Source of the DNA: Pseudomonadota bacterium
GTDB taxonomy: Bacteria; Pseudomonadota; Gammaproteobacteria; Steroidobacterales; Steroidobacteraceae
NCBI GenBank assembly: GCA_025355105.1
Contig: JANYAE010000052.1
Location: 62,001-126,000 of the forward strand
Reading direction: 5' to 3'
Length of the DNA: 64,000 nt
How positions within the stretch are numbered: the first letter of the stretch is position 1; each line of letters begins with the position of its first letter. The notes below the pieces were generated by a model. It ran no database searches, had not been told where the DNA came from, and saw only the letters and a list, made by a program, of their open reading frames with translations. The position numbers and the translations under genes were made by a program. Positions 1 to 64,000 of this stretch are shown piece after piece.

Positions 1-1
1 G

Positions 2-262
2 CTCGGCATGACGCGCTCGTTGTGCCTCGAGGTCGCCCGCTCCGGCATCACCGTCAACGCCGTGGCGCCGGGCTGGATCGCGACCGGCTCGCAGACCGAG
101 GACGAGCAGCGTGCCGGTGCGGCGAGTCCGCTCGGCCGCTCCGGCCGTGCCGCCGAGGTGGCGGCCGCGATCAGCTTCCTGTGCTCGGCGGGCGCCTCGT
201 ACGTCACCGGCCACCTGCTGGTCGTCGACGGCGGCAACAGCGTCATCGAGAGCAAGGCATGA
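2..262 (+). CDS. SDR family oxidoreductase, C-terminal part (gene truncated by the window edge)
   Basis: Only the last ~86 residues of a short-chain dehydrogenase/reductase are present; the open frame runs off the left edge, so the Met at base 8 is internal. The visible segment has the usual SDR C-terminal half: VNAVAPGWI after the (missing) active-site helix, a proline/leucine stretch with the flexible substrate loop, and the ending YVTGHLLVVDGG typical of FabG-like members. These enzymes reduce or oxidise an alcohol/carbonyl with NAD(P)H in the cytoplasm; the substrate cannot be read. Its TGA overlaps the ATG of the next SDR gene (ATGA), so the two are probably co-translated and may perform consecutive steps of one pathway. 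Confidence 0.9.
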   Translation, partial: LGMTRSLCLEVARSGITVNAVAPGWIATGSQTEDEQRAGAASPLGRSGRAAEVAAAISFLCSAGASYVTGHLLVVDGGNSVIESKA

Positions 263-1026
263 GCGCCGACGCCAGGGTCGTCCTCGTCACCGGTGCGGGG
301 GGCGGCATCGGCGGCGCGGTGGCGCGCCGATTCGCCGCCGCCGGCTGGCGGCCGGTGCTGACCGACCTGGTGGAGGGACCGCTCGCCGCGGCGGCCGCGG
401 CGGCGGGCGGTGCACCGTTCCGGGCCGCGGATCTTCGCAGTGCGACGACCTGCGCGGACGTCGTCGCCTGGGCCGTCAGCCGCATGGGTCGCCTTGACGG
501 GCTGGTGAACGCTGCCGGTGTCTGGCGCGAGGGGCCGACCGCCGAGACGCGCGAGGAGGATTTCGACATCCTGTTCGACGTCAACGTGAAGGGGCTCTAC
601 TTCATGACCGCGGCGGCGATCCCGCATCTCAAGGCGTGCGAAGGCTTCGTCGTCAACCTGTCGAGCGACGCTGGCCTGCAGGGCAATACCGGTGCGGCCG
701 CCTACTGCGCCTCGAAGGGTGCGGTTTCGCTCTTCACCAAGGCGCTGGCACTTGAGCTCGCGCCTGACGGCGTGCGCGTCAACGCCATTTGCCCCGGCGA
801 CGTCGCGGGCCCGATGCTCGAGTTTCAGGCGAACACGTACGGCGGCGACGACCCGGCGGCCTACTTCGCGAGGCTGCTCGGCGGCTATCCGCAGGGACCG
901 GTGCGGGCCCGCTTCATCAAGCCCGACGAGGTGGCGTCGCTCATCGAGTACCTGGCGCGACCTGAGGCGCAGCCGATCACCGGCGCGACGCTGTCGATCG
1001 ACTTTGGCTATTCCGCCGGCAAGTGA
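259..1026 (+). CDS. SDR family NAD(P)-dependent oxidoreductase
   Basis: 255-residue classical short-chain dehydrogenase. The cofactor motif TGAGGGIG is at residues 11-18, NAAG at about 84-87, the active-site Ser around 135-136 (NLSSDAG), and the catalytic YxxxK is Tyr149/Lys153. The C-terminus keeps the ITGATLSIDFGY dinucleotide/oligomer strand. The start is the ATG that overlaps the preceding SDR stop by ATGA; a longer frame upstream of it is just the out-of-frame shadow of the first SDR. It sits second in a tight run SDR-SDR-cupin-gamma-glutamyltransferase. Substrate unknown; two SDRs in tandem often act on a polyol or hydroxy-acid, but nothing here proves it. Confidence 0.92.
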   Translation: MSADARVVLVTGAGGGIGGAVARRFAAAGWRPVLTDLVEGPLAAAAAAAGGAPFRAADLRSATTCADVVAWAVSRMGRLDGLVNAAGVWREGPTAETREEDFDILFDVNVKGLYFMTAAAIPHLKACEGFVVNLSSDAGLQGNTGAAAYCASKGAVSLFTKALALELAPDGVRVNAICPGDVAGPMLEFQANTYGGDDPAAYFARLLGGYPQGPVRARFIKPDEVASLIEYLARPEAQPITGATLSIDFGYSAGK

Positions 1027-1066
1027 CCGGTACCCGGGCCTCGGCGCCCGCAACCCAGGACCAGAG

Positions 1067-1435
1067 ATGCCGACGCTGATTCCCGCTCCCACCGTGATCG
1101 CCGCCGCAGGCGCGAAACCGAAGCGCATCGAGGAGTACGTCGGGCGCGTCAACAGCGGAACCGCCTCGCTCAGCGTCGCGCGCATGCAGAGCCCGGCCGG
1201 ATGGTCCGAGCCCGGCCAACGGCCGGCGTTCGACGAGTACACACTGGTGCTTGCCGGCCGCCGGCGGGTCGCATCGGAGGGTGGCTTGAGCCTCGACGTC
1301 CGCGCCGGACAGGCGGTGGTAACGCGCGGTGGCGAATGGGTGCGCTACTCGACCCCTGAGCCGGAGGGCGCCGAGTACGTCGCGATTTGCCTGCCGGCCT
1401 TCTCGCCACTCATTGTTCACAGGGATCCCCCATGA
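1067..1435 (+). CDS. Small cupin-domain protein
   Basis: 122-residue single-domain protein that looks like a cupin: a turn with GRRRVASEGG, then VRAGQAVVTRGGEWVRYSTPEP, the glycine-rich second cupin-type motif, and a hydrophobic beta strand YVAICLPAFSP at the end. It resembles EutQ/ChrR-style small cupins rather than a full dioxygenase; the clear HxH metal motif of classical cupins is not evident, so metal-dependent catalysis is uncertain. The ATG lies 40 bases after the SDR stop, and its own TGA overlaps the ATG of the gamma-glutamyltransferase, implying co-translation. Possible roles are ligand sensing or an isomerase step in the local pathway. Confidence 0.75.
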   Translation: MPTLIPAPTVIAAAGAKPKRIEEYVGRVNSGTASLSVARMQSPAGWSEPGQRPAFDEYTLVLAGRRRVASEGGLSLDVRAGQAVVTRGGEWVRYSTPEPEGAEYVAICLPAFSPLIVHRDPP

Positions 1436-3138
1436 CCAGCTTCATTCAACGCGGCGCGACGTCGACGCTCGATTCGACCGCCGCCCGCCGCGGGCTGCTG
1501 ATCGCAGTCCTCGCCTTCGTCGCACTGAACCCCTCACCGGCGTGCGCCTACTCGGGTGCCGTGGCCTCACCGGACCGCTACGGGGCCGACACCGCCGAGG
1601 AGGTGCTGAAGGCCGGCGGCAACGCCGTCGATGCCGCGGTGGCCATGGCGTTCACGCTCGCCGTGACCTACCCCGAGGCCGGCAACCTCGGCGGCGGTGG
1701 CTTCGCGACCGTCTATTTCCGCGGCAAGGCCTACTTTCTAGACTACCGCGAACGTGCGCCCGCGGCGGCGACGGCCACGATGTATCTCGATTCGAAGGGC
1801 GAGGTGGTCCCGGACGCGAGCACGGTTGGCGTGCGCGCGGCGGCGGTCCCCGGCACGGTAAAGGGCCTTTGGCAGCTGCACCGGCGCTTCGGTGCGCTGC
1901 CGTGGCGCCGGCTCCTGCAGCCGGCGATCCGCTACGCACGCGACGGGTTCGTCGCGAGCGAGATGCTGAGCCAGCAAAGCGCGGACACCGTGAAGTCGCT
2001 CGCCGGCCGGACCAACTTCGAGGCGTATTTTGGTGCGATCAAGCCCGCGGCCACGCTGCGGCAGGTCGAACTCGCGGCGACGCTCGAGCGGATCGCGCTC
2101 CACGGAACCCACGACTTCTACCAAGGGGAGACTGCACGCCTGATCATCGCGCAGATGGCGCGCGGCCACGGCCTCATGACCGCGAAGGACCTGGCGGCCT
2201 ATCAGGCCATCTGGCGCACGCCGCTCGAGTCGGACTGGGCCGGCTATCGGATCATCACGGCGCCGCCGCCGAGCTCAGGCGGCATCGCCCTCATCTCGCT
2301 GCTCAAGATGAAGGCGATCATTGCGCCGCTGTTTGCGGGTGTGACGCTGAACTCGCCGCAGTACGTGCACCTCCTGGCCGAGATCGAGAAGCCAGTGTTC
2401 GCCGATCGCGCCGAGTACCTGGGGGACCCGGACTTCCAGGCGGTTCCGATCGCCCCTCTGCTCGCCGACGAGTACCTGTCGGCCCGCGCCCGACGCGTGA
2501 GTCCGGAGCGGCCCACCGCAACCGAGGCGGTCACCCCCGGTCTCGCGGAGCACCACAACACCACCCATTTTTCAGTGGTGGATCGTTTTGGCAACGCGGT
2601 GTCGAACACCTACACGCTGAATGACGACTTCGGTGCGGGCGAGGTCGTCGAGCGCGCCGGCTTCCTGCTCAACAACGAGATGGACGATTTCTCGGTAAAG
2701 GCCGGCTCACCGAACCTCTACGGCGTCGTCGGTGGCGAAGCGAACGCGATCGCGCCCGGCAAGACGCCGCTGTCGTCGATGACACCGACCATACTCACGC
2801 GCGACGGTCAGGTGGCGCTGGTGATCGGTACGCCGGGCGGATCGCGGATCTTCACCTCGGTGTTCCAGGTGATCACCAACTGGCACGACTTCGGTCTGCC
2901 GCTCGGGCAGGCGGTTGCGGCTCCGCGCGTGCACCACCAGCTGCTGCCGAAGGATACGATCTTCGAGGAGCCGTATGGCCAGGTCGACGCGGCAACCCGG
3001 CAGGCGCTCGAGGCGCGTGGCTACCACTTCGAGAACCAAGGCTGGAACGGCGACATCGAGGCGATCGAGGTGGCGGCGCGCGGAACCTTCGCCGCGGCCG
3101 ACCCGCGCGGGATCGGCGTCGCGCGCGTGCTCGACTAG
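1432..3138 (+). CDS. ggt: Gamma-glutamyltransferase, exported
   Basis: 568-residue Ntn-hydrolase. It has an N-terminal export signal (hydrophobic residues ~20-38 ending PACA), the large-subunit opening DTAEEVLKAGGNAVDAAVAM, an Arg in DYRERAP (about residue 106) that binds the gamma-glutamyl carboxylate, and the autoprocessing site NTTHFSVVD with the expected nucleophile Thr377 in the position of E. coli Thr391. GSRIFTSVFQVI near the C-terminus is the conserved small-subunit helix. The protein should cleave itself into two chains in the periplasm and hydrolyse or transfer gamma-glutamyl groups from glutathione or gamma-glutamyl amides. The start at 1432 (ATGA overlap with the cupin) is preferred over an upstream in-frame ATG at 1387. 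Pairing with a cupin and SDRs is unusual for a glutathione-only enzyme. Confidence 0.93.
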   Translation: MTSFIQRGATSTLDSTAARRGLLIAVLAFVALNPSPACAYSGAVASPDRYGADTAEEVLKAGGNAVDAAVAMAFTLAVTYPEAGNLGGGGFATVYFRGKAYFLDYRERAPAAATATMYLDSKGEVVPDASTVGVRAAAVPGTVKGLWQLHRRFGALPWRRLLQPAIRYARDGFVASEMLSQQSADTVKSLAGRTNFEAYFGAIKPAATLRQVELAATLERIALHGTHDFYQGETARLIIAQMARGHGLMTAKDLAAYQAIWRTPLESDWAGYRIITAPPPSSGGIALISLLKMKAIIAPLFAGVTLNSPQYVHLLAEIEKPVFADRAEYLGDPDFQAVPIAPLLADEYLSARARRVSPERPTATEAVTPGLAEHHNTTHFSVVDRFGNAVSNTYTLNDDFGAGEVVERAGFLLNNEMDDFSVKAGSPNLYGVVGGEANAIAPGKTPLSSMTPTILTRDGQVALVIGTPGGSRIFTSVFQVITNWHDFGLPLGQAVAAPRVHHQLLPKDTIFEEPYGQVDAATRQALEARGYHFENQGWNGDIEAIEVAARGTFAAADPRGIGVARVLD

Positions 3139-3151
3139 CGCGGCGGTGTCC

Positions 3152-3171
3152 ACCGGGCGTCACTGCCCGGT
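3152..3171. terminator. Hairpin between converging ggt and racemase-family genes
   Basis: Seven-base perfect stem (ACCGGGC / GCCCGGT) with a six-base loop, lying just after the ggt stop and over the last codons of the opposite gene. It has no T-tract, so it is at best a weak bidirectional terminator; it could equally be chance in GC-rich DNA. Confidence 0.35.
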
Positions 3172-4200
3172 CAGGCCGCTCACGCCCCACGTGTCGTTGA
3201 GCACGTAACCCTCGGGATACGGATCCTCGGCATCGAGCAGATACTGGTGGAAGCCGGTGATCCAGGCGCGCCCCGTGATCGACGGCCGGATCGCGGCTCG
3301 GCCGCCGACCTCGATGTCACCGAGGATCCGGCCGCGGAAGGTCGAGCCGATCAGCGACGCGTGGATCATCTCGTCGCCGACCTGCATCAGACCACGGGCG
3401 CGGAGCACCGCCATTCGCGCCGCGGTTCCCGTCCCTGTCGGGCTGCGGTCCGAGCGCCCGGGCGCGACGATGCAGGTGTTGGTCGTGACCGCGCCCACGC
3501 CCTCGAACGGCCGGTTAATTTGCACGATCGAGACCCCGCGGATCGCGGGGTTCCCGGGGTGGACGACATCGAGCTGCTCGCGGGCGGCCTTGCGGATGCG
3601 CTCGCCAAGTATCGCGAGCTCGCGGGCCTCGTCGGCCACGACCCGAAAGCCGAGCGTCGTGCCGTCGACGATCGCGTAGAACATGCCGCCGTAGGCGACG
3701 TCTACGCTGATCGTGCCGACGCCGTCCACATCGAGGGGCGCGTCGAGCCGATCGACGAACGCTGGCACGTTCTCGATCTCGACCGAAAGGCACTTGCCGC
3801 CGCGGCACGTGGCCCGCGCCAGTATCGGGCCGCCCGGCACCTCAATGCGGACGGTCGTTTCCGGCTCCTGCATTGCGATGATGCCGGTCTCGAGCAGTAC
3901 CGTCGTGATGCAGATCAGGTTCGAGCCGGAGCTCGGGACGTATTCCGTCGGCTCCATGATGATCGCGCCGATCTGGCAGTCACGATTCACGGCGGGAACG
4001 AGCAAGTTCACGTGGCGCGCCACGCTGCCGCGCGGCTCGCAGAGCAGCATTCGGCGCACGTGGTCATGCTCGCGACGCATGCATTCCATCTGCTCGTAGA
4101 GAGTGGCGCCGGCCGGCGGCAGCACGCCGCCGACGATGACGTCGCCGATTTCGCCCTCGGCGTGGCAGCCGACAACCGAAATGACGCGCCGTGCCCTCAT
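3160..4200 (-). CDS. Proline racemase family protein with Ser/Thr catalytic pair
   Basis: 346-residue member of the proline racemase/4-hydroxyproline epimerase/trans-3-hydroxyproline dehydratase family: early GCHAEGEIGDVIVGG, DVAYGGMFYAI in the middle and a TGTGTAARMA loop. The two catalytic positions, both Cys in racemases and epimerases, are Ser91 (in SSGSN) and Thr255 (in DRSPTGTGT). A Thr at the second place is the signature of 3-hydroxyproline dehydratases, while Ser at the first place is seen in a different subgroup, so the reaction (dehydratase, epimerase or something else) is open. The ATG at 4200 follows GGAGGA by seven bases. It converges on ggt; no hydroxyproline regulon genes flank it. 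Confidence 0.9.
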   Translation of the reverse strand: MRARRVISVVGCHAEGEIGDVIVGGVLPPAGATLYEQMECMRREHDHVRRMLLCEPRGSVARHVNLLVPAVNRDCQIGAIIMEPTEYVPSSGSNLICITTVLLETGIIAMQEPETTVRIEVPGGPILARATCRGGKCLSVEIENVPAFVDRLDAPLDVDGVGTISVDVAYGGMFYAIVDGTTLGFRVVADEARELAILGERIRKAAREQLDVVHPGNPAIRGVSIVQINRPFEGVGAVTTNTCIVAPGRSDRSPTGTGTAARMAVLRARGLMQVGDEMIHASLIGSTFRGRILGDIEVGGRAAIRPSITGRAWITGFHQYLLDAEDPYPEGYVLNDTWGVSGLTGQ

Positions 4201-4422
4201 CGATGTGTCCTCCGCCGCGCACCCATGTCAGCGACGCTGCCGTAGCTGCGGCCGGCATTGAACGTTAGACGTTGGCGACGGCGCGGTCGAGCGTGCGCTG
4301 CGAGTCCCGCGGCGAAATCGCCGCGGGCCATTGGCGGCACCAGCGCCGTCGACTAAAGTGAGCCTGGGGGGCGTCCGCCACGACCACCGTGCCGCTCGGA
4401 TTGATCCTCGGAGGAACCCACC

Positions 4423-4683
4423 GTGCAGATTGCCGTCGACGTCAGTCTCTACCCGCTCACCGGCGACTACATCCCACCGATCAAGGCGTTCATTGAACGG
4501 CTCAGCGGGTACTCGGGGCTCACGATCGAGTACAACTCGCTGAGCACTCAGGTGCGCGGCGAGTTCGACACGGTCTTCGATGCGCTGAAGGCGGAGGTGC
4601 GCGAGACATTTGCGGGGCCTGACCGCGCGGTACTGGTACTGAAGGTGATCGGTGGGCCGACGCCCGGTGCCACGGTGTTCTAG
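4423..4683 (+). CDS. Small thiamine-binding-type (YkoF/MTH1187-like) protein
   Basis: 86-residue protein with the ferredoxin-like pattern of the MTH1187/YkoF family: VDVSLYPL, IKAFIERLSGYSGLTIEYNSLSTQVRG split over two strands, then FDTVFDALKAEV and a last strand AVLVLKVIGG. Family members bind thiamine or a related pyrimidine and are small cytoplasmic proteins of uncertain role. The start is a GTG with a strong GGAGGAA ribosome site eight bases upstream, which decides against an ATG. It stands alone, transcribed away from the racemase-family gene; the 245 bases after it carry no gene I can support. Confidence 0.8.
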   Translation: MQIAVDVSLYPLTGDYIPPIKAFIERLSGYSGLTIEYNSLSTQVRGEFDTVFDALKAEVRETFAGPDRAVLVLKVIGGPTPGATVF

Positions 4684-4928
4684 CCGCTCGACGGCCGCTA
4701 CTGGACTCCCTTGGCGTACCAGTTTCTCGATGGTCACGTGAGCGGCCGTCACCGGCCGTGCCAGTTCGCGCACGCGTGGCCGAGTACCCGCGGCGACTGG
4801 CAGATCGTCGGCGGCAGGCGTGCGCGGGACGAGGTCGTGACCGTCGAGCGCAGCCGGCGGAGCCGGCTGCTGTCCGCGGGGCGAGTCGCCGCAACGACGC
4901 GGCCGGTGCCGGTCGCGCCGCGCGGTCG

Positions 4929-5663
4929 TCAGAACTCGAGATCGAGCGACGCGCACAGCCAGTCGAGCATCGGCCGCATCAGCTGGAAGCGCTGCATCAG
5001 CAGCTTTACGAGTTCTGGGCGCAGGAGATCCGCGTCGCCGAGTGCCGCGCTGGCGATGAAGTCCTTGCGCTTCAGGTCCACGATGAGCTCGTGCCCCGGG
5101 TCGTAGCCGCGCGGTGGGCGCGACAGCGTCTCGCCGCCGAGCTCGAATACCCGCGTGAAGGCCCGGTCGCGCGTCGCCTTCTTCCAGCTGCGCGGGTTGT
5201 CGATCAGGAAGTCCCGCAGGCGCTTCAGCGTTTCCGGCTGCGGATGCCAGATGCCGCCGCCCGTGAAGCAGGCGCCGGGCTCGAGGTGCAGGTACAGCAC
5301 CGGCGCATCGAGCCGGCCGAGCGCCGCGGTCCCGAGGCTGCCGCGGGCCGTCGCCTTCGTCGCCGCGTGGTAGAAGCTCATGCCGACGTGCGTCTTGTAG
5401 GGCTGCTTGTCGGACGAGAAGCGCGTGTCGCGGTGGATCCGGAATAGCGAGCCGCCGACGGCGCGCGGGCTTGCGACCAGCTGCGGACTGATCTTCTGCA
5501 GGGGGGCCGCGAGGTCGCTGATGAGCCGCAGCGCGGGCCGCCTCACGTGTTCCTCGTACTGCTCCTTGTGAGCGTGGAACCACTCGCGCCGGTTGTTGCG
5601 CTTGAGCGCTCTCAGAAACCGGAACGTCGCTGGCGTGAAGTAGGGCTCTCTACGGGTGGACAT
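4929..5663 (-). CDS. DUF2461 domain-containing protein
   Basis: 244-residue protein matching the DUF2461/TIGR02453 family: FTPATFRFLRALKRNNRREWF at the start with the characteristic NN-x-x-EWF core, FRIHRDTRFSSDKQPYKTH in the middle and a basic DLKRKDF segment near the C-terminus. The family is widespread in proteobacteria and fungi and has no assigned biochemical role that I know of; no signal peptide or membrane span is seen, so it is cytoplasmic. The ATG at 5663 is preferred over a GTG six bases upstream because GGGAG sits five bases before the ATG but almost touches the GTG. It is followed, in transcription, by a 245-base gap. Confidence 0.88.
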   Translation of the reverse strand: MSTRREPYFTPATFRFLRALKRNNRREWFHAHKEQYEEHVRRPALRLISDLAAPLQKISPQLVASPRAVGGSLFRIHRDTRFSSDKQPYKTHVGMSFYHAATKATARGSLGTAALGRLDAPVLYLHLEPGACFTGGGIWHPQPETLKRLRDFLIDNPRSWKKATRDRAFTRVFELGGETLSRPPRGYDPGHELIVDLKRKDFIASAALGDADLLRPELVKLLMQRFQLMRPMLDWLCASLDLEF

Positions 5664-5774
5664 GGACACTCCCTGCGGCGTTCGGCCGGCGGGGCAGCGG
5701 CGTTGTGTGCGCCGTCGGCAGCGCCATTGTCGGTCGGATCGGGCCGCGGGGCCAGATGGCCCGCGCGAACGCGT

Positions 5775-7355
5775 TCAGACCCGCGGCCAGCGCTCGTTGC
5801 CGGGCCGCATCAGCTCCGCGGGCAGGCGGATGTCGTAGCGGCTGCGCAGCGCCGCGTCGAGCTCAGCGCCGATATGCGAGGGATAGTGGCTGCCCATGAT
5901 TTCGCGCACCCTCTGCGCGGCGACGGTCATCAACTCCGGCGAGCCGCGGAACTCCCAGTCCGACAGCGAAGAGCGGTCGCCGAGCTTCGGGTAGAGGTAC
6001 TCCGACTGCATCAGCGACAGGGTCTGCGGGGCGCCGAGGTAGTGGTTCGGACCGAGCACGGTGCGCTCGATGACCTCGTACGAGAGGGTCTCGTCGTTGA
6101 CCTCGATGCCGCGCAACGAGCGCTGCACGGCGCCGATCAGGTCGTTGTCGATGACCATCGACTCGAGCGAGCAGCCCATGAGGCTGCCCATCATGCCGGC
6201 GCACTCGCAGATCATGTTGCTGCCGGAGAGCGCCGACAGTGCGATCGTCATGCCCTTTTCGTAGCCGGCTTGGTAGTCCGGGCGCTTGGCGTCGGTCATG
6301 CCGGCGGCGACGACGCCGGGCAGGCCGAAGTGTCGCGCGACCTGGCCGGCCGCGGCCTGCAGCACGGCCTCCTCGCCGCTGCCGCCGCTGAAGGCGCCGG
6401 TGCGCAAGTCCGAGACGAAGGTCCACGGGCCGAAGTCGACCGGGCCGCCCGGGTTGATGAGGTTGACGAGCACGACGATCGAGAGCGCCTCGGCCGTGCA
6501 CTGGGCGAGGGCGCCGGCGAGCGCGGCAGGCGCCGTGGCCCCCGCCTGCGGCGCCGTGCACGCGCTTACGGGCAGGCCACGACGCGCGGCCTCGCACAGC
6601 ACCGCGGAGGTGTCCGGGCCGAAGCGCAGCGGCGACACCACGGGGCACACGCCGATCGCGGCGAAGGGCGCGCGACGGAAGGCGCCGGTCTCGCCGAGCA
6701 CCGTGTCCCAAAGCGTCTCGACGTCGTGGACCGTCGCAGGATCCGCGAGCGAGATGCTGAAGGGCTTGGCGGTCGCCGCCGCGCCTGCGTAGGCAACGTT
6801 GAGCGCGTGCAGCCGCGCGTCTTCGCAGATGTCGGTCGCGACCACCTGCTGGCCGCAGAAGTCGATGTGCTCGAGGAAGTCGCCCATGCGCCAGAAGTCG
6901 TAGAGGTCGAGGAGCGTCGACGGCCGGTACTTGCCGCTGTCCGGCTCGACGAAGCGCACCGCTTCGCCGGAGGTCGCGAAGTACACGCGATTGCCGCCGG
7001 AGCGGATGGTCCGCTCGGCGTCGCGGCCGTGGTAGATGATCTCCGGTGCGGCGTGAGCGATCAGGTCTTCGACGAGCGCGCGCGGGAAGCACAGCCGGCC
7101 ATTGGCATTGAAGTGCGCGCCCTTGGCGGTCGCGTAGTCGCGAATCTCGTCGCTGATCGCGCTGAAGCCGATGTTGGCGAGGATCGCGAAGGCGGTATCG
7201 GCGATGCGCTCGAGGTCGCGCTCCGAGAGCGGCTTGTAGACGCCGCCCGGCAGGCCCGGGCGGACGGCCTCGGAACGCCGAATCGAGCGCCGCTCGGCCA
7301 CCCGTGCGGCCCGACCGCGCGAATTTCTGCCGGTTGCCGGCACGAGGGGGGTCAT
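5775..7355 (-). CDS. Trimethylamine methyltransferase (MttB) superfamily protein, non-pyrrolysine
   Basis: 526-residue MttB-superfamily enzyme with recognisable family blocks (LSERDLERI, HALNVAYAGAAATAKPF, GLPGVVAAGMTDAKRPDYQAGYEKG, then LGPNHYLGAPQTLSLMQSEYLYP). The frame is uninterrupted, so there is no amber-encoded pyrrolysine and it belongs with the MtgB-type members that demethylate glycine betaine or other quaternary amines by transferring methyl to a corrinoid protein. No corrinoid-binding protein gene, corrinoid:tetrahydrofolate methyltransferase or reactivase is adjacent, so the acceptor is unknown. AGGAGG sits seven bases before the ATG. It is transcribed divergently from a BetI-like regulator across an AT-rich gap containing a palindrome, suggesting control by choline/betaine-type ligands. 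Confidence 0.9.
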   Translation of the reverse strand: MTPLVPATGRNSRGRAARVAERRSIRRSEAVRPGLPGGVYKPLSERDLERIADTAFAILANIGFSAISDEIRDYATAKGAHFNANGRLCFPRALVEDLIAHAAPEIIYHGRDAERTIRSGGNRVYFATSGEAVRFVEPDSGKYRPSTLLDLYDFWRMGDFLEHIDFCGQQVVATDICEDARLHALNVAYAGAAATAKPFSISLADPATVHDVETLWDTVLGETGAFRRAPFAAIGVCPVVSPLRFGPDTSAVLCEAARRGLPVSACTAPQAGATAPAALAGALAQCTAEALSIVVLVNLINPGGPVDFGPWTFVSDLRTGAFSGGSGEEAVLQAAAGQVARHFGLPGVVAAGMTDAKRPDYQAGYEKGMTIALSALSGSNMICECAGMMGSLMGCSLESMVIDNDLIGAVQRSLRGIEVNDETLSYEVIERTVLGPNHYLGAPQTLSLMQSEYLYPKLGDRSSLSDWEFRGSPELMTVAAQRVREIMGSHYPSHIGAELDAALRSRYDIRLPAELMRPGNERWPRV

Positions 7356-7440
7356 GGCATTGCCTCCTGACAGAGCGCCCGCCGGATGGTCGACGGCAGC
7401 GGAGCATGCGTCCTGCCTGCCCGGGCGTCAAGGAATTCGT

Positions 7441-7452
7441 GAATGTACATTC
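7441..7452. promoter_or_regulatory. 12-bp perfect palindrome, probable TetR/BetI-type operator
   Basis: GAATGTACATTC is its own reverse complement and sits in the AT-rich gap between the divergent MttB-family and BetI-like genes, followed at once by a second half-site-like CATTCAAT. TetR-family regulators bind such dyads and often repress both flanking genes. The surrounding 50 bases are the most AT-rich of this region and contain TTGACG at 7464-7469, though I could not pair it with a well-spaced -10 box. Confidence 0.6.
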
Positions 7453-7523
7453 ATTCAATTTACTTGACGAACCCATTGTTTAGTATTAAGTTTTGATCTG
7501 ATATCTGAAGACAAGGAACCCGG

Positions 7524-8195
7524 ATGACGCTCGTCTCCGCGGAGCCCCAACGCAGCGACCGGCGCGAGCTGCGCCGCGCACGGCGCGAGGCCCAACTCGT
7601 CGACGCGGCGCTCGAGTGCATCAGCGCGCTCGGCCTTCGCGACACCACGGTGCAGGACGTCGCGGCGCGAGCCGACATGGCGGTCGGCTCGATCAGCCAG
7701 TACTTCGAGAGCAAGGAGCTGCTGTTCACGGCGGTGCTGCGCCAGCTGTCGGAGGAATTCGAGGCTGCCTGGCGGCGCGGCCTCGAGGAGGCCGGCGGCG
7801 ACCCGGCGGCGCGACTGCGCCGCTTCGTCGAGTGCTACTTCGAGCCGGGAATCTGCCAGCGCAAGAACGTCGCGGTCTGGTTCGCGTTCTGGGGCGAGGT
7901 CAAGGCGCGGCCGAAGTATCGCGCCGTTTGCGCCGGCTATGACCGACTGCACGACGAAGTGCTCGAGTCCCTGTGCCGCGAACTGATCGTCGCTGGCCGC
8001 TACGACTCGATGGATCCCCGCGGCATGGCGAAGATCATCGCTTCCACCTGCCACGGCCTGTGGCTCGAGTTGCTGACGGGCAGCGATGGCCTCAAGCGCG
8101 GCGAACTCGCCGCGCTGGCGCGTGCGTGCCTCGCCGCGCTCTTTCCACGACACGCGCTGACCCTCGCCGCGGCTGGCCCCGATCTCGGCGCCTGA
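7524..8195 (+). CDS. TetR/AcrR family regulator, BetI-like
   Basis: 223-residue one-component repressor. The N-terminal helix-turn-helix lies around residues 27-66 (LRDTTVQDVAARADMAVGS then ISQYFESKELLF). The ligand domain contains NVAVWFAFWGEVKARPKY, which closely resembles the C-terminal TetR domain of BetI, the choline-responsive repressor of glycine-betaine synthesis. The ATG follows AAGGA by eight bases. No betA/betB genes are adjacent; its obvious target is the divergent MttB-family gene and itself, so the ligand may be a quaternary amine other than choline. It is followed by a 99-base gap to the convergent UrcA-family gene. Confidence 0.88.
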   Translation: MTLVSAEPQRSDRRELRRARREAQLVDAALECISALGLRDTTVQDVAARADMAVGSISQYFESKELLFTAVLRQLSEEFEAAWRRGLEEAGGDPAARLRRFVECYFEPGICQRKNVAVWFAFWGEVKARPKYRAVCAGYDRLHDEVLESLCRELIVAGRYDSMDPRGMAKIIASTCHGLWLELLTGSDGLKRGELAALARACLAALFPRHALTLAAAGPDLGA

Positions 8196-8294
8196 GCCGG
8201 CCTGCCGGACACGAGCCGGTCCTCAGCTCCATCCGCCGCGCCGCCACTCTGTCGGCGGCAGCTGTTCGTCGGAGCCTGTGGCGGACACCGCCGC

Positions 8295-8633
8295 TCAGCG
8301 ACCGTTCGACGCCACCTGGGCCACCCCGGTGCGCTGCTGGTGCAGGGTCGTGAGGCGGCCGTTGGCGACTGTCGTCACGGCGCCGTCCAGCGCCTTGGCG
8401 ACACAGGCCTGGTCGACGAAGCGGAAGGAACGGTACTCGCACACCTGCGTCGCGGCGTGCCGCAGCCGTGCGTACAGGGTTGCGACGCCCGCGTCGCTCG
8501 ACAGGTTGAGGTCTGCGTAGCGCACCCGGGCGGTCGGCAATTCGCCGGTGGCGGTGCCAGCGGCGAGCGCCGTGCCGGCGAGCGACAGCGTCGCGATGCT
8601 CGCGGCGATCAGCGACAGCGTCCTGGTTCTCAT
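8295..8633 (-). CDS. UrcA family protein
   Basis: 112-residue exported small protein. It has a clear signal peptide (MRTRT then a hydrophobic core ending ALA at about residue 30), then the UrcA pattern VRYADLNLSSDAGVATLYARL, AATQVC and DQACVAKALDGAV with two conserved cysteines likely forming a disulfide. The ATG at 8633 is chosen over an in-frame ATG 21 bases upstream because GGAGAG lies just before it. UrcA proteins have no known activity; they are common in Caulobacterales, Sphingomonadales and Steroidobacter-like gammaproteobacteria, usually in many copies, which is a taxonomic hint. Transcribed away from the ParA gene. Confidence 0.85.
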   Translation of the reverse strand: MRTRTLSLIAASIATLSLAGTALAAGTATGELPTARVRYADLNLSSDAGVATLYARLRHAATQVCEYRSFRFVDQACVAKALDGAVTTVANGRLTTLHQQRTGVAQVASNGR

Positions 8634-8801
8634 AGCGGCTCTCCATCGGTGCAACGAGTGACTGGGCCTACGAGAGTAGGACGCGCGTCGCGGATCGCGG
8701 GTTGCTTCGGCTGGTCGCGCGCTGCGCTCGTCTCAGCGTGTCTGCACCGCTACACTCGTGCGCGCACGGCCAGGCCGTGCGCTACCGGACGCCGCACTCG
8801 C

Positions 8802-9659
8802 ATGAAGATCATCGCCGTCACCAACATCAAGGGCGGGGTCGGCAAGACGACTACCGCCGTGAATCTCGCCTACCTGGCGGCGGCGGGCGGCGCGCGCACG
8901 CTCCTCTGGGATCTCGACGCGCAGGGCGCCGCGACCTACACGTTGCAGGTGGAGCCCGGCGCACGGCTGTCCGCGAGGAAACTGGTCGCCGGCCGCCGCG
9001 AGCCGCAGGAAGCGATCGTGGCGTCCGCGTACCCGCGCCTTCATGTGCTGCCGGCGGACGTGTCATACCGCAACTTCGACGTGCACCTCGCCGCGCGCAA
9101 GCGGCCCACTGAGCGGCTGCTGAAGATGAGCCGGACGCTGCGCGAGGACTACGACACGCTGTTCCTCGACTGTCCGCCCGGCATTTCCCTGCTCACAGAA
9201 AACGTGCTGCGCGCGGCCGATGCGCTCGTGATCCCGCTCGTGCCGACGCCGCTGTCTCTGCGCATGCTGACGCAGCTGCGCGCGTTCGTCGCCACCGAAG
9301 GCTGGGGCGACCTGAAGCTGCTGCCGTTCTTCTCGATGGTCGATCGCCGCCGGTCGCTGCACCGCGAGTTGATCGAGGGCACGCGCGCCGAGTTCCCCGA
9401 CCTGCTGGCCACCGAAGTCCCGTACTGGAGCGAGATCGAACGCGTCAGCGTACGGCGCGCGCCGATGCCGGTGATCGCACCGAGCGGCGAGGCCGCGCGG
9501 CTCTACCAGCAGCTGTGGGCGGAAGTCGAGGCGCGAGTCGGCCAGCAGGAGCCGGCGCCGTCCGCCACGACGGCGCCGGTCGAGCCGGACTGGATTGCCG
9601 GCGATTTCGCCGCCGCGGTCGAGCCGGCGCCCAACGGTATTCCGGGCCGCACGCACTGA
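8802..9659 (+). CDS. ParA family (MinD/ParA) ATPase, orphan
   Basis: 285-residue ParA-type ATPase with the deviant Walker A KGGVGKTT at residues 10-17, the switch WDLDAQGAAT at about 45-54 and Walker-B-like DTLFLDCPPGIS. The last ~40 residues are a low-complexity Ala/Pro tail (EPAPSATTAPVEPDWI). Such ATPases position DNA, chemoreceptor arrays, carboxysomes or other cargo by forming gradients on the nucleoid. There is no parB-like gene, no parS-like repeat and no other partition gene nearby, so it is unlikely to be the chromosomal ParA and its cargo is unknown. It converges on the GH127 gene. Confidence 0.9.
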   Translation: MKIIAVTNIKGGVGKTTTAVNLAYLAAAGGARTLLWDLDAQGAATYTLQVEPGARLSARKLVAGRREPQEAIVASAYPRLHVLPADVSYRNFDVHLAARKRPTERLLKMSRTLREDYDTLFLDCPPGISLLTENVLRAADALVIPLVPTPLSLRMLTQLRAFVATEGWGDLKLLPFFSMVDRRRSLHRELIEGTRAEFPDLLATEVPYWSEIERVSVRRAPMPVIAPSGEAARLYQQLWAEVEARVGQQEPAPSATTAPVEPDWIAGDFAAAVEPAPNGIPGRTH

Positions 9660-9687
9660 CGGCGGCCGGCGTTGCCGACGGGACGTC

Positions 9688-12153
9688 TCAGGCCTCGCCG
9701 CCTTCTGCGGCCATCGCGAGGACCCGGCAACCGAACACCGGTCCGGCGCTGGAGCCAGGCTCCGGCTCGATGCGCACGGTCACCCGGTCCTTGCCGTGCG
9801 TCAGTGGAGGTGGCAGCGGATAGTCCACATCGAAGAAGCAGCCGGGCTGGTCGGCGCCGAGGTGTTGGGTCGCCACTGGCGCGCCGTCGACGCGCACGAC
9901 AAAGGTGCGTGGCCGCTCCTCGCCCCAGTACGTACAGCGCAGCGCGAGCGGCCCCGGGCGGACGGCCACGACGAAGGACATGAATCCGCCGCTGCGGGCG
10001 TCGCGGCCGGTGCGGCCACGGTAGGTTACCGCGAACGACATGTCCGCGCCGAGGCCATGCGCCTGCTCCGAGTGCTGCTCGCCGAGTTGCACGACGTCCA
10101 CCGAGCGGGCGTTCAGCGCCAGCGCACGGGCGACATCGACCGCCGCGGCGCGCTCCGTCGCCTGCCAGTCCGCCATGGACAGCAGCCGGAAGTAGACGGC
10201 GCTGCGGCGCCGATGCTGCTCGTGGAAGGGAACAAACTCGAGCTCACGTGGACGGGTCAGGTCGACGCCGCGGACACGACTTCGCTGCGGGTCCACCACC
10301 TCGAGATGCGCGAGCGGGTCGTCGGCGACCAGCACCGGCGCGTGTCCATCGTACGGCGTATCCGCTGCTCCGAGGTCGGCCGCGAGCACCAGCGGCCCGC
10401 GCAGCAGCGCCACCGTCCGCGGATGATCGCGCGTCGCCTCGAGCCGCAGCACCAGCGGCAGCTCGAGCGCGAGCACATCGCCCGCGTGCCACCGCCGCCG
10501 CACGATCAGGTAGCCGCCGGCGGCCTGCGCGCGCACCTCGCGGCCGTTGACACTGAGCCGTGCGCCCCGGCTCCAGGCCGGCTGGCGCAGGGCCAGCGAA
10601 AGCGTCTGCGGCGCGGCCAGCGACTCGAAGCGGAGCCGGACCTGGCCGTCGTGCGGGTAGCGCGTTTCGAGCGCGAACGTCGCCGCGCGCTCCGTCCAGC
10701 GCAGCGTCGAAGGGATAAAGAGGTTGACGAACAGCGTGTCCGCGCCGTGCCAGAAGATGGAGTCGCCATGCTTTGCGTGGCTCTCCATCCCCGAGCCGAC
10801 ACAGCACCAGAACGAATCAATCGGCTCCGAGTACTCGCGGGCGGCGCCGGACATCAGGGGCGTCATGTAGGTGAATGCGCCGCTCGCCGGGTCCTGCTGC
10901 GCCAGCACGTGGTTGAGGTGGGCGCGCTCGTAGTAGTCGAAGAACGCGCCGTCCGGTGCCTGCGCGTACAGCTGCCGCGTCAGCCGCAGCATGTTGTACG
11001 TGTTGCAGCCCTCGCAGGTCTGCTCGGTGAGGTAGCCCGCGGCCGCGCCGGGTGCGAGCCAGTACTCGCGGTCCGAGTTGCCGCCGATCACGTAGCTGTG
11101 ATTGCGCGTGACCGTGTCCCAGAAGAACTTCGCCGCGGTCCCGTGCGCCGCGTTGCCCGTCAGCTCGTGGAGCCGCGCGAGGCCGATCAGCTTCGGAATC
11201 TGCGTGTTGGCATGCAGACCGGCGAGCTCGTCGCGGCGTGCGGCCAGCGGCTCGAGCACGCGCCGGTGGTAGAAGCGCTCGGCCAGCGCCAGCCAGCGGC
11301 GCTCGCCGGTGCGCGCCGCGAGGTCGGCGAAGCTCTCGTTGATGCCGCCGTGCTCGCAGGCGAGCAGCCGCTGCATCTGTTCGTCGTCGAGCGTCGCGAG
11401 CGCCTGCTCGATGTAAGCGCCGAGCGCGCGCGCGATCGGAACGCAGCCCGAGAGCCCGCACAGACGGTCCGCGTCGCGAAGGCCCGAGAACAGCTTGTGC
11501 CAGTTGTAGAACGGTACCCAGCAGCCGTTCAGGTCGAACGGCGCGCTGCGGATCTCGCCGCGGCGGATCTCGGCGAACAGCTCCTTGCCGTCGACGACCG
11601 CACCGTCGGCGCGGCGGCGGGTGAAGCCGGCGAGGTAGCCGTCGCCATGGGCCTGCTGGCAGGCCGCGAGTTCCGCGACGACATAGGACGCGAGTCGTGC
11701 GGCTTCCGGGTCGCCGGTCTGCGCGTGCAGCAGCGCGAGCGCGCTCAGCCAGTGGCCGAGCGTGTGGCCGGCGATCGTTTCGCCTTCCCAGCCGCCGTAG
11801 GCCGGGGCCTTCGGCGCGAGGCCTGCACTGGCGCGGAAATTGTGCAGCAAACGGTCCGGTTCTAGGCCGAGAACATAGCGGCGGTTGGCCTCGACGGCGT
11901 CGAGGTAGCGGGACGGACGCAGCTGCACCGCCGACAGCGGGAATGGCTCCGCGCGGGACGGCAACAGGCCCGGTGCCGCCGACGTCGCGGCGCCGGCAGT
12001 CGGAGCGAGCGCGGCGAGTGCGCCGGCGGCCGCGCCGACCAGCAGCTCGCGCCGGCGAAGCAACTGCTCCGAGCGCGCCTCGGCTGGCGCGCCGTTGGCG
12101 GGCAGGGTGGTCCGACATGAGGTCAAGGCGCTGTTGCGGCGGCGGTGGGGCAT
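9688..12153 (-). CDS. GH127 family glycoside hydrolase (beta-L-arabinofuranosidase type), Tat-exported
   Basis: 821-residue enzyme of GH127. After a twin-arginine-type signal (RRRELLVG then a hydrophobic run to about residue 56) comes the (alpha/alpha)6 barrel with GGWEGETIAGHTLGHWLSA and WHKLFSGL. The zinc/catalytic set of HypBA1 is present: Glu381 and Cys383 (CEGCNTYNML) and Cys450-Cys451 (FWCCVGSGMES), where the first of the last pair is the expected nucleophile; Glu363 may be the acid/base. A beta-rich C-terminal region (DUF6805-like) follows. It would release L-arabinofuranose from arabinan or hydroxyproline-linked glycans in the periplasm. The ATG is eight bases after GAGGAG, and the gene begins 12 bases after the GH3 stop: one operon. 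Confidence 0.92.
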   Translation of the reverse strand: MPHRRRNSALTSCRTTLPANGAPAEARSEQLLRRRELLVGAAAGALAALAPTAGAATSAAPGLLPSRAEPFPLSAVQLRPSRYLDAVEANRRYVLGLEPDRLLHNFRASAGLAPKAPAYGGWEGETIAGHTLGHWLSALALLHAQTGDPEAARLASYVVAELAACQQAHGDGYLAGFTRRRADGAVVDGKELFAEIRRGEIRSAPFDLNGCWVPFYNWHKLFSGLRDADRLCGLSGCVPIARALGAYIEQALATLDDEQMQRLLACEHGGINESFADLAARTGERRWLALAERFYHRRVLEPLAARRDELAGLHANTQIPKLIGLARLHELTGNAAHGTAAKFFWDTVTRNHSYVIGGNSDREYWLAPGAAAGYLTEQTCEGCNTYNMLRLTRQLYAQAPDGAFFDYYERAHLNHVLAQQDPASGAFTYMTPLMSGAAREYSEPIDSFWCCVGSGMESHAKHGDSIFWHGADTLFVNLFIPSTLRWTERAATFALETRYPHDGQVRLRFESLAAPQTLSLALRQPAWSRGARLSVNGREVRAQAAGGYLIVRRRWHAGDVLALELPLVLRLEATRDHPRTVALLRGPLVLAADLGAADTPYDGHAPVLVADDPLAHLEVVDPQRSRVRGVDLTRPRELEFVPFHEQHRRRSAVYFRLLSMADWQATERAAAVDVARALALNARSVDVVQLGEQHSEQAHGLGADMSFAVTYRGRTGRDARSGGFMSFVVAVRPGPLALRCTYWGEERPRTFVVRVDGAPVATQHLGADQPGCFFDVDYPLPPPLTHGKDRVTVRIEPEPGSSAGPVFGCRVLAMAAEGGEA

Positions 12154-12165
12154 GCGGGCATCTCC

Positions 12166-14175
12166 TCAGCGTGGCGCGGCGGCGCGCGCCGTCCGGCGCG
12201 GGGCGGCGATGAGGTGCTCGTCGAGACGCGGCACCGTGCCGGCGCGCGCGTAGCTCAGGCCGTAGCCGACCGGGAACAATGGCGCGGCGGCTGCGTCCGC
12301 GTACGGCGACGCGGCGGCGGAGCGCGGCCAGTGGAACGACAGCCGGCCGCGAAAGTCGACGCGCGGCCGCCCACCGGCATCGCCGATGAGCACGTCGGCG
12401 ATTCCGGCGCCCTCGCTGCCGGGCAGCCAGGCGGCGACGAACGCATTGCTCGCGTTGAGCTCCGGGTTCACCCACAGCGGCCGGCCGGACAGGAATACTG
12501 CCACTGTCGGTATGCCGAGGCCGCGCAGCTGTTGCAGTTCGGTGAGCGGTAGGCGCGCGTTGTAGAGCGGCAGCTTGAGGTCGCCGAAGCCCTCCGCATA
12601 CGGCAGCTCGCCGAATACGACCACTGCGACGTCAGGCTTGGTGACCGAGGGATCCTCGGCGCTGTCGACGACGCGTCCGCCGCCGGCGAAGATCGCCTCC
12701 TTGAGGCCATCCTCGATCGAGGTGGCCTGCGGCACGTCCGCGAGCGTCGTGTCGGTGCCCTGCCAGGTGAGGGTCCAGCCGCCCGTCTGGACGCGTAGGT
12801 CGTGGGCCGCAGGGCCGACGATCAGCACCCGCGCCCCCGAGCGGATCGGCAGCGTGCCGTCGTTCTTCAGCAGCACGAGCGACTTCTGCACGGCCTCGCG
12901 CGCGAGTGCCCGGTCGGCCGCGGAGTCGAGCAGCTCGAACCGACCTTCGAACGGGCGCGCCGCCTCGAACAGGCCGAGGCTGAACTTGACCCGCAGGATG
13001 CGCCGTACCGCGTCGTCGAGGCGCGCGAGCGGAATCTCGCCGGACCGCACGGACCTCAGGGTCGTCGCATACATCCCGCGCCAGCCGGTGGCCGCCATGA
13101 ACATGTCGACACCGGCGTTGAAGGCGTTCGGGCAGTGCCGCTTCGCGCAGCCGGGCACCTGCGCGTGGCCGTTCCAGTCACCGATGACGAAGCCCTCGAA
13201 GCCCATGCGTCCCTTCAGGACGTCCGTCAGCAGTGCCCGGTGGCCGTGCATCTTCTGGCCCTGCCAGCTCGAGAACGACGCCATGACGGTCAGCACGCCG
13301 GCCTCGATCGCCGCGCGGTAGGCCGGCGCGTGCACCCGGATCAGCTCCGCCTCGCTGGCCGGGGCGTCACCCTGGTCGATGCCGTCGCGTGTGCCGCCGT
13401 CGGCGATGAAGTGCTTCGCGGTGGCCGCGATCCGGCCGGCCTGCAGCTTGCCGTTGAGCCCCGCCGGACCCTGCAGGCCCTCGACGATCGCCGCGGCGTA
13501 GGAACGGACCAGCAACGGGTCTTCCGAATAGCCCTCGTAGCTGCGTCCCCAGCGCACGTCGCTCGGCACGGTCAGCGTCGGCGCGAAGGTCCAGTCGAGG
13601 CCGGTCGCGGCAACCTGCTCGGCGGTCGCGACGCCGATGCGGCGCACGAGGTCAGGATCGTGGGCGGCGCCGAGCCCGATGTTGTGCGGGAAGAGCACGG
13701 CGCCGACGACGTTATTGTGCCCGTGCACCGCGTCGATGCCGAACAGCACCGGGATCGGCATGTGCCCGGCGCGGCTTTCGGTAGACACGGCCCGGAATTC
13801 ACGGGCGAGCGCGAGCCATTTGCCGGGGCTGGCGCGCTCGTCGCCGCCCGGGCCGGAATCGCCGCCGGCGAGCACCGAGCCGAGCGGATATTTGCGCAGG
13901 TCCTCGGGCTCCACCGCGCTGATGTCGGTCTGAATGAGCTGGCCGACCTTCTCCTCGAGGCTCATCACGGCGAGGAGCGCGGTAATGCGCTGCTCGGTAT
14001 CGGGGTCGACGAGACCGCGGCTGCGTGCCGCGGGCCAGCGTTCGGGATGCACTTGGCCCTCACGCGCGGCAGGCGGTGCGCCACCGGCGCCGGTCGCCGC
14101 GAGGACCAGCGACAGCGCTGCGCTGCGCGCGATCGCACGCAGGCTCGGTCGGGTAGGTCCTCGCAGGTAGTGCAT
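12166..14175 (-). CDS. GH3 family beta-glucosidase / exo-1,3-1,4-glucanase, exported
   Basis: 669-residue GH3 glycosidase. It has an N-terminal signal (residues ~10-32), TIM-barrel domain with MSLEEKVGQLIQ, DAVHGHNN and KHFIADGGTRDGIDQGD, and the nucleophile Asp333 in GFEGFVIGDWNGH. The second domain (LVLLKNDGTLPI, VLIVGPAAHDL, VVVFGELPYAEG) is complete; a fibronectin-like third domain is lacking. It most resembles ExoP-type exo-beta-glucanases acting on beta-glucans or cellobiose in the periplasm. I chose the ATG at 14175, which precedes the hydrophobic signal; an in-frame upstream start would add 33 charged residues before it. First gene of an operon with GH127 and divergent from the PQQ dehydrogenase gene. 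Confidence 0.92.
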   Translation of the reverse strand: MHYLRGPTRPSLRAIARSAALSLVLAATGAGGAPPAAREGQVHPERWPAARSRGLVDPDTEQRITALLAVMSLEEKVGQLIQTDISAVEPEDLRKYPLGSVLAGGDSGPGGDERASPGKWLALAREFRAVSTESRAGHMPIPVLFGIDAVHGHNNVVGAVLFPHNIGLGAAHDPDLVRRIGVATAEQVAATGLDWTFAPTLTVPSDVRWGRSYEGYSEDPLLVRSYAAAIVEGLQGPAGLNGKLQAGRIAATAKHFIADGGTRDGIDQGDAPASEAELIRVHAPAYRAAIEAGVLTVMASFSSWQGQKMHGHRALLTDVLKGRMGFEGFVIGDWNGHAQVPGCAKRHCPNAFNAGVDMFMAATGWRGMYATTLRSVRSGEIPLARLDDAVRRILRVKFSLGLFEAARPFEGRFELLDSAADRALAREAVQKSLVLLKNDGTLPIRSGARVLIVGPAAHDLRVQTGGWTLTWQGTDTTLADVPQATSIEDGLKEAIFAGGGRVVDSAEDPSVTKPDVAVVVFGELPYAEGFGDLKLPLYNARLPLTELQQLRGLGIPTVAVFLSGRPLWVNPELNASNAFVAAWLPGSEGAGIADVLIGDAGGRPRVDFRGRLSFHWPRSAAASPYADAAAAPLFPVGYGLSYARAGTVPRLDEHLIAAPRRTARAAAPR

Positions 14176-14364
14176 CGACGATCTCGGTCGGCAGGCCGGG
14201 ACCCTTGATCTCACAGTTCGCGGATGTTGCGCAACGGACCCAGCACGGCTGGAGCCCCGGGTCCGCCGCGTCAATCCGTTGCACGGCCCGCGCCGTTGCC
14301 CCCAGACTTACCCCTCCCGGCTGGCCGCGGCAGTGCAGCCGACGGGCCGGGCCAAGGAGTCCCC

Positions 14365-16266
14365 ATGGATCGATGCAGGGCGCTGATCGCCGTCGCCGCG
14401 TTTGCCGCCGGCGCCGCCGGTATCGCCGTGGCCGCCGCGCCGGCCGACCGGGACTGGCCGTACTACGGCGGCGATCCCGGCGGCATGCAGTACTCCTCGC
14501 TCGCCGACGTGAACGCCGGCAACGTTGCCGGGCTCCGGCTGGCCTGGCGGTGGCAGACCGGCGAACAGCCGCTCGCCGCCTATGGCACCTCACCCGGCAT
14601 GTTCGAGGCGACGCCGGTGGTCGTCGAGGGCGTCATGTACCTGTCGACGCCTTACAACCGCGTTGTCGCGCTTGATGCGGCGTCAGGGCGCGAACGCTGG
14701 AGCTACGATCCCGAGGCCTACCGCGATGGCCAGGTGCCGAACGGCACTGGCTTCGTGCACCGCGGCGTTGCATTGTGGCGCGACGCAACCAGCGGTGCGC
14801 TGCGCGTGCTGATCAATTCGCGCTACCGCCTGATCGAACTCGACGCCACGACCGGCCGGCCGGTCGCGGGATTCGGCGACGGCGGAGTCGTCAACCTTCT
14901 CGACGGCCTGCAGTGGCCAATCGATCCGAAGCACTACACGAACACCTCGCCGCCGGTCGTGTACCGCGACCTCGTCATTGTCGGCAACGGCGTCGCCGAC
15001 AAGCTGATCTACCGCCGCGATCCGCCCGGCGACGTCCGTGCCTACGATGCGCGCAGCGGCCGGCTCGCGTGGACATTTCACACGGTGCCGCGCGACGGGG
15101 AGCTCGGCGCCGACAGCTGGGGTGCCGGCTCGAACCACTTCACCGGGCACACCAATGTTTGGGCGCCGATGACGCTCGACGCACGCCGCGGGCTGTTGTA
15201 CCTGCCCGTCAGCACGCCGAGCAACGACTACTACGGTGCCAACCGACCGGGCGCCAATCTGTTCGCCGACTCGCTGGTGTGCCTCGATGCGGCGACCGGC
15301 ACGAGGCGCTGGCACTATCAGCTGGTGCACCATGGCCTGTGGGACTACGACATGCCGGCGCCGCCGTCGCTGGTGAGGATTCGCGTGAACGGTCGCGCGG
15401 TGGACGCGGTCGTGCAGCTCACCAAGCAGGGTTACGTTTTCGTGTTCGACCGCGTCAGCGGCCGGCCGCTCTACCCGATCGAGGAGCGCGCGGTTCCGGC
15501 AAGCGACGTGGCAGGCGAGCAGGCGTGGCCGACGCAGCCGGTGTCAACTGCCCTGCCGGTGCTGGTCCCGCAGGGCGTGACGCTCGCCGACGCCAACGAT
15601 CTCACGCCGGCGCTGCACGAGGAGGCGCTCGCGGTGCTGAAGCGCCTGCGACTCGGGCCGCTGTTCACGCCGCCGAGCACCGCAGGAACGCTGATGCGGC
15701 CTGGCGTGCTCGGTGGCGCCGACTGGGGCGGCGGCGCCTTCGATCCCGACACGGGCGTGCTGTATGTGAAGGTCAACGACGACCCGACGCTGATCTACCC
15801 GGATGTCACCGACGCAGACGGCCACGCACCGGAGGTCGGACCGAACGACGGCGGCGACGTGTCGCTGTTCCTCCACCACCGCATCCCGGTGCTGAAGCCG
15901 CCGTACGCCTACATCGACGCACTCGACCTGAATACCGGGCAGATGCGCTGGCAAGTGCCGTTCGGCGACAACGCGGCCCTGCGCCACCATGCAGCGCTCA
16001 ATGGCGCGACGCTCCCGGCCCACCTCGGAGCAGTCGGCACCGCCGGCGTAATGGTGACGCGCGGCGGACTGCTGTTCGCCGGTGGCGGCGACGAGGCATT
16101 CCACGCGCTCGACAAGCGGACGGGCGCGGATCTTTGGAGCTACCCGACGGGTGGTCTCAAGACGACCGGCACGCCGATGACCTACCGCCTTGGCGGGCGC
16201 CAATTCGTGGTGATCGCCGTCGGCGGTCCCGGCAGCGGCGCGACGCTGCTGGCCTTCGCGCTCTGA
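14365..16266 (+). CDS. PQQ-dependent (quinoprotein) dehydrogenase, periplasmic
   Basis: 633-residue eight-bladed propeller quinoprotein. An export signal covers residues ~5-25, followed by DWPYYGGDPGGMQYSSL typical of membrane-free glucose/aldose dehydrogenases. Tryptophan-docking repeats recur (VVALDAASGRERWSY, VRAYDARSGRLAWTF, LVCLDAATGTRRWHY, LDLNTGQMRWQVP, HALDKRTGADLWSYP). It lacks the five N-terminal membrane helices of GcdA, so it is soluble periplasmic and needs a separate electron carrier: the monoheme cytochrome gene starting seven bases after its stop. AAGGAG precedes the ATG by six bases. The substrate is most likely a sugar or alcohol; the divergent GH3-GH127 operon favours an aldose. 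No pqq biosynthesis genes are in the window. Confidence 0.92.
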   Translation: MDRCRALIAVAAFAAGAAGIAVAAAPADRDWPYYGGDPGGMQYSSLADVNAGNVAGLRLAWRWQTGEQPLAAYGTSPGMFEATPVVVEGVMYLSTPYNRVVALDAASGRERWSYDPEAYRDGQVPNGTGFVHRGVALWRDATSGALRVLINSRYRLIELDATTGRPVAGFGDGGVVNLLDGLQWPIDPKHYTNTSPPVVYRDLVIVGNGVADKLIYRRDPPGDVRAYDARSGRLAWTFHTVPRDGELGADSWGAGSNHFTGHTNVWAPMTLDARRGLLYLPVSTPSNDYYGANRPGANLFADSLVCLDAATGTRRWHYQLVHHGLWDYDMPAPPSLVRIRVNGRAVDAVVQLTKQGYVFVFDRVSGRPLYPIEERAVPASDVAGEQAWPTQPVSTALPVLVPQGVTLADANDLTPALHEEALAVLKRLRLGPLFTPPSTAGTLMRPGVLGGADWGGGAFDPDTGVLYVKVNDDPTLIYPDVTDADGHAPEVGPNDGGDVSLFLHHRIPVLKPPYAYIDALDLNTGQMRWQVPFGDNAALRHHAALNGATLPAHLGAVGTAGVMVTRGGLLFAGGGDEAFHALDKRTGADLWSYPTGGLKTTGTPMTYRLGGRQFVVIAVGGPGSGATLLAFAL

Positions 16267-16273
16267 GCGACGA

Positions 16274-16570
16274 ATGCGCCCGCAGCGGAGCAGGACCCTA
16301 GGCTGGCTCGCGGGCGCGGCCACCGTGCAGGCGCTCGCGGCATGGGGTCAGACGCCGCCAGCACTTCCGGACGGTACCGGTCGCGAGACGGTCGAGCGCG
16401 CCTGCGGCCAGTGCCACTCGCTCGAGATCGTGCTGCGAACACACCGGAGCCGCGGGCAGTGGGAGGCGCGGATCGACGAGATGATCGCGAAGGGCGCGAA
16501 GCTGTCCGATGAGGACATCGATGTGATTGCCGACTACCTCACGGCACACTTCGGCCTGCCGCCACCGTAG
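16274..16570 (+). CDS. Monoheme c-type cytochrome, partner of the PQQ dehydrogenase
   Basis: 98-residue exported cytochrome c: signal peptide (residues ~8-26 ending AAWGQ), one heme site CGQCH (Cys44, Cys47, His48) and a C-terminal helix DEDIDVIADYLTAHFG typical of small class I cytochromes. The RIDEMIAKG helix carries the candidate methionine sixth ligand. It begins seven bases after the quinoprotein stop in the same direction, so it is almost certainly the electron acceptor that passes electrons from reduced PQQ to the terminal oxidase chain. Confidence 0.9.
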   Translation: MRPQRSRTLGWLAGAATVQALAAWGQTPPALPDGTGRETVERACGQCHSLEIVLRTHRSRGQWEARIDEMIAKGAKLSDEDIDVIADYLTAHFGLPPP

Positions 16571-16694
16571 TGGTGCAGTGCGCCAGCGGTGCCGCGATCG
16601 AGGGCGGTGCAGACGGCCGCCGCCGCTTTGGGCACTATGGCGCGGGCAGGCGGCAATCTCGCCATCAGCATCACGACATCACGGAGGCCCGCCC

Positions 16695-17330
16695 ATGGCT
16701 AGAATTCCTGATTTTCGTTCACCGCGCCGCGTCACCGCGCTCGCGGCCGCGCTGATGATCGCGGCCCTCGCGGTCACGGTGCGCGCGGCGGCGACGCCGG
16801 CAGCGATCCCGATCGACGACAAGAGCTTCGGCTGCATCAGCTCGCTGACACCCGTCCGCGGCTTCTTCGTCGGCAACCTGCTGGGGCAACTGTCGGCGAC
16901 GCTGAAGGTGGCGCGCTCGACCACCGGCGGCGTCTACCCGCCCGGCTCGGTCGTGCAGCTCGTGCCGACCGAGGTCATGGTCAAGCAGCGGCCGGGATTC
17001 AACGCCGCGACCCGCGATTGGGAATTCTTCGAGCTCGACGTGGCAAAAAGCGGCAGCAAGATCGGCAAGCGTGGTTTTGCCGAGGTCGTGAACCGCTTCG
17101 GTGGCAACTGCTTCGCTTGCCACATCAAGGCACGATCGGAGTGGGACTTCGTCTGCGAGACCGGCCACGGCTGCGATCCGATCCCGCTGACCGAGCCGAT
17201 GATCCGCGCGCTGCAGCGGACCGACCCGCGCTGCAAGGGTTCCGAGCACGTGAGCGAGGCGGATGCCGCGGCGCTCAAGCAGCTCGGCGAGATGATGCAG
17301 AAGAAGCCGACGGCGCCTGGCGCGACCTGA
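16695..17330 (+). CDS. Exported protein with one CxxCH heme site (cytochrome P460-like?)
   Basis: 211-residue protein with an N-terminal signal (hydrophobic ~14-33), a long domain with DWEFFELDVAKSGSKIGKRG and one heme-binding CFACH (Cys139, Cys142, His143) preceded by FGGNC. Additional cysteines (FVCETGHGC, RCKG, and Cys47 near the N-terminus) probably form disulfides. The layout, a 100-residue domain followed by a C-terminal CxxCH, recalls cytochrome P460/c'-beta proteins, but I cannot confirm a lysine cross-link. It follows the PQQ dehydrogenase and its cytochrome by 124 bases in the same direction and ends just before a strong hairpin, so it may be the last gene of that transcription unit. 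Confidence 0.7.
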   Translation: MARIPDFRSPRRVTALAAALMIAALAVTVRAAATPAAIPIDDKSFGCISSLTPVRGFFVGNLLGQLSATLKVARSTTGGVYPPGSVVQLVPTEVMVKQRPGFNAATRDWEFFELDVAKSGSKIGKRGFAEVVNRFGGNCFACHIKARSEWDFVCETGHGCDPIPLTEPMIRALQRTDPRCKGSEHVSEADAAALKQLGEMMQKKPTAPGAT

Positions 17331-17337
17331 GGTGCCG

Positions 17338-17371
17338 GCGTGGCGGTCGCCGGTAACGGCGACCGCCACGC
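17338..17371. terminator. Strong bidirectional hairpin terminator
   Basis: A perfect 15-bp stem (17338-17352 pairs with 17357-17371; GCGTGGCGGTCGCCG on the left arm) closed by a GTAA loop. It lies eight bases after the stop of the CxxCH protein gene and seven bases before the stop of the convergent alpha/beta hydrolase gene. There is no T-run, but the stem's length and perfect match in a gap between converging genes make a two-way terminator or transcript-end stabiliser likely. Confidence 0.75.
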
Positions 17372-17377
17372 GTGAGG

Positions 17378-18355
17378 CTAGGGCTTCGCCAGCAGAAACG
17401 GATTGATCGCGGCGGCGATCGTCTGCGGCTCCTCCCAGAACGGGTTGTGTCCGAGTTCCGCGTAGAGACGGACCTCGGCCTTGGGCAGCGCAGTCGTCAG
17501 CGAACAGCGGTCCTCGGCCCCGAAGATCGGGTCCTTGCCGCCCCAGATCAGCAGCGTCGGCGCCTTCAGGCGCGGCAGCGTTGCCTGCAGCGCCGGGCCG
17601 GCGAGGCCTTGGTCTAGCACCGCGAGCCAGACGCTCAGCGGAATCGCCGCGGCATCCTTGCGCTGCCGGCGGATGAATTCCTCGTCGACCGGCGTCGGCG
17701 AGCTCCACCATTCGACCATGAACTTCGAGTCGGGGTCGATCGGCTCCTTGAGCTTGGCGATCTCCGCGCGGTAGTCCATCGACGCGGCCGCCGGCCGGCC
17801 CGGCGGAGGTGCGCAGCTCGCGAGTTCGCCGCCGGAGGAGGAGATCAGCACGACGTGCCGCGTCCGCTCGGGCCAGTACTCGGCCAAGGTCTGCGTGATG
17901 AAGCTGCCGAGCGAGTGCCCGACCACATCGGCCTGCTGGATGTGCAGCACGTCGAGCAGCAGGCGGATGTCGTACGCGAAGTCGAGCCGACCGTAGCAGC
18001 ACTCCGGCTTGCTGGTCCTGCCGTGGCCGCGGATGTCGACGACGATGAGTCGCAGCGAGCCGTCGAGCTCGGGGATCAATGGCAACCAGTCGCGGGCGCT
18101 GTCGGTGAAACCGTGAATCAAAACGACGGGCTGGCCCTTCGGGTTGCCGGCCTCGATGTAGCCCATCGTCATTCCGTTCGGCAACCTGGCGACCCGGCGC
18201 GCGCCGTCGAAGGCGTCGACGCTCATCTTGAGCGGCGGCGCTGTCCCGGGCGCGGCCGCCGCGGCCGTCGCGAAGCAGGCCGCCGCGCCGAGCAGCAGCG
18301 CGGCGATCGGCGCGTATCGCACAGGCCGCCGCGCGGTCCTCGTGAACTCAGGCAT
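17378..18355 (-). CDS. Alpha/beta hydrolase, exported
   Basis: 325-residue alpha/beta-fold hydrolase with a signal peptide (residues ~15-35, ending ATAAAAAP). The oxyanion strand is VVLIHGFTDSARDW, the nucleophile elbow is GHSLG (VVGHSLGSF), the acid is likely Asp in LLIWGGKDPIFG and the base is the His in AELGHNPFWEEP. The ATG at 18355 follows GGGGA by four bases; an in-frame ATG 21 bases upstream lacks a ribosome site. Its substrate is unknown: esterases, epoxide hydrolases and haloalkane dehalogenases share this outline. It is expressed towards the hairpin and follows the FAD/GcvT gene by 113 bases on the same strand. Confidence 0.88.
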   Translation of the reverse strand: MPEFTRTARRPVRYAPIAALLLGAAACFATAAAAAPGTAPPLKMSVDAFDGARRVARLPNGMTMGYIEAGNPKGQPVVLIHGFTDSARDWLPLIPELDGSLRLIVVDIRGHGRTSKPECCYGRLDFAYDIRLLLDVLHIQQADVVGHSLGSFITQTLAEYWPERTRHVVLISSSGGELASCAPPPGRPAAASMDYRAEIAKLKEPIDPDSKFMVEWWSSPTPVDEEFIRRQRKDAAAIPLSVWLAVLDQGLAGPALQATLPRLKAPTLLIWGGKDPIFGAEDRCSLTTALPKAEVRLYAELGHNPFWEEPQTIAAAINPFLLAKP

Positions 18356-18468
18356 GTCGTCCCCGTTCTGCGTCATATGATTCGTTGCAACCGGCGCGTG
18401 CCGGGCGCGGCAGCGCCAGCGGCGCGAAGCCGATAGTACCCGCTTCTGTGCCGCGCGCGCCGCAATGC

Positions 18469-20928
18469 TCAGCAGCGCACGCGGTCGCCGCCCGGGTCGT
18501 AGAGCGGCCGCAGCGACGCCCGCGCCGGGACGCGCCGATTGCCGATCAGGATCTCGAACCGACCGGTGGCGATGTACGCATCGCTGACGCCGCCCGGGCT
18601 GCCGACGTAGCCGAGTGCGGTCGCACCGCCGAGCGTGTGGCCGTACATCGCCGACGTGACGATGCCGACGCGCTCCCCGTCGCGCAGGATCGGTTCGTAG
18701 TGGTACAGCAGCGGCTGCGGATCCTCGAGCAGAAACTGGACGAGGCGGCGCTGCCGCGCCGTGCCGCGTGCCGCAGCGAGCGGCTCGCGCCCGATGAAGC
18801 CGCCCGGCTTGTCCCACGAGCAGGTGAAGGCGATGCCGGCGTCGAGCGGCGTGTCGTCGGGGCCGATGTCGTGCGACCAGTCGCGGTAGGCTTTCTCGAT
18901 GCGCAGCGAGTTGAGGGTGTGATAGCCGCAGTGCGCGAGGCCGAACGGCCGCCCGGCCTCGACGAGCGCGTCGTACACGCCGAGCGTGAACGGCACGGGC
19001 ACGTACAGCTCCCAACCGAGCTCGCCAACGTAGGTCAGGCGCAGCGCCAGCGCACTCTGGTAGCCAATCTGCACCTCGCGAGCGGTACCGAACGGGAAGG
19101 CCGCGTTCGACCAGTCGCCGGACGCGATCCCGGACAGCAACTCGCGTGAACGCGGCCCCTGCACGTTCAGCATGCTCCAGCCGTCCGAGACGTCGGTGAC
19201 GACGCAGTGCAGCGCGGCGTCGATGTGATCGGTGAGCCAGCTCCTGACGTGCGTGGCGGTGAAGGCGGCGGTCACGATCAGGAAGCGATCCGCGGCGAGC
19301 CGTGTGACGCTGAGGTCCGCCTCGATGCCGCCACGCTCGTTGAGGAACTGCGTGTAGACCACCTTGCCGACCGCGACGCGGCAGTCGGCCGTCGCGATCC
19401 GGTTGAGCGCCCGCTCGGCATCCCGGCCCTGGACGAGGAGTTTGGCGAACGAGGTCTGCTCGAAGAGTCCGACGCGTTCGCGGACCGCGCGGTGCTCTTC
19501 GGCGTTGTTGCCGAACCAGTTCTGGCGGCCCCAGCTGTACTCGTAGGCCGGCGTCTGACCGGGGCGCGCGTACCAGTTGGGCCGCTCCCAGCCTGCGGAT
19601 TCGCCGAAGCACGCCCCTGCGGCGGCCAGCCGGTCGTGGAGAATGCCGCGCTTGACGCCGCGCGCCGACTGCCATTGCCGGTACGGCCAGTGATCCTGGT
19701 AGCCAATGCCGAGTGACTCGACGACGCGGTCCGCGAGGTAGCGCGCGTTGTTCTGCCAGGCGTGCGTGCGGCGGATGTTGACCGACCACACGTCCATCGG
19801 CGCGTGGCCGTGCACGATCCAGTGCGCCATCGCGAGGCCGACGCCACCGCCGGAGAGGATGCCGAGCGAGTTGAAGCCGGCGGCGACGAAGAAGCCCTTG
19901 AGGTCCGGCGCCTCGCCCATCAGGTAGTTGTGGTCGGCGGTGAACGACTCCGGGCCGCAGAACAACACCTTGATCCCGGTATTCGCGAGCACCGGCACGC
20001 GCTCGATCGCGCGCTCGAGATACGGCTGCAGGCGATCCCAGTCCGGCGGGATCTCGCCGAAGGTGAAGTCAGGCGGGATGCCATCCACGCGCCACGGCTT
20101 GGCCACGTCCTCGAAGATCCCGACCATGATCTTGCCCGCCTCCTCGCGGATGTAGGCCGAGCGGCCCGGGTCGCGCAGGATCGGCAGCTGCGGGTGCACG
20201 CCGGCGACCGGTTCCGAGATCAGGTAGTAGTGCTCGGCGGCCTGCAGCGGCACGTCGACGCCGGCGAGCCGACCGACCTCGCGCGCCCACATGCCGGCGC
20301 AGTTGACGACGAATTCGGCCGTGATCCGGCCGCGCGCGGTCTGTACCGCCGTGACCCGGCCGTCACGCTGTTCGATGGCCGTCACCGGACACTGTTCGAC
20401 GATGCGCACGCCGCGGTTGCGGGCGCCCTTGGCGAGTGCCTGCGTGATGTCGGTCGGGTTGGCACGGCCGTCGCGCGGAAAGTGGAATGCCGTCTCGAGG
20501 TCGCCGACCTGCGCTAGTGGCCACAGCCGCTGCACGTCCGCCGGGCCGATCTCCTCGCACTCGATGCCGAAGCTCTGCGCGGCGCGAAAGCCGCGCCGCA
20601 TCTCTTCGGCCTTGTCCGGCGTGAGCGCGAGCTGGATCGAGCCGCATTCGATCAGGCCGGTCGCCTGGCCGGTCTCGGCTTCGAGCCGCCGGTAGAGTTC
20701 CTGCGTGTAGGACGCGAGCCGCGTCTGCGTCTCGGTGTCGCGCAAGCTCGTCAGCAGGCCGGCGGCATGCCAGGTGGTGCCGCTGGTGAGCCGGGCTCGC
20801 TCGAGCAGCACGACGTCGCGCCAGCCGAGCTGCGCGAGGTGATAGGCAATCGAGCAGCCGATGACGCCGCCGCCGATGATCACGACCCGGGCGTGCTCTG
20901 GCAGGGGCTTGTCCGTCGCCGTGTTCAT
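18469..20928 (-). CDS. FAD-dependent oxidoreductase fused to GcvT domain (dimethylglycine/sarcosine dehydrogenase type)
   Basis: 819-residue two-part enzyme. Residues ~13-390 are a DAO-type FAD domain with VVIIGGGVIGCSIAYHL and SGTTWHAAGL, whose His is the covalent FAD anchor in DMGDH and sarcosine dehydrogenase. A linker (FAO) domain follows, then a GcvT aminomethyltransferase domain with FAKLLVQGRDAERALNRIA and the GcvT C-terminal barrel (FIGREPL, YGHTLGG). Such enzymes demethylate N-methyl amino acids in the cytoplasm and hand the one-carbon unit to tetrahydrofolate as 5,10-methylene-THF. Substrate could be dimethylglycine, sarcosine or a relative. GGAG sits seven bases before the ATG. Fits the betaine-degrading theme of the window. 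Confidence 0.92.
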   Translation of the reverse strand: MNTATDKPLPEHARVVIIGGGVIGCSIAYHLAQLGWRDVVLLERARLTSGTTWHAAGLLTSLRDTETQTRLASYTQELYRRLEAETGQATGLIECGSIQLALTPDKAEEMRRGFRAAQSFGIECEEIGPADVQRLWPLAQVGDLETAFHFPRDGRANPTDITQALAKGARNRGVRIVEQCPVTAIEQRDGRVTAVQTARGRITAEFVVNCAGMWAREVGRLAGVDVPLQAAEHYYLISEPVAGVHPQLPILRDPGRSAYIREEAGKIMVGIFEDVAKPWRVDGIPPDFTFGEIPPDWDRLQPYLERAIERVPVLANTGIKVLFCGPESFTADHNYLMGEAPDLKGFFVAAGFNSLGILSGGGVGLAMAHWIVHGHAPMDVWSVNIRRTHAWQNNARYLADRVVESLGIGYQDHWPYRQWQSARGVKRGILHDRLAAAGACFGESAGWERPNWYARPGQTPAYEYSWGRQNWFGNNAEEHRAVRERVGLFEQTSFAKLLVQGRDAERALNRIATADCRVAVGKVVYTQFLNERGGIEADLSVTRLAADRFLIVTAAFTATHVRSWLTDHIDAALHCVVTDVSDGWSMLNVQGPRSRELLSGIASGDWSNAAFPFGTAREVQIGYQSALALRLTYVGELGWELYVPVPFTLGVYDALVEAGRPFGLAHCGYHTLNSLRIEKAYRDWSHDIGPDDTPLDAGIAFTCSWDKPGGFIGREPLAAARGTARQRRLVQFLLEDPQPLLYHYEPILRDGERVGIVTSAMYGHTLGGATALGYVGSPGGVSDAYIATGRFEILIGNRRVPARASLRPLYDPGGDRVRC

Positions 20929-21010
20929 CGCGCCACTCCGTCAACCTCGTCGGAGCGCCATTGTGACCGAGTGCCCGCGCCCGATCGAGTTGCGCGATGC
21001 CGAAGGCCGG

Positions 21011-23581
21011 CTACCGCTCGCCGAGCGCCATCCGTTCGATCGCGTCAACGCGCGCCGCGGCGACGTCGGCCCGGTTGCGTGGCCCGTCGCGCCCGCCGCG
21101 ACCGCCCGTGTAGAGCTCGAAGTGCTCCAGATCGGACATGTTGCTGCCGTCGCCGATCTCGATGCGGCAACGCTCTCCGCGTCGCGCGCCGAAAACGAAA
21201 CCGGTGGACCAGCCGAGCGTCCCGCGCGGCAGATGCGGCATGACGATGACGCCGCTCTCCGCGGATGCGCCGCAGCGCGCCGTCACCCGCTTGACCGCGG
21301 CCGTGATGCCGGTGTTGACGGGCCCGCTGCCGTTGCCATAGCGCAGCTGCAGCCTTTGCAGCCCGGCGGCCGGTGCGGCGTAGTCGAACGTGAGCCGCTC
21401 CTCCGGTGCTCCCCAGTTGAGGTACAGCGACTCGCCGCGATCTGCGGTCAGCGCATGGCCGTCCGGCGACGCGAGTGCGCCGCTCGCCGCCGTGAAGCTG
21501 TGCCGGCTGTCGACGCCCTCGAGGCAGAGTTCGGCGGACGGCAGCGACGTGAGCCCCCCGGCGGAGGCCTCGGCGGTCGCGGCGTAGCACACCGTGCGGT
21601 GCCGATCCGCGACGCGGTCGTGGAACGGTTCGCCGGCGCCGCCGCCCGCACGCCGGCGGCCGTCCCGGTAGAGCTGCCAGCGCCCTCCAGGCGCGACGCC
21701 GGCGACGGCGAGCCGGACCGCATGACCGGCTCGCCAGGCACTTTCGAGCAACGGCGCAGGCGGCGCGAAGACTCGCTGCCGCTCTGCCTCCGTCAGCGCG
21801 TGCGCGTCGCCGGCCGACAGCCGCGGTGCGTCCGAGGCCTGTGCCACGCGCGCGACGAGGGTGACCACCACGTCGCTCCCGGCGTCGATCGCGGCTGGCC
21901 GGTCGGGCAGGAGCGCGCCGGCGAGCGGCGCGCCATCGACTGTGACGGCGCCGGCCTCGAGTACGTCGGTGTCGGCCCAGTGCGCCGGGAGGCGCAGTCG
22001 CACGCGCAGCAGCTGGCCGCGGATCCGCAGGTGCTCGAGGGTGACCTCGCCGTCCGGCGAGAACAGCTGCGTCGCGAGCGCACCGGGCAGCGTCGGCTCC
22101 AGCCGCACGCCATCGTCCGCCGGCCGAATGCCAAAGAGGCTATGGACGACGCTGCCGGCGTAGCCCGCCACCGACCACAGCTGCCGTGGCGAGTTGATCA
22201 CCGGCCCCGACCGCGGGCCGTCGTCGAACGCGGTCGTGAGGGTCAGGAATTCGAAGTTCTCCATGTTCGACAGCGCGAGCGCCGCGCCACGCATCAGCGA
22301 TTGCATGAATGCGGTCATGCGCGCCGGGTCACGGGCGCGACGCGCGGCCTCGAGCGCGTAGGCCGTCGCGAACGGCCACACCGCCCGGTTGTGGTAGATC
22401 GCGACCTCCGGCTGTTCCGGCCAGATCACCGGCGGGCCTGCCGCGGTCTCCGGATAGCGGGCGAGGATCGTGCGTGCGCGGCTCTGGTCGGCGACGCCGT
22501 GAATCACGGCGAGCGCGAGCCCGACCAAGTCGTACGCCGCCGCCGGCGCGAGGTCAGGCCCCAGGTAGCTCGCGTACAGCCCGGCGCCGGCCTGCCAGAA
22601 GCGCTCGTCGATCCGCCGGCGCAGCTGGTCGGCGTCGCGCTCGAACGTCGCCGCTCGCGGCGCCTGTGCTCGACGCTCGAGCAGCGCGGCGTCACGCAAC
22701 GCGACGTAATGCAGCACGTTGGTCGACAGCGAGAAGGATTCGGCGATGTAGCGCGTGTCGTCCCTGGTCCACTGCGGGTAGCTCTGCTCGCGCCAGTCGA
22801 GAAACGAGGTCTCGCCGCGGTAGAGCCCGGCGCGCGCGTCGAAGGCGTACTCGCGGTCCTGCTCGAGCGTGTCCTCGGCGACGCGACGAACCTCGGCCTC
22901 CAATCCGGCTGCCTCGGCGGGTGGCAACGAAGTCAGCGCCGAAACGGCGGCGTGGATCCACGCGACCCGATCGGTGCTCACCGGCCAGCTGCCGCCGCTG
23001 CCGGTATCCTGGGCGACCAGCCGGCGCTCGCCGGGGCCGTCGCCGCCTGCCGCGCGTCGCAATCCGGACTCCTTGAAGCGCAGCGAGGCGAGCGCGCGCG
23101 TCGGGTCAAGCGCCGCCAGGCCGAGGTCGACGGCGTAGGAGATGTCGCGGGTCCAGACGTAGTGCCATTTCGCGCCAGTCTCGAAGCAGCGGCAGGCAAT
23201 GGCGCGCCCGCCATTGAATTGCGCGTCGGTGATTTCGGCCACACTGTCCTCGGCGGCCTCCTCGAGCGCGAGCGCAAACAGGCCGTCGAACAGCGCGTTG
23301 CCACTGCGCAGCCGCGGTCGCTCCGGTGATTCGACGACGCGACGTTCGCGCCGCGCGTCGCCCGGGCCGCCGGCGCGGAAGCGGTAACTCGACAGTCCCG
23401 CCGGCAGCGGCGACAGATCCACCTCGGTCCAGCGGTCGCCGAAGCTGAGGCGCTCGCGCCACTCAGAAGGTTCCGCCGCGACTGCCGCAGGCGAGCAGAC
23501 GGCCAGAAGCACGGCGCAGAGTCCCGCCAACGCGCCGCAGCGCGGCACTTCGAACGGCCCCGGCCTCGCTGCATCGAACAT
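21011..23581 (-). CDS. Six-hairpin glycosidase superfamily protein, exported
   Basis: 856-residue secreted protein with a signal peptide (ALAGLCAVLLAVCSPAAVAA) and an (alpha/alpha)6 catalytic region recognisable from ALFDGLFALALEEA, HYVWTRDISYAVDLGL, SFLDWREQSYPQWTRDDT and VWPFATAYAL. The order resembles GH15/GH63-like or glycogen-debranching-type barrels, with YVWTRD near a catalytic-acid position. The last ~250 residues are beta-rich, ending in a carbohydrate-binding-like module (LRYGNGSGPVNTG, GTLGWSTGFVFG). I cannot assign a precise GH family. An in-frame start 51 bases upstream is possible; I chose the ATG closest to the signal. It is divergent from the Asp-box propeller gene across a 152-base gap. 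Confidence 0.78.
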   Translation of the reverse strand: MFDAARPGPFEVPRCGALAGLCAVLLAVCSPAAVAAEPSEWRERLSFGDRWTEVDLSPLPAGLSSYRFRAGGPGDARRERRVVESPERPRLRSGNALFDGLFALALEEAAEDSVAEITDAQFNGGRAIACRCFETGAKWHYVWTRDISYAVDLGLAALDPTRALASLRFKESGLRRAAGGDGPGERRLVAQDTGSGGSWPVSTDRVAWIHAAVSALTSLPPAEAAGLEAEVRRVAEDTLEQDREYAFDARAGLYRGETSFLDWREQSYPQWTRDDTRYIAESFSLSTNVLHYVALRDAALLERRAQAPRAATFERDADQLRRRIDERFWQAGAGLYASYLGPDLAPAAAYDLVGLALAVIHGVADQSRARTILARYPETAAGPPVIWPEQPEVAIYHNRAVWPFATAYALEAARRARDPARMTAFMQSLMRGAALALSNMENFEFLTLTTAFDDGPRSGPVINSPRQLWSVAGYAGSVVHSLFGIRPADDGVRLEPTLPGALATQLFSPDGEVTLEHLRIRGQLLRVRLRLPAHWADTDVLEAGAVTVDGAPLAGALLPDRPAAIDAGSDVVVTLVARVAQASDAPRLSAGDAHALTEAERQRVFAPPAPLLESAWRAGHAVRLAVAGVAPGGRWQLYRDGRRRAGGGAGEPFHDRVADRHRTVCYAATAEASAGGLTSLPSAELCLEGVDSRHSFTAASGALASPDGHALTADRGESLYLNWGAPEERLTFDYAAPAAGLQRLQLRYGNGSGPVNTGITAAVKRVTARCGASAESGVIVMPHLPRGTLGWSTGFVFGARRGERCRIEIGDGSNMSDLEHFELYTGGRGGRDGPRNRADVAAARVDAIERMALGER

Positions 23582-23733
23582 CGCTGCCCCCAAGACCGCG
23601 CGTCCTGCTCCCGACCCAGCTGGTCGCGCCACGTCGGTACCCTGGATGATCTACCGCGCGCGCGGGCCCGACAACCGTCGGAGTCCCGGCTCGATTGCGG
23701 GCGACTGGGGAGCGTGCGACAGTGCGGCGCCAT

Positions 23734-26700
23734 ATGCCCCACACGAGCCCGAGTGCCCGCCTCGCGGGGCTCATTCTCAGCCTCTGCCCGCTGCTTGCCG
23801 CGGCAGCAGCGCCGGTCAGGCCCGCGCTCGACGCGTTGCACTGGCGCCTGATCGGGCCGTATCGCGGCGGCCGCGTGCTCGCGGTCGCCGGCGTTCCCGG
23901 CGAGCACGACCACTTCTACTTCGGAGCCGTCAACGGCGGCGTCTGGGAGAGCGGCGATGCCGGCCGCACTTGGCAGCCGCGGTTCGACGCAATGCCGGTG
24001 GGCTCGATCGGCGCGCTCGCGATCGCGCCCAGTGCGCCACGGGTGATCTACGTCGGGACCGGCGAAGCCGACATGCGCTCCAGCATCGCGCACGGTGACG
24101 GCATGTACCGCTCCGATGACGGCGGCGCCAGCTGGCAGAAGATCGGGCTCGAGCACTCGTTCCAGATCGGGCGGATCCTCGTCGATCCCTCTGACCCCGG
24201 CATCGTCTATGTCGCCGCTCTCGGCCATGCCTACGGCCCGAATCCGGAGCGCGGCGTGTTCCGCTCGCGCGATGGCGGCCGCCATTGGGCGCGCGTGCTG
24301 TTCCGCGATGCCGACACCGGCGCCATCGACCTCGCGTTCAGGCCCGGCGATCCGAAGCTGATCTACGCGGCGCTGTGGCAGACGCGCCGGCCGCCGTGGA
24401 GCGTCTACGCGCCGGCCAACGGACCGGGCGGGGGCCTGTACCGCTCGACCGATGGCGGCGACAGCTGGACGCCGCTCGCCGGACACGGCTTGCCGGAGCA
24501 TCCGGGCCGCATCGGGCTCGCGGTGGCGCCATCGCGCCCCGACCGCGTCTACGCGCTGGTCGACGCCGTGCAGGGTGGCCTGTTCCGCTCAGACGACGCC
24601 GGCGCCACTTGGACGCGGGTATCGAGCGATACGCGGATCTGGCAGCGAGGTTGGTATTTCGGCGGCATCAGCGTCGAGCCGCGCAATGCCGACATCGTCT
24701 ACGTCTGCAACACCGCGCTGTACCGTTCCGACGACGCCGGTGCGAGCTTCTCGCCCATCAAAGGCGCGCCGGGCGGCGACGACTACCACACGCTATGGAT
24801 CGATCCGGCCGATCCGCAGCGGCGCATGCTCGGCGTCGACCAAGGGGCGATCGTGTCGGTGAACGGCGGCGCAACCTGGAGTTCCTGGTTCAACCAGCCG
24901 ACCGGTCAGTTCTACCACGTCGCGACCGACCGCCGTTTCCCGTACTGGGTGTACGGCGCACAGCAGGATTCCGGCGCCGCCGCCGTGCCGAGCCGCACCG
25001 ACTCCGCCGACGGCATCAACCTCATGCAGTTCACCGAGCTGACGGCGGGTGGCGAGAGCGACTACATCGCGCCGGATCCGCTCGATCCGGAGGTCGTCTA
25101 CGGTGGCCGGGTCGAACGCTTCGACCGGCGCACGCAGCAGACGCGCAACATCGACCCGACGCTTGCGTACCCGGGCCGGTACCGGCGGACGTGGACGCTG
25201 CCGCTCGTGTTCTCGCGCCGCGATCCGCGCGTGCTTTACTACTCGAACCAGCACCTCTTCCGCACCGACGACGGCGGCAACCACTGGCAGCTCATCAGCC
25301 CGGACCTCAGCCGGCAGACGCTGAGCGTTCCCTCCAACCTCGATGCGGCGACCGCTGCCGACCACGCCGACGTCGGCGACCGGCGCGGCGTGATCTACAC
25401 GATCGGGCCCTCGCCACTGCGCGACGGGCTGCTGTGGGTCGGGACCGACGATGGGCTCGTCTGGCGCAGCGACGACGAGGGCGGCCACTGGCGCGACGTC
25501 ACGCCGATGGCGCTGACGCCGTGGTCTAAGGTGGGCATCGTCGAGCCGTCGCACTTCGACGCCGCCCGTGCGTATCTCGCCGTCGATCGCCGCCGCCTCG
25601 AGGACGACCATCCGTACGTCTACGCGAGCCGCGACGGCGGCGCGACCTGGGCGCTGCGTACCGATGGCCTGCCGGTCGATGAGCCGGTCAACGTCGTCCG
25701 CGAGGACCCGGAGCGACCAGGCCTGCTGTACGCCGGGACCGAGCGCGGCGTCTACGTGAGCCTGGACGACGGCGGACACTGGCAGCCGCTGCGCTCGGGC
25801 CTACCGGCCACCTCGGTGCGCGATATCGAGGTGCACGGCGATGACCTCGTGATCGCGACTCACGGCCGCGCGTTCTGGGTGCTCGACGACGTTTCGCCGC
25901 TGCGGCAGCTGAACGCCGCAGCCGCCGCGGCGCCGGCGTGGCTCGCGCGACCTGCCGATGCGGTGCGCTTGCGGCCGAGCGATTTCACCGGTTCGCCGAT
26001 GCAGCACGATGAGCCAATGGCGCCGAACCCCGCGTTCGGCGCCGCCCTTTACTATCACCTGCGCGACGTGACCACTGCGGTGGTGCTCCGAATCGAGGAT
26101 GCCGAAGGGCGTACGCTGCGGCGCTACGCGAGCACCGACGCCGCACGGCCAGTTGACCCGGAAAAGGTCGACACGGCGCCGGAATGGACCGCGCCGCTGG
26201 CAACACCCGCTACCGACGCCGGCCTGCATCGCTTCGTCTGGGACCTGCACCTCGAAGCTGCCGCCGGGCGACGCGCCGACGACCCGCGCGCTCAGGGTGT
26301 CTGGGCGACGCCCGGGCACTATCGCGTCGTGCTCGAAGCCGGCGGCCAGACGCTGAGCGCGCCGTTCGAGGTTCGGCCGGACCCGCGCTCGAGCTTGGCC
26401 GCAGCCGACTACGTGCGCACCGCCACGAGCGCCGTCGCCGTGGAGCTGATGCGGGGTCGGATCGCCGACGCGGCGCGTGCGTCCGAGAAACTGCACGGCG
26501 CTCTCATCGGCGCGGCACAAGCGGTCGACGCGGCGCTCGCCGGCACGCTGCGCGAGACCGCCGACGAGCTGCAACGGCTCGCCGATCTGGACCTCGACAA
26601 GGACCCGCGCAGCATCCATCCGGAGCCGACGAATCTCGCCGGCCTGCGGGCGCTGGCGGCGGAGGGCGCACGGCTCGCGCGGGCGATCGATGGTGCCGAT

Positions 26701-26859
26701 TTCGCGCCGACGGCCGATGCGGCGGTGGGGCTGACGCATTTTCTCGGCACCGGCGAATCGACGCTCGGCGCGCTGCAGGCCTTCAGGGCCGACGTAGTCG
26801 TCAAGCTCGACGCGCGGCTCATCGCCGCAGGCCGGCCATCGCTCGCGCCGGCGCTCTGA
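23734..26859 (+). CDS. Large exported Asp-box (BNR/sortilin-like) beta-propeller protein
   Basis: 1041-residue protein with a signal peptide (LAGLILSLCPLLAAAAAP) and at least eleven Asp-box repeats of the S-x-D-x-G-x-x-W kind (ESGDAGRTW, RSDDGGASW, RSRDGGRHW, RSTDGGDSW, RSDDAGATW, RTDDGGNHW, RSDDEGGHW, ASRDGGATW and others), building one or two VPS10/sialidase-like propellers. The last ~250 residues include a beta-sandwich and a helical region with ARLARAIDG. Relatives are annotated as glycosyl hydrolases, but no sialidase catalytic Arg triad is evident, so it may be a binding or structural surface protein. The start at 23734 is preferred because 13 extra charged residues would precede the signal otherwise. 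No strong ribosome site is visible. Confidence 0.85.
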   Translation: MPHTSPSARLAGLILSLCPLLAAAAAPVRPALDALHWRLIGPYRGGRVLAVAGVPGEHDHFYFGAVNGGVWESGDAGRTWQPRFDAMPVGSIGALAIAPSAPRVIYVGTGEADMRSSIAHGDGMYRSDDGGASWQKIGLEHSFQIGRILVDPSDPGIVYVAALGHAYGPNPERGVFRSRDGGRHWARVLFRDADTGAIDLAFRPGDPKLIYAALWQTRRPPWSVYAPANGPGGGLYRSTDGGDSWTPLAGHGLPEHPGRIGLAVAPSRPDRVYALVDAVQGGLFRSDDAGATWTRVSSDTRIWQRGWYFGGISVEPRNADIVYVCNTALYRSDDAGASFSPIKGAPGGDDYHTLWIDPADPQRRMLGVDQGAIVSVNGGATWSSWFNQPTGQFYHVATDRRFPYWVYGAQQDSGAAAVPSRTDSADGINLMQFTELTAGGESDYIAPDPLDPEVVYGGRVERFDRRTQQTRNIDPTLAYPGRYRRTWTLPLVFSRRDPRVLYYSNQHLFRTDDGGNHWQLISPDLSRQTLSVPSNLDAATAADHADVGDRRGVIYTIGPSPLRDGLLWVGTDDGLVWRSDDEGGHWRDVTPMALTPWSKVGIVEPSHFDAARAYLAVDRRRLEDDHPYVYASRDGGATWALRTDGLPVDEPVNVVREDPERPGLLYAGTERGVYVSLDDGGHWQPLRSGLPATSVRDIEVHGDDLVIATHGRAFWVLDDVSPLRQLNAAAAAAPAWLARPADAVRLRPSDFTGSPMQHDEPMAPNPAFGAALYYHLRDVTTAVVLRIEDAEGRTLRRYASTDAARPVDPEKVDTAPEWTAPLATPATDAGLHRFVWDLHLEAAAGRRADDPRAQGVWATPGHYRVVLEAGGQTLSAPFEVRPDPRSSLAAADYVRTATSAVAVELMRGRIADAARASEKLHGALIGAAQAVDAALAGTLRETADELQRLADLDLDKDPRSIHPEPTNLAGLRALAAEGARLARAIDGADFAPTADAAVGLTHFLGTGESTLGALQAFRADVVVKLDARLIAAGRPSLAPAL

Positions 26860-26887
26860 TCGCCGGCAGCCAGGAACGGGAGCGACT

Positions 26888-28012
26888 ATGAGGACGCGAG
26901 CGGCAGTGTTGACGACGATCGGCGCCGCGCGGCCATACGCCGAGTCGCGGCCGCTGCTCGTCGACGAGGTCACGCTGGACCCGCCGGGCCGCGACGAGGT
27001 ACTGATCGCGGTCCGCGCGGCGGGCCTGTGTCACTCCGACCTCTCGGTGATCGACGGCAACCGTCCGCGGCCGCTACCGATGGTGCTCGGCCACGAATGC
27101 GCCGGTGTGGTCGAGGCGCTCGGCCCCGGCGTCACGGATCTGCGCGTCGGCGACCACGTGGTCGCCGCATTCGTGCCGAGTTGCCGGCATTGCGAACCCT
27201 GTACGCGCGGTCGCCCGGCGCTGTGCGAGCCCGGCGCGGCCAGCAACACCGCCGGAACGCTGCTCGGCGGCGCGCGCCGCCTGCACCGCGGCGCCGAGCC
27301 GCTCCACCATCACCTCGGCGTCTCGGCTTTTGCCGACCACGCGGTGCTCTCGCGCCGGTCGCTGGTGCGGGTCGACGTCACGCTGCCCTTCGAGCAGGCG
27401 GCACTCTTTGGCTGCGCCGTGACCACCGGCGTCGGCGCGGTCGTCAACACCGTGCAGATGGAGCCGGGCGCGCGCGTCGCGATCGTCGGCCTCGGCGGCG
27501 TCGGGCTCGCCGCGCTGCTCGGTGCGCGCGCCGCCGGCGCCGCCGTCCGCATCGCGGTGGACCTCTCGCCCGAGAAGCTCGCCCTCGCCCGCGAGCTTGG
27601 CGCCACCGATACCTGCGACGCCGCAGACCCACGCGCGGCCGAGCTCGTGCGCGACCTCACCGCCGGCGGCGTCGACTACGCCTTCGAGATGGCAGGCTCG
27701 ACGCGAGCGCTCGAGTTCGCGTACCGCATCACTCGTCGTGGTGGTACGACGGTGACGGCGGGGCTCGCGCATCCGCAGTCGATGCTGTCGATCGCCCACG
27801 TCGGCCTGGTCGCCGAGGAGCGCACGCTGAAGGGCAGCTACCTCGGCAGTGCCGATCCCGAGCGCGACATTCCGCGTTTCATCGAGTGGTTCCAGGCCGG
27901 CCGGCTGCCGGTCGATCGGTTGCTGTCGGCGCGACTGTCGCTCGCGCAGATCAACGCGGCGTTCGATACGCTCGCCGACGGACGTGCCGTGCGCCAGGTG
28001 GTCATCTTCTGA
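26888..28012 (+). CDS. Zinc-dependent alcohol dehydrogenase (MDR family)
   Basis: 374-residue medium-chain dehydrogenase. Catalytic zinc ligands are Cys48 (GLCHSD), His69-Glu70 (GHE) and a Cys in LFGCAVTTGVGAV; the structural zinc is held by Cys99, 102, 105 and 113 (CRHCEPCTRGRPALC). The NAD-binding motif is GLGGVGLAALLGA. The lobe insert and FGCAVTTG place it near class III/aryl alcohol dehydrogenases (also related to NDMA- and glutathione-dependent enzymes). It oxidises an alcohol or reduces an aldehyde in the cytoplasm. The ATG is 28 bases after the propeller gene stop with GGGAG in between, so it may be co-transcribed, though a functional link is not obvious. Confidence 0.92.
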   Translation: MRTRAAVLTTIGAARPYAESRPLLVDEVTLDPPGRDEVLIAVRAAGLCHSDLSVIDGNRPRPLPMVLGHECAGVVEALGPGVTDLRVGDHVVAAFVPSCRHCEPCTRGRPALCEPGAASNTAGTLLGGARRLHRGAEPLHHHLGVSAFADHAVLSRRSLVRVDVTLPFEQAALFGCAVTTGVGAVVNTVQMEPGARVAIVGLGGVGLAALLGARAAGAAVRIAVDLSPEKLALARELGATDTCDAADPRAAELVRDLTAGGVDYAFEMAGSTRALEFAYRITRRGGTTVTAGLAHPQSMLSIAHVGLVAEERTLKGSYLGSADPERDIPRFIEWFQAGRLPVDRLLSARLSLAQINAAFDTLADGRAVRQVVIF

Positions 28013-28132
28013 GGCCCCCGTCACGGTCGGTCACCCTGCGCTTGAGGGCAGCCGGGCGTCGGCGTACGGTAGCGGCCGGCGGAACCGGTCAGCGCCGGCC
28101 GCCAGGACCCAGCGAAAGGAGTGACCGAGCCC

Positions 28133-28570
28133 GTGCAGCCGAATCCGATGCCCGACGGCCCATTGCCGAAGATCGCCGCGCTCGGCCTGATCATGGCGGG
28201 CTTGGGACTCGTGGGCATGACGGCCGGCGACCTGCCGGGAATTGCGGAACAGCTGGCGGCGCCGCGCTGGCTGATGGGCATTCTCGGCGGCGTGATCTTC
28301 GGATCCGGCTGGCAGGCCGGCCACGACACGCGCACGGGGATGCCCGTCCGTCGCGCGCCGCAGTGGGTTGAGCTGATCGCCTTCGGTGCCGTCGGCATCG
28401 TGCTCGCCAAGCTCAGCGACCTGACGCGTGCCGAACCGGGCACAGGCCCCGCGCTGCAGAGCGGGATCGCGGTCAATTCCGCCGCGCGCGTGCTGTTCGG
28501 CATCGGCATCGGAATCATCATTGGCTGGGTGGCCTACGAGGGCTCGCGCAGCCGCCGCGCCGGGCACTAG
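28133..28570 (+). CDS. Small integral membrane protein of unknown function
   Basis: 145-residue protein with four hydrophobic segments (IAALGLIMAGLGLVGM; WLMGILGGVIFGSG; WVELIAFGAVGIVLA; VLFGIGIGIIIGWVAY) and a basic C-terminus, so an inner-membrane protein. I do not recognise a family. The start is set at the GTG with AAGGAG eleven bases upstream; a GTG twelve bases earlier overlaps that ribosome site. Neighbours are an alcohol dehydrogenase upstream and bactofilin downstream, all on the same strand, but the 103-base gap to bactofilin contains a hairpin. Confidence 0.65.
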   Translation: MQPNPMPDGPLPKIAALGLIMAGLGLVGMTAGDLPGIAEQLAAPRWLMGILGGVIFGSGWQAGHDTRTGMPVRRAPQWVELIAFGAVGIVLAKLSDLTRAEPGTGPALQSGIAVNSAARVLFGIGIGIIIGWVAYEGSRSRRAGH

Positions 28571-28577
28571 TTGCCCG
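28561..28577 (+). terminator. Short hairpin over the stop of the small membrane protein gene
   Basis: Six-base perfect stem CGGGCA/TGCCCG around a five-base loop that contains the TAG stop codon. No T-run follows. It could attenuate read-through from the membrane protein gene into bactofilin, or be chance. Confidence 0.3.
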
Positions 28578-28673
28578 CCGGCTGTCGCCGCCGGCCGACG
28601 CTTTTGGCGGTGACGACGTCGTCAGGCCGCCGTACTGTCGGTCCCCCAGTCCCGAGACAATCAGGGGGTCAAC

Positions 28674-29195
28674 ATGGCGTTCTTCAAAGACACGGCTGGC
28701 GGGACGCGTGAACCGCTTCCGCCCGCACGTGACGCGCTGCAGCGCGAACCTGAACGGCCCGCGCCGGTGGAAATGCCGCGCCGCGTCGTCGAGGTGCCGG
28801 AGCCGCGGCCGGCTGCGCGCACCGAGCCCAAGGAATCGCTGATCGCCGCCGATCTCACCATCGAAGGCAAGATTGAAGGTACCGGCCACGTGCGCATTGC
28901 CGGGCGCTTCAAGGGCGACGTGCAGGTGCAGGGCAACCTGACGATCGAGAACGGCGCGCATCTGGCAGGCCAGGTCCGCGCCAAGCAGGTCATCGTCGCC
29001 GGTGAGCTGCAGGGCAACATCGACGGCGCCGGGCGTGTCGAGGTGCTCGAGACCGGCGTGCTGGTCGGCGACGTCAAGGCGGGCTCGGTCAGCGTGGCCG
29101 CGGGATCGCGGATGCGCGGACAGATCGAGTTCGGCTGGGGTGAGAAGGGCGCGCCGAAGGCGGACATTCCGCGAGGCAGCGGATCTGGCGCATGA
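28674..29195 (+). CDS. Bactofilin (polymer-forming cytoskeletal protein)
   Basis: 173-residue bactofilin with a ~55-residue unstructured, proline-rich N-terminus and the right-handed beta-helix DUF583 core: SLIAADLTIEGKIEG, GRFKGDVQVQGNLTIE, VIVAGELQGNIDGAG, VLETGVLVGDVKAGSVSV. Bactofilins self-assemble into filaments without nucleotide and scaffold cell-wall enzymes, stalks or chromosome-segregation proteins. AGGGGG sits five bases before the ATG. Its stop overlaps the ATG of the following zinc-ribbon gene, so the two proteins are made together and may act together. No M23 peptidase is adjacent, unlike many bactofilin loci. Confidence 0.92.
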   Translation: MAFFKDTAGGTREPLPPARDALQREPERPAPVEMPRRVVEVPEPRPAARTEPKESLIAADLTIEGKIEGTGHVRIAGRFKGDVQVQGNLTIENGAHLAGQVRAKQVIVAGELQGNIDGAGRVEVLETGVLVGDVKAGSVSVAAGSRMRGQIEFGWGEKGAPKADIPRGSGSGA

Positions 29196-29527
29196 GCACG
29201 GCTCGTGCGCCGCTTGCGGGCCGAACGCGGTCGTGCCCGCACTGCAAGGCGACGATCCTCGAGAGCGCGGACGTCTGCCCGGCCTGCCGGCATCACCTGC
29301 GCTTCAATCCGGCCGGCCAGGCGGCAACCGTCACGGCGCAATCGGTGTTCCGCGTCGAGGGCGTCATCGAGAATGTCGAGGCCGTGCCCTCGGAGTATGC
29401 CGTCGTCGTCGCTGTGTCAGACGAACGGGGCACGGAGATCGCGCGCAAGGTCGTGAACGTCGGGGCCCTCGCGCCAGGCGAGCGACGCTCCTGCGTGGTC
29501 TCGATCGATCTCTTCAAGCCGACCTGA
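29192..29527 (+). CDS. Zinc-ribbon protein coupled to bactofilin
   Basis: 111-residue protein starting in an ATGA overlap with the bactofilin stop. It has a zinc ribbon CPHC...CPAC at residues ~15-32 (ILESADVCPACRHHLRF) and a beta-rich C-terminal domain (VFRVEGVIENVEA, YAVVVAVSDERG, SCVVSIDLFKPT) that resembles a small beta-sandwich; it ends without a membrane anchor. I do not recognise a named family. The coupling suggests a cytoplasmic partner or regulator of the bactofilin filament. Confidence 0.75.
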   Translation: MSTARAPLAGRTRSCPHCKATILESADVCPACRHHLRFNPAGQAATVTAQSVFRVEGVIENVEAVPSEYAVVVAVSDERGTEIARKVVNVGALAPGERRSCVVSIDLFKPT

Positions 29528-29542
29528 CTCGGCCTTCGCGCC

Positions 29543-30835
29543 TCAGCGTCCGAGCCGGTCGCGGATCCGTCCGTAGCTGACGCCGGCCGCGACCCCGATG
29601 CGCCAAAATCGGTGGAATCGCAGCCGTGGCACCGGTGTCACCGGCAGGGCAAGCGATTCGAGCGGCTCGCCAGCCGCCGCGGCCGCGAGTTGCGCGCCCA
29701 TCGCGGTTCCGAACGCGACACCGCGCCCGCTGTAGCCGAGCCCGATGAATAGGCCAGGTGCCGGCGCGTGGAAGCGCGGATAGAAATCGGGCGTCAGCGC
29801 GAACTGGCCGTTCCACCAGTGCGTCCATTCGACGGCTGCGAGCGCGGGCCACAGCCTCTCGGCGTAGCGCACCAGGTGCCCGTAGTGGGCGCGCGCCGCG
29901 TCGCTGTGCTGGCGGCCGCGGCCGCCCATCAGCAGCCGCCCGTCGGCATCGCGGCGGTAGTACACGGTGATGTTGCCCGCCTCGTACACGACGCAACCGC
30001 CGGCCAGCAGCGCGTCGCAGAGCGGTGATGGCAGCGGTGTCGTGGCGATGATCGAGCTGTAGATCGGCACGATGCTCGTCCGCAGTCCCGGCCACAGGTT
30101 GTCGCTGTAGCCGTCGGTGGCGAGCACGACGCGATCGGCGCGCACTACGCCACCCGGCGTCGTCACGCGCCAGCCCGTACCGTCGCGCTCCAGCCGCAGC
30201 GCGGGCGTGGCGGAGTGGATCGTGGCGCCGAGTCGCGATGCCGCGGCGGCCAAGCCGCGCGCGAGGCTGAGCGGATTGACGGCGCCACCGCGCGCGTCGA
30301 AGGTCGCGCCGACGTAGCGGTCGGTTCCGGTCACGGCCGCGACTCTGGGCGCGTCCCAGAATTCCACGGCGACGCCGCGCCGCGCCCACTGCGCGACGGA
30401 CGCGCGTAGCGTCGAACAGTGCTGCTCTCGGTAGGCGGCGCGTAGCGTGCCAGTGCGTCGTGCCTCGCAGTCGATGCCGTGCCGCGCGATCAGCTCGAAC
30501 AGCAAGTCCGGCGCGCCGCCGGCCAGTCGCACAAGCTGCGGGCCGTGCAGCGGTCCCAGCGCGCGCTCGACGTCATCCGGCTCGTGTTTGAGACCGGCGT
30601 TGACCTGGCCGCCGTTGCGTCCGGCGGCGCCCCAGCCCGGTTCGCGCGCCTCGAGCAACGCGACGCGCCGACCGCGCTCGGCGAGGTGCAGCGCAGCCGA
30701 GAGCCCGGTGTAACCGCCGCCGACGACTACGACTTCCACCCGCAGTGCGCCGCCGAGCGGAGCGGTCGGCACGGCTGGCGTCGCGGTGAGCGTATAGAGG
30801 CAGCGCGGAGCGTCGAGTTCGAGAGCGGTCGGCAC
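29543..30835 (-). CDS. FAD-dependent amine/amino-acid oxidoreductase (PuuB-like)
   Basis: 430-residue DAO-family flavoprotein: VVVVGGGYTGLSAALHLAERG binds FAD, GWGAAGRNGGQVNAG follows, and the end has GLFIGLGYSGRGVAFGTAMG. The arrangement is like gamma-glutamylputrescine oxidase and N-methyl-amino-acid oxidases, oxidising a C-N bond in the cytoplasm with release of an aldehyde and amine. The start is a GTG six bases after the MFS transporter stop, so transporter and oxidase form one operon: uptake of a small amine followed by its oxidation. This operon is divergent from the TTQ amine dehydrogenase genes, which supports an amine substrate. Confidence 0.9.
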   Translation of the reverse strand: MPTALELDAPRCLYTLTATPAVPTAPLGGALRVEVVVVGGGYTGLSAALHLAERGRRVALLEAREPGWGAAGRNGGQVNAGLKHEPDDVERALGPLHGPQLVRLAGGAPDLLFELIARHGIDCEARRTGTLRAAYREQHCSTLRASVAQWARRGVAVEFWDAPRVAAVTGTDRYVGATFDARGGAVNPLSLARGLAAAASRLGATIHSATPALRLERDGTGWRVTTPGGVVRADRVVLATDGYSDNLWPGLRTSIVPIYSSIIATTPLPSPLCDALLAGGCVVYEAGNITVYYRRDADGRLLMGGRGRQHSDAARAHYGHLVRYAERLWPALAAVEWTHWWNGQFALTPDFYPRFHAPAPGLFIGLGYSGRGVAFGTAMGAQLAAAAAGEPLESLALPVTPVPRLRFHRFWRIGVAAGVSYGRIRDRLGR

Positions 30836-30841
30836 GACGTG

Positions 30842-32122
30842 TCAGGTCCAGCGCCGGCGCACGGCGAGCGTCGACAGCACCGCCGCCACCATCGCGCTCA
30901 CAACCAGCAACACCAGGGTACGTCCGTAGTTGCCGGTCAGGTCGAACACCCAGCCGGCTGCGATGCCGGACAGCCACAGCGTGCCAAGCTCGACGCAGTA
31001 CCAGACGCTGTAGGCGTGGTCGACATTGACGTGCGGAAAACGCGCGCGCATGAGCTTGACGAAGAAAATGTCGGAACCACCGATCATGATGCCGAAGCAG
31101 ACAGCGTGGGTCACCAGCGCGGCGACGGACGGCGTGCGGCTCACGGCCAGCATTGCGAGCGCGCCGGCGAGCAGCATCGCATGCATCAACACGCCAACGC
31201 GCCCGAGCGGCCAGCGGTCCACGGCCCAGCCCGTGGCGAGGCCGCCGAGCGCGGCGAAGCCCGCGGTCGAGCCGAGCACGATCGAGGTCAGCTCGCCGCT
31301 GTAGCCGGCACCCTGGACGATCGCCGCCTGGTGCGCGAGGACGCCACCGTAGGTCATGTAGAAAAAGAGCGTGGCCGACGCGATCAGCCAGAACAGCGGC
31401 GAGCGCAGCAGATCGCCGAGCGTGCCCGCCGGCTCGGCCACGGCCACGGCGCCGGCGACCGGACGATCGCCGACCGCCGCCGCCGGCGTGGCGGGCAGCG
31501 GGTCGCCGTCCGCAGCAAGGCCGAGCTCGGCCGGCGAGCGGATGCGCTGCACCCAGAGGATCGGGCCGAGCGCGAATGCCAGCAGCGCGACGCCGAGCGC
31601 GATGCAGGCGCCGCGCCAGCCGAAGCTGCGGATGATCGCTTCGGTGACCGGCGCGAGCACCATGCCGCCGACGTGCCAGCCGGCCCAGGCCATGCCGAGC
31701 GCGAGACCGTAGCGCCTCGAGAACCAGCGCGCAATGATGACCGGGATCGTGACCGCGAACATGATCTTGCCGAAGCCCATCGCGGCGCGCAGCAGGTACA
31801 TTTCGGTCAGCGTCGACACGCTCGCGAGCATCAGCACGCACAGTGCCTCGAGGACGATGCCGATCGCGAGCAGCCGTGTGACCCCGAAGCGCCGCATCGC
31901 GAGGCCGCCGATGACCAGCAGCGGCGCGCTCAGCCAGAAGGCCGAGACGATGCCGCCCGTGGCTGCGCGGCTCCAGCCGAATTCGTCGGTGAGCGGCTTG
32001 ACGAACAGCGCGAAGCAGTAGAGGCCGCCGCCGTAGACGAAGAAGCCGGCGAAAAACAGCGCAGCGAGCACCTTCCAGCCGTAGTACAGGCCGGCTGCGG
32101 CGGAATCGATGTTCGATTTCAT
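30842..32122 (-). CDS. MFS transporter (oxalate/formate or monocarboxylate type)
   Basis: 426-residue transporter with twelve predicted membrane segments. The first begins GWKVLAALFFAGFFVYGGGLYCF, an opening seen in the OFA/MCT branch (MFS_1) of the major facilitator superfamily; a central loop of ~30 residues precedes segment 7. It would be a proton-coupled carrier of an organic anion or zwitterion. The ATG at 32122 is chosen; an in-frame ATG 54 bases upstream would add a charged leader. It is the first gene of an operon with the FAD oxidoreductase and is divergent from the amine dehydrogenase operon. Confidence 0.88.
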   Translation of the reverse strand: MKSNIDSAAAGLYYGWKVLAALFFAGFFVYGGGLYCFALFVKPLTDEFGWSRAATGGIVSAFWLSAPLLVIGGLAMRRFGVTRLLAIGIVLEALCVLMLASVSTLTEMYLLRAAMGFGKIMFAVTIPVIIARWFSRRYGLALGMAWAGWHVGGMVLAPVTEAIIRSFGWRGACIALGVALLAFALGPILWVQRIRSPAELGLAADGDPLPATPAAAVGDRPVAGAVAVAEPAGTLGDLLRSPLFWLIASATLFFYMTYGGVLAHQAAIVQGAGYSGELTSIVLGSTAGFAALGGLATGWAVDRWPLGRVGVLMHAMLLAGALAMLAVSRTPSVAALVTHAVCFGIMIGGSDIFFVKLMRARFPHVNVDHAYSVWYCVELGTLWLSGIAAGWVFDLTGNYGRTLVLLVVSAMVAAVLSTLAVRRRWT

Positions 32123-32273
32123 ATGGTCATCGAGTATCGCGTGCCCACAGATGCCGGTCCATCTGGACGGTTGCACCGCTGGGTGCGGTGTGCGTCCGAC
32201 GGCCGGCGCACGCTGCCATCAGCTGCCCGCCTGTGGCACACTGGGGTGGCACGTCGAGGGGGAGAAACACTTC

Positions 32274-33419
32274 ATGTGGCAGAGAGCAACGGGCGCCTGT
32301 CTTGCGCTGCTGACGGCATGGGCCGCGGGCGCTGCCGTGCCGCCGCCACTGCCGGCCGAGCACCTGGGACTCGCGACGCTACCCGCCGCCTCGCCGCACT
32401 GGGTGTGGGTGTTCGACGAGTCGAACAACAACGAAACCGACATGCGGCTCTATCTGTGGGACGCCGACGCGCGTCGCCAGCTCGGCCAGATAGACATCGG
32501 CTTCTGGGCGGGGGTTGCGATGTCGCCGGATGGCCGCACCACGGCGGTCGCGACCAGCTATTTCTCCCGCGGCAGCCACGGCACCCGGACCGACGTGCTC
32601 GAGCTGACCGACAATTCGACGCTGTCGATCACCGCCGAGATCGTGCTGCCGTCGAGGCACGCGCAGACGATTCCGCTGCACAACATCGCATTCAGCGGCG
32701 ACGGGCGCCTTGTCTACGTCACGAATCTGTCGCCCGCGACCTCCTACACGGTCGTCGACCTGGCGAAGAAGGCCGTCGTCGGCGAGGTGGACACCGACGG
32801 CTGCGTGCTGGTGCTTCCCTCGCGCCAGCGGAGCGTGTCGTCGCTGTGCGAGACCGGCCGCCTGCTGACGGTACAGCTCGACGACAGCGGCCACGAGAGT
32901 TCACGCAAGATGTCCGCGCCGTTCTTCAGCGTCGACAAGGACCCGATCTTCATCCAGGGCGTGCCAACCTCCAACGGCCTGCTGTTTCTGTCGTTCCTCG
33001 GCGATGTCTACGGCGTGGACCTGTCCGCTGCGGAACCGGCGTTCGCGCCGGTGTGGGCGACGATGAGCGCGGCGGAGCGCGGCAAGTGGCGGCCCGGCGG
33101 CGCGCAGGTCGTGGCGCTGCACCGCAAGACGGGTCGGCTGTTCCTGCAGGTGCACAAGGGCGGCGACGGCTCGCACAAGGTCACGGGCGATGAGGTCTGG
33201 GTCTACGACGGCGCCGCGCACCGGCGCGTCGCGCGGTGGCCGATCGACGTCAAGAAGTACAGCGGCGTCCAGGCCATCCAGGTCTCACAGGATGACAAGC
33301 CGTTGCTGTTCCTGCTGACGGAAACGTCGGATCTGCTGGTCCTCGACGCGATGACCGGGCGATTCTTGTATGCCGAACCGAAACTGGGGCAGTCATCGTG
33401 GTATCTCCTCAACCCATAA
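32274..33419 (+). CDS. mauB: TTQ amine dehydrogenase, large (alpha) subunit, MauB-like
   Basis: 381-residue exported protein resembling the heavy subunit of methylamine/aromatic amine dehydrogenase. A signal peptide spans residues ~5-21 (CLALLTAWAAGAAV). The seven-bladed propeller is seen in WVFDESNNNETDMRLYL, VAMSPDGRTTAVATSYFSRG, RTDVLELTDNSTLSI, VTNLSPATSYTVVDL, VDKDPIFIQGVP and DEVWVYDGAAHRRVARW. It scaffolds the catalytic light subunit in a periplasmic alpha2-beta2 enzyme that oxidises primary amines to aldehyde and ammonia. GGGGAG precedes the ATG. The next gene overlaps its stop, as expected for paired subunits. Confidence 0.9.
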   Translation: MWQRATGACLALLTAWAAGAAVPPPLPAEHLGLATLPAASPHWVWVFDESNNNETDMRLYLWDADARRQLGQIDIGFWAGVAMSPDGRTTAVATSYFSRGSHGTRTDVLELTDNSTLSITAEIVLPSRHAQTIPLHNIAFSGDGRLVYVTNLSPATSYTVVDLAKKAVVGEVDTDGCVLVLPSRQRSVSSLCETGRLLTVQLDDSGHESSRKMSAPFFSVDKDPIFIQGVPTSNGLLFLSFLGDVYGVDLSAAEPAFAPVWATMSAAERGKWRPGGAQVVALHRKTGRLFLQVHKGGDGSHKVTGDEVWVYDGAAHRRVARWPIDVKKYSGVQAIQVSQDDKPLLFLLTETSDLLVLDAMTGRFLYAEPKLGQSSWYLLNP

Positions 33420-33946
33420 CGATGCAGCAGCGCCTCGACCACTGGGCCGAGCGCGTTTCCCGAGGCGTCGCGCGGCGCACCTCGCGTCGTGGCTTCCTGT
33501 CAGCCTTCGGCCGCACGCTGACCGGTGTCGCGCTGTTGCCGCTGCTGCCGGTCATGCGTGGCTCGCAGGCGCTGGCCGCGGAACCGGCCGCGAAAGCGGC
33601 ATCGACCGATCCGAACGCCTGCGAGTACTGGAAGTACTGCGCGATCGACGGCTTCCTCTGCGGCTGCTGCGGTGGCAGCTCCTCGACCTGCCCGCCGGGC
33701 ACGCAGCAGTCGCCGATCACCTGGATCGGTACCTGTCACAACCCGGCCGACGGGCGTGACTACATCATGTCGTACAACGACTGCTGCGGTAAGACCAGTT
33801 GCGGCAGCTGTTTCTGCAACCGCAACGAGGGCGAACGCCCGATGTACCGGATGTCACTTAACAACGACGTCAATTGGTGCATGGCGAACGACAATCCGAA
33901 CTATCACTGTTCGGTGTCGGTTGTCCTGGGGGTTGCCGGCAAGTGA
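33398..33946 (+). CDS. mauA: TTQ amine dehydrogenase, light (beta) subunit, MauA-like
   Basis: 182-residue catalytic subunit that carries tryptophan tryptophylquinone. A twin-arginine signal (TSRRGFLSAFG) lies at ~28-38. Matching it by eye with the Paracoccus chain, the two tryptophans that cross-link are Trp109 (TWIGTCHNP) and Trp160 (DVNWCMAND); catalytic Asp84 (CAIDG), Asp128 (YNDCC) and Tyr169 (NYHC) are present. The mature part has 14 cysteines instead of the usual 12; the extra pair (Cys91, Cys135) could make a seventh disulfide. The start is a GTG overlapping mauB with GGGGC before it; an in-frame ATG at 33422 is the alternative. No mauD, mauE or mauG is adjacent. Confidence 0.9.
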   Translation: MVSPQPITMQQRLDHWAERVSRGVARRTSRRGFLSAFGRTLTGVALLPLLPVMRGSQALAAEPAAKAASTDPNACEYWKYCAIDGFLCGCCGGSSSTCPPGTQQSPITWIGTCHNPADGRDYIMSYNDCCGKTSCGSCFCNRNEGERPMYRMSLNNDVNWCMANDNPNYHCSVSVVLGVAGK

Positions 33947-34443
33947 GCCCGCGGGGCCGGCCGCGCGCACCCGGCCTCGCACTGCTGGCCACCGCTGGCG
34001 TGATGCTCGTGCTGATGGCGCGCGCCGATGAGGTGCCGCGCTTTCCCGAGGGCGCCGCGGTCTTCCAGGCGAACTGCGCCGTCTGCCATCGCGCCACCGG
34101 TGCCGGCACGCCCGGCCTCGCGCCGCCGGTCACGCAGTACCCACCCCGCTTCATCGCGACGCCGGAGGGTCGGCGCCAGCTGGCGCTAACCGTGCTGTTC
34201 GGAATGTTCGGCGACATCGTGGTCGCCGAGCGGCACTACAACTTCAAGATGCCGGATTTTGTGCGCCTCGATGACGCTACGCTCGCGGCGACGCTCAACT
34301 TCGTGGTGTTCGATCTCGGCCACGCGCCGGCGGAGGCTGCGCCGCTGACCGTGTCGGATATCGCCGCCGAGCGGCCGCGAGCGCTTGACGGCAGCGCAGT
34401 ACTGGCCCATCGCGGCGAGGTCGTCGCCCAGCTCGCGCCGTGA
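33943..34443 (+). CDS. Monoheme c-type cytochrome in the amine dehydrogenase operon
   Basis: 166-residue exported cytochrome c. The start is a GTG overlapping the light-subunit stop (GTGA) with a GGGGG ribosome site upstream. A signal segment (ALLATAGVMLVLMARA) leads to CAVCH (Cys45, Cys48, His49), then a methionine in NFKMPDFVRL that may be the sixth heme ligand. Only one CxxCH is present, so it is not MauG. Its place directly after the light subunit suggests it accepts electrons from TTQ, replacing amicyanin or cytochrome c-551i. Confidence 0.88.
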   Translation: MSPRGRPRAPGLALLATAGVMLVLMARADEVPRFPEGAAVFQANCAVCHRATGAGTPGLAPPVTQYPPRFIATPEGRRQLALTVLFGMFGDIVVAERHYNFKMPDFVRLDDATLAATLNFVVFDLGHAPAEAAPLTVSDIAAERPRALDGSAVLAHRGEVVAQLAP

Positions 34444-34898
34444 CGCGGGGCTGCGGTGCCCGTGCGCCGTTCGCCGCCGCGCTGCTGGCGGCGACCTTCG
34501 CCGCCGGCGCCATCGAGCGACCTGAGTCCTCAAGCCCCGCGCAGAATTACCTGCTGTTTTGTGGCGGTTGCCACGGTGTCGCGGGCAGCGGGGTGCCGCA
34601 CCGGGTGCCCGCGCTCAACGCCACGGTCGGTCGCTTCCTGCGGGTGGAAGGCGGCCGCGAGCTATTGCTGCGCTTCCCGGGTGTCGCCAACTCGCAGCTG
34701 TCGGATGGCGCGCTCGCGCAAGTCATGAACCTGTGCGTGACGCGCTTCGGCGGTGCGGACCGGCCGGCGGACCTGCGGCCCTACACGGCCGAGGAGGTGC
34801 ACGCCGCGCGCCAGAGCCCGCAGCTCAACATCAAGCGCCACCGCGCCGAGCTGATGCTGCGCGCCGGCCTCCCGCCCGACGAGGCCGCCGACTATTGA
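34440..34898 (+). CDS. Second monoheme c-type cytochrome of the amine dehydrogenase operon
   Basis: 152-residue exported protein with a signal (AAALLAATFAAGA) and one heme site CGGCH (Cys41, Cys44, His45). The C-terminal ~60 residues are polar and end RAELMLRAGLPPDEAADY. It starts with a GTG that overlaps the previous stop, so four genes (large subunit, light subunit, two cytochromes) are translationally coupled. It could be a second electron carrier or a subunit bridging to a membrane oxidase. Again one CxxCH only, so not a diheme MauG. Confidence 0.85.
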   Translation: MTRGCGARAPFAAALLAATFAAGAIERPESSSPAQNYLLFCGGCHGVAGSGVPHRVPALNATVGRFLRVEGGRELLLRFPGVANSQLSDGALAQVMNLCVTRFGGADRPADLRPYTAEEVHAARQSPQLNIKRHRAELMLRAGLPPDEAADY

Positions 34899-34913
34899 GC
34901 GGCGGGGCGGGAC

Positions 34914-36248
34914 TCACCAAATGCCGCGCGGAATCAGACCGTGCTCGCGGGCCTCGCGCTCGAGGCTCGCGCGAAACTCCGGGTGGGCCAGCGAAATCAT
35001 CGCCTTCGCGCGCTCGGGGACCGACTTGCCCTTGAGGTTCACGATCCCGAATTCGGTGACGACGTACATCATGTCCGCACGCGTCGTCGTGACGATGCTG
35101 CCCGGCGTGACGCTGAGCGTGATGCGGCTCTTGCGTGTGCCGTGTCGCTCGTAAGTCGACGACAGGCAGATGAAGGATTTGCCGTTCTTCGACGCGTAGG
35201 AAGCGCGCACGAACTGCGCCTGGCCACCGGTGCCGCTGATGTGGCGGTGGCCGCAGGATTCCGACGACGCCTGGCCCTGCAGATCCATCTCGGTGGTGTT
35301 GTTGATCGCGACCACACGTTCGTTCTGCATGACGACGTGCGGCAAGTTCGTGTACTCGACCGGACAGCAAAGGAAATCCGGGTTGCGGTCGAGCGTCCGG
35401 TAATGCGCCTGCGAGCCGAGCGAGAAGCTGAGGACGATCTTGCCGGGATCGAGCGCCTTGCGCGAGCCGGTGACGATGCCGGCCTTGTACAGATCGATCA
35501 GGCCGTCGGTCATCATTTCGGTGTGGATGCCGAGATCGCGGACGCCGCTCTCGAGCAGTAGCGAGCAAACTGCGTTCGGCATCGCGCCGATCCCGACCTG
35601 CAGGCAGGAGCCGTCCTCCACCTCGGCGGCGATGCGCGCGGCGACTGCGCGGTCAGCGTCGCAGGGCGGCGGGTTCGGCAGCTCCGGCGGCGGACCGGAA
35701 TCGCCCTGGATGACGTAGTCGACCTCACTCGCATGCAGACCGTTTTCAACGCCGTGCAGGTACGGCAGGCCCTCGCTGACCTCGACGATGACGATCCGGG
35801 CGCGCGAGGCGATGGCGCGGTGCCAGAGGTTGGCGGCGCTGAAGTTGAAGTAGCCATTGGCGTCGGCGGGGCAGGTCTTGAACACGGCGACGTCCGGCGG
35901 CTCGAGGAACCGTCGGTAGTAATCCGAGACCTCGCCGAGGTTGCACGGGATGTAGTGGCAGAGCCCAGCATCGTGCTTGCGGCGGTCGTAGCCGCCGAAG
36001 TGCCAGCTGTACCAGTGAAAGTGCTCGCGTTCCGGGTCCGCCTCGAGCATCGCCCGCGGCCGGGTGCTGATGCAGGCGCGGACCTTGACGTCCCGCAACT
36101 CCGCGGCGCGGGTAGCGAGTGCGACGTCGAAGACGTCCGTCTGCGCGAGGGCGGCGCCGAAGTCGACCCAATCGCCAGACTTCACGAGGGCGGCTGCCTC
36201 GGCCGCGGAGATGGCGCGCGCCGATTTGCCGTGCGTCGATCGAGTCAT
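34914..36248 (-). CDS. Acetyl-CoA hydrolase/transferase family protein (acyl-CoA:carboxylate CoA-transferase)
   Basis: 444-residue class I CoA-transferase of the AcH family (like 4-hydroxybutyrate or butyryl-CoA:acetate CoA-transferases). Conserved landmarks are ISAAEAAALVKSGDWVDFG at the start, LQVGIGAMPNAVC, the GIHTEMMTDGLIDLYKAG block and the active-site Glu in NNTTEMDLQGQ, followed by SGTGGQAQFVRAS. It swaps CoA between acyl-CoA and a carboxylate in the cytoplasm. GAGG lies seven bases before the ATG. It converges on the amine dehydrogenase operon; products of amine oxidation (aldehydes, then acids) could be its substrates, an inference from position only. Confidence 0.9.
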   Translation of the reverse strand: MTRSTHGKSARAISAAEAAALVKSGDWVDFGAALAQTDVFDVALATRAAELRDVKVRACISTRPRAMLEADPEREHFHWYSWHFGGYDRRKHDAGLCHYIPCNLGEVSDYYRRFLEPPDVAVFKTCPADANGYFNFSAANLWHRAIASRARIVIVEVSEGLPYLHGVENGLHASEVDYVIQGDSGPPPELPNPPPCDADRAVAARIAAEVEDGSCLQVGIGAMPNAVCSLLLESGVRDLGIHTEMMTDGLIDLYKAGIVTGSRKALDPGKIVLSFSLGSQAHYRTLDRNPDFLCCPVEYTNLPHVVMQNERVVAINNTTEMDLQGQASSESCGHRHISGTGGQAQFVRASYASKNGKSFICLSSTYERHGTRKSRITLSVTPGSIVTTTRADMMYVVTEFGIVNLKGKSVPERAKAMISLAHPEFRASLEREAREHGLIPRGIW

Positions 36249-36440
36249 GAGATGCCTCGTGGCCGTGCGTTCTTGTTGTATTGAAGTGCCGCGCCGCTGC
36301 GAGCGCTGTCATCGTGCTCTGCAGGACAGTGCCGCGCCGGCGGCCAAGTTGCAACCGTCGCCAGCAGCAGGCCGGCGGCGCTGCCGGTGTCCGGCGTGCA
36401 CCCCGGACGCGGTGTTAGCATGGCCTGAGGGGGTGCCGTC

Positions 36441-38576
36441 ATGTCCAGCGAGCGTCGTTTCCGGGCCTGCCCGCTATGCGAGGCGATCTGTGGCCTCGAG
36501 ATGCGCGTCAGCGACGGTCACCCGACCGCGATCCGTGGTGACCTCGAGGACCCCTTCAGCCGCGGGCACATCTGCCCAAAAGGCAACGCGATCCTGGATC
36601 TCGAGGCGGATCCGGACCGGCTGCGCAAGCCATTGCGCCGGCGCGGTATGCAGTGGGAGGAGGTCAGCTGGGAGGAGGCCTTCGCCGAGGCCGGCGAGCG
36701 CCTCGCCGCCGTGCAGCGCACGCATGGTGCGGACGCCGTCGGTGTCTACCTCGGAAATCCCGTCGTCCACCACTTCGGGCACTTCGCCTACCTGCCGTCG
36801 CTGCTGCGGCAGATCCGCACCCACAACCTCTATTCGGCCTCCACCGTCGACCAGATACCGCACCAGCTCGTGTCCTGGGCAATGTACGGCCACCAGCAGC
36901 TCACCCCGGTGCCGGACGTCGATCGCACCGACTGGATGCTGATGCTCGGCGCCAACCCGGTGGCCTCGAACGGCAGCGCCATGACCGCGCCGGGCATCGA
37001 GCGACGGCTCAAGGCGCTCGTGCGGCGCGGACGGCTCGTCGTCATCGATCCGCGGCGCACCGAAACCGCGGAGATCGCGAGTGAGCACGTGCCGATCCGG
37101 CCGGGTGCTGACGTCTGGTTCCTGCTGGCGCTGTTCGCCGCCGTGCGCGCACTCGGGCCCGCGCGCCTCGCCGCGTACGGCAACCAGCTCTCCGGCCTCG
37201 ATCCCGCGCTGGATGCGCTCGCAGGTGTGTCGCCGGCCGAAGGTGAGGCGCGCAGCGGTGTGCCGGCCGCCACGATCGAGCGGCTCGCGCGCGAGCTCTA
37301 CGCTGCACCGAGCGCCTGTATCTACGGGCGCATGGGCCTGTCGACGCAGGCATACGGGAGCGTGTGCCTGTGGATCGTACAGCTCCTTAATCTCTACACC
37401 GGCAATCTCGATCGGATCGGCGGCATGCTGCCGAACGAACCGGTGATGCCGGTCACCGGGCCCGGCACGGCGAAGGGCAATCGCAACCGCTGGCAAAGCC
37501 GCGTGCGCGGTCTGCCCGAGATCAGCGGCGAGTTGCCGGTCGCAGCACTCATCGAGGAGATCACGACGCCGGGCGAGGGGCAGATCCGTGCGTTGCTGAC
37601 GTGCGCCGGGAACCCGGTGCTGTCGACGCCCTCCGGCGCGAACCTGGACTCGGCGCTTGCCGGGCTCGACTATTACGTCGCCATCGATATCTACGTCAAC
37701 GAGACGACCCGACATGCAGACCTGATCCTGCCACCGGCGTCGCCCCTGACGCAGTATCACTACGACACGATCTTCAACGCCTTTGCTGTGCGCCGGGTCG
37801 CGCGTCTCAACGCGCCGCTGCGCGCGCGCGCGCACGAGGAGCGCGCTGACTGGGAAATTGTCAACGGCCTGGGCGTCGCCTACGCGGCCGCAGCCGGCAA
37901 GGCCTGGAGTCCGCTGCCCGAGCCACGGGCGCTGATCGCCGCCGGCCTTGCGCGCGGCGGCAGCGGCATCGATCTCACCACGCTTGAGAACGCGCCGCAC
38001 GGCCTGGACCTCGGCCCGCTCGAGCCGTCGCTGCTGCGACGCCTCGAGACCGCGAGCGGCGCCGTCGAGTGCGCGCCGGAGCTGCTGCTCGCGGACCTTG
38101 ACCGGCTGAGGCAGATGCCGGCAGTGCCGCTTGACCCGGGGCAGCTGTCGCTGATCGGGCGCCGGCACGTGCGCAGCAATAATTCTTGGATGCACAATGC
38201 GCCGCGGCTCGTGAAGGGCAAGCCGCGCCACCAGCTGCACGTCCACCCGAGCGACCTCGCGACGCGCGGCCTTGCCGAGGGTGACCGCGTCCGCGTGCGT
38301 TCGCGCACCGGCGCCGTCGAGGTTGAGGTCTGCGCGAGCGATGCGCTGCTGCCTGGGGTCGTCTGCCTGCCACACGGCTTTGGCCACGGTCGGGCCGGCA
38401 GCCGCATGGCCCGTGCGGGTAGCGTCAGCGGCGCGAGCTACAACGACCTGACCGACCCGTTGCGCATCGACGGGCCGAGTGGCAACGCGGCGCTGAACGG
38501 CACGCCGGTGAGCCTCGAGCGGTTGAGCGGCTGCGATCCGCGGCCCTACGGGAGGTCCGCCGGCGTCAGCCGGTAG
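36441..38576 (+). CDS. Molybdopterin-dependent oxidoreductase (bis-MGD, formate dehydrogenase/DMSO reductase superfamily)
   Basis: 711-residue catalytic subunit with an N-terminal 4Fe-4S motif CPLCEAICG...ICPKG, then FDH/DMSO-reductase folds (WEEVSWEEAFAEAGERLAA, VVHHFGHFAYLPSLLRQI, LMLGANPVASNGSAM) and the cofactor-binding C-terminal beta-barrel (HVHPSDLATRGLAEGDRVRV). No Tat signal, no partner Fe-S or membrane subunit gene, so it is a cytoplasmic single-subunit enzyme. The presumed molybdenum ligand region is SASTVDQIPHQ. GAGGGGG precedes the ATG by seven bases. Substrate unknown. Its 3' end overlaps the end of the convergent GNAT gene by 31 bases. Confidence 0.9.
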   Translation: MSSERRFRACPLCEAICGLEMRVSDGHPTAIRGDLEDPFSRGHICPKGNAILDLEADPDRLRKPLRRRGMQWEEVSWEEAFAEAGERLAAVQRTHGADAVGVYLGNPVVHHFGHFAYLPSLLRQIRTHNLYSASTVDQIPHQLVSWAMYGHQQLTPVPDVDRTDWMLMLGANPVASNGSAMTAPGIERRLKALVRRGRLVVIDPRRTETAEIASEHVPIRPGADVWFLLALFAAVRALGPARLAAYGNQLSGLDPALDALAGVSPAEGEARSGVPAATIERLARELYAAPSACIYGRMGLSTQAYGSVCLWIVQLLNLYTGNLDRIGGMLPNEPVMPVTGPGTAKGNRNRWQSRVRGLPEISGELPVAALIEEITTPGEGQIRALLTCAGNPVLSTPSGANLDSALAGLDYYVAIDIYVNETTRHADLILPPASPLTQYHYDTIFNAFAVRRVARLNAPLRARAHEERADWEIVNGLGVAYAAAAGKAWSPLPEPRALIAAGLARGGSGIDLTTLENAPHGLDLGPLEPSLLRRLETASGAVECAPELLLADLDRLRQMPAVPLDPGQLSLIGRRHVRSNNSWMHNAPRLVKGKPRHQLHVHPSDLATRGLAEGDRVRVRSRTGAVEVEVCASDALLPGVVCLPHGFGHGRAGSRMARAGSVSGASYNDLTDPLRIDGPSGNAALNGTPVSLERLSGCDPRPYGRSAGVSR

Positions 38577-39082
38577 CACGGCTCGACCACGCCGGTCGGC
38601 GGGTAGAACTCGTCGTGCGTGTAGCGAAAGCCCAGCGCGACCAGCGCCCGGCGCGAGGCGTCGTTGTGCGGGTGGTGACCGGCGTACAGCGCGGTGGCAC
38701 CGAGCGCCGCGAATGCGTCGGCGATGACCACCGGGCCTGCCTCGCGCACGTAGCCGTTGCGCCACTGCGCCCGGCGCAGGTGATAGCCGAACTGGAATAC
38801 GGGCCCGTCTGAACGGTGCGGCGTGACGCCGCAGCAGCCGACGTGCTCGCCCGTGTCGAGCCGAAACAGCGGCCAGTACTGCAGTCCGTGGCGCTCGTAG
38901 GTCTCGACCTCGTGCTCCAGCCGCTCGGCCACCTGGGTGCTCGAGAACGGGCCGCCCATGAAGCGCGCGACCTCCGCGTCACCCCAGAGGCCGACCGCGA
39001 GCTCGAGGTCATCCCGCGTCCAGATGCCGACGCCGAGCCGCGCCGATCGCAGTCGATAGGGTCGCTCGGGCGGCGCCGTCAT
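38546..39082 (-). CDS. GNAT family N-acetyltransferase
   Basis: 178-residue GNAT of the RimJ/RimL type: LRSARLGVGIWTRDDLELAV, the acceptor-side FQFGYHLRRAQWRNGYVREA, and a C-terminal Asn-rich CoA-loop NDASRRALVALGFRY. Such enzymes acetylate an amine of a small molecule or protein N-terminus; the substrate is not readable. The ATG at 39082 is eight bases before the amidase stop; AGGTG precedes it. The gene is probably co-transcribed after the amidase and its last 31 bases overlap the opposite molybdopterin gene. Confidence 0.88.
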   Translation of the reverse strand: MTAPPERPYRLRSARLGVGIWTRDDLELAVGLWGDAEVARFMGGPFSSTQVAERLEHEVETYERHGLQYWPLFRLDTGEHVGCCGVTPHRSDGPVFQFGYHLRRAQWRNGYVREAGPVVIADAFAALGATALYAGHHPHNDASRRALVALGFRYTHDEFYPPTGVVEPCYRLTPADLP

Positions 39083-39089
39083 GCGACAC

Positions 39090-40670
39090 CTAGCTCGGAT
39101 ACCGCGGCGGCGTACGGGCAGCGGCTGCGCGCTCGTAGGCGCCGGCGACCTGCAGCAGCAAGCCGTCGTGGTCACGCGCGCCGACGAGCACGACGCCGAC
39201 CGGCAGTCCGCGCACGAGCCCCGCCGGCACGGTGAGGCTCGGGTAGCCGGCGATGGCGGCGGCAGTCGCGATCGACGGCCAGCCGCCGCCATCGCTGCGG
39301 TCGCCCCAGACCGTATCGATGCGCTCCGCGGGCCCGTTGCCCGGAGCGAGCAGCAGCTCGACGTCCTGCTGGCCGAGCAGGGCCGCGAGGCCCTCGGTGT
39401 CGGCGCAGCGGCGCAGCTTCGCGACACCCTCGAGGTAGCGGCTGTCCGTGACCGGACCGCGGGCCTCGGCGAGTTCGAACAGCTCCTGGCCGAAGATCGC
39501 CATCTCGGTTGCCGCCTCGCGCTGATTGAATGCGATCAGGTCGGCGAGGCTGCGCGCCGGCACGCGGGCCGGATCGAGCCGGGCGAAATAGCGGTTGATC
39601 GCGTCCTTGAACTCGGTGAGCAGCGACTCGAGCTCCGCGCCCTCCATTTCCTCGAGCACCGCCGGCGGCGACAGGTCGATCAGGACCGCGCCTTCCCGCT
39701 CGAATACCTGCCGTGCCTCGGCGTACGGACGCGCCGCCTCTGGGTGCGCCGATGCCGGCAGGGGCAGGGCGCCGATGCGGACGCCGCGCAGCCGAAAGGC
39801 GTCGAGCTCGCCGCCGTGCCGGCCGTAGCCGAGCGGGCGCTCGGCGATCAGGCCGGCGAGCAACGCCGCATCCGCGACCGTACGGCCCATCGGCCCCGCC
39901 GTGTCCTGTCGCGGCGAGATCGGCACGATGCCCTCGCCGCTGACCAGGCCGAGCGTGGGCTTGAGCCCCACCACGCCGTTGACCGAAGCGGGCGCGAGGA
40001 TCGAACCGTTGGTCTCCGAACCGATGGCCGCGGCGCACAGGCTCGCCGCCGTCGCCGCCGCAGACCCCGCGCTCGAGCCGGACGGACTGCGATCCGGCGC
40101 ATAGGCGTTGCGAGTCTGTCCACCGACCGCGCTCCAGCCACTCGTCGAGTGTGTCGAGCGAAAGTTCGCCCACTCGCTCAGGTTGCTCTTGCCAAGCACG
40201 ATCGCGCCGGCCGCCCGCAGACGCGCCACGAGCGGCGCGTCGGCCGCGTGGAAAGCGTTGCCAAGGGCCCGCGAGCCGGCCGTGGTCGGCAGCGGATCGG
40301 CGGTCTCGATGTTGTCCTTGATCAGCAGCGGGATGCCGTGCAGCGGGCCGCGCACGTGCCCCGCGCGGCGCTCGGCATCGAGTGCCCTCGCCGCTTCGAG
40401 CGCCGCGGGGTTCAGCGCCAGCACCGAGCGCAGCTCGGGTCCGGCGCGATCGAGGCGCGCGATGCGCGCAAGGTAGGCTGTCGTCAGTGCGGCGGAGGTC
40501 AGCGAGCCGTCGGCCAGCGCCTGTTGCAGCGCGCGGATCGGGCGTTCGGCGGGGTCAGCGTCGCGACCGCGCGAGCGCTCGGCCGCCGAGGCGCTCGCCA
40601 GCAGCACGTCTGCGACGGTGGCGCCGAGCGACCACAGCCCCACCGAGCCGATGAATTTGCGTCGATTCAT
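39090..40670 (-). CDS. Amidase (amidase-signature family), exported
   Basis: 526-residue amidase with a Tat-like or Sec signal (MNRRKFIGSVGLWSLG then a hydrophobic stretch ending ASA). The Ser-cisSer-Lys triad is Lys118 (LIKDN), Ser199 (PSGSSAGSAA) and Ser223 (GSETNGSI). It hydrolyses a carboxamide or ester in the periplasm. The signal peptide is notable, as most amidase-signature enzymes of this size are cytoplasmic. GAGG sits five bases before the ATG. The GNAT gene follows, the SDR gene lies just upstream on the same strand (51 bases). Confidence 0.9.
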   Translation of the reverse strand: MNRRKFIGSVGLWSLGATVADVLLASASAAERSRGRDADPAERPIRALQQALADGSLTSAALTTAYLARIARLDRAGPELRSVLALNPAALEAARALDAERRAGHVRGPLHGIPLLIKDNIETADPLPTTAGSRALGNAFHAADAPLVARLRAAGAIVLGKSNLSEWANFRSTHSTSGWSAVGGQTRNAYAPDRSPSGSSAGSAAATAASLCAAAIGSETNGSILAPASVNGVVGLKPTLGLVSGEGIVPISPRQDTAGPMGRTVADAALLAGLIAERPLGYGRHGGELDAFRLRGVRIGALPLPASAHPEAARPYAEARQVFEREGAVLIDLSPPAVLEEMEGAELESLLTEFKDAINRYFARLDPARVPARSLADLIAFNQREAATEMAIFGQELFELAEARGPVTDSRYLEGVAKLRRCADTEGLAALLGQQDVELLLAPGNGPAERIDTVWGDRSDGGGWPSIATAAAIAGYPSLTVPAGLVRGLPVGVVLVGARDHDGLLLQVAGAYERAAAARTPPRYPS

Positions 40671-40721
40671 GCTGACCTCGAAGGGCGGAAGACGGCGTGC
40701 CGACGCCGGTGGCGGCGCGCC

Positions 40722-41510
40722 TCAGGTCCGCAGGTAGCTTGCGCCGTTGACGTCAATGACCCCGCCGGTCATCGCCGCCGGCGCGTCGAGCGCGCAGTAG
40801 ACCACTGCGTTCGCCACCTCGTCGACGCCGTTGACCCGGCCGAGCGGATGCTGCGCAATGATGGCCGGGCCGTCCGGACCGGTGAGATGGGCGGTCGCCA
40901 TTTCGGTCCCGACCCACCCCGGTGCGATGCTGAAGACGTAGACCGCGCGTGCGGCCACGGCCCTCGCGAGCGACTGGCCGAAGGCGTTCAGCCCCGCCTT
41001 GCTCGCGCCGTAGGCAGGAGCCTCCGGTTCGCCACGGAACGCGCCGCGCGAGGAAACGTTGATGATCCGGCCCCGGCCGAACGCCGCGCTGAGCGGTGCG
41101 GAGCGCCCCGCCATCGACTGTGAGGCGAGCAGCGACAGGTTCGCCGGTCCGAGCAGGTTGGTCGAGAGCGTCCGCTGCCACGCCGTCTGCCAGGCAGCGT
41201 AGTCGGTGGACAGCGGCGGATGGTCGACGTAGATGCCCGCGTTGTTGACGACGATGTCGGCCGTGCCGAGCCGGCCGCTGACCTCGTCCCACATCGCGAA
41301 CGTTGCGGCCGGGTCGGCGAGGTCCGCCTGCACCAGCGCATGGCCGGTGCCGGGCAGTCGCGCGAGTACCGCGTCCGCGGCGGAGCGGTTCGAGTGGTAA
41401 TGAGCCGCGACGCGTACGCCGCGCTTGGCCAGGGCCACCGCAATTGCGGTGCCAATGCCGCGCGAGGCACCGGTGACGATCGCGACGAGTGGACGTGAGG
41501 TGGTGGGCAT
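40722..41510 (-). CDS. SDR family oxidoreductase (FabG-like)
   Basis: 262-residue classical SDR: cofactor motif TGASRGIG at 13-20, NNAG, active-site YGASKAG and the C-terminal GGVIDVNG. Looks like a 3-oxoacyl-[acyl-carrier-protein] reductase homologue, but position does not indicate a fatty-acid role. It is the first of a probable three-gene run SDR-amidase-GNAT and is divergent from the MFS-TmpA-TmpB-like operon. The ATG at 41510 has only a weak AAGG ten bases upstream. Confidence 0.9.
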   Translation of the reverse strand: MPTTSRPLVAIVTGASRGIGTAIAVALAKRGVRVAAHYHSNRSAADAVLARLPGTGHALVQADLADPAATFAMWDEVSGRLGTADIVVNNAGIYVDHPPLSTDYAAWQTAWQRTLSTNLLGPANLSLLASQSMAGRSAPLSAAFGRGRIINVSSRGAFRGEPEAPAYGASKAGLNAFGQSLARAVAARAVYVFSIAPGWVGTEMATAHLTGPDGPAIIAQHPLGRVNGVDEVANAVVYCALDAPAAMTGGVIDVNGASYLRT

Positions 41511-41645
41511 CCGGTGTAGGCCTTGGGGCGGTCGCGACAACGTGCCTAGCGTATCACTCCGAATGGACGCGCCGGCGCGCGCTGGCGCCACGGTCCTGCA
41601 TGCTAGGCTGCCGGTCCGCCGCTGCCGCGCGAGGAGCGCTTCACG

Positions 41646-43031
41646 TTGGTTGATGCTGCGCAGAAGCCATCGACGAGTGACCGGACCGCTGCGGCATCGC
41701 CGCCGCCTCCTGCCGCGGCGTCTGGCGACGACGGGCCGGCGGTGACCGGGCGCGGCGCGCGCGCGCTGCGCGCCCGCCAGGTCACGGTCGTCGCGCTGCT
41801 GTTCGGTGGCTACGCTGCCTGCTACTTCTGCCGCGCCGATCTGTCGGCGGCCATGCCGATGCTCGCCGAGGAGCTGGCCGCGACCGGGATGCCGGCCGGC
41901 GAGGCCGTCGTCCGGCTCGGCACGCTGTATTCGGCCGGCGTGCTCGCCTACGCGCTCGGAAAGCTGTTCCTGACCGGGCTCGGCGACTTCTGGGGCGGGA
42001 GGCGCAGCTTTCTCGCGGGCCTTGGCGGGGCCACGGCGTTCACGGTGCTGTTCGCGCTCGGCGGCGGACTGCCGATCTTCACGCTGGCCTGGATCGGGAA
42101 CCGCGTGACCCAGTCGATCGCCTGGGCCGGCGCGCTCAAGGTCTGTTCGAAGTGGTTCGACTTCTCCTCGTACGGCACCGTCATTGGCATCCTGAGCCTC
42201 AGCTACCTCGTCGGCGACGCGATTGCGCGGCCGGTGATGGGACTGCTGATCGGGCAGGGCATCGGCTGGCGCGGGCTGTTCGCCGCCGCTGCGGCGGTGG
42301 CGGGCACGTTCTGGCTCGCGAACCTCCTGTTGCTGCGCGAATCGCGCGTCGACGCCGGCCACTCCGAGGCGCGCGCCAACCCGCGCAACCTCTATGCCGC
42401 CGCAGAGGCCGCGCCGCGGAACGTGCTGGAACTGGTGCGGCCGCTGTTGACGAGCCGGGCGTTCGCCCTCGTCTGCCTGCTGTCCTTCGGCTGCACGATC
42501 GTGCGCGAGACCTTCAACATTTGGACGCCCGTATACCTGAAGGACGCGATCGGCTATGGCACCGGCAGTGCCGCGAGCCTGAGCGCGGTCTTCCCCGCGG
42601 TGGGCGCGGTCTCGGTGCTCGTCACCGGCTGGCTCAGCGACCGGCTTGGCGCCCAGACCCGCCCGCTGTTGCTGTGCGCGGGCCTCGCGGCGACCGCGGT
42701 GGCGCTGCTTTTTCTGACCGCGGCGCGCGGCTCGGCGACGCCGCCCGGGGTGTCGGTGTTGATGATCGGCGTCGTCGCGTTTTGCCTGCTCGGGCCCTAC
42801 TCGTACCTCGGCGGGGCCTTCGCGCTCGACTTCGGCGGCAAGCGCGCCGGAGCCGTGTCCTCGGGCATCATCGACGGCGTGGGTTACCTCGGCGGTGCGC
42901 TCGCCGGCGGCGGCGTGGCGAAGCTCGCGGTACTCTATGGCTGGCGCGGCGTCTTTGTGGCGCTTGCGGCGGTCAGTCTGGCGTCGGCGCTCGCGGCCGG
43001 CTATCTCTACACCCATCAGCGGCGCGCGTGA
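41646..43031 (+). CDS. MFS transporter, OPA/glycerol-3-phosphate-transporter-like, probable phosphonate importer
   Basis: 461-residue transporter with twelve membrane segments after a ~40-residue hydrophilic N-terminus. The first segments (VTVVALLFGGYAACYFCRADLSAAM) recall the organophosphate:phosphate antiporter (GlpT/UhpT) branch, in which the substrate is a phosphate or phosphonate ester. The gene is followed, with stop/start overlap or 20-base spacing, by an Fe/2OG oxygenase and an HD oxygenase whose pair degrades trimethylaminoethylphosphonate; import of that compound would fit. The TTG start has GAGGAG nine bases upstream; a GTG at 41742 would give a shorter leader. This assignment of substrate is inference. 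Confidence 0.85.
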   Translation: MVDAAQKPSTSDRTAAASPPPPAAASGDDGPAVTGRGARALRARQVTVVALLFGGYAACYFCRADLSAAMPMLAEELAATGMPAGEAVVRLGTLYSAGVLAYALGKLFLTGLGDFWGGRRSFLAGLGGATAFTVLFALGGGLPIFTLAWIGNRVTQSIAWAGALKVCSKWFDFSSYGTVIGILSLSYLVGDAIARPVMGLLIGQGIGWRGLFAAAAAVAGTFWLANLLLLRESRVDAGHSEARANPRNLYAAAEAAPRNVLELVRPLLTSRAFALVCLLSFGCTIVRETFNIWTPVYLKDAIGYGTGSAASLSAVFPAVGAVSVLVTGWLSDRLGAQTRPLLLCAGLAATAVALLFLTAARGSATPPGVSVLMIGVVAFCLLGPYSYLGGAFALDFGGKRAGAVSSGIIDGVGYLGGALAGGGVAKLAVLYGWRGVFVALAAVSLASALAAGYLYTHQRRA

Positions 43032-43051
43032 CGCCGAGGCAGTTGAGTGGC

Positions 43052-44203
43052 ATGGCAACGACGAGCTCCGTCGGAGAGTATTCCTGGACCCCGGAACTGC
43101 TGCAAATTCGCTGGCAGGACGGGGCACTGACGGAGCACTGCAGCCTATGGCTGCGTGACAACTGCGCCGCGGATCGTGATCCGCAGAACGGCCAGCGGCT
43201 GGTCGACATCGCCGACGTGCCCGCGAACCCGCGGTTGCGGTCGGTGTCGCTCGCCGGCGAAGTCGTCGTCGTAGCCTGGGAGGACGAAGACCGGACCGCG
43301 ACGTTCGCGCTGAGCCTGCTCGCGCAGCAGGGCCGCCGCGGCCCGCACTACCGCCCGGAACACCGGGTGCGGCGCTGGCTGGACGGCGCCGGGCTCGATC
43401 CGCGAAGCGACTTCGCATTTCGCCCGTTCGCCGAGCTCGAGCGCGATGCAGCTGCGCGGCTTGACTGGCTGACGCGCCTAGCCCAGGACGGAATCGCGTT
43501 TCTGAGCGGCGTGCCGCGCACCGATCACGCGATCCTGGCGGCTGGCGCGCTCATGGGACACGTGGCCGAGACGAACTACGGCCTTGTGTTCGACGTGCGC
43601 TCGGTCGCGAGCCCCGAGAACCTCGCCTACTCCGATCTCGGCCTCGGCCTGCATACCGACAACCCGTACCGGGACCCGGTCCCGGGCTTTCAGGCGCTGC
43701 ACGTGCTCATCGCCTCGCCGGACGGCGGCGACAGCCTGTTCGCCGACGGCTTCGCGCTCGCCGAGCACCTGCGGGCGAGCGACAGCGAAACCTTCGAGCG
43801 GCTGACGCGCACGCCGGTGCCGTTTCTCTACCGCTCCAAGGACGCCGAGCTCTATTCCGAAACGCCGTTGATCGGGCTCTCGGCCGCCGGGGAGGTGCAG
43901 GCCGTGCACTACAACAACCGCTCCATCGCGCCACTGCGGCTGGCAGCCGACGACATGCGGGCTTTCTATGCCGCGTACCGGCGCTTCGCGATGCTGCTGC
44001 GCGAGCCGCGCTTTCAGATGCGGATGAAGCTCGTCGACGGCGACCTCGTCGTGTTCGACAACCAGCGCACCCTGCACGGGCGCACCGCCTTCTCGTCGGC
44101 GCGCCACCCGCGTCACTTGCAGGGCTGCTACCTGACGCGCGACAGTGTGTTCAGCCGCGTCGCAGTCCTGCGACTCGAGTCGCGAGCGGAGACTGTCCGA
44201 TGA
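43052..44203 (+). CDS. tmpA: Gamma-butyrobetaine-hydroxylase-like Fe(II)/2-oxoglutarate oxygenase, probable 2-(trimethylamino)ethylphosphonate dioxygenase (TmpA)
   Basis: 383-residue TauD/BBOX-fold oxygenase. The iron triad is His201, Asp203 (LHTDNPYRD) and His342 (RTLHGRTAF). An N-terminal domain has CSLWLRDNC (Cys30, Cys38), the beginning of the BBOX zinc site, but the CxC pair that completes it is not seen. BBOX itself acts in carnitine synthesis; here the next gene is an HD-domain PhnZ-like oxygenase, the pairing found in the TmpA/TmpB pathway, where TmpA hydroxylates C1 of trimethylaminoethylphosphonate. The ATG is 20 bases after the transporter stop; a GTG at 43028 overlaps that stop. 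Alternative: a gamma-butyrobetaine or trimethyllysine hydroxylase. Confidence 0.8.
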   Translation: MATTSSVGEYSWTPELLQIRWQDGALTEHCSLWLRDNCAADRDPQNGQRLVDIADVPANPRLRSVSLAGEVVVVAWEDEDRTATFALSLLAQQGRRGPHYRPEHRVRRWLDGAGLDPRSDFAFRPFAELERDAAARLDWLTRLAQDGIAFLSGVPRTDHAILAAGALMGHVAETNYGLVFDVRSVASPENLAYSDLGLGLHTDNPYRDPVPGFQALHVLIASPDGGDSLFADGFALAEHLRASDSETFERLTRTPVPFLYRSKDAELYSETPLIGLSAAGEVQAVHYNNRSIAPLRLAADDMRAFYAAYRRFAMLLREPRFQMRMKLVDGDLVVFDNQRTLHGRTAFSSARHPRHLQGCYLTRDSVFSRVAVLRLESRAETVR

Positions 44204-44760
44204 ATCTGACCGCAGAAATCGCTACCCTGTTCGAGCGGCGCGGCGCGGGCTCGTACTTCGGCGAGCGGGTGTCGATGCTCGAGCACGCGCTGCAGGCCGC
44301 CCATTTTGCGCGGGTTGAGGAGGCGCCGCCGGCGCTCGTCGTCGCAGCGCTGCTGCACGACGTCGGCCACCTGCTCGAGGGCGTTCCCGACGACATCAAC
44401 GACTGGCACGTCGATGCCCGTCACGAGGCTGTCGGCGGGGCGTGGCTGGCGCGTCACTTCGGTCCGGAGGTTTGGGAGCCGGTCGAACTGCACGTCGCGG
44501 CGAAGCGCTACCTGTGCGCGACCGAGCCTGCCTACGCCGCCCGGCTCAGCGAGGCATCGGTGATCACGCTGCGACTGCAGGGCGGTCCGATGAACGCGGC
44601 TGAGATCGCCGAGTTCGAGAGCCGTCGCTTCCACCGCGACGCCGTGCGCCTGCGGCACTGGGACGACCAGGGAAAGATCGGCGGCTGGAGCGCGCCGCCG
44701 CTCGGCGAGTACCTCGCGACAATCGAATCGATCCGCCTGCCGGCCCGGCACGGCGCCTGA
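44200..44760 (+). CDS. tmpB: HD-domain mixed-valence diiron oxygenase, PhnZ/TmpB-like
   Basis: 186-residue HD-superfamily protein, start in an ATGA overlap with the oxygenase. Diiron ligands visible are His29, His53-Asp54 (LLHDVGH), His75 (RHEAVGG), His98 (HVAAKRYL) and Asp155 (WDDQGK), as in PhnZ. Tyr19 and Glu22 (SYFGE) match the lid residues of PhnZ, and LQGGPM is a shared segment. PhnZ/TmpB oxidatively cleave a 1-hydroxyphosphonate C-P bond; for TmpB the products are glycine betaine and phosphate. It is normally mis-annotated as a phosphohydrolase. Context with an OPA-type transporter supports phosphonate use. Confidence 0.82.
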   Translation: MNLTAEIATLFERRGAGSYFGERVSMLEHALQAAHFARVEEAPPALVVAALLHDVGHLLEGVPDDINDWHVDARHEAVGGAWLARHFGPEVWEPVELHVAAKRYLCATEPAYAARLSEASVITLRLQGGPMNAAEIAEFESRRFHRDAVRLRHWDDQGKIGGWSAPPLGEYLATIESIRLPARHGA

Positions 44761-44773
44761 GCGGCGCCGCTCA
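44758..44773. terminator. 16-bp palindrome spanning both convergent stop codons
   Basis: TGAGCGGCGCCGCTCA is a perfect palindrome whose outer triplets are the stop codons of the TmpB-like gene (+) and of the efflux pump gene (-). With no loop it would form a short stem in RNA from either side; it may serve as a minimal shared terminator, but GC-rich chance is possible. Confidence 0.35.
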
Positions 44774-47700
44774 CGGCGCCCGTGCCGCGGAGCGCGTGGT
44801 GCGCCTCAGGCCGATCTCCTTGACGAGCGCGTAGATCGCCGGCACGACGATCAGTGTCAGTATGCTCGCGGACAGCATGCCGCCGACCATGGGTGCCGCA
44901 ATCCGGCGCATGACCTCGGAGCCTGTACCGCTGCCGAACATGATCGGCAGCAGGCCGGCCACGATCGCGCAGACGGTCATCATCTTCGGCCGGACGCGCA
45001 GCACCGCGCCCTCGAGCACGGCCGCGTACAGGTCGGCCGTGGACGGCGCCGCGCCTCGCGCCGCGCAGCGCGCCCGCGCCGCGTCCCAGGCCTGCTCGAG
45101 GTAGACGAGCATGACAACCGCCGTCTCTGCCGCGACGCCGAGCAGCGCTATGAAGCCGACCACGGCGGCGACGCTGAGGTTGTAGCCGAGCAGGTACAGC
45201 AGCCCCACCCCGCCGACCAGCGCGAATGGTGCCGAGAGCATCACGATCAGCGTCTCCGTCAGCCGGCCGAAGTTGGCATACAGCAGCACGAAGATCACCA
45301 GCAGCGTCACCGGGACGACCACCTTGAGCCTGGCGATCGCGTGCTGCAGATACTCGAACTGGCCGCTCCAGGTGACGTAGTAGCCTGGCGGGAAACGCAC
45401 CTGTGCGGCGACAGCCTGCTGCGCTGCCGCGACGTAGCCGCCGATGTCGCGGCCGCGGATGTCAACGAACACGTACGCCGACAGCAGCGCGTTCTCAGTG
45501 CGGATGCTCGGCGGTCCCTGCACGACCTCGAGCCGGGCCAGCTGCCCCAGCGGCACCATCGCGCCAGCGCCAATCGGCACCAGCACGTTACGCGCGATCG
45601 CCTCCGGCCCGTCGCGCAGCTCGCGCGGGTAGCGCAGCGTCACGTCGAAACGCTCGCGGCCTTCGACCGTCGTCGTTAGCCGCTCCGCGCCGAGTGCACT
45701 CGAGACGACCTGGTGGACATCGTTGATCGACAGCCCGTAGCGAGCCATCGCCTCGCCGTTTGGCACGACGTCGAGATAGTAGCCGCCGGTCAGGCGCTCG
45801 GCGTAGGCGCTGGTCGTACCAGGGACGGTGCGCACGACCTGCTCGATCTGCTTGGCGAGTCGCTCGATTTCGTCGAGGTTGTTGCCGAAGACCTTGATGC
45901 CGACCGGCGTGCGGATGCCGGTCGAAAGCATGTCGATCCGTGCCTTGATCGGCATCGTCCAGGCGTTGCTGATCCCCGGCAGCCGGACCGCCTCGTCCAT
46001 CGCGGCGACCAGCGCGTCGAGCGTCATCCCCGGCCGCCATTCGGACTCGGGCTTGAGGTTGATGACGGTCTCCGACATCTCGAGCGGCGCCGGGTCGGTG
46101 GCGGTGTTGGCGCGTCCAGCCTTTCCGAACACCGAGGCGACCTCCGGAAAGCTCTTCAGGATCCGGTCCTGGGTCTGCAGCGCGCGCGCCGCCTGCGTCA
46201 CCGACATGCTCGGCAGGCTCGAGGGCATGAACAGCAGCGTTCCCTCGTTGAGCGTCGGCATGAACTCGACGCCGAGCCGGGTCGCCGGCACGATCGCTGC
46301 CGCGAGCGTGAGCAGCGCGAGCACGACCGTCGTCCGCTTCCAGCGCATCACCAGCGCGATGACCGGGCGGTACGCTGCGATCAGCAGCCTCACGACCGGG
46401 TTCGCCTGCTCCGACGGAATCCGGCCGCGCACGAACAACAGCATCAGTACCGGCACCAGGGTCACGGACAGCAACGCTGCGCCGGCCATCGCGAAGGTCT
46501 TGGTGAAGGCCAGCGGCCGGAACATGCGCCCCTCCTGCGCCTCCAGCGTGAACACCGGCAGGAACGATACCGTCACGACCAGCAGGCTGAAGAACAGCGC
46601 CGGTCCGACCTCGCGGCAGGCAGCGATGATGGCCGCGCTCCGCGACCCGCCGGGCGCGAGCCGCTCGAGGTGCTTGTGGGCGTTCTCGATCATGACGATC
46701 GCGGCGTCGACCATTGCGCCGATCGCGATCGCGATGCCCCCGAGGCTCATCAGGTTGGAGTTGAAGCCGAGCGCGCGCATGGCGATGAACGCGATCAGCA
46801 CGCCGAGCGGCAGCATGACGATCGCGACCAGGGCGCTGCGCGCGTGCATCAGGAACACGAGGCAGACCACTGCGACGATCGCGCTCTCCTCGAGCAGGGT
46901 CGTGCGCAGGTTGCGGATCGCCCGGTAGATGAGCTCGGAGCGGTCGTAGACGGCCGTCAACGTCACACCCGCCGGCAAACCGCCGGCGATCGCCTGGACC
47001 TTGGCCTTGACGTTGCGCACGACCTCGAGGGCGTTCTCGCCGTAGCGAGCCATCGCGATACCCGCGACCACCTCGCCCTCGCCATTGAGCTCGGCGATGC
47101 CGCGGCGCTCGTCCGGTGCGAGCTCGACCCGTGCGACGTCGCGGACGAAGACCGGCGTGCCGGCCGTGGCCTTGAGCACGATGTTGCCGACGTCCTCGAG
47201 CCCGCGCAGGTAGCCGCGGCCGCGGATCATGTACTCGCGCTCGGCGAGCTCGACCGAGCGACCGCCGACGTCGTGGTTGCTCATGCGGATCGCGTCGGTG
47301 ACCTCGCGCAGCGAGATCCCGTGGGCCTGCAACTTTCGCGGGTCAACCGTAACCTGGTAAGTGCGCACGAAGCCGCCGACACTCGCCACCTCGGCGACGC
47401 CGGGGGCCTTGGTCAGCTGGTAGCGGACGAACCAGTCCTGGATCGCGCGCAGCTCGTCGAGCGAGCGGTGCCCGCCGCGGACCACGTACTGGTAGACCCA
47501 GCCGACTCCGGTCGCATCCGGGCCGAGGGTCGGCGTCACGCCTTGCGGCAGTCGTGCCGAGCTCGCGTTCAGGTACTCGAGCACGCGCGTGCGCGCCCAG
47601 TAGACGTCGGTGCCGTCCTCGAAGATCACGTAGACGAAGGACACGCCGAAGTTTGAAAAGCCGCGCACGACCTTGGCGCGCGGCACGGCGAGCAGCGCAG

Positions 47701-47911
47701 TGCTGAGCGGGTAGGTCACCTGGTCCTCGACCACCTGCGGACCCTGGCCGGGGAATTCGGTGTAGACGATGACTTGCACATCGGACAGGTCCGGCAACGC
47801 ATCCACCGGGGTCTGCAGTACTGCGTAGCTCCCGCTGGCGGCGAGCACGACTGCGGCGAACAGCACGATCCCGACGTGCCGGGCGGACCACTCGATCAGT
47901 CGGGCGAGCAT
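44771..47911 (-). CDS. cusA: Heavy-metal efflux RND permease, CusA type
   Basis: 1046-residue inner-membrane RND pump of the CzcA/CusA group. Typical blocks are DALPDLSDVQVIVYTEFPG, GQGPQVVEDQVTYPLSTAL, and the essential transmembrane region AIGAMVDAAIVMIENAHKHL. The three methionines that carry Cu(I)/Ag(I) in CusA appear conserved in SLPSMSV, DPAPLEMSE and ARIDMLSTG, pointing to monovalent copper/silver rather than zinc/cobalt/cadmium. The ATG is two bases after the adaptor stop; three genes (TolC-like, adaptor, pump) form one operon. Confidence 0.92.
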   Translation of the reverse strand: MLARLIEWSARHVGIVLFAAVVLAASGSYAVLQTPVDALPDLSDVQVIVYTEFPGQGPQVVEDQVTYPLSTALLAVPRAKVVRGFSNFGVSFVYVIFEDGTDVYWARTRVLEYLNASSARLPQGVTPTLGPDATGVGWVYQYVVRGGHRSLDELRAIQDWFVRYQLTKAPGVAEVASVGGFVRTYQVTVDPRKLQAHGISLREVTDAIRMSNHDVGGRSVELAEREYMIRGRGYLRGLEDVGNIVLKATAGTPVFVRDVARVELAPDERRGIAELNGEGEVVAGIAMARYGENALEVVRNVKAKVQAIAGGLPAGVTLTAVYDRSELIYRAIRNLRTTLLEESAIVAVVCLVFLMHARSALVAIVMLPLGVLIAFIAMRALGFNSNLMSLGGIAIAIGAMVDAAIVMIENAHKHLERLAPGGSRSAAIIAACREVGPALFFSLLVVTVSFLPVFTLEAQEGRMFRPLAFTKTFAMAGAALLSVTLVPVLMLLFVRGRIPSEQANPVVRLLIAAYRPVIALVMRWKRTTVVLALLTLAAAIVPATRLGVEFMPTLNEGTLLFMPSSLPSMSVTQAARALQTQDRILKSFPEVASVFGKAGRANTATDPAPLEMSETVINLKPESEWRPGMTLDALVAAMDEAVRLPGISNAWTMPIKARIDMLSTGIRTPVGIKVFGNNLDEIERLAKQIEQVVRTVPGTTSAYAERLTGGYYLDVVPNGEAMARYGLSINDVHQVVSSALGAERLTTTVEGRERFDVTLRYPRELRDGPEAIARNVLVPIGAGAMVPLGQLARLEVVQGPPSIRTENALLSAYVFVDIRGRDIGGYVAAAQQAVAAQVRFPPGYYVTWSGQFEYLQHAIARLKVVVPVTLLVIFVLLYANFGRLTETLIVMLSAPFALVGGVGLLYLLGYNLSVAAVVGFIALLGVAAETAVVMLVYLEQAWDAARARCAARGAAPSTADLYAAVLEGAVLRVRPKMMTVCAIVAGLLPIMFGSGTGSEVMRRIAAPMVGGMLSASILTLIVVPAIYALVKEIGLRRTTRSAARAP

Positions 47912-47913
47912 GC

Positions 47914-49221
47914 TCAGTGCTCCGTCGCCGGCTGCGCCGGCGGTGCGGTCTTCGGGCTGTGGCCGGCCGCGCCAGTCGCCGAACGCAGGTTGCTCTCGGC
48001 GTCGATCAGGAAGTTGCCGTTGACGACCACCGGGTCGCCGGCGTCTAGGCCGGTGAGCACCTCGGCGTAGCCGTCGCCGCGGGCGCCCACCCGGATCTCG
48101 CGCGGCTCGAACACGCCGCCGCCGCGGTCCACCAGCACCAGCTGGCGCGTGCCGGTGTCGAGAATCGCCGACTCCGGCACGGCAAGGCTGGCCTCCGTGC
48201 GGCCGGCCGGCAGATCGACGGAGCCGAACATCGCGGGCTTGAGCAGCCCGTCGCGGTTCGCAAGCTCGATACGCACCTGCGCCGTGCGTGTCTCCGGCTG
48301 CAGTACCGGCGAGATGAAGCTCACCGTGCCGGCGAACGTCCTGCCGGGGTAGGCCACCGTCGTCGCAGTTGCACGCTGGCCGACGCGCACCAGCGCGAGA
48401 TCCTGCTCGGCGACGCTGCCGATGAGCCACAGCGACGACAGGTCGGCGAGCTGGTAGAGCGCTTCGCCCGCCATGAAGCGCATGCCGGCGCGGGCGGTCT
48501 TCTCGAGCACGACGCCATCGCGCTCGGCACGCAGCACGAGGCTGCGGCGCGGCGCGGCGCCGTCGCGCAGCGCCGGCAGGTCGCCGGCCGCGATGCCGAG
48601 GTTTCGTAGCCGCTCGGCGCTGCTCTCGACGAGCCGCGCCGCACCGGACTGCGCCTCGGCGTCGGCGGACCGGAGTGAGGCAAGCGCGCCGACAGCCACG
48701 CGGAAGTCTTCCTCGGCACCGACGAGGTCGGGGCTGTAGACCTCGAGCAGCGGGTCTCCCCGATGCACCAGCGCGCCGGTCGTGCTGACCCGAAGCTCGG
48801 TGATCCAGCCCTCGAATTTCGGGCTGACCGTCCACTGGCGCCGCTCGTCCACCTGCAAGGTGCCGGCGATGCGCAGCGTTCGAAAGAGGACTCTGCGGGT
48901 CGCCATCTCGGTGCGCACACCGAGTTGCTGCAGCTTGTCGGCGCCGATCCGCACCCGGCCTGCCTCGCCTTCCTCGCCGGCGTACACCGGGACGTAGTCC
49001 ATGCCCATCGCGTCCTTCTTTGGCAGCGGCGAGGTGTCGGACAGCCCCATCGGGTTCCGGTAGTAGAGGACCTGGCGGTCGCGCGAGGACGGCGTGGCGC
49101 CGGACGCGCGGCCCGCGGGCGCGCCGTCGACCGGCGCGGCGCGGTGGTCGTCAGCGCAGCCACCGGCGGCGAGGCCGAGGGCAATGGCGACGAGGAACAT
49201 TGGGAGCGATCTCGGACTCAT
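47914..49221 (-). CDS. cusB: RND efflux periplasmic adaptor, CusB type, lipoprotein
   Basis: 435-residue membrane-fusion protein. It has a lipoprotein signal (GLAAGGCADD), a short heavy-metal-binding domain with YYRNPMGLSDTSPLPKKDAMGMDYVPVY split across residues ~50-80 (Met/Tyr-rich, CusF-like), then the barrel and helical hairpin (LVHRGDPLLEVYSPDLVGAEEDF). It links the CusA pump to the TolC-like duct. Its ATG overlaps the TolC-like stop (ATGA). Confidence 0.92.
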   Translation of the reverse strand: MSPRSLPMFLVAIALGLAAGGCADDHRAAPVDGAPAGRASGATPSSRDRQVLYYRNPMGLSDTSPLPKKDAMGMDYVPVYAGEEGEAGRVRIGADKLQQLGVRTEMATRRVLFRTLRIAGTLQVDERRQWTVSPKFEGWITELRVSTTGALVHRGDPLLEVYSPDLVGAEEDFRVAVGALASLRSADAEAQSGAARLVESSAERLRNLGIAAGDLPALRDGAAPRRSLVLRAERDGVVLEKTARAGMRFMAGEALYQLADLSSLWLIGSVAEQDLALVRVGQRATATTVAYPGRTFAGTVSFISPVLQPETRTAQVRIELANRDGLLKPAMFGSVDLPAGRTEASLAVPESAILDTGTRQLVLVDRGGGVFEPREIRVGARGDGYAEVLTGLDAGDPVVVNGNFLIDAESNLRSATGAAGHSPKTAPPAQPATEH

Positions 49222-50552
49222 GGCAGCACCCCTCCGCTCGCGGCCTCGCCGGGCGCGGCACCGGTCAGGAAATCGATGGTGGCGATCGCCTTGTTGTGGC
49301 TGGCGATCGCCTCGGCCTCGGCGAGCGCGGCGGCATATTCGCGCATCTGTGCGTCGAGCAGCGTCAGGAAGTCCGCACGGCCGAGCTGGTAGGCGCGCAC
49401 TGCGGACTCCGCAGCCGCGTGCAGTTGTGGCAGCAGCGTCGAGCGATACAGCGTCACGCTCTCGCGCGTCGCACGCTCGACGGCGAGCTGCTCGGCGAGC
49501 GTGGCGCGGGTCTCGAGGCGCTGCGCGTCGGCGAGCGCGGAGGCCTCGGCGCGCATCGCGCGTGCCTCGGCGACCCGCGGCTCGAGGCGGCTCTTGCGCC
49601 AGATCGGCAGGTTCACCGCGACCGTCATGGTCACCATGTCGTCGCGCGGCATGCCGCCGAGCGTGCGGTCGCGCTGGCCGTAGCCGAGGCGCAGCTCGAA
49701 GTCCGGGTAGTACTCCCGTCGCGCGAGCTCGACCTCCCGGTCGCTCTTCTCGATCAGCGCGTCGAGCGCCCGAAGCTGTGGACGCTCCTCGACCGCTCGT
49801 CGGGTCAGGACCGCCGCGTCGGCAGGCAGTGGCAACAGCGTGGCGGCGGTGGGAACGATGTCGCCGCCCGGTGCCGTTCGCCCGAGCAGGCGCTCGAGCT
49901 CGGCAACGCGCCCGGTCCTGTCGGATGCGATGCGCAAAAGGTCCTGCTGCATCCGCACAACCTCGCTTTGGGCCTTGAGCACGTCGCCCTGCAGGCCACG
50001 ACCCAGCGCGTACTGCGTCTCCGTGACCGACGCGAGCTGCCTGAGCAGTTCGCGGTTGCGCGTCGCAAGGCGCTCGGCGGAGTTCGCGAGGCGTAACTCC
50101 TCGTAGGCGCTGCGGAGCTCGCGCCGGACGCGGTTGGCGGTCTCATCGACGGCGTGTCCGATGCTCGCCGAGTCGGCGGCGGCGACCGACTCGCGCAGGC
50201 CGCGCTTGCCGGGGTACGGCAGCCTCTGGCTGAGGCCGAGCATCTTCATCGTCATGTCGTCGCGCCGCAGACTGGGTGGCAGCGGCGCGTTGACGACGCC
50301 GATCTCGAGCATCGGATCGTCGAGGGCGCCGGCCGACGCGACCCGCTGCGCTGCGGCGTCCTGCTGGTGCCGGGCGGCGAGGATTTCCGGATTTCGGGCG
50401 AGCGCCTCGACCACCAGGGTCTCGACGGCCACCGGCGATCCTGGCTCGGCGGCCGCTGCCAGCGAACCGCAGCCGGACGCGGCGAGCAGCGCCAGGATGG
50501 CGGCTCGCCGGCCACTGGGGTAGCTGCGCAGCGACGCGATGATTCTGTCCAT
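49218..50552 (-). CDS. cusC: TolC family outer-membrane efflux protein, CusC-like
   Basis: 444-residue TolC-fold protein with an N-terminal signal (AAILALLAASGCGSLAAA; the Cys might be lipidated), long helices rich in Ala/Leu/Arg/Glu, repeats of the ETQYALGRGLQGDVLKAQSE type and the symmetric second half ESAVRAYQLGRADFLTLLDA. It forms the outer-membrane channel of the tripartite pump. The ATG at 50552 has GGAGG five bases upstream, better than an in-frame GTG/ATG 51 bases earlier. First structural gene of the operon. Confidence 0.92.
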   Translation of the reverse strand: MDRIIASLRSYPSGRRAAILALLAASGCGSLAAAAEPGSPVAVETLVVEALARNPEILAARHQQDAAAQRVASAGALDDPMLEIGVVNAPLPPSLRRDDMTMKMLGLSQRLPYPGKRGLRESVAAADSASIGHAVDETANRVRRELRSAYEELRLANSAERLATRNRELLRQLASVTETQYALGRGLQGDVLKAQSEVVRMQQDLLRIASDRTGRVAELERLLGRTAPGGDIVPTAATLLPLPADAAVLTRRAVEERPQLRALDALIEKSDREVELARREYYPDFELRLGYGQRDRTLGGMPRDDMVTMTVAVNLPIWRKSRLEPRVAEARAMRAEASALADAQRLETRATLAEQLAVERATRESVTLYRSTLLPQLHAAAESAVRAYQLGRADFLTLLDAQMREYAAALAEAEAIASHNKAIATIDFLTGAAPGEAASGGVLP

Positions 50553-50653
50553 TTGACCTCCGCCAACGGCCGACGGTAGCGGCGCGCGCGGGAATGAAAC
50601 CAAACTCCACGCCGGCGTGAGCTGGCGCGGAGCGCTCCGAGGTCAGAACGGAA

Positions 50654-51016
50654 TCAGATCGGGGGTCGGAAGAAGTCGGCGCCGAGCGCGTCGACGTGGC
50701 GTGTCACCGCGAGGGCCGCCGGCGGTCCGGGCGGCGCGACGTCGCCAAGCTCCAGCGTTGCGATCGAGAGCGCCGGCAGCTGCGCGCAGTGACAGCCGGT
50801 CGAGGTGTCGTGGCAGCAGTCCGGTGTGAACGGCGCGGGCGTTCCATCCGGCTGGGCCGCCTGGACGGGCGCGGCGTGGCTGTGGTCGGTGCAGTGCGCA
50901 GCCGGTGGGCTGCCTGGGTGGGCGGTGGCCGCGGCGTGCGGCATCGCGACGGCCGCGTTCAGCTGCCAGAGCAGCAGCAACGCAAGCAGGAGCCGGGGCC
51001 GGCGACGTGAAGTCAT
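50654..51016 (-). CDS. Small exported His/Cys-rich protein, CopL-like metal-binding
   Basis: 120-residue protein with a signal peptide (LLLALLLLWQLNAAVA) followed by clusters of putative copper ligands: MPHAAATAHPG, HCTDHSHAAP, DCCHDTSTGCHC. The C-terminus is hydrophobic and ends FFRPPI. It resembles CopL, a small protein tied to copper-resistance operons in Xanthomonas, by layout rather than by a named motif. It is 101 bases upstream of the tripartite efflux operon on the same strand and would bind or sense periplasmic copper/silver. The ATG at 51016 is chosen; a TTG four codons upstream is less likely. Confidence 0.7.
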   Translation of the reverse strand: MTSRRRPRLLLALLLLWQLNAAVAMPHAAATAHPGSPPAAHCTDHSHAAPVQAAQPDGTPAPFTPDCCHDTSTGCHCAQLPALSIATLELGDVAPPGPPAALAVTRHVDALGADFFRPPI

Positions 51017-51097
51017 ATAGAAGAGCAAACGTAGGCGCCTGTTCCGAGCTTAGCACCGTGGCCTTTGCGTACTGCGCCGCACATCACATTCAATGGC

Positions 51098-52216
51098 TTA
51101 CGACAGCTCGACGCCATCGTCGACGCCCAGCGTCACGCGCGCCCGGCGCGGCCCCCACCCGCCCGGCCGGTCGCCGAACACGCCGGCGCAGGCGGTACCG
51201 CAGGAGCCGCAAGCGCCGTCCGCCGTCAGCTGCCATTGGTCGATGGCGTACCCGTCACGTCGCACCACGGCCTCGCCGCAGCCGTAACACCAGGTCACGC
51301 CGCCGTCCGGATCGTGCACGTTGCCCGTGTAGACGTAGCGCAGACCGTGGCGCCGCGCGATGCGGCGCGCGCGCACCAGCGTCGCCAGCGGCGTCGGCGG
51401 CAGGTCGCGCAGCTTCCAGTCCGGATGGAAGGCCGTGAAGTGCAGCGGCACGTCTGGCCCGAGGTTCGCCGCGAACCACGCGCAGAGTTCCTCGAGCTCG
51501 CGGTTCGAGTCGTTGAGCCCCGGGATCAGCAGCGTCGTCACCTCGAGCCAGGCACGCGTTTCATGGCGGACGTAGCGCAGCGTGTCGAGCACAGCGCCGA
51601 GCTCCGCCCCGCAGACCTTGCGGTAGAAGTCCTCGGTGAAGCCCTTGAGGTCGATATTGGCCGCATCCATGTGGCGGAAGAACTCAGCGCGCGGCTCCGG
51701 GCAGATGTAGCCGGCGGTGACGGCGACGCTGCGCACGCCGCGCTCGCGGGCCGCCGCGGCGACGTCGATCGCGTATTCCATGAACACCGTCGGGTCGTTG
51801 TAGGTATAGGCGATGCTCGCACAACCGAGGCGCTCAGCCGCGGCCGCCAGCTCGGCGGGACTCGCGCGGTCGGCCAGCGTGTCCATCTCGCGCGACTTGC
51901 TCATGTCCCAGTTCTGGCAGAACTTGCAGGCGAGGTTGCAGCCGGCGGTGCCGAACGACAGCACCGCGCTGCCGGGCAGGAAGTGGTTGAGTGGCTTCTT
52001 TTCAATCGGATCGATGCAGAAGCCGCTCGAGCGGCCGTAGCTGTAGAGTTTGACGCGGCCGTCCTCGGTACCGCGCACGAAGCACAATCCGCGCTGGCCG
52101 TCGTGCATGCGGCACGCCCGCGGGCAGACGTCGCACTGCACGCGGCCGTCGCCGACGCGATGCCAGTAGCGGGTGTCCACTACGCCGGTCGGGCTCGGGA
52201 CACTGTGTTCACTCAC
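51098..52216 (-). CDS. amrS: AmmeMemoRadiSam system radical SAM enzyme
   Basis: 372-residue radical SAM enzyme of the AmrS family. The SAM cluster motif is CNLACKFC (Cys93, Cys97, Cys100); an N-terminal Cys group (Cys28, 31, 35, 45; CDVCPRACRMHDGQRGLC) may bind a second cluster; the C-terminus has a zinc-ribbon-like CYGCG...CGSCGTAC. In many genomes it lies with MEMO and AMMECR1 homologues, as here. The reaction is unknown to me. The start is a GTG with GGAGG ten bases upstream; the TTG 36 bases earlier lacks one. It is divergent from the MEMO-AMMECR1 pair across 107 bases. Confidence 0.92.
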   Translation of the reverse strand: MSEHSVPSPTGVVDTRYWHRVGDGRVQCDVCPRACRMHDGQRGLCFVRGTEDGRVKLYSYGRSSGFCIDPIEKKPLNHFLPGSAVLSFGTAGCNLACKFCQNWDMSKSREMDTLADRASPAELAAAAERLGCASIAYTYNDPTVFMEYAIDVAAAARERGVRSVAVTAGYICPEPRAEFFRHMDAANIDLKGFTEDFYRKVCGAELGAVLDTLRYVRHETRAWLEVTTLLIPGLNDSNRELEELCAWFAANLGPDVPLHFTAFHPDWKLRDLPPTPLATLVRARRIARRHGLRYVYTGNVHDPDGGVTWCYGCGEAVVRRDGYAIDQWQLTADGACGSCGTACAGVFGDRPGGWGPRRARVTLGVDDGVELS

Positions 52217-52323
52217 GATGGCTGATGCCTCCACGCGCGCTATATTGAGCAATGGCGATCGGAGCGCCTCGTCCTCGACGCATGATTGGGGTGGTCACGT
52301 GAGCTTTCAATTCGGGCAGATCC

Positions 52324-53136
52324 ATGCGCGGCGTCGCCACGGCACCTGAGGTGCGGCTGGCCGCCGTCGCGGGCCTGTTCTACCCGGCCAGCGACGTCGA
52401 GCTGCGCGCGACGCTCGATGCGCTGCTGGCGGGGCCGGGGCCGGCGCCGGCGGCGCCCGCGCCGAAGGCACTGATCGTGCCGCATGCCGGCTACGTCTAC
52501 TCTGGCAGCGTCGCCAGTGAGGCGTTCCGTGCGCTGCGCCCGTTGGCCGGAGTGGTGCACCGCGTCGTGCTGCTCGGCCCGAGCCACCGCGAGTGGTTTC
52601 AGGGGCTGGCGGTGCCCCGGGCGCGCGCTTTCGCGACGCCGCTCGGTGTCGCAGCGATCGACACCTTGACCGTGTCGCGGCTTGCGGCCCTGCCGACCGT
52701 GCTCGTGTCGGACGCGCCGCACGCGCGCGAGCACAGCGTCGAGGTCCAGCTACCCTTCCTGCAGCGCCTGCTGCCGGAGGCCTTGCTCGTGCCGATCGTG
52801 GTCGGGGAGGCGACCGCCGCGGAAGTCGAGGAGGTCATCGACTTTCTCTGGGGAGGGCCGGAGACGCTGATCGTCGTGAGCTCGGACCTCAGTCACTATC
52901 ACCCGTACCGGCAGGCGCAGCTGCTCGACCGCGCGACGGCCGCCTCGATTCTCGACGCGCGGCCCGGATTGACGGGCGAGGACGCGTGCGGCTGCATCGC
53001 CGTCAATGGCCTGCTGCGAACCGCTCGTCGGCGCGGCCTGCAGGTCAAGTTGCTCGACCTACGCAACTCCGGCGACACCGCCGGCGATCGCGACCGAGTG
53101 GTTGGCTACGGCGCCTTCGGCTTCTACGATGCTTGA
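52324..53136 (+). CDS. amrB: AmmeMemoRadiSam system protein B (MEMO1 family)
   Basis: 270-residue MEMO family protein. Candidate metal ligands matching human MEMO1 are His54 (PHAGYVYSG), His88 (GPSHREWF) and Cys222 (DACGCIAVNG), with SSDLSHYHPY (His191, His193) lining the site. The fold is related to non-heme iron dioxygenases, LigB-like, and MEMO1 has been reported to bind iron. Divergent from the radical SAM gene; overlaps the AMMECR1 gene by eight bases. Confidence 0.92.
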   Translation: MRGVATAPEVRLAAVAGLFYPASDVELRATLDALLAGPGPAPAAPAPKALIVPHAGYVYSGSVASEAFRALRPLAGVVHRVVLLGPSHREWFQGLAVPRARAFATPLGVAAIDTLTVSRLAALPTVLVSDAPHAREHSVEVQLPFLQRLLPEALLVPIVVGEATAAEVEEVIDFLWGGPETLIVVSSDLSHYHPYRQAQLLDRATAASILDARPGLTGEDACGCIAVNGLLRTARRRGLQVKLLDLRNSGDTAGDRDRVVGYGAFGFYDA

Positions 53137-53689
53137 CGCGGCCGATCGCCGCCGGCTGGTCGAGGTGGCACGCGAGTCGATCGTCCGTGGCTATGGTCGC
53201 GAGCGTCCGCAGCCCCTGCCGCCAGGCCCCTGGTCCGCTGCGCTTTGCGAGTCGCGCGCGAGCTTCACGACGCTGACGCTGGGCGGCGAGCTGCGCGGCT
53301 GCCGCGGCACGATCGATGCGCGCCGGCCGCTGGCCGAAGACGTCTGGGCGAACGCCTGGGCGAGCGCCTACGAAGATCCGCGCTTCCCACCGGTGTCGGT
53401 CGACGAGCTGCCGCGCCTTGAGCTCTCGATCAGCGTGCTGTCGCCGCTCGAGGAAATGACGGTTGCCAGCGAATCCGCGCTCCTCGAGGCGCTGGAGCCC
53501 GGCGTCGACGGCCTAGTCCTGAGCCACGGCGCAGTGCGGGCCACGTTCCTGCCGACGGTCTGGCGCCAGCTGCCGGACGCGCGTGCCTTCGTGGCCCAGC
53601 TCAAGCACAAGGCTGGCTGGCCGGCTGCGTTCTGGCCGCGCGACCTCAAGGCCTTCCGCTACCACACCGAAAGCTTCCCCGCACACTAG
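53129..53689 (+). CDS. amrA: AmmeMemoRadiSam system protein A (AMMECR1 family)
   Basis: 186-residue AMMECR1-domain protein. The hallmark LRGCRGTID (family consensus LRGCIGT) is at about residues 53-60, followed by EDPRFPPVSVDELPRLELSISVLSP, and a C-terminal LPTVWRQLPDARAFVAQLKHKAGW. Cytoplasmic; function unknown, although the invariant motif hints at an active or binding site. The ATG lies within the last codons of the MEMO gene (8-base overlap), so the two are co-translated and probably act as a complex or in sequence with the radical SAM enzyme. Confidence 0.92.
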   Translation: MLDAADRRRLVEVARESIVRGYGRERPQPLPPGPWSAALCESRASFTTLTLGGELRGCRGTIDARRPLAEDVWANAWASAYEDPRFPPVSVDELPRLELSISVLSPLEEMTVASESALLEALEPGVDGLVLSHGAVRATFLPTVWRQLPDARAFVAQLKHKAGWPAAFWPRDLKAFRYHTESFPAH

Positions 53690-53816
53690 CCTCTACAGCG
53701 GCACCGGCCGGCGGCGCGACACGGCGGCGCAGCGCCGGGACGGCTCGCGGCGCGCACCGGCGGTGGACTATGCTTCCCGCGTCCAAGCGCCACGAGCGTG
53801 CGCGGGAGTCCGGAAG

Positions 53817-54506
53817 ATGGCGATCGGCGAGGACGATTCAGACTCCACTCCGGCATCGTCGCCGTGCCTGTTGCACGAACTCGATGCCGACGGCGTGCCG
53901 CGCGTTGACCCCGCGCAGCGCCGGGATGTCATGCGCTGGCGCAAAGTGGAGCGCGAGCGGCTGATTGCGCTGCGCGTCGCGCTCAGTCCCGAGCGGCGCG
54001 CCGCCCAGGCGAGCGCGATCGCCCGCGAGCTCGACCGGATCCTGCCGTCCGGCGCGCCGACGGTCAGCCTCTATTGGCCGATCCGCGGCGAGCCGGACCT
54101 GCGACCCTGGATGCACACTCTTCACGCCCGCGGCATGCGCGTCGCGCTGCCGGTGGTGATTGCCCACGGACGACCGCTCGAGTTCCGCGAGTGGCAACCG
54201 CAGGCGCGTCTCGAGCGCGGCGTCTGGAAGATCCCGTACCCTGCCGACGGCGCGCTCGTCGTGCCGGACGTGGCGATCGCGCCGCTGGTCGGCTTCGATC
54301 GCGCGTGCTACCGGCTCGGCTACGGTGGCGGATTCTTCGATCGCACGCTCGCCAGCCTCGAGCCGCGTGCGCTTGCGATCGGTGTCGGATACCCCGAGAC
54401 GGAGCTGCCGACGATCTTTCCGCAACCCTTTGACGTGCCGATGGATTGGATCGTTACCGGTAGCGCGGCGCCGCTGCGCCGCGGCGCGCCGCCTGCGGGC
54501 AGCTGA
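53817..54506 (+). CDS. 5-formyltetrahydrofolate cyclo-ligase
   Basis: 229-residue enzyme: the catalytic/ATP-loop motif YGGGFFDR is at 169-176, with VSLYWPIRGEPDLRPW, IAPLVGFDRACYRLGYGG and the end FDVPMDWIVT. It converts 5-formyl-THF back to 5,10-methenyl-THF with ATP, recovering folate from storage form. About 40 residues longer than typical members, with an acidic N-terminal extension, so a start further in (for example near Met39) is possible. Same strand as the AMMECR1 gene with a 127-base gap; the folate role fits the one-carbon theme of the neighbouring methyltransferases. Confidence 0.85.
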   Translation: MAIGEDDSDSTPASSPCLLHELDADGVPRVDPAQRRDVMRWRKVERERLIALRVALSPERRAAQASAIARELDRILPSGAPTVSLYWPIRGEPDLRPWMHTLHARGMRVALPVVIAHGRPLEFREWQPQARLERGVWKIPYPADGALVVPDVAIAPLVGFDRACYRLGYGGGFFDRTLASLEPRALAIGVGYPETELPTIFPQPFDVPMDWIVTGSAAPLRRGAPPAGS

Positions 54507-54545
54507 CGCGGCCGCGCACTGCGCCGCCGCCAGGAGACACGAGCG

Positions 54546-55715
54546 ATGCCGAATGCGCTGTTCGCCTACGGCTTCAGGCCGTTCTTTCTCGCCGCCGGCC
54601 TCGCGGCACTCGTGCTCGTGCCGTGGTGGGCTGCCAGCTTTGCATTCGGCGTGCCACTCGGTAGTGGCTGGCCGCCGACGCTCTGGCATTCGCACGAGAT
54701 GCTGTTCGGCTTCATCGGCGCGGCGATCGCGGGTTTCCTGCTGACCGCCGTGCCGAGCTGGACAGGCCAGCGCGGCTTCGCCGGCTGGCCGCTCGTGCTG
54801 CTCGCGGCTACCTGGCTGCTCGGACGCATGCTGGTTTCGAGCGCTGCGCTCTGGCCTCTGCCGCTTGTCGCCAGTGTCGACCTTGCCTTCCTGCCAGCGC
54901 TCGCGATGCTCGTCGCGCGGCCGCTGCTGCGCGCGCGCAACCGCAATACGCCGCTGCTCGGCGTATTACTGCTGCTGTGGCTCGCCAACGCGGCATTCTA
55001 CCGGGCAATCGCCGCCCTCGATGCCGGCGGTGCGGCGCTCGCGCTGCGCTTCGGGATCGACGTCGTGCTCGTGCTCGCGACCGTCATCGGCGGGCGCATC
55101 GTGCCGGCGTTCACGAGTGCGGGGCTCAAGGCCCGTGGTGACGCCGTGCCGCTCGGGGCATGGCGCGGCGTGACGCCGCTGGTCGTCACGTTGATGGTCG
55201 CGGTTGCCACGGTGGACGTCGCGCGTCCGGATGGCCGCCTGGCGCTGGTGCTCGCGCTCGCCGCGGCGCTCGTCCACACAGTCCGCATGCTGCAGTGGCG
55301 CTCGCTGCACACGCTGCGCGTGCCGCTCGTCTGGGTGCTGCATCTCGGCTACGCGTGGCTGCCGCTCGGCCTCGGACTCAAGGCGCTCGCGCTCTACGAT
55401 GGCGCTGCAGTGGCCGCGTTCTGGCTGCACGGCCTGACGATCGGGGCGCTCGCCACGCTGATCTTCGGCGTGATGACGCGGGCGACGCTCGGCCACACCG
55501 GCCGGCCGCTCGTGGCGCCTCCGGCGATCGCGATGGCGTACCTGTTGCTCGCGGCAGCGGCGCTCGTGCGCGTCTTCGGATTGGCTTGGTGGCGTCACGC
55601 CTACCCGGGCGTGATCGTCCTCAGCGGGCTGTTGTGGACCGGTGCGTTCGCGCTGTTCGTCGCGGTCTACGCGCCGATGCTCTGGGCACCGCGGGTCGAC
55701 GGCAAGCCCGGCTGA
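54546..55715 (+). CDS. NnrS family membrane protein
   Basis: 389-residue polytopic protein with about twelve hydrophobic segments starting FAYGFRPFFLAAGLAALVLV, a typical NnrS opening, followed by WHSHEMLFGFIGAAIAGFLLTAVPSWTG. The conserved His/Asp pattern and the ARGDAVPLGAW and MTRATLGHTGRPL blocks are also NnrS-like. NnrS proteins bind heme and copper and relieve stress from nitric oxide; not a nitrite reductase itself. The ATG follows the cyclo-ligase stop by 39 bases with AGGAGA upstream, so the two may be co-transcribed. Convergent with the methyltransferase gene. Confidence 0.9.
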   Translation: MPNALFAYGFRPFFLAAGLAALVLVPWWAASFAFGVPLGSGWPPTLWHSHEMLFGFIGAAIAGFLLTAVPSWTGQRGFAGWPLVLLAATWLLGRMLVSSAALWPLPLVASVDLAFLPALAMLVARPLLRARNRNTPLLGVLLLLWLANAAFYRAIAALDAGGAALALRFGIDVVLVLATVIGGRIVPAFTSAGLKARGDAVPLGAWRGVTPLVVTLMVAVATVDVARPDGRLALVLALAAALVHTVRMLQWRSLHTLRVPLVWVLHLGYAWLPLGLGLKALALYDGAAVAAFWLHGLTIGALATLIFGVMTRATLGHTGRPLVAPPAIAMAYLLLAAAALVRVFGLAWWRHAYPGVIVLSGLLWTGAFALFVAVYAPMLWAPRVDGKPG

Positions 55716-55724
55716 GCTCGGGCG
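55707..55724. terminator. Weak hairpin between nnrS and the methyltransferase gene
   Basis: Five-base stem GCCCG/CGGGC around an eight-base loop that contains the nnrS stop codon. Weak and without a T-run; a possible termination signal between convergent genes, listed for completeness. Confidence 0.25.
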
Positions 55725-55728
55725 GCGT

Positions 55729-56784
55729 TCAGGCGTCCGGCGGTCGCGGGCCGCGGCGGCCGGTCGATCGGCGCGTGGTGGCGTTCGGCGACGCGCCGGA
55801 AGCCCGGTCGAGCAGGCCCCGCAGCTGCGCGCGGGCGCCATTCGAGATCGTGCCGAGGCGCGACTCGATCAGCTCTGCGTCCGGACGCGCGCCCGGCGTG
55901 TGCCGCTCGAGCGCGCAACGCATGGCGTGCAGGTGCGCCGGCGTCGTGCCACAGCATCCGCCGATGATGCGCGCGCCGGCGTCGAAGGCGAGACAGGCGT
56001 AAGTCCCCATCAGGTCCGGCGTGCCGTCATAGTGGATCGCGCCGTCGACGTACTGCGGTATGCCGCAGTTCGACTTGGCGACCAGCACGGCGGAGGCCTC
56101 GGCGGCCGTCGCCAGGTTGACGATCGAGGCGACGAGCTCTGACGGGCCGACGCCGCAGTTGCTGCCGCAGGCCAGCAGCCCGTGGCGGCGGTGGATCGCG
56201 GCGAGCTCGCTCGGTGTCAGCGACATCATCGTCCGGCCGTTGGTGTCGAAGCTCATCGTGCTCACGACCGGCAATCCCGTCGTGCGCCCGCCTTCGATCG
56301 CCGCCTCAAGCTCCTCGCGGGACGACATCGTCTCGATCCACAGCACGTCGGCACCGCCCTCGGCGAGCGCGGCCGCTTGTTCGGCGAAGGCCTCGCGTGC
56401 CGCCGCGACCGGCAGCGGGCCCAGCGGTTCGAGGATCTCGCCGGTCGGGCCGATGCTGCCGGCGACCACCACCTCGCGTCCGCTCGCGTCCGCCTCGGCG
56501 CGCGCGATGCGGGCCGCGGCGGCGTTGAGCTCGCGGACGCGACCCTCCGCGTGGTGGAGTTTGAGGCGGTAGCGCGTGCCGCCGAAGCTGTTGGTGAGCA
56601 CGATGTCGGCGCCGGCCTCGATGAAGCCCCGGTGCAGCGCCGAGATCCGCTCCGGGTGATCGGTGTTCCATAGCTCCGGCGCGTCGCCGGACAGGAGGCC
56701 CATCCCGAACAGGTTGGTACCGGTCGCGCCATCCGCGAGGACCCAGCGGCGTCGCTCGAGCAGTGTGGAAAGCCGGTCCGCCAT
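55729..56784 (-). CDS. Betaine-homocysteine / homocysteine S-methyltransferase family protein
   Basis: 351-residue TIM-barrel methyltransferase of the BHMT/MetH-N family. VLADGATGTNLFGMGL is the opening, and the zinc cysteines are Cys210 (SNCGVGP) and Cys277-Cys278 (GGCCGTTP). No cobalamin domain, so it is a standalone enzyme that transfers a methyl group from glycine betaine, S-methylmethionine or a related donor to homocysteine, giving methionine. Rhodobacter-type Bmt proteins of this size use glycine betaine. The ATG at 56784 has GAGG just upstream; an in-frame ATG at 56841 would add 19 residues. In this window it could consume betaine released by the TmpA/TmpB-like pair. Confidence 0.85.
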   Translation of the reverse strand: MADRLSTLLERRRWVLADGATGTNLFGMGLLSGDAPELWNTDHPERISALHRGFIEAGADIVLTNSFGGTRYRLKLHHAEGRVRELNAAAARIARAEADASGREVVVAGSIGPTGEILEPLGPLPVAAAREAFAEQAAALAEGGADVLWIETMSSREELEAAIEGGRTTGLPVVSTMSFDTNGRTMMSLTPSELAAIHRRHGLLACGSNCGVGPSELVASIVNLATAAEASAVLVAKSNCGIPQYVDGAIHYDGTPDLMGTYACLAFDAGARIIGGCCGTTPAHLHAMRCALERHTPGARPDAELIESRLGTISNGARAQLRGLLDRASGASPNATTRRSTGRRGPRPPDA

Positions 56785-56931
56785 CACGTCCTCGAAGGTG
56801 CTCCCCCGGCGAGCGTTTCCCGGACTCGGGGCAGCCAGCATGGGTCCGGGAGGAGCCCGGGACGGGGATCCTAACCTGAAGTCCGCTTCGCGTGGTGCGG
56901 CGCAGTAGTCGATTTGAGGCGGCGGCCGCCC

Positions 56932-57393
56932 TTAGGGGCCTATGCCGTGGCCGGCGAGCCACTGCCGCAGCTGCGCGAGGGGCATCGAGCCACTGTGGCG
57001 CGCGAGCTCGCGGCCGCTGCGCAACAGCGCGAGCGTCGGGATGCTGCGGATCGCGAAGCGTCCGGCGAGCGCCTGGGCCGCGTCGGTATTGACCTTCGCG
57101 ACCAGTACCGAGGGCGATAGCTCCGCCGCCGCCTCGGCGAGTACCGGCGCGAAGGCCCGGCACGGGCCGCACCACGGCGCCCAGAAATCGACCAGCACCG
57201 GCACGTCGCTGTGGCCTACGTAGGCGTCGAACGAGGCGTCATCGAGCTCCACGGGGTGTCCCGGGAACAGCGTCACTTTGCAGCCCGGGCAGCGGGGCGA
57301 ATCGCGCAGACGCCCATGTGGCACACGGACGGCGCGATGGCACTTCGGGCAGGCGGCGTTGATGATCGCGTCCGGTGTGGGACGGGCGTTCAT
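56932..57393 (-). CDS. trxC: Thioredoxin 2 (TrxC)
   Basis: 153-residue thioredoxin with the TrxC N-terminal zinc ribbon (CPKC at 15-18 and CPGC at 35-38) and the WCGPC active site (Cys75, Cys78). It is a cytoplasmic disulfide reductase, often induced by oxidative stress and zinc-dependent. GAGG lies eight bases before the ATG. On the same strand, 147 bases before the methyltransferase gene. It also ends a 433-base non-coding stretch upstream. Confidence 0.93.
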   Translation of the reverse strand: MNARPTPDAIINAACPKCHRAVRVPHGRLRDSPRCPGCKVTLFPGHPVELDDASFDAYVGHSDVPVLVDFWAPWCGPCRAFAPVLAEAAAELSPSVLVAKVNTDAAQALAGRFAIRSIPTLALLRSGRELARHSGSMPLAQLRQWLAGHGIGP

Positions 57394-57826
57394 AAGAGGA
57401 CCTCAGGGCACAGTCCGGCCCCGGCGAGCTTGATGGCGGCGCCGTGGCCGAGGTTCAAGGGCGACGTCGCGCCCCGATGGGCCTAGGACGGTGGGTCTTC
57501 CGGGGGGGGCGGGAAATAGTCGATGGAGCGACGGGGACGAGGCCCACAGGCGGCGGAGCAGGCCCGCGGGCACAGCCCGATCGTCGGCAGCAGTCCATCT
57601 GCTCGCGCAGCGGCGCCGGCGCGCAGATCGCGCGCAGCAGGTGACGGCGCGCCGCCTCGCTAAGCCGCTGGTTGCCGCGCCCGTCAGCGCGACGCGCAAA
57701 TCCGCGATGCAGCGCCGCGGCGGCCGGGTCAACGCACCGGGCTCGCGGCCAGGACCGGGCCGGGCGCTTGATCTACAGTGTCGACGGGCAGACCGCCGCC
57801 GGTGGGGTCACTCCGAGGCAGCCGAC
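57394..57826. other. 433-base stretch without a supported gene
   Basis: Between trxC (starting leftwards at 57393) and the small membrane protein gene. Both strands have open frames, but their composition is arginine/alanine-rich shadow type and none has a convincing ribosome site or known motif. It contains a G-run at 57500-57508 and should hold the promoters for both divergent neighbours. I see no tRNA, riboswitch or clear repeat. Confidence 0.4.
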
Positions 57827-58063
57827 GTGAAACTTGCAGTTGAACTCACCGGTTGGGCCGGCGCACTCCTCGTGCTCGCCGCCTACGGCTTGCTGACGAT
57901 GGAACGGGTGACGCCGACCTCGGCGAGCTACCGCTGGCTCAACGTCGCCGGTTCCGCCGGCCTGATCGTCAACGCGACGTGGAACGGCGCCTTCCCGGCG
58001 GCGTTCCTCAACATCGTGTGGCTCACGGTCACGCTGGTCGCGCTCGCGCGGGCTGCGCGCTGA
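57827..58063 (+). CDS. Small two-to-three-helix membrane protein, CBU_0592-like
   Basis: 78-residue membrane protein: GWAGALLVLAAYGLLTMERV, LNVAGSAGLIVNATWNG and AFLNIVWLTVTLVALAR are the three hydrophobic segments. The spacing and the YRWLNVAGSAGL core resemble the CBU_0592 family of unknown function. Start at a GTG with GAGG nine bases upstream; the open frame extends further upstream without family similarity. It ends 62 bases before the stop of the TonB receptor gene. Confidence 0.7.
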   Translation: MKLAVELTGWAGALLVLAAYGLLTMERVTPTSASYRWLNVAGSAGLIVNATWNGAFPAAFLNIVWLTVTLVALARAAR

Positions 58064-58101
58064 GCACGCCGCGGGCCGGCGTCATGGCGCGCCGCAGTAC
58101 C

Positions 58102-58116
58102 CGGTCGCGGCGACCG
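58102..58116. terminator. Short hairpin between converging genes
   Basis: Six-base perfect stem CGGTCG/CGACCG with a CGG loop, between the small membrane protein gene and the TonB-dependent receptor gene. Possible shared terminator; too short to be sure. Confidence 0.3.
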
Positions 58117-58125
58117 CCGCTGGTG

Positions 58126-60525
58126 TCAGAACCGGTAGGTGAAATCGGCACCATAGGTGCGCGGCTCGCCGACGAGCGCGTAGTCGAAGCCCAGCTGTCC
58201 CGTGTCGCCGTCGTTCTGGTTCAGGCCGTAGGCGAGGTACTTCTGGTTAGTGAGGTTCTTCACCCATACGCCTGCGCTGAAGCCACGCTTGCCTGCGGCA
58301 TCGAGCGCGAGCCGCGCGTTGGCGACGCCATAGGCTCCCTGCGCGATGCGCTCGGTGTTGAACGCGTCGAAGTACTGTTTGGCGTAGTAATTACCGTCCA
58401 GCAGGACACGCAGGTCACCGGCCGCCGTGCTGGCGAATCGCCAATTGATGCCGAGGTTCGCGTTGTAGTCCGGGGCCTGGATCAGCTGATTGCCGACGCA
58501 ACAGTTGCGCAGCCGAGGGTTCGGATCTCCGGGAAAGGTAACGAACTGGCCGGCGTGCAGCGACAGCTCCACGTATTTGCTGTGCATCAGTCCGAGCCCC
58601 GAATTGATCTCGAGGTCCGGAGTCGCCTTGGCGCGGAGCTCGAATTCGGCACCGTCGATGCGCGACTTCGGCGCATTGACGGTGCGGAAGCCGCTGCCGA
58701 GACCGCCCGGCAGCGTGAAAGCGTCGAGGAATTGCTGGTTCTTATAGTCGTAATGGAACACGGCCACGTTGAAGGTGCCACGGCGGTTCCAGAGGTCCGC
58801 CTTCAGGCCGATCTCGATCGAGTTGAGCTTTTCCGGAGCTGCGAAGGTCAGCTCGGACGGGTCGTTGAAGGCCTGACCGTTGAATGCGGCGCCGCGATAG
58901 CCCTCGCTGAAGCTCGCGTAGGTCAGGATGCCGTCGGCCGGCTTCCAGTCGACGCCGACCTTGAAGCTGACGTTGGTGCTGTCGTAGCCGAAATCGGGGT
59001 GCACGCCGTTGGACGCTGCGAGCCCGGCCTGGTAGCTGGTGCGCGACGTCGTTACGCCGGTGCTATCGATCGTCGGCGTCCACAGGTTCGTGCCGGCGTC
59101 CGGCGCGAAGCCGGCCGGCGCCGCCGTAAGTCCGCCCTCCAGGGCGTAGAAGTTCTTGATCGTGATCTGGTCCTTGGTGAAGCGAACGCCCGCGTGCAGC
59201 TTCACGGTCGGCGTGACGTCGAAGGTCGTGTTCAGAAACGCGGCCTTGCTGTCTTTGAGCTGGTCGAAGTTGTTGTACTCGTCGAAGCCCCACAGCGCCT
59301 GGTCGGCGGTGTTGAAGAAGCCGGAGTACGCATCGAAGAAGTGAAACTGGACCGTCGCGTGCGTGCTCTCGCGCCCATAGTAGAGGCCGGCCAGCCAGCC
59401 GAGGGCGCCGGTGTCGTGCGACGACAGGCGGATCTCCTGCGACAACGAGTTGACGCTCGAGGTGTAGGTGTTCGGGTCGTCGAGGCGGTCGGTGATCGGC
59501 AGGCCACCATCGTCGCTCTTCTCGTACCAGCTGCCGTAGTCGAAGCCGGTCACGGAGGTCAGCGTCATGTGGGCGTTGACCTGCCAGTCGAGCTTCAGCG
59601 ATGCGCCGTCACTGCGGATGTCCTTGTGGACGGCGTACTTGGCCCCGTTGTCGAACCAGCCGATGTTGGTGCTGATCCCGAGTGCTACCGGGTCGTAGTT
59701 GAGCGCGTGCGCGCCGTACGGCGTGCCTCCCGAGCGGCTCACGGCGATCTTGAGCGTTGCGGTCAGGCCGTCGCTCAGCTTCGCCAGCAGCGTGAACCGT
59801 CCGGCGAGCGCGTCGACGCCGTTCAGCGGCTCTACGCCCGGCACCACGCTGTGGACCCAGCCGTCGCGCTTGTCGTACATGACCGCCGCGCGCCAGCCGA
59901 GCGCGTCGTCGATGATCGGGCCGCCGACCGCGCCCTGAATCGAGTAGGCGCTGTAGTTACCGACGCCGGCGGTGACGTAGCCGTCGTACTCGTGGAGATT
60001 CGGGTTGCGGCTGAAGAAGCTGATCGCGCCGCCGGTGGCATTCTTGCCGTAGAGCGTCCCCTGCGGGCCACGCAGCACCTCGACCCGGTCGAGGTCGTAA
60101 GTCTGCACCGCCTGCACTGCACCGACGGGCTTGTAGACCTCGTCGACGTACATCGCGATCGGGCTGCTCTGGTTCTCGCTGAAGTCCTGCGTCGTCACGC
60201 CGCGCAGCGTGAAGGTCGGCTGGGCCTCCGGACCGTAGGGGGAATTGAGCAGCAGATTCGGGACCGTTGCGGCGATGTCGCCGGCCTGGCGCACCCCGCG
60301 ATCGCTGAGCTCGGCAGCCGAGATCGCGGTGATCGCGATCGGCACATCCTGCAGCCGCTCGGAGCGCCGCTGCGCGGTGACGACGATCTCCTCGAGAGCG
60401 GCCTGCTCGGCGCGGGCCCCGCTCGGCGAGAGCGCCGCGGCGACCGCGCTCGCGACGAGGCAGCACGCCAGCGCCGGGCCGGCGGCCGTTGCAGAGTGGC
60501 AGGTCCCAGGCATGGTCAAGCGCAT
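58126..60525 (-). CDS. TonB-dependent receptor
   Basis: 799-residue outer-membrane receptor. Signal peptide (residues ~13-32), a TonB-box-like LEEIVVTAQRRSERLQDVPI (residues ~45-64), plug domain with LRGVTTQDFSENQSSPIAMY and DRVEVLRGPQGTLYGKNATG, then the barrel ending TYGADFTYRF with a terminal Phe for BAM insertion. This style of receptor in gammaproteobacteria and sphingomonads takes up glycans, siderophores or aromatic compounds; ligand unknown. GGAG is five bases upstream of the ATG. A good promoter lies 125 bases upstream and the IclR regulator gene is immediately upstream on the same strand, so regulation by a ligand-sensing IclR is plausible. Confidence 0.93.
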   Translation of the reverse strand: MRLTMPGTCHSATAAGPALACCLVASAVAAALSPSGARAEQAALEEIVVTAQRRSERLQDVPIAITAISAAELSDRGVRQAGDIAATVPNLLLNSPYGPEAQPTFTLRGVTTQDFSENQSSPIAMYVDEVYKPVGAVQAVQTYDLDRVEVLRGPQGTLYGKNATGGAISFFSRNPNLHEYDGYVTAGVGNYSAYSIQGAVGGPIIDDALGWRAAVMYDKRDGWVHSVVPGVEPLNGVDALAGRFTLLAKLSDGLTATLKIAVSRSGGTPYGAHALNYDPVALGISTNIGWFDNGAKYAVHKDIRSDGASLKLDWQVNAHMTLTSVTGFDYGSWYEKSDDGGLPITDRLDDPNTYTSSVNSLSQEIRLSSHDTGALGWLAGLYYGRESTHATVQFHFFDAYSGFFNTADQALWGFDEYNNFDQLKDSKAAFLNTTFDVTPTVKLHAGVRFTKDQITIKNFYALEGGLTAAPAGFAPDAGTNLWTPTIDSTGVTTSRTSYQAGLAASNGVHPDFGYDSTNVSFKVGVDWKPADGILTYASFSEGYRGAAFNGQAFNDPSELTFAAPEKLNSIEIGLKADLWNRRGTFNVAVFHYDYKNQQFLDAFTLPGGLGSGFRTVNAPKSRIDGAEFELRAKATPDLEINSGLGLMHSKYVELSLHAGQFVTFPGDPNPRLRNCCVGNQLIQAPDYNANLGINWRFASTAAGDLRVLLDGNYYAKQYFDAFNTERIAQGAYGVANARLALDAAGKRGFSAGVWVKNLTNQKYLAYGLNQNDGDTGQLGFDYALVGEPRTYGADFTYRF

Positions 60526-60612
60526 ACAGACTCCTCGGTCGGGAAGGGCAGGCGCCCCACACGCCGGGTGCGGATGGCCGGCTGCGCGGGCGGGCGCCGT
60601 GTGCTCGCAGAT

Positions 60613-60625
60613 TTATCGGTTATCG
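60613..60625. promoter_or_regulatory. Tandem TTATCG repeats upstream of the TonB receptor
   Basis: TTATCG occurs twice at seven-base spacing (60613-60618 and 60620-60625), downstream of the receptor promoter on the minus strand. On that strand it reads CGATAA twice; related CGATAG/CGATTAG words stand upstream of the IclR gene, so this may be a regulator site. Confidence 0.35.
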
Positions 60626-60650
60626 ATGGACAAATATCGCGCGTGACTTG

Positions 60651-60679
60651 ACTGTATTCCGCAGGTACGGAGCCGTCAA
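60651..60679 (-). promoter_or_regulatory. Sigma-70-type promoter for the TonB receptor gene
   Basis: On the minus strand TTGACG (60674-60679) and TACAGT (60651-60656) are separated by exactly 17 bases, a good match to the housekeeping promoter consensus. It points towards the receptor gene, leaving a leader of about 120 bases. Confidence 0.65.
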
Positions 60680-60717
60680 ACCTTGGCGTCATCGAGACGG
60701 AGTTGAGCCGCGGCGAA

Positions 60718-61518
60718 TCAGCCGCGGCGCAATGCGGCAACGCTGCCGGAGGCGGCGCGCGCGGTCTCGAGCAGCAGCGGCGCGAGCCGGCTGCGCAGTT
60801 CCGCGAGCGTCCAGCGGCTCGTCGGTCCTGACAGGTTGACCGCCGCGACCGGCCGGCCATTGCTGCCGAGGATCGGTGCCCCGATCGTCAGGTCACCGCG
60901 GTAGCACTCTTCGCTGGCCCAGGAGTAGCCGAGCTCGCGCGCGCCGTCGACGATCTCGAGGATGCGCGCGCTGTCGGTCAGCGTGTGCGGGGTGAAGGGA
61001 CGAAGCGACGAGCGCGCGAGGATCTCGCGGACCTCGTCGCGCGGCAGCGCCGACAGGTAGGCGCGCCCCGCCGCGGTGCAATACATCGGCAAGCGGCGGC
61101 CGACGGGCATGTGGATGAAGAACCGCTTGTGGCTCGGGAAGCGCGCGATGAACACCATCTCGACTCCATCCGGCTCCGACAGGCTCACCGACTCGCCGCA
61201 CGCCTGGTTGAGGTCGACGAGGTGCGTGGTGGCCTGCTCGATGACCGGGTGCCCGGCGAGGTACGGGTATCCGAGCGAGAGCGTGCGCGCGGTCAGCACC
61301 CAGCGCCGCAGCTGCTCGTCGCGGCGCAGGTAGCCGAGCCGCACCAGCGTGTGCACGCAGCGCTGCGCCGAACTGGTCGTCATCTGCGCCGCGGCGGCGA
61401 CTTCGGCGAGGTTGAGCGCGCGGCGCTCGCCGGCATAGGCCGCGAGCACGGCGAAGGCCTTCTCGACCGACTGGTTGTACAGCGGATCGTGACTGGCGGC
61501 GGTCGGCGCGGCGCTCAC
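60718..61518 (-). CDS. IclR family transcriptional regulator
   Basis: 266-residue regulator: N-terminal winged helix (NQSVEKAFAVLAAYAGERRALN, EVAAAAQMTTSSAQRCVHTL) and the IclR effector domain (CGESVSLSEPDGVEMVFIA, GRRLPMYCTAAGRAYLSAL, ASEECYRGDLTIGAPILG). Such proteins often control aromatic or sugar-acid uptake and degradation and bind as tetramers. The start is a GTG; the ribosome site is poor (AAGG touching it), so the true start is uncertain. Located directly upstream of the TonB receptor on the same strand, 192 bases before it. Confidence 0.88.
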   Translation of the reverse strand: MSAAPTAASHDPLYNQSVEKAFAVLAAYAGERRALNLAEVAAAAQMTTSSAQRCVHTLVRLGYLRRDEQLRRWVLTARTLSLGYPYLAGHPVIEQATTHLVDLNQACGESVSLSEPDGVEMVFIARFPSHKRFFIHMPVGRRLPMYCTAAGRAYLSALPRDEVREILARSSLRPFTPHTLTDSARILEIVDGARELGYSWASEECYRGDLTIGAPILGSNGRPVAAVNLSGPTSRWTLAELRSRLAPLLLETARAASGSVAALRRG

Positions 61519-61556
61519 CTTCGGCCGCGTGACGAGCGGCGCATTGAGTCGTGTGA

Positions 61557-61583
61557 CGATAGTGAGTGCTCGATTAGCGATAG
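61557..61583. promoter_or_regulatory. Repeated CGATAG words upstream of the IclR gene
   Basis: CGATAG at 61557-61562 and 61578-61583 with CGATTAG at 61571-61577 between them. They lie about 40-65 bases upstream of the IclR start and share the CGATA core with the tandem repeats near the TonB receptor; a candidate autoregulatory operator. Confidence 0.35.
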
Positions 61584-61689
61584 ACTCTCGGTGGGACGGT
61601 ACGCAGCCGGATCAAGCGCTGTCAAGCGACGGCGCAGCGTGCGGCCGGGTGCCGCGGCCCGGTGGCCGCGCCGGCGGTCGCGGCAGCGG

Positions 61690-63018
61690 CTACTGCGGGC
61701 GCGGCGCGGCGAGCGCGTGGCGCAATTCGAGTCCCTCGGCGTGCCGGCGCTGGAAGCCTTTCCAGACCGTGATGCCGTCCGTGCCCGGGCTCACGGCATC
61801 GTAGCGCCCGGCACGGTCCGCGGGCCAGAGACCTGCGCTCGAGTCGGGGACGAGACCGTCGATGTAGGCCGACCGCGACGGATCGCCGCGCACGTAGAAG
61901 TCGAGGAACGCCGTGATCATGTGCAGATTGATCGCGACGATGCGGTCCTTACGCCAGACGGCATCCTCGAACCAGTCCTGATCCCACAATCGTCCGCGCA
62001 TCGTGTCGGGGACCGGCGCGAGGCCAAGGTTGTGGCCGCCGTTCTTGTACGTCAACAGGTAGCGCGGCGCGTTGGTCGCGGCGTCGAAGTAGGCACGTGC
62101 GCCGGTCGCGTAATCGACGGTCCGGTCGCTGTCGCCGGAGATCAGAAAGAGCGGCGCGGTGATGCCGCGCAGGCCGTCGCTGCCCCACGCACCCCATGAC
62201 GCGCCGGCCGGCGAGATCGCGACCACCGCCTTGAGGCCGTGGACGAGGATCGCGTCGCGCGCGGCGCCGCCGCCGGCCAACGGCAGCAGCAATCCGCCCG
62301 GCACGAACTTCATGCCTGACCCGCTCGGATCGAGCACCGCGCCAGCGCTGGCCAGTACGCCGTAGCCGCCCATCGAATAGCCGACCAGTGCGGTGCGTTC
62401 GGGATCGACGACGCCCTCTGCGCCGAGCATGTCCTGCAGCGAGCGCGCGACGAAGCCGATGTCGATCGGGCGGCGCAGCATCGGGCCGGCGAACTTGCTG
62501 AAATCACCGTACGGCGGATCCAGGTGGCGGATGGCGGCCACGACGTAGCCCTTCGAGGCGAGATTCTCGGTCAGCCAGCTGAGCCCGGCGGTGACATTGC
62601 CGTAGCCGTGCGAAACGACGACCAGCGGATGCCGCCCGGCAACCGGCGTCGCGCCGCGCACCGCGAGGCCGGCCACCGAGAAGGCGGTCGGAGGATTTCG
62701 CGGCTCCGCGGGCTCGCCGTCCAGCTCGGCGGCATAGCTCTCGGCGATGGCGCCCGGCCGAAGCGTCGCGGGATACCAGATGTCAACGGTGAGACTGCGG
62801 TCGTGATGGCTCGGCGCGCCGGTCTGTGGATCGAGCGCCAGCGGGTCCGGCTGGTCACGATGGACGAGCGTCAGAGTGCGAACGCCCACCGCGAATTCGC
62901 CGAGACGCGCGAGTTCGGGCGCATCGACACCCGGTCGGCTCGGCGGTTCGGCGGCGATCGCCGCCATCCTCGTCGCGCTCAGCAGCAGCAGCAGAACAGG
63001 CAACGTGATTCGCTTCAT
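61690..63018 (-). CDS. Alpha/beta hydrolase (dienelactone-hydrolase-like), exported
   Basis: 442-residue secreted alpha/beta hydrolase: signal peptide (LPVLLLLLSATRMAAIA), oxyanion/His region VVVSHGYGNVTAGLSWL, nucleophile elbow GYSMGGYG, acid near LFLISGDSDRTVDY and base His in YKNGGHNLGL. The layout is similar to platelet-activating-factor acetylhydrolase or large lipases/esterases, so an ester is the likely substrate. The ATG at 63018 has GGAG six bases upstream; an ATG six bases earlier touches that site. Divergent from the GntR regulator and so a probable regulatory target. Confidence 0.88.
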   Translation of the reverse strand: MKRITLPVLLLLLSATRMAAIAAEPPSRPGVDAPELARLGEFAVGVRTLTLVHRDQPDPLALDPQTGAPSHHDRSLTVDIWYPATLRPGAIAESYAAELDGEPAEPRNPPTAFSVAGLAVRGATPVAGRHPLVVVSHGYGNVTAGLSWLTENLASKGYVVAAIRHLDPPYGDFSKFAGPMLRRPIDIGFVARSLQDMLGAEGVVDPERTALVGYSMGGYGVLASAGAVLDPSGSGMKFVPGGLLLPLAGGGAARDAILVHGLKAVVAISPAGASWGAWGSDGLRGITAPLFLISGDSDRTVDYATGARAYFDAATNAPRYLLTYKNGGHNLGLAPVPDTMRGRLWDQDWFEDAVWRKDRIVAINLHMITAFLDFYVRGDPSRSAYIDGLVPDSSAGLWPADRAGRYDAVSPGTDGITVWKGFQRRHAEGLELRHALAAPRPQ

Positions 63019-63134
63019 CGGCATCTCCGCAGGTCAGCGCAGGCGGCGGTCGCCACCGTTGCGGCGGCCGAACGCGACATCCTGCAGGAGCGCCACGCGG
63101 TCGGATAGCGCCAGCCCACCGACTTGCCAGAATG

Positions 63135-63151
63135 TCATAATGTTATAATGA
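63135..63151. promoter_or_regulatory. Imperfect 17-bp dyad, probable GntR operator, overlapping a perfect -10 box
   Basis: TCATAATGTTATAATGA has the symmetric outline TCATnATnnnATnATGA and contains a consensus TATAAT (63144-63149) in the gap between the divergent hydrolase and GntR genes; a TTGCCA sits further upstream at non-ideal spacing. An AT-rich dyad over the promoter in otherwise GC-rich DNA suggests autoregulation by the GntR protein. Confidence 0.5.
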
Positions 63152-63185
63152 TCTGCTGCCACTTCGATCCGACGGTCCTGCCGCA

Positions 63186-63965
63186 ATGCCGGCCTGCACG
63201 GTGCGCACCGTGAGATCCCTCTACGAAAAGACGATCGCCTTCGTCTTGCAGTACATCGACGAGAACGGGCTGCAGGCCGGCGCGCAGCTGCCGCCGGAGA
63301 CGCGGCTCGCCGTGCAGGCAGGCGTCAGCCTCGTCACCGTGCGCCGTGCGCTCGCGGAGCTCGCGGCGCAGTCGGTCGTGCGGCGCGAGCAGGGACGCGG
63401 CACCTTCGTGGTGCGGCCGCGCGTCCGCGCCGAGACCACGCGCGTCGGCGGCCTGCGCCACTCCCTGCACCTCGACGCGCGTTCCGATCTGCAGACGCGC
63501 GTGCTCGGCTGCTTCTCGCGCCGCGCCAACGCCGACGAGTGCGCGGCGCTGGGCCTGCAGGAGGGCGCCGCCGTCTGGGAGATCTCGCGTCTCAGGCTGC
63601 TCAATCAGCGGCCGCTGATCTGGGAGCTGTCGACGATCCCGAAGCTGCTGGCGCCCGATCTCGGCGGCCACATCGAGGCGCGCGACCCGCGCTCGCTGTA
63701 CGACCTGCTCGACGAGGTCTACAAGCTCAAGGAAGCGCGCGAAGAGCAGATGCTCGTGTCGCGGCCGGCGCGCGAGCGCGAGCAGGAGCTGCTCGACCTC
63801 ATGAACTTCGAGTGGGTGGTGGAGATCACCGGTACCAGCTTCTCCACGCGGCAGGCGCCGATCGATCGCTTCCGCATGATCTTCGTCGCCAAGTCCTTCG
63901 CCTTCCGGCTCGCGACCGCGCCTTCGAGCGCCGTCGAGGCCATCGAGCTTGCGACCGGCGCCTGA
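63186..63965 (+). CDS. GntR family transcriptional regulator with UTRA domain (HutC subfamily)
   Basis: 259-residue regulator: N-terminal GntR winged helix (SLYEKTIAFVLQYIDENG, QLPPETRLAVQAGVSLVTVR, ALAELAAQSVVRREQGRGTFV) and C-terminal UTRA effector domain (VWEISRLRLLNQRPLIWE, TGTSFSTRQAPIDRFRM). Typical ligands are amino sugars, histidine derivatives or similar small molecules. The ATG has no clear ribosome site; GTG codons at 63201 and 63210 are alternatives. Divergent from the alpha/beta hydrolase gene with a probable operator between them. Confidence 0.9.
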   Translation: MPACTVRTVRSLYEKTIAFVLQYIDENGLQAGAQLPPETRLAVQAGVSLVTVRRALAELAAQSVVRREQGRGTFVVRPRVRAETTRVGGLRHSLHLDARSDLQTRVLGCFSRRANADECAALGLQEGAAVWEISRLRLLNQRPLIWELSTIPKLLAPDLGGHIEARDPRSLYDLLDEVYKLKEAREEQMLVSRPAREREQELLDLMNFEWVVEITGTSFSTRQAPIDRFRMIFVAKSFAFRLATAPSSAVEAIELATGA

Positions 63966-64000
63966 TGAGCCCGCCGCTCAGCCGTTCGTGGCGAGATAGC

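Follow-up and report, generated by a model that had tools for sequence, protein, structure and literature searches.

Aromatic amine dehydrogenase operon without adjacent maturation genes

The operon described here is best explained, at a probability of about 0.68, as an aromatic amine dehydrogenase (aau) operon that has lost mauE-mauD, is served in trans by a pair encoded upstream, and forms TTQ without MauG, likeliest through the second of two mono-heme cytochromes c (cyt2). According to this model, an ancestral order of heavy-mauE-mauD-light-cyt1-cyt2 would have been reduced by loss of the mauE-mauD pair. The light subunit would be exported via a twin-arginine leader, and a paralogous aau cluster located 47 kb upstream would supply, in trans, the MauE and MauD that aid its disulfide-rich fold. 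TTQ completion would then take place in the periplasm and would not involve MauG. The likeliest agent of this completion would be cyt2, a mono-heme protein that lacks a sixth heme ligand and is encoded behind the light subunit in aau-type clusters, with the first cytochrome (cyt1), which has kept its Met ligand, carrying electrons away. As read from the sequences, the fixed points of this model are the operon and its enzyme family, the missing genes, the presence of mauE-mauD elsewhere in the genome, the lack of MauG in aau loci, and the co-occurrence of cyt2 with the enzyme together with the loss of its Met ligand; service of this enzyme by the distant pair, formation of TTQ, and a part for cyt2 in that formation are inferred.

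Gene order and enzyme family

The genes for the heavy subunit, the light subunit, and the two cytochromes lie back to back on one strand of the window (the whole 64,000-nucleotide stretch that was analyzed, C58:62001-126000; Table 1), with overlaps of 4 bases between light and cyt1 and between cyt1 and cyt2. A previous sequence-only reading of this DNA described the two subunit genes as adjacent and overlapping; the adjacency stands, and the overlap, of 22 bases, exists only with the first GTG as the start of the light gene, there being a gap of 2 bases if the ATG is used. The same reading was correct in stating that mauE, mauD, and mauG are absent beside the subunit genes and that only two single-heme cytochromes follow the light gene: profiles for MauE (PF07291), MauD (TIGR02661), and the MauG superfamily (PF03150) gave no own-genome match within the window, and the genes downstream are cyt1 and cyt2.

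Table 1. Genes of the operon, in window positions.
Product	Position	Strand	Remarks
Heavy (large) subunit, aromatic-amine-dehydrogenase-type TTQ enzyme	32274..33419	+	381 aa; PF06433 2.4e-41
Light (small) subunit	33398..33946	+	PF02975 1.1e-52; start GTG 33398 or ATG 33422
cyt1, mono-heme cytochrome c	33943..34443	+	CxxCH; PF00034 1.2e-7 (slightly longer frame scored)
cyt2, mono-heme cytochrome c	34440..34898	+	one CxxCH; PF00034 only 0.011

By sequence comparison, the enzyme belongs to the aromatic amine dehydrogenase (AADH) type and is not a methylamine dehydrogenase (MADH). Matches of the heavy subunit to PF06433 and of the light subunit to PF02975 are both above the gathering score. The best solved relative of the heavy subunit is an AADH (2h3x, 6.4e-48, versus 2e-35 for MADH; 166.9 bits for AADH versus 125.8 bits for MADH), and the light subunit scores 182.5 bits with AADH (2agl; 6.6e-53 for 2agl_D) versus 159.6 (3c75) and 126.1 (3l4m). 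Both subunits score below the MADH equivalog cut-offs: the heavy subunit reaches 153.1 bits of the 454.45 set for TIGR02658, and the light subunit 179.1 bits of the 196.85 set for TIGR02659, a model under which the light subunit of Paracoccus denitrificans scores 399. The heavy subunit has a signal-like stretch at its N-terminus and the light subunit, by inspection, a twin-arginine leader (SRRGFLSAFG). In its mature part (residues 67-180), the light subunit aligns without gaps to 2agl_D, such that W109, W160, and the cysteine framework line up, and these two TTQ tryptophans are invariant among the 13 light subunits compared. The TTQ residues that the sequence-only reading had noted are thus in place, and the enzyme should form TTQ from its own tryptophans. 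In a tree of light subunits, built after removal of 15 short or duplicate rows out of 129, the window type is a clade of 28 heavy-light operons whose sister group is a Burkholderiaceae type with the order heavy-E-D-light. The only hint at an aromatic amine substrate is a PaaK gene near the paralogous cluster.

The operon resembles aau clusters of the order heavy-mauE-mauD-light-cyt(-cyt) in that both subunits are closest to AADH, one or two mono-heme cytochromes stand behind the light gene, and no mauG is present in the cluster; it differs in that mauE-mauD is not between the subunits and the sole MauD is encoded in another cluster. With the mau system of P. denitrificans it shares homologous heavy and light subunits and the TTQ residues, and MauE and MauD accompany both types. 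Unlike that system, the aau-type loci surveyed contain, by profile, no mauF, amicyanin, mauJ, mauG, mauM, or mauN.

MauE and MauD encoded elsewhere in the genome

The genome encodes two light subunits, one MauD, and one strong MauE. Its sole MauD (C58:46984; 218 bits, 1.1e-64 with TIGR02661) and its sole strong MauE (C58:46457; 87.8 bits, 2.2e-24 with PF07291) both belong to the paralogous cluster, which is outside the window and has the canonical order heavy-mauE-mauD-light-cyt2; three further PF07291 matches in the genome are weak, at 2e-6 to 4e-5, and two of these barely exceed the cut-off. The idea that mauE and mauD are missing from the genome is rejected on these grounds. The sequence-only reading had suggested that maturation genes might lie elsewhere, which is right for mauD and mauE; of the three genes (mauD, mauE, and mauG) whose discovery elsewhere in the genome it regarded as refuting its proposal, two have been found.

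All 16 family genomes with a window-type light subunit encode MauD. The gene is immediately upstream of the heavy gene in 2 (G003, G013), within a paralogous heavy-E-D-light cluster in 6 (G000, G006, G009, G010, G012, G016), in a solo mauE-mauD pair in 7 (G001, G004, G005, G008, G011, G014, G027), and both in a paralogous cluster and as a solo pair in 1 (G007). No heavy or light gene was detected by tblastn in 14 kb around any solo pair. Seven of the eight solo loci have flanking gene families in common with one of eight heavy-E-D-light loci compared, the exception being that of G001, which has no flank in common with any of them. In a quick tree of MauD, with SH-aLRT support only, solo MauDs nest with heavy-E-D-light MauDs of the same genus (support of 100 for G014 with G006/G009 and of 85 for G004/G005/G008 with G000). 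Sister species have lost the second dehydrogenase yet kept a solo mauE-mauD, mostly among the same neighbors. More broadly, each of the 33 enzyme genomes encodes MauD, none of 9 relatives without the enzyme does, and MauE was found in all 23 enzyme genomes searched. In G001, heavy-light, mauE-mauD, and cyt1-cyt2 are scattered over three contigs, yet none of them has been lost. In G027, the heavy gene is not seen because both light genes are at contig ends. Since the sole MauD and the strong MauE of the genome are in the upstream cluster and sister species carry solo pairs, these helpers probably act in trans on the window enzyme.

Absence of MauG from aau-type loci

None of 83 aau-type loci carries a MauG-like gene, and all 3 mau-type loci do (of 558 confirmed stretches, the best 80 were kept). 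As mauG is absent from aau-type loci generally, its absence is not special to the window operon, and the notion that this operon alone lacks it is rejected; the sequence-only reading, which held mauG to be usual in known mau/aau clusters, was right for the mau type (methylamine dehydrogenase) and mistaken for the aau type. A study of the Alcaligenes aau genes is likewise said to have described a cluster without mauG. The reported lack of mauG applies to the operon itself, but the genome does encode two MauG-superfamily (PF03150) proteins of other subtypes, one a Met-type peroxidase and the other MbnH-like.

Among the 33 enzyme genomes, 25 gave a MauG-superfamily match in at least one search, and 8 (G001, G003, G013, G022, G027, G028, G117, and G249, two of them single contigs) gave none with PF03150, P. 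denitrificans MauG, or TIGR03791. PF03150 alone had no match in 11 of the 33. Two PF03150-negative genomes, G006 and G014, carry a distant diheme protein (that of G006 scores 25.0 bits against a cut-off of 25.6), so that an "absent" MauG means one not detected; G318 has a weak TIGR03791 match. The TIGR03791 cut-off was reached in none of the 33 genomes and is rejected as a test for MauG, since P. denitrificans MauG itself attains only 96.8 of the 443.85 bits and the cut-off is therefore not sensitive. G263 and G445 encode, away from their TTQ genes, proteins that share 53% and 60% identity with P. denitrificans MauG. These may belong to other systems, given that MauG relatives also accompany methanethiol oxidase (PMC5739008).

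Distribution and heme ligation of cyt2

All 33 enzyme genomes and none of the 9 relatives without the enzyme encode cyt2. In a phylum-wide sample, in which only the best 9 candidates per genome were scored, the 11 genomes that encode a full light subunit all had cyt2, and 0 of the 387 others did. The aau cluster of Novosphingobium aromaticivorans DSM 12444 has a gene of the cyt2 family behind its light gene, and three mau plasmid records are without one. Such co-occurrence fits an obligate electron acceptor or a structural partner equally well. Of 102 rows entered in a cyt2 alignment (99 of which differ in the last 90 residues), 99 were aligned; a Met heme ligand is missing from 98 of 98 aligned sequences, one further sequence being gapped there, and besides CxxCH there is no His, Met, Lys, Tyr, or Cys column above 65%. 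In cyt1, the Met of the ligand motif YNFKMP is kept without exception by the 70 family members aligned, and cyt1 is the probable electron acceptor. The median spacing from CxxCH to D..N is 41 in cyt2 versus 59 in cyt1, the pattern having matched 91 cyt2 rows and 40 of the 70 cyt1 rows. Relative to Thermus thermophilus cytochrome c552, cyt2 has the same fold but not the His/Met heme ligation, the ~18 residues that hold the Met ligand being absent; at a threshold of 0.01, 54 of 61 family members match PF00034.

The residues of cyt2 that look catalytic, namely an invariant Arg in "GR", an Asn in "LN", and a C-terminal TAEEV..R, recur in cyt1 or Thermus c552, which leaves the missing Met loop as its one distinctive feature. 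A distal catalytic Arg is rejected, as the invariant Arg of "GR" is present in cyt1 and c552 as well. Compared with MauG, a diheme TTQ synthase, cyt2 has one heme and a small cytochrome c fold, and under the hypothesis it would take over the function of MauG. It is the best candidate substitute for MauG, and the suggestion in the sequence-only reading that one of the cytochromes could have taken over maturation is a testable hypothesis that withstands a demanding check: cyt2 accompanies the enzyme in every genome searched and has lost its distal heme ligand. A VIA-align listing for cyt2 has no MauG entry and carries no evidential weight. No publication on cyt2 or on shared mauE/mauD was found in searches of largely open-access literature.

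Alternative routes to TTQ

A serious contender, at somewhat less than even odds, is that cyt2 serves only as obligate electron acceptor or third subunit and that TTQ is completed by a genetically unlinked factor; a general periplasmic oxidase, or dioxygen or peroxide chemistry aided by MauE and MauD, could be imagined in that role. That cyt2 lies in the same operon, is a cytochrome of the c type, and has the Thermus c552 fold agrees with this, as does the acceptor amicyanin found at this place in 2 of 3 mau clusters compared. However, the lack of Met in all 98 aligned sequences is odd for a carrier when cyt1 consistently keeps its own. Where tandem heavy-light pairs adjoin a cluster that has just one cyt2 (L189, L194, L198, and L207), the arrangement suits a shared helper, although a shared carrier would look alike.

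Completion of TTQ by a diheme MauG relative encoded elsewhere is unlikely. The candidate, a Tyr-type protein at C58:140.2-141.4 kb, is on the same contig, ~43 kb downstream of the operon, and has two CxxCH motifs and Tyr at the MauG axial position; moreover, PF03150 genes occur ~21 and ~26 kb from a window-type cluster in G010 and G012. Yet it scores higher with MbnH, its best family (202.6 bits, cut-off 362.85), than with TTQ_mauG (165.6 bits, cut-off 443.85), its neighbors by inspection are a beta-helix cytochrome protein, a diheme cytochrome c, and TonB receptors, and there remain the 8 enzyme genomes negative in all three MauG searches. It is also very improbable that a flavin monooxygenase is responsible. 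In related CTQ chemistry the flavoproteins LodB, GoxB, and QhpG do act in this way (PMC7876137), and the candidate, an FAD monooxygenase behind the upstream cluster, adjoins the upstream-type cluster in G000, G010, and G020. That protein, however, falls in NF006002 and matches aromatic-ring hydroxylase families more weakly, shows no clear signal peptide on inspection, and was detected by tblastn in only L003, L074, L093, and L004 (which overlaps L003) of 38 stretches. Equally improbable is a light subunit that never acquires TTQ and has another role: the operon is without any maturation gene, but the TTQ residues are kept, the light genes of relatives have no internal stop, the window type persists as a clade of 28 operons, and a related AADH contains TTQ, as indicated by PMC7699789 and by solved AADH chains.

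Implications for TTQ biogenesis

Wherever searched, aau-type enzymes are accompanied by genes for heavy, light, MauE, MauD, and cyt2, and among the helpers MauE, MauD, and cyt2 only the last is known to carry a redox metal center. A broader proposal, which we put forward tentatively, is that cyt2, probably five-coordinate, completes TTQ in aau enzymes generally and that helpers can be shared in trans between paralogues; the shared set would then be MauE, MauD, and, in some species, cyt2. A natural test case is offered by species whose helper genes lie apart from those of the enzyme. If cyt2 does form TTQ, a one-heme protein of the small cytochrome fold would replace the two hemes and bis-Fe(IV) state presumed for this chemistry, and cyt2 would be a second TTQ-forming enzyme, unrelated to MauG.

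Enzyme type of the window operon

The operon consists of four contiguous genes, encoding the heavy and light subunits and two mono-heme cytochromes (cyt1 and cyt2), with 4-base overlaps between the light subunit gene and cyt1 and between cyt1 and cyt2. By inspection, the light subunit carries a twin-arginine leader; both TTQ tryptophans are present. Since the best solved relative of the light subunit was aromatic amine dehydrogenase (AADH, 182.5 bits, against at most 159.6 bits for methylamine dehydrogenase, MADH), since the heavy subunit likewise placed AADH ahead of MADH, and since neither subunit reached the NCBIfam MADH equivalog cut-offs, the enzyme is, judged from sequence, of the aau type and not the mau type. 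The FAD oxidoreductase encoded divergently upstream is closest to L-pipecolate oxidase, at a score under the cut-off for that enzyme; its family adjoins the operon in 8 of 9 same-genus loci compared, and the MFS transporter family in 5 of 9.

Features of the window operon and of related loci (L, annotated loci; G, genomes; G000, own genome; C, contigs)
Feature	Location	Strand	Remark
Heavy subunit	window 32274-33419	+	operon gene 1
Light subunit	window, start 33398 or 33422, end 33946	+	operon gene 2
cyt1	window 33943-34443	+	operon gene 3
cyt2	window 34440-34898	+	operon gene 4
FAD oxidoreductase and MFS transporter	window 29543-32176	-	divergent, upstream of operon
PaaK (phenylacetate-CoA ligase)	L003:344-1936 (G000:C58)		over its cut-off
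FAD monooxygenase, NF006002 family	L003:10602-12269		directly behind upstream aau cluster
PaaZ and PaaK	L066:2361-6803		beside solo mauE-mauD of G011
Tyr-type MbnH-like diheme protein	L264:7216-8361 (G000:C58, ~140.2-141.4 kb)		
Distant MauG-superfamily protein, G006	L265:1823-3181		two CxxCH, barely under PF03150 cut-off
Distant MauG-superfamily protein, G014	L266:2-502		cut by contig start
P. denitrificans MauG	L208:10673-11836		96.8 bits; TIGR03791 cut-off 443.85

Maturation genes in the own genome and its relatives

The window corresponds to G000:C58:62001-126000, and the genome encodes a second light subunit (PF02975) at C58:47809. The cluster of this second subunit precedes the window operon by 47 kb and is ordered heavy subunit, MauE, MauD, light subunit and one cytochrome of the cyt2 family; behind these come the FAD monooxygenase and two hydrolases, the first of metallo-beta-lactamase fold and the second of the alpha/beta type. 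This cluster holds the only strong MauE of the genome (PF07291, 2.2e-24; three further matches were weak, two of them barely over the 27-bit cut-off at 29.7 and 29.2 bits) and its single MauD (TIGR02661, 218 bits). The FAD monooxygenase family also adjoins clusters of G010 and G020. Because PaaK lies ~5 kb upstream of the cluster, phenylethylamine is hinted at as substrate of this paralogue, which may feed it into the phenylacetate pathway.

The sequence-only reading had offered, as one of two alternatives, that maturation genes lie elsewhere, and the own-genome profile search bears this out for mauE and mauD and not for mauG: the MauG-superfamily proteins of this genome are a Met-type peroxidase (on C132) and the MbnH-like protein, whose gene adjoins those for TonB receptors and for a cytochrome c protein of the beta-helix kind. 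In flanks of up to 9 kb, many shorter, a P. denitrificans MauG profile matched in none of 83 aau-type loci and did match in mau-type loci L208, L227 and L228. An aau cluster without mauG has reportedly been found in earlier work on Alcaligenes. When 33 enzyme-bearing genomes were searched with PF03150, P. denitrificans MauG and TIGR03791 (each E <= 0.001), 25 were positive in at least one search and 8 in none (G001, G003, G013, G022, G027, G028, G117 and G249), G117 and G249 being single-contig genomes. G006 and G014 encode distant superfamily members despite lacking a PF03150 match, so the profile can miss members; TIGR03791 annotation, given the score of P. denitrificans MauG, overlooks this MauG type. 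On these searches taken together, MauG proper is unlikely as a general answer for aau-type enzymes, and a distant diheme enzyme may act on them. G010 and G012 likewise have PF03150 genes in the vicinity of their window-type clusters.

A light subunit was found in 23 of 60 genomes, own genome included; 16 of these 23 have the window type, and all 16 encode MauD. The mauE-mauD pair lies directly upstream of the heavy gene in G003 and G013, inside a paralogous heavy-mauE-mauD-light-cyt2 cluster in G000, G006, G009, G010, G012 and G016, and alone, with no heavy or light gene within the 14 kb read, in G001, G004, G005, G008, G011, G014 and G027; G007 has a solo pair plus a mauE-mauD-light cluster interrupted by a contig end. 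The heavy gene of G027 was not seen because its light genes sit at contig ends. Flanking gene families are common to 7 of the 8 solo loci and at least one of eight heavy-mauE-mauD-light loci (G001 had none in common with the eight), and solo MauDs fall among same-genus MauDs from such clusters in the MauD tree; the shared flanks and tree placement fit loss of the dehydrogenase genes, with mauE-mauD kept, at least twice. G001 has kept all three groups, each well inside its contig: heavy-light on C39, mauE-mauD on C21 and cyt1-cyt2 on C10.

Origin of the heavy-light architecture

Light-subunit loci were annotated in three sources: the relatives, plasmid records and 80 named genome contigs, these last being the best of 558 confirmed stretches. 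Together they yielded 114 distinct light subunits, of which 74 were aau-type heavy-mauE-mauD-light, 36 heavy-light without the pair between, 3 mau-type and one cut by a contig end. In the tree of these light subunits, the window operon falls in a clade (support 100/94) that comprises 28 heavy-light operons and the contig-cut locus and is sister to the Burkholderiaceae heavy-mauE-mauD-light-cyt1-cyt2 type, and well-supported branches require at least 5 changes of the heavy-light label. The simplest reading of this placement and these changes is that mauE-mauD left the window-type operon once and other operons independently. In four gammaproteobacterial tandem clusters (L189, L194, L198 and L207), a heavy-light pair adjoins a complete heavy-mauE-mauD-light-cyt2 cluster, as if helpers were common to both dehydrogenases.

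Proposed maturation route

Gene content, relatives, co-occurrence and ligand loss come from the sequences; every biochemical step below is one that we infer. The light subunit would be exported by Tat, its disulfides would form with MauE and MauD supplied in trans (MauD is thioredoxin-like and over its equivalog cut-off), and it would assemble with the heavy subunit. The candidate maturation factor cyt2 would then oxidize W109 and W160 to TTQ with peroxide or oxygen, and cyt1 would accept electrons during catalysis.

It is established that both MADH and AADH contain TTQ and that MauG has a role in MADH (PMC7699789 and PMC6405878). In the literature searched, no earlier account was found of two features that appear new: one is that mauE-mauD would be supplied in trans and are selectively retained, and the other is the constant company that the ligand-deficient cyt2 keeps with aau-type enzymes.
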